A stretch of DNA of 6,146 nt from Planctomycetota bacterium (GTDB lineage Bacteria; Planctomycetota; B129-G9), in contig QNCA01000095.1 in the NCBI GenBank assembly GCA_003644325.1, positions 1 to 6,146 on the forward strand, written 5' to 3'. Below, one piece after another: positions 1 to 6,146 of the stretch. The translations under genes and the position numbers were made by a program. Below the pieces are notes generated by a model. That model saw only the letters and a program-made list of their open reading frames with translations. It ran no database searches and had not been told where the DNA came from. How positions within the stretch are numbered: position 1 is the stretch's first letter; the number at the start of each line of letters is the position of its first letter.

Positions 1-708
1 CGGCTGGGGCACTGCGCCGTCCCCGTTCGATAGGACCACGTCCGTTCCCGCCGGGAAGTTTGTATGCTTGTCCCAGTCGAAGCCGTGAATCTGGATGGGC
101 AGCGTCGTGGAGAGCGACCAAGTCTCGTGGACGACGTGGAAAATGCTGTCCGTGTGTCCGCAGACGTTTGCCTGGCCCATCGTCCCGTCGCCCATGCAGG
201 CCCTGTGGGCGCCGGCCATCAGGTAGCCGCGCCCGTGAACGCCCTGGAAGACCTCGATGGCGAACTCCGGCGTGTTCGTGTCGTAAAGCGGATGCGGCGC
301 TTCGATGAGGATGTCCTTGCCGCCTCCCGGATTCCAAATGTAGTTGCCCCAGCCGAGGTTCTGCTGGCCGTATTCGTTGAGCGCCTCGCGCAGCAGGTAG
401 AAATCACGGGACGTGTCGGTATCGTGATAGTGCACCAGTTCGTAACTCAGCGCCGCCGCCTGTGTCGAGGCGGTGTCGTAGTTCCCGTTCATGACCGATG
501 TGACGAGGGCGCGGTAGTCGTCCCGATTCTGCTGTGTCGGCAGGACGTACAGCATTGAGTTCTTTGGGAAGACCAAATCCTTCAGACGGTCTATCTCCGC
601 GGACAGACTGCCTGTTTCATCAATCGGCGCTGTGGCGGCGGATGAAGCAATGAGGAAAAACGGGAGTGCAAGGAGAAGAAGAAACGCAGACCTTTTTCCA
701 CAATTCAT
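1..708 (-). CDS. Secreted metal-hydrolase-like protein of unknown function (5' part, cut by window edge)
   Basis: The minus-strand frame is open from an ATG at 708 to base 1, giving 236 codons without a stop; the C-terminus lies outside the window. The start is supported by a GGAG Shine-Dalgarno 8 nt upstream and a strong promoter. Residues 1-27 look like a Sec signal peptide: Lys5/Arg6, a Leu/Phe-rich core at about 8-20, then a small-residue region ASSAATA. No lipobox is visible, so an exported soluble protein is likely. The mature part has histidine/acid-rich blocks: EAPHPLYDTNTPE (136-148), AGAHR (165-169), HTDSIFHVVHE (185-195) and IQIHGFD (205-211). Their order recalls zinc amidohydrolases of the N-formylglutamate amidohydrolase type (PHSG, then Arg/Asn, then a His pair). 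That similarity is from memory and weak, so no substrate is proposed. It is transcribed divergently from the NAD genes and probably unrelated to them. Confidence 0.8.
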   Translation of the reverse strand, partial: MNCGKRSAFLLLLALPFFLIASSAATAPIDETGSLSAEIDRLKDLVFPKNSMLYVLPTQQNRDDYRALVTSVMNGNYDTASTQAAALSYELVHYHDTDTSRDFYLLREALNEYGQQNLGWGNYIWNPGGGKDILIEAPHPLYDTNTPEFAIEVFQGVHGRGYLMAGAHRACMGDGTMGQANVCGHTDSIFHVVHETWSLSTTLPIQIHGFDWDKHTNFPAGTDVVLSNGDGAVPQP

Positions 709-716
709 GAGTCCGT

Positions 717-720
717 CTCC
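717..720 (-). promoter_or_regulatory. Shine-Dalgarno of the secreted protein gene
   Basis: On the minus strand GGAG sits 8 nt before the ATG at 708. This fixes the start and places the hydrophobic signal peptide at the true N-terminus. Confidence 0.75.
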
Positions 721-766
721 GAATTGACAGTTTCCGCACAAAAACACCACATTCAACTCTAAAAAC

Positions 767-794
767 ATTATACCACGTTGTGGCGCAAAGTCAA
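767..794 (-). promoter_or_regulatory. Sigma-70-type promoter of the secreted protein gene
   Basis: Reading leftward, TTGACT (794-789) and a perfect TATAAT (772-767) are separated by 16 bp. Transcription would start near 760 and give a leader of about 50 nt before the ATG at 708. Five of six -35 bases and six of six -10 bases match the consensus. The start site is inferred, not observed. Confidence 0.75.
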
Positions 795-824
795 GTAAAG
801 CGGCAAGAAAAAGGTTGATTTCAC

Positions 825-852
825 TTGACACCGCACTTCCCTCGGTTATATC
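825..852 (+). promoter_or_regulatory. Sigma-70-type promoter of the pncB/NAD salvage cluster
   Basis: A perfect TTGACA (825-830) is followed after 16 bp by TATATC (847-852, 4 of 6 matches). The predicted start near 859 gives pncB a leader of about 115 nt, almost all of it heptad repeat. The ACTTGAC containing this -35 box is an inverted copy of GTCAAGT (790-796) in the divergent promoter, so the two promoters are arranged nearly symmetrically. Confidence 0.6.
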
Positions 853-857
853 TAACC
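844..857. promoter_or_regulatory. Candidate operator: imperfect palindrome over the pncB -10 box
   Basis: GGTTA (844-848) and TAACC (853-857) are perfect inverted arms around TATC. Of the inner bases, A850 and T851 pair and T849/C852 do not. The palindrome covers the predicted -10 element, where a repressor would block polymerase. Because an NrtR-like protein is encoded in the same cluster, it is the first candidate binder, but I could not match the site to a known NrtR motif. Short palindromes also arise by chance. Confidence 0.35.
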
Positions 858-858
858 T

Positions 859-964
859 GGTGTAGGGTTTCAGGTTTCAGGTTTCAGGTTTTAGGTTTTA
901 GGTTTTAGGTTTCAGGTTTCAGGTTTCAGGTTTCAAGAATCCAGAATCCAGCGTCCAGTATGGA
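859..964. repeat. Heptad tandem repeat array in the pncB leader
   Basis: Ten exact-length 7-bp units fill 866-935: three GGTTTCA, three GGTTTTA, then four GGTTTCA. A degenerate unit, GGTGTAG (859-865), may precede them. After one extra base (A936) the 7-bp rhythm continues with different units: GAATCCA (937-943), GAATCCA (944-950), GCGTCCA (951-957) and GTATGGA (958-964). The last unit supplies part of the ribosome binding site of pncB. The array lies between the predicted transcription start and the start codon, so it would be transcribed. Confidence 0.9.
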
Positions 965-967
965 GAG
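962..967 (+). promoter_or_regulatory. Shine-Dalgarno that decides the pncB GTG start
   Basis: GGAGAG lies just upstream of the GTG at 974, with 8 nt between GGAG and the start codon. The nearby ATG at 960 is in another frame and overlaps this element, so GTG is preferred. Confidence 0.65.
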
Positions 968-973
968 CGTGCA

Positions 974-2350
974 GTGCCCGGAGAGCCGCAAACGTTTTTC
1001 CCGCCGGATGGGTATCTGCCGGCCGTCACCGATCTCTACGAGTTGACGATGGCGGCGGGATACTTCGAAAACGCAATCGACTACTCCGCGACCTTCGAAC
1101 TGTGGGTGCGTAACCTCCCGCCGCAGCGCTCCTACCTGATTGCCTGCGGGCTTGAAGACTGTGTGCGATATCTTTCCGACCTCTCTTTCTCTAAAGACAC
1201 CGTGGAGTATCTCCGGGCGCAGGAGGTTTTCAAGCACGTCAGCGACGCATTCTTCGACTACCTGCGCCGGATGAAATTCACGGGCGACATGTGGGCGATA
1301 CCCGAGGGCACGGTCGTCTTCGCGGGAGAGCCGCTCATCAGGATAACCGCGCCTATCATCGAGGCGCAACTCGTGGAGACTTTTCTCCTGTCGGTCATCA
1401 ACTACCAGACGACCGTCGCGACGAAGGCATCGCGGGTTGTGGATGCCGCCCACATGGGCGGCGTGGAGCGGCCGGTGGTGGACTTCGGCCTGCGCCGCGC
1501 ACACGGCCCCGGTGCAGGCATCAGCGCGGCGCGCGCATCGTTCATCGGCGGCTGCGCGGGGACTTCCAACGTCTATGCAGGCTATCGCCACGGCATCCCT
1601 GTCTACGGCACCGCCGCGCACTCATGGACCATGGCCTTCGACAGCGAACTCGAATCGTTCGAAAAATATTACAAGACATTTCCTGAATCCACCATATTGC
1701 TTATAGACACCTACGACGTGAAACAGGGCGCAATCAACGCCGCGAAGATAGGAGATGGACTGCGCGGCGTCAGGCTCGACAGCGGGGACCTGGTCGCGCA
1801 AAGCAAAATGGTGCGGCGAATCCTCGACGACGCCGGCCTTAAAAACGCGCAAATCGTCGCCAGCGGCGACCTGAACGAATACAAGATACGCGACATGCTG
1901 AGGGCCGGCGCGCTGCTGGACATATTCGGCGTGGGCACGGGGATGGTCGTCTCGTGCGACGCCCCCGCCCTTCAGTGCATATACAAACTCGTGGAGGAGC
2001 AAAAAGGCGGTCGAACCGTGTACAAGGCGAAGTTCAGCGAGGACAAGGCCATGTACCCCGGAGCGAAGCAGGTACGAAGGATTTCTAACGGCCACGGCGA
2101 ATTCCAGCGGGACGTGATTTGCCGGCATGACGAGAAGATGAAGGGCGAGGCCCTCCTGACCAAAATCCTGGAAGACGGAAAGCCGGTCGGCGGCCTGCCG
2201 GACATAAAGGAAATCCAGTCCCACGCAAAGGAGCAACTCGCCCGGTTGCCCGAGCGATACAAACGCTTCGACGGGGCGGACGTGTATCCCGTTTCGTACA
2301 GCCCGGCCCTCGAAGCCCTCCTGGAAGAAGTGAAGAAACAGTACCGCTGA
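974..2350 (+). CDS. pncB: Nicotinate phosphoribosyltransferase
   Basis: The 458-residue product is predicted to make nicotinate mononucleotide from nicotinate and phosphoribosyl pyrophosphate, with ATP hydrolysis, in the cytoplasm. It is the committed step of Preiss-Handler NAD salvage. Visible family signatures are TDLYELTMAAGY (19-30), DFGLRRAHG (170-178), GTAAHSWTM (212-220) carrying His216, the expected autophosphorylated histidine, RLDSGDL (267-273), SGDL (297-300) and the phosphate-binding GVGTGM (319-324). Length fits the bacterial NAPRTase type of about 440-490 residues. Translation starts at GTG 974, chosen for its Shine-Dalgarno and because the family N-terminus (around YLPAVTDLYELTM) follows at once. 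It is the first gene of the NAD cluster, behind a promoter and a heptad-repeat leader. A hairpin element begins 6 nt after its stop and could separate its expression from pncA. I see no frameshift or missing key residue. Confidence 0.95.
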   Translation: MPGEPQTFFPPDGYLPAVTDLYELTMAAGYFENAIDYSATFELWVRNLPPQRSYLIACGLEDCVRYLSDLSFSKDTVEYLRAQEVFKHVSDAFFDYLRRMKFTGDMWAIPEGTVVFAGEPLIRITAPIIEAQLVETFLLSVINYQTTVATKASRVVDAAHMGGVERPVVDFGLRRAHGPGAGISAARASFIGGCAGTSNVYAGYRHGIPVYGTAAHSWTMAFDSELESFEKYYKTFPESTILLIDTYDVKQGAINAAKIGDGLRGVRLDSGDLVAQSKMVRRILDDAGLKNAQIVASGDLNEYKIRDMLRAGALLDIFGVGTGMVVSCDAPALQCIYKLVEEQKGGRTVYKAKFSEDKAMYPGAKQVRRISNGHGEFQRDVICRHDEKMKGEALLTKILEDGKPVGGLPDIKEIQSHAKEQLARLPERYKRFDGADVYPVSYSPALEALLEEVKKQYR

Positions 2351-2355
2351 GCGCC

Positions 2356-2422
2356 GGGTCAGACCCGAATTACGGAACCTTTCGACGATAGGAGAAAGGT
2401 TCGTAGATTCGTGGTCTGACCC
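2356..2422. repeat. 67-nt REP-like imperfect palindrome (long hairpin) between pncB and pncA
   Basis: The sequence folds on itself almost completely: 2356-2365 pairs with 2413-2422 (10 bp), 2366-2370 with 2407-2411 (5 bp), 2371-2373 with 2403-2405 (3 bp) and 2375-2383 with 2394-2402 (9 bp). That is 27 Watson-Crick pairs with three single-base bulges (T2412, G2406, G2374) and a 10-nt loop (2384-2393). The outer arms are GGGTCAGACC and GGTCTGACCC. No T-run follows, so it is not a standard intrinsic terminator. The form suits a REP/MITE-type element mobilised by a Y1 (RAYT) transposase, or an mRNA-stabilising or attenuating hairpin inside the operon. The mobile-element reading is inference. Confidence 0.8.
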
Positions 2423-2450
2423 TCTCGTCCTCGTGAAGCGGATGGATTGA

Positions 2451-2460
2451 GGTCTGATCC
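2451..2460. repeat. Degenerate extra copy of the hairpin's outer arm
   Basis: GGTCTGATCC matches the 3' outer arm GGTCTGACCC (2413-2422) at nine of ten bases, 28 bp further on. It could be the remnant of a second element or an alternative pairing partner for 2356-2365. A ten-base match alone is weak evidence. Confidence 0.4.
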
Positions 2461-2483
2461 AAGCGAGGCCCAGGCAGAGAAAA

Positions 2484-3080
2484 ATGATGAAGAGCAAGAG
2501 AGCATTTCTCGACATCGACACGCAGCACGACTTCATGGACCCGGACGGCGCGCTGTACGTGCCGGGCGCGGGGGAGATCGTCGGCAACCTCGGACGCCTT
2601 GTCGCATACGCCCGGGATAACAACATTCCGCTGCTTTCTTCCATGGACGCTCACGCCGGGAACGACCCGGAGTTTGCGGAGTTCCCTCCGCACTGTGTAA
2701 AAGGCACGCCCGGGCAGCGCAAGATTGACGAGACGCTCCTCGAAAACACGATAATCGTGCCCGACAGGCCGGGCGCTCTGCCCGAGGGGGTGCGGGCGGG
2801 CGCGCAGGTGATATTCGAGAAGCCGACGTTCGACGTATTCGACAATCCGAACTTCGTTGAATATATCGAGCGGGAAGGGTACGATGAGTTCGTGGTGTTC
2901 GGCGTCGCGACGGACTATTGCGTTCGCGCGGCGGCGGCGGGCCTTGCAAGGCGCGGCTTCAGCGTCGCCGTCGTCACCGACGCCGTAAGGGCCGTGATGC
3001 TGGAGACCGGCGCAAAGGCGCTGGAAGAGATGAAGGGTCTTGGCGTGAAATTCAAAACCACCGACGAGATAACCGGATGA
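2484..3080 (+). CDS. pncA: Nicotinamidase-like cysteine hydrolase (isochorismatase fold)
   Basis: The 198-residue product is predicted to hydrolyse nicotinamide to nicotinate and ammonia, feeding PncB. The catalytic triad of the family is present: Asp12 in DTQHDF (12-17), Lys113 in FEKPTF and Cys146 in GVATDYCV (140-147). Likely metal ligands are Asp55 and His57 (MDAH) and His70 (PPHCVKGTPG), the usual nicotinamidase pattern; the fourth ligand seen in the mycobacterial enzyme (its His57) has no obvious counterpart. The DAH in place of the common DWH makes it a slightly divergent member, so another amide substrate is possible, but its place between pncB and nadE strongly favours nicotinamide. 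Two ATGs (2484, 2487) are in tandem and the ribosome binding site is weak (AGGCAGAG, 2473-2480). The stop overlaps the nadE start in ATGA, suggesting translational coupling. Confidence 0.88.
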   Translation: MMKSKRAFLDIDTQHDFMDPDGALYVPGAGEIVGNLGRLVAYARDNNIPLLSSMDAHAGNDPEFAEFPPHCVKGTPGQRKIDETLLENTIIVPDRPGALPEGVRAGAQVIFEKPTFDVFDNPNFVEYIEREGYDEFVVFGVATDYCVRAAAAGLARRGFSVAVVTDAVRAVMLETGAKALEEMKGLGVKFKTTDEITG

Positions 3081-4711
3081 AGATAGCGCTGGCACAAGTC
3101 AACCCCACGGTGGGCGACCTTGAGAACAACACGCGCAGGATACTCGCCTTCGTCAAGCGCGCGCGGGACGAGGGCGCGGACCTGGTGGTCTGTCCGGAGA
3201 TGGCCATAGTAGGTTACCCCCCGATGGACCTCCTGCTGAAGAAGGCGCTTGTGAAGAAAAACCTTGAGAAGTTGGAGGAGATAGCCCGCGCGAGCGCGAA
3301 CATCGGAATCGTCTGCGGCTTTGTCTCCAGGAACGAGGCAGGCGGTGCTCCCCTGCTCCACAACAGCGCCGCGCTTTGCCACGGGGGCAAGGTGGTCGCA
3401 ACCGTACACAAGTCCCTCCTGCCGACCTACGATATATTCGACGAGCGGCGGTACTTCGAGCCTTCCGTGGGGGTAAAGCCCGTCGAGTTTCAAGGGGTGA
3501 AAATCGGACTTTCCATCTGCGAAGACATCTGGAACGACCGCACCTTTTGGCCGCGGCCGATGTACCCGCATGACCCCATAGAGGACCTTGTCGCCCGGGG
3601 CGCGGAAATACTCATCAACATATCGGCCTCGCCCTTTGTGGTCGGGCGGCCGGAGATGAAGGCCCGGATGTTGGCCAACGTCGCCCGCAGGCATAAGATT
3701 CCGCTGGTCGCCGTCAACCAGGTCGGAGGCAACACCGGCATCCTCTTCGAGGGCGGCAGCACCTGCTTCAACTCAAAGGGCGAAGTCGTCGCGCGCGCAA
3801 AGTCCTTCGAGGAGGATTTCCTCATTTTTGACACGGAGGCCGCCTCCTGTCCGGTGCGTTCGTGGCCCCACGGAGACGCCGCCATGCTTTACGCCGCCCT
3901 GGTGATGGGCACGCGGGACTACATGCGCAAGTGCGGCTTCAAAACGGCCGTCATCGGCGTCAGCGGCGGCATCGACTCCGCGCTTGTTGCGGCGATTGCC
4001 GTTGATGCGCTCGGGGCCGAGAGCGTATTCGGCGTGTTCATGCCTTCGCGCTACTCCTCTGAACGGAGCAGGGACGACGCCCTGGCCCTGGCGCGGAATC
4101 TGGGCATCGGGTTGAGGATCATATCAATAGAAAACATCTTCAAGAAATATCTCGACGCCCTTAAGGGGGCGTTCAAGGGAAGGGATGAGGACGTAACCGA
4201 GGAAAACATCCAGGCGCGCATAAGGGGCAACGTATTGATGGCGATGTCCAACAAGTTCGGCGACCTGGTGCTCGCCACCGGCAACAAAAGCGAACTCGCC
4301 GTGGGCTACTGCACGCTCTACGGCGACATGAGCGGCGGACTGACCGTTATAGGGGATGTGCCGAAGACGACCGTCTATGAACTGGCCGGGCACGTAAACC
4401 GTGAAAGGGAGATCATTCCCGCGGGCATCCTCAAGAAGCCGCCCTCCGCCGAACTGCGTCCGAACCAGACCGACCAGGACACGCTGCCGCCCTACGAGGA
4501 GCTCGACCCGATATTGAAACTCTACATCGAAGAGAGCGCGGACAGGGATGAAATTGTCGCGCGGGGCCATGACGCCCGGCTTGTCGACAGGGTGCTGAAG
4601 ATGGTTGACCGCAATGAATACAAGCGCCGTCAGGCCGCGCCATGCCTGCGCGTAACCGCGAAGGCGTTCGGCTTCGGCCGCAGATTCCCCATAGCGCAGG
4701 GCTGGAGATAG
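3077..4711 (+). CDS. nadE: Glutamine-dependent NAD+ synthetase
   Basis: The 544-residue product is predicted to amidate nicotinate adenine dinucleotide to NAD+ using ATP and ammonia from glutamine. The N-terminal nitrilase-like glutaminase domain (about 1-260) carries the triad Glu41 (CPEM), Lys112 (HKSLLP) and Cys148 (SICEDIW). The C-terminal synthetase domain (about 270-544) has the pyrophosphate-binding loop SGGIDS (296-301), LATGNKSE (399-406), the YCTLYGDMSGG block (411-421) and PPSAELRPNQTDQD (455-468). Length matches the shorter bacterial two-domain enzymes. The ATG at 3077 overlaps the pncA stop (ATGA) and starts directly with MKIALAQVNPTVGD, the family N-terminus. The same frame is open further upstream, from an ATG at 2918, but those 53 codons lie inside pncA and encode Arg-rich nonsense, so that start is rejected. 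All catalytic residues are present. Confidence 0.97.
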   Translation: MKIALAQVNPTVGDLENNTRRILAFVKRARDEGADLVVCPEMAIVGYPPMDLLLKKALVKKNLEKLEEIARASANIGIVCGFVSRNEAGGAPLLHNSAALCHGGKVVATVHKSLLPTYDIFDERRYFEPSVGVKPVEFQGVKIGLSICEDIWNDRTFWPRPMYPHDPIEDLVARGAEILINISASPFVVGRPEMKARMLANVARRHKIPLVAVNQVGGNTGILFEGGSTCFNSKGEVVARAKSFEEDFLIFDTEAASCPVRSWPHGDAAMLYAALVMGTRDYMRKCGFKTAVIGVSGGIDSALVAAIAVDALGAESVFGVFMPSRYSSERSRDDALALARNLGIGLRIISIENIFKKYLDALKGAFKGRDEDVTEENIQARIRGNVLMAMSNKFGDLVLATGNKSELAVGYCTLYGDMSGGLTVIGDVPKTTVYELAGHVNREREIIPAGILKKPPSAELRPNQTDQDTLPPYEELDPILKLYIEESADRDEIVARGHDARLVDRVLKMVDRNEYKRRQAAPCLRVTAKAFGFGRRFPIAQGWR

Positions 4712-4715
4712 GATA

Positions 4716-4824
4716 GGTGAAAGGTGAAAGGTCACAGGTGAAAGACAGTAGACGAGTAGGGAGCAGGAGAATAGGAGCGGGACGGAATCCGACATCCGAT
4801 GTCCGGCATCCGCAATCCGAACAT
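4716..4824. repeat. Heptad-periodic spacer between nadE and the Nudix regulator
   Basis: Starting 4 nt after the nadE stop, the DNA reads in 7-bp units: GGTGAAA, GGTGAAA, GGTCACA, GGTGAAA (4716-4743), then looser units GACAGTA, GACGAGT, AGGGAGC, AGGAGAA, TAGGAGC (4744-4778). After four bases a second set begins: CGGAATC, CGACATC, CGATGTC, CGGCATC, CGCAATC, CGAACAT (4783-4824). The last unit contains the first two bases of the Nudix start codon. No promoter or terminator is clear here, and the array leaves no room for a normal Shine-Dalgarno. Confidence 0.85.
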
Positions 4825-5482
4825 GTCTTATACATATGAATACGAGCGACCCGCTGTGACCGTGGATGCGTTGCTGCTGGGTCTGATGGACGACGCGCTG
4901 AACGTCCTGCTCATCAAGCGCGGCAATTATCCCTACGAGGGGAAGTGGGCGCTGCCGGGCGGGTTCGTCGATATGGATGAGAATCTTGAGGATGCCGCTG
5001 CGCGTGAGTTGCGGGAAGAAACGGGCGTCAGCGGCGTCGCGCTGAAACAATTCCGCGCCTTCGGCGACGTCGGCCGCGACCCGCGTTCGCGGAACATCTC
5101 GGTCATCTACCATGCGCTGGTCAAACCGGACGAGGTCGCGCTCAAGCCCGGCGACGACGCGAGCGACGCGCGCTGGTTTCCAGCGTACGACCTGCCGGAC
5201 ACGGCCTTCGACCATGACATGATAATCGGAATGATGCTCGACCGGCTGCGATTCGAGGTGCGACACACCCTTGTCGTGTTCGACCTACTGCCGGAGGTCT
5301 TCACGATGGAGCAACTGGCCGGGGCGCTGGGCGCCTGTCTCAACAAAAAGGTGTCGCCGCGAATCGTGAAGGAGAGGATGGCGGAACTCGGCATCGCGGT
5401 GGAAGGGAAGAAGGGGACTTACCGTATCGACCGCGAGGCCGCGCGGCAAAAATCCGAGACCATGGGATTCTTTCCCCTGTGA
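4823..5482 (+). CDS. Nudix protein with C-terminal winged-helix-like domain, NrtR-type regulator or ADP-ribose pyrophosphatase
   Basis: The 219-residue product has an N-terminal Nudix domain (about 1-140) and a C-terminal extension (about 148-205) resembling the winged-helix domain of NrtR, the ADP-ribose-responsive repressor of NAD genes. The Nudix box at 47-69 is complete: Gly47, Glu53, Arg61-Glu62, Glu65-Glu66 and Gly68. Hydrolysis of ADP-ribose or a similar nucleotide is therefore possible, whereas many NrtR proteins have a degenerate box. GDVGRDPRSR (81-90) resembles the ADP-ribose-recognition segment of this subfamily. Location beside pncB, pncA and nadE supports a role in controlling or supporting NAD metabolism. 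The ATG at 4823 is chosen because MSYTYEYERPAVTVD matches the usual family N-terminus. The in-frame ATG at 4799 would only add residues translated from the heptad repeat. No Shine-Dalgarno is visible. A plain housekeeping ADP-ribose pyrophosphatase is the alternative. Confidence 0.82.
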   Translation: MSYTYEYERPAVTVDALLLGLMDDALNVLLIKRGNYPYEGKWALPGGFVDMDENLEDAAARELREETGVSGVALKQFRAFGDVGRDPRSRNISVIYHALVKPDEVALKPGDDASDARWFPAYDLPDTAFDHDMIIGMMLDRLRFEVRHTLVVFDLLPEVFTMEQLAGALGACLNKKVSPRIVKERMAELGIAVEGKKGTYRIDREAARQKSETMGFFPL

Positions 5483-5485
5483 CAG

Positions 5486-5509
5486 CGGTATCTATCGGTA
5501 TCCGGATTG
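5486..5509. repeat. Short direct repeat in the Nudix-DUF4416 gap
   Basis: CGGTATC occurs at 5486-5492 and again at 5496-5502. The second copy is followed by CGGATTG (5503-5509) and then the ATG, so two 7-bp units abut the start codon. This may be a small remnant of the heptad pattern seen in the other spacers, but the stretch is too short to be certain. Confidence 0.4.
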
Positions 5510-6049
5510 ATGGCGAAAGCAAGACCATCACAACCCGCAACCCTGATAGCGGGAATCCTCAGCGCGTTTCCGGAGATGTTCGACGTCTGCGAGGAGATAC
5601 TGGCGAAGGAATACGGCCCCGTTTCTCTGAGCAGCGACGTCTTCGACTTCACGTACACAGACTATTACAACGAAGAGATGGGGGAGGGAATAAAGCGGAA
5701 GTTCCTCGCGTTCGAGCGATTGATACAACCCGACGAAATCGCCGCCATAAAGATTCGCACAAACGAGATTGAGCGCGACATCGCCGCGAAAGGTGACAGT
5801 CGCCTTTCCGTTCCCCGTCCCGTCAACCTGGACCCGGGTTACATCGACGCAGGCAAACTGGTCCTCGCCACGGTAAAAGACCAGGCCCACCGCATCTACC
5901 TGGGCGGCGGCATCTACGCCGAGGTCACCCTCTACTGGAAGCACGGCGCGTGGGAAACATGGCCCTGGACCTACGCCGACTACCGCTCTTCAGCCTACCA
6001 GCGATTCTTTGCAGAGGTGCGTGAGCATCATCTAAGGAAGAGGCAGTAG
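5510..6049 (+). CDS. DUF4416 family protein of unknown function
   Basis: The 179-residue product has the recognisable blocks of DUF4416: LIAGILS near the N-terminus (12-18), FDFTYTDYYNEEMG (45-58), FERLIQPDEIAAIKIRTNEIE (68-88), VNLDPGYID (105-113), LVLATVKDQAHRIYLGGGIYAEVTLYW (117-143) and WPWTYADYR (151-159). The family has no established function. Its conserved Asp, Glu, Tyr and His residues hint at a metal- or nucleotide-related role, but that is speculation. No signal peptide or membrane segment is seen. It starts 27 nt after the Nudix stop and is probably cotranscribed. ATG 5510 is preferred over the TTG just before it at 5507; the ribosome binding site is weak. Residues about 96-102 (DSRLSVP) seem to lengthen the loop before VNLDPGY compared with what I recall of the family. 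The last codons belong to a heptad repeat, so the C-terminal tail (LRKRQ) may be repeat-derived. Confidence 0.85.
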   Translation: MAKARPSQPATLIAGILSAFPEMFDVCEEILAKEYGPVSLSSDVFDFTYTDYYNEEMGEGIKRKFLAFERLIQPDEIAAIKIRTNEIERDIAAKGDSRLSVPRPVNLDPGYIDAGKLVLATVKDQAHRIYLGGGIYAEVTLYWKHGAWETWPWTYADYRSSAYQRFFAEVREHHLRKRQ

Positions 6050-6103
6050 GCAGAAGGCGGAAGAAAGAAAACGGTAGTCAGTAGTCAGTAGTCGGTAGTA
6101 TCT
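6041..6103. repeat. Heptad repeat array overlapping the end of the DUF4416 gene
   Basis: Nine consecutive 7-bp units run from inside the last codons: AGGCAGT, AGGCAGA, AGGCGGA, AGAAAGA, AAACGGT, AGTCAGT, AGTCAGT, AGTCGGT and AGTATCT. The TAG stop (6047-6049) spans the junction of the first two units. The unit sequence differs from the other arrays but the period is the same. Confidence 0.85.
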
Positions 6104-6146
6104 GCGTTTATTTCCCGACAAACCTGATTAACATACCCCCAGACTA
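6104..6146. other. Right-hand end, nothing recognised
   Basis: These 43 bases after the heptad array are more AT-rich than the genes. I see no start codon with a ribosome binding site, no terminator hairpin and no tRNA-like sequence. It is probably intergenic DNA before the next gene. Confidence 0.5.

Follow-up and report, generated by a model that had tools for sequence, protein, structure and literature searches.

Why should three gene boundaries in one short stretch of DNA be filled with repeats that keep a seven-base rhythm while the repeated unit differs from one boundary to the next? In this work we have examined this question for a contig of a planctomycete (GenBank assembly GCA_003644325.1, contig QNCA01000095.1, positions 1 to 6,146), and by the window we mean this whole stretch of 6,146 nucleotides. 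An earlier note, made from the letters of the window, had suggested a shared process or constraint with a 7-base step, in DNA or RNA. The arrays and the genes around them are listed in Table 1. Judging from its gene context, the isochorismatase-domain gene is probably nicotinamidase-like. NAPRT, nadE and DUF4416 were looked for in genome G001 and were not found there.

Table 1. Arrays and genes of the window
Feature	Position	Strand	Description
Array 1a	866..935	+	Ten heptamers: GGTTTCA x3, GGTTTTA x3, GGTTTCA x4; TRF score 119
Array 1b	936..958	+	GAATCCA-type, about 3 units; TRF 936-951
Nicotinate phosphoribosyltransferase gene	974..2350	+	Pfam PF17767, PF17956, PF04095; downstream of spacer 1
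Isochorismatase-domain gene	2484..3080	+	Pfam PF00857
NAD synthetase-type gene	3077..4711	+	Pfam PF00795, PF02540; stop adjoins array 2a
Array 2a	4712..4744	+	GGTGAAA heptamers, G-rich in sense; lag-7 segment score 15
Middle of spacer 2	4745..4786	.	Without 7-periodicity, 11/35, p = 0.70
Array 2b	4787..4820	+	ATCCGAC-type heptamers, at the spacer's far end, C-rich in sense; TRF
NUDIX-domain gene	4799..5482	+	Pfam PF00293; downstream of spacer 2
DUF4416 gene	5507..6049	+	Pfam PF14385; stop codon within array 3a
Array 3a	6041..6063	+	AGGCAGT/AGGCAGA heptamers; TRF
Array 3b	6070..6103	+	AGTCAGT heptamers, one-base variant of 3a in the same register; TRF 6074-6099

The seven-base rhythm in the window

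Periodicity was measured as identity at lag 7 and compared with 3,000 dinucleotide-preserving shuffles per segment. Matches were found at 80 of 92 positions in spacer 1 (866-964; 0.87, shuffles mean 0.28, maximum 0.47), at 53 of 102 in spacer 2 (4716-4824; 0.52, mean 0.28, maximum 0.45) and at 40 of 56 in spacer 3 (6041-6103; 0.71, mean 0.29, maximum 0.54), and the rhythm previously claimed for these spacers was equalled by none of the shuffles (p = 1/3001 for each). The remaining lags from 5 to 10 gave identities of 0.10-0.47, and Tandem Repeats Finder (TRF) places repeats at these same three spacers. The lag-7 segment that covers array 1a spans 859-958. Taken separately, the regions of arrays 1b (936-964, 16/22), 2b (4785-4824, 20/33), 3a (6041-6070, 17/23) and 3b (20/27) were each periodic at p = 1/3001. 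The rhythm does not run through the whole of spacer 2, as had been thought, but is present at both ends and absent from the middle 42 bases. We found no 7-periodicity in the remainder of the first gap (709-865, p = 0.33), in 2351-2483 (p = 0.57) or in 5483-5575 (p = 0.29), the last of which overlaps the DUF4416 frame if this frame starts at 5507.

Two parts of the original description have to be changed. AGGCAGT and AGTCAGT, which had been taken for two types of unit in spacer 3, are rotations of AGTAGGC and AGTAGTC, that is, one family whose members differ by one base and stay in register. Phase was said to be kept, or to slip by 1-4 bases, where the unit changes; at the passage from GGTTTCA to GAATCCA in spacer 1 a one-base slip fits slightly better, with 4/7 letters against 3/7 in phase by hand count, so that phase-keeping is not borne out.

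Recurrence in the genome and in a distant relative

Is the rhythm a peculiarity of these three spacers? We read 43 readable contigs of the window's own genome (479,220 bp, about a fifth of the assembly); 38 of the 80 contigs fetched consist of N throughout, and the totals given here for lag-7 segments, families, strands, stop distances and duplications count up to 578 kb. Perfect intergenic dimers of seven bases numbered 38 against 2.6 in shuffled sequence (maximum 5 among 10 shuffles), compared with 4 against 0.3 for k = 8, 0 against 0.5 for k = 9, 20 against 11.8 for k = 6 and 27 against 35 for k = 5. Seventeen lag-7 segments were intergenic and two coding, with none in simulated sequence; other periods gave five segments (k = 9), four (k = 10) and three (k = 6), shuffled sequence giving 0. 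Heptamer arrays are dispersed in the intergenic DNA of the 479 kb read and are rare in its coding DNA. The proposal of one 7-base step common to unrelated sequences is borne out in further spacers by the excess at k = 7, and the search for such an excess elsewhere in the genome did not overturn it.

The distant relative E44_bin39 (G014), also a planctomycete, is richer in arrays than the window's own genome, with 124 perfect intergenic dimers for k = 7 (2.9 in shuffled sequence) and 66 for k = 8 (0.6 in shuffled sequence). Our sample of it comprised 20 stretches, nine of them chosen for matches to GGTTTCA; in the other eleven, 195 kb in all, there are still 45 lag-7 segments between genes. Many unrelated heptamer families occur within the window's own genome, for example GGGGCAA, and GGTTTCA was found in at least nine phyla. 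A further 80 named loci came from a search with a GGTTTCA-type pattern, which favours period 7 and the GGTTTCA family; two of them, L208 and L238, belong to G014, and these entered one tally but were excluded from the family, strand, stop-distance and seed-family counts.

Families recurring at separate loci could mean that the arrays are small pieces dispersed by mobility or gene conversion, which we consider very improbable. The AAACCTG class occupies four loci in the window's own genome and 12 in G014, three GATT-type hairpins of G014 (L152:7691, L154:1803 and L158:16873) have identical or nearly identical 3' arms, and similarity to another flank was seen for 25 of 78 array flanks in G014, the figure for control spacers being 12 of 106. 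However, among the best 12 of the 32 flank matches in G014, four are overlapping or touching windows of one locus and the remaining eight measure 30 to 59 bp. In the window's own genome the flanks matched in 6 of 18 cases against 79 of 197 for control spacers, a different dispersed repeat being present in the latter, and AGGTTTCAGGTTTCAGGTTTCAGG was present in only 18 stretches of the viral collection.

Placement and strand of the arrays

The position of the arrays relative to genes was determined with gene calls from a home-made codon-usage script, so that distances to stops carry an uncertainty of a few nucleotides; the short named loci were called singly, and their calls are weaker than those for the other sequences. 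Codirectional arrays of periods 7 and 8 lay within 10 nt of a stop codon in 30 of 93 cases in G014 (random placement mean 14.5, maximum 27 in 1000) and in 38 of 145 in the named loci (random mean 20.3, maximum 33); in the window's own genome the count of 4/5 is within the random range (maximum 5). Of the codirectional clusters in G014, 35 of 43 were closer to the upstream stop than to the downstream start. In the window this holds for arrays 2a, which begins on the base after the stop codon of the NAD synthetase-type gene (distance 0), and 3a, and does not hold for array 1. A start codon follows shortly after array 1b, and 2b is at or inside the start of the NUDIX-domain gene, which, with its start codon at 4799, overlaps this array.

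Could the arrays be binding sites of a regulator? For the TAACTGA heptamers of Beggiatoaceae, MacGregor proposed translational regulation in 2015 (PMC4679880), and a start codon does lie 15 nt downstream of array 1. We regard this explanation as extremely improbable here, since many unrelated families occur together in one genome and placement is stop-side: only 7 of 93 codirectional arrays in G014 and 17 of 145 in the named loci lie within 10 nt of a start. TAACTGA repeats are likewise intergenic direct repeats of a heptamer across distant phyla (Beggiatoaceae, cyanobacteria, Bacteroidetes), but according to the available part of that paper they have one unit and for the most part directly precede start codons in the main genome, where related heptamers are rare (PMC4679880).

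More questions are raised by the strand of the arrays, counted after removal of those in which G equalled C. At distances of up to 20 nt from a stop codon the arrays were G-rich in sense in 9 of 9 cases in the window's own genome, in G014 in 31/36 (period 7) and 17/21 (period 8), and in the named loci in 50/62 and 5/6, respectively. Farther arrays lean the opposite way (own 2/5; G014 17/45 and 3/15; named loci 22/84 and 7/17). The rule survives in the 11 stretches of G014 not chosen for GGTTTCA (11/13 near, 7/17 far) and in the named loci without the seed family (33/42 near, 9/36 far). Built-in stop triplets were rejected as its source, as the TGA of the seed family is on the opposite strand, yet near stops this family is G-rich in sense 17 times against 3. 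It may be that ribosome-free, G-rich RNA past the stop codon re-pairs with its template, stalls replication and causes pieces of 7-8 bp to be copied again. Such a transcription-linked origin would suit all these counts, but the 50 nt past stops, array sequence included, lean G-rich regardless (own 114 vs 96, G014 118 vs 61, named loci 176 vs 134), and we consider it quite improbable. It is also opposed by the divergent spacers of G014, where there is no stop codon and the left half was still G-rich in 8/10 cases and the right half C-rich in 8/12; gene direction is therefore not the sole driver. Perhaps a ruler of 7 to 8 bases operates in many phyla under one strand law, valid on either strand, which puts the G-rich array first, at the stop, and the C-rich array second, whatever the units. 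We think this unlikely, though if true it would point to general transcription- or fork-linked copying that makes 3'-end hairpins de novo.

Folding and hairpin arms

A different explanation is that the arrays are arms of hairpins at mRNA 3' ends, terminators or stabilisers maintained by selection, whose arms grow by whole units while the core pairing is kept. We regard it as rather unlikely overall, with the evidence differing between genomes. Among 39 neighbouring period-7 pairs in G014, 26 match better inverted, four direct and nine tie, and at 6/7 letters or better there are 19 inverted pairs and no direct one. All four hairpins tested in G014 are predicted to fold better than shuffles (z -5.8 to -8.9), and arms within one locus were somewhat more alike than arms across loci (0.731 vs 0.658). 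The stop-side excess in G014 and the named loci would agree with such a role, as would the heptamers of Xanthomonas, which lie near upstream stops and in convergent pairs and of which the G4-forming ones have more transcripts beginning or ending at them than a control group, as given in the available text (PMC4692102). In the window, however, folding of the three spacers does not exceed that of shuffles (z -0.05, 0.06 and -0.18), which makes selection for a structure unnecessary there, and the RNA constraint suggested earlier finds no support in them. Elsewhere in the same genome the L016 spacer gave z +1.56 and the 46-nt L119 array z -2.18, no strongly matching period-7 inverted pair was seen, and stop-side placement was within the random range. 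Convergent inverted partners with 6/7 letters, present in G014 and the named loci, numbered none at period 7 and one at period 8 in the window's own genome. Divergent spacers hold arrays too (8/60 clusters). Nor are the arms in G014 mirror images: in a small sample of 13 loci the correlation between arms was -0.48 for position 5 of the unit and 0.16 for position 7, and mirror copying of arms was rejected. A G-quadruplex as common cause was rejected as well, the units in the window having at most GG and no GGG run, although other families of the same genome, such as GGGGCAA, carry GGG.

Replication slippage as a proposed mechanism

We consider it about evenly balanced whether the arrays are heptanucleotide tandem repeats grown by replication slippage in 7-bp steps after genes, from separate chance seeds. 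Each family would start from its own seed in the gap after a gene; the polymerase may tolerate 7-base slip-outs, which would match its contact length and be too large for MutS-type repair, and retention would be filtered by place and strand, survival being best against the stop codon with the G-rich strand as mRNA. If a C-rich partner arose downstream, the transcript would fold as a 3'-end hairpin. The variants of array 1, which come in runs, and the three-unit (21-bp) blocks repeated in two arrays of G014 (L155:12866 and L167:1) resemble the products of slippage. The objection that unrelated sequences could not come to share one period by ordinary slippage is not supported, a 7-bp slippage bias tied to the polymerase's contact with DNA being a published hypothesis (PMC4692102, available part). 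In the one orthologous spacer compared (L119/L316) there are five GGT-headed heptamers in the window's own genome and three in G001, where they are too degenerate for the lag-7 scan and fall below its threshold; for L120 and L020 the genes abut in G003 and G002, with no spacer there. Loss of mismatch repair is not needed and was rejected as a cause, as MutS_V genes are present in 29 of 30 genomes, G000, G001 and G014 included.

Other results agree less well with slippage. From random seeds it should leave many isolated two-copy 7-bp duplications, and the scarcity of any excess of such newborn copies in the window's own genome (16 vs 11.7 expected) and in G014 (15 vs 11.7) counts against it; in G001 there were 5 against 0.3. 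Adjacent units of an arm were no more alike than non-adjacent ones at 13 G014 loci (identity 0.778 vs 0.768), so the signature of runs is weak there. Slippage is the best mechanism, but alone it leaves unexplained the strand rule, the anchoring to stops, GGTTTCA in at least nine phyla and the period and core shared by hairpin arms.

Comparison with known heptamer repeats

The STRR of heterocystous cyanobacteria are heptanucleotide tandem repeats between genes, in several families, for which no rule of strand or stop-codon placement is known to us. The likeness drawn to them earlier is fair. Here tandem copies of 7-bp units exceed chance in the window and in the intergenic DNA of its genome. 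The host lineage differs, being a planctomycete here. Closer in several respects are the GGGAATC heptamers of Xanthomonas and GGGGA(C/T)T of Nostoc (PMC4692102). Those of Xanthomonas are intergenic, nearer the upstream ORF (mean 28 vs 160 nt), include 70 and 75 convergent pairs and vary in length between related species. Heptamer arrays, stop proximity, convergent pairs and the polymerase-footprint idea are already in print for Xanthomonas. As far as the available text of that paper goes, however, there is one G-rich family per genome and G-quadruplexes are considered, whereas here many families stand side by side, the window units lack a GGG run, G014 adds period-8 arrays and, in one family as in another, the first arm is the G-rich one (PMC4692102). 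The (GATAGRA)n satellites of Chloroflexus aurantiacus are alike in being heptamer arrays scattered in one genome, but form a single family, described in the accessible part of the source without a pairing or placement rule (PMC6749651). Stop-side arrays exceed chance in G014 and the named loci, and many families within a single genome, together with a strand rule in several phyla, are apparently new in the literature.

The over-representation of heptamers in bacteria is known, but an explanation is apparently lacking in the literature. Many unrelated families that share mainly a step size and a strand rule make the ruler separable from the letters, and the genome is thus a test bed for whether the polymerase, transcription or selection of hairpins sets this ruler. 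Our results suggest that, in such genomes, evolution of the 3' flanks of genes proceeds by jumps of seven bases.

Period 7 in the window and in its genome

The earlier note had read a 7-base rhythm in all three spacers of the window, and each spacer did score above all 3,000 of its shuffles; three further non-coding stretches of the window compared with shuffles were without 7-periodicity. In spacer 2 the claim holds for the spacer as a whole but not for 42 bases within it, which are non-periodic, and in spacer 3 the rhythm stands, whereas the two units proposed as different types are one-base variants in a common register.

The window is one contig of a 2.28-Mb assembly (471 contigs, completeness 79.7%), and its genes look, by their sequence, like an NAD-salvage set: NAPRTase, an isochorismatase-domain protein, NAD synthetase, NUDIX and DUF4416. 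The same excess, sought in the remaining intergenic DNA of this genome, is present: across 43 readable contigs (479,220 of 2,279,701 bases) there were 38 perfect intergenic 7-bp dimers, against 2.6 after shuffling, and 17 intergenic segments matching themselves at lag 7, against none, with just two more in coding DNA. Other periods gave weaker signals (five segments at 9, four at 10, three at 6 and one at 8), and 7 is the outstanding intergenic period in the contigs read. These contigs also contain a dispersed repeat some 125 bp long, with 59 BLAST hits counting partial matches; several lie at contig ends, and the repeat may have contributed to the fragmentation of the assembly. The features are collected below.

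Features in the window and in the other stretches read (L012 and L119, window's genome; L316, its congener G001; L154 and L157, the array-rich planctomycete G014)
Stretch	Positions	Feature	Remarks
Window	1-708	Minus-strand gene	No match in Pfam search
Window	2356-2460	GGTCAGACC / GGTCTGACC motifs	NAPRT-isochorismatase spacer; by eye
L316	1300-1480	GGTCTGAC/GTCAGAC motif	Spacer; resembles the motifs at window 2356-2460; by eye
L012	1-125	Dispersed repeat, ~125 bp	Holds GGTGACAGTCACC twice; also on other contigs of this genome
L119	6332-6444	MITE-like piece, 113 bp	Inverted ends CTCAAGTTGACTGA / TCAGTCAACTTGAG; flanked by two heptamer arrays; partial match to the ~125-bp repeat
Window	6100-6113	CACGGATTACACGGATT, ATCTGCGTTTATTT-like phrases	Adjoin heptamer arrays, ~10 bp step; by eye
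L008	1010-1038	Same phrases	As above
L111	171-200	Same phrases	As above
L017	11610-11640	Same phrases	As above
L154	8022-8092	Period-7 GGGATAA array running into period-8 GGGAATAA array	Same spacer; change looks like a one-base insertion, later amplified
L154, L157		Short hairpin GCGGCGCAGCTTGCTGCGCG, recurrent	Between or adjoining heptamer arrays; by eye

Occurrence in other genomes

Three lag-7 segments were found in 28 kb of G001. None occurred in the DNA read from G002 (36 kb), G003 (31 kb), G005 (80 kb), G018 (6.5 kb) or G019 (60 kb); G012 (60 kb) and G027 (100 kb) had one each, and G015 (29 kb) one intergenic and two coding. Perfect 7-bp dimers were not in excess over simulation in G005, G012, G019, G027 or 50 kb of E. 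coli. The extreme case is G014: the 375 kb read from it contain 106 lag-7 segments in intergenic DNA, and period 8 forms another peak there. Of its 20 stretches, nine were chosen for GGTTTCA matches and carry one segment per 3.0 kb; the other 11 carry one per 4.3 kb. Its perfect dimers at further periods numbered 26 against 12.2 shuffled (k = 6), three against 0.6 (k = 9) and 27 against 36.4 (k = 5).

Of 392 Planctomycetota genomes, nine carry three copies of GGTTTCA and five carry three copies of AGTAGTC; the reversed control patterns hit one and two genomes. As both patterns were drawn from the window's genome, it was left out of the co-occurrence count, leaving 8 and 4 of 391, with both in G276 alone (0.08 genomes expected under independence). 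Among public genomes, 24 bases of array 1, in spacer 1, match at least 120 stretches; the 80 matches listed span, by their titles, at least nine phyla and come most often from Flavobacterium. Many of the loci fetched with the GGTTTCA-type pattern (the named loci) also hold other heptamer families.

Orientation relative to stop codons

Where the genes flanking a G014 spacer run in the same direction, 35 of 43 array clusters lie closer to the upstream stop than to the downstream start (median distances 6 and 87 nt). With arrays of equal G and C dropped, the mRNA strand is the G-rich one for arrays up to 20 nt from a stop in 9/9 cases in the window's genome, 31/36 in G014 and 50/62 at the named loci, and near-stop period-8 arrays behave alike (17/21 in G014, 5/6 named). 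Arrays farther away lean C-rich (G-rich in 2/5, 17/45 and 22/84, respectively). The 50 nt past stops, arrays included, show a mild G-rich lean in the window's genome (114 vs 96) and at the named loci (176 vs 134), and a clear one in G014 (118 vs 61). Without the GGTTTCA-type family used as seed, the named loci still gave 33/42 near and 9/36 far.

Inverted period-7 pairs place the G-rich arm first in 19/20 cases in G014 and 21/23 at the named loci, where ten further period-7 pairs run in the same direction; for period 8 the counts are 3/5 and 2/2. The 11 G014 stretches not chosen for GGTTTCA gave 11/13 near stops and 5/6 for pairs. Within the window, arrays 2a and 3a, in spacers 2 and 3, obey the rule, and spacer 2 runs from G-rich to C-rich; array 1 lies away from any stop codon. 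A purely gene-directed cause is disfavoured, since the rule is also seen in divergent spacers of G014. Could RNA hairpins be what the arrays share? Four tested in G014 have strong predicted folding (z -5.8 to -8.9), whereas no window spacer folds better than its shuffles, and hairpins are thus a frequent outcome in G014 rather than the common denominator.

Array growth and relation to known heptamers

The sole orthologous site found is a gene end conserved through its TGA in the window's genome and G001. It is followed by five GGT-headed heptamers in the former and three in the latter, and then by no recognisable likeness; the three share little except GGT and are absent from the lag-7 scan list. 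Variants in array 1 occur in runs, and two G014 arrays repeat blocks of three units, which is the pattern slippage would give. Two observations count against slippage: at 13 G014 loci neighbouring units resemble each other no better than units farther apart (0.778 and 0.768), and there is hardly any excess of newborn two-copy duplications. Slippage with a putative 7-base ruler is the best account of array growth.

PMC4692102 describes heptamers in Xanthomonas that lie close to upstream stops and form convergent pairs, and cites a proposal that heptamers mirror the length of DNA in contact with the polymerase. PMC4679880 and PMC6749651 each describe a single heptamer family, and among the open-licence papers listed in our searches we found none with a multi-family, strand-ruled pattern. 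The window arrays belong to the known heptamer repeats of bacteria, in an unusually diverse form.
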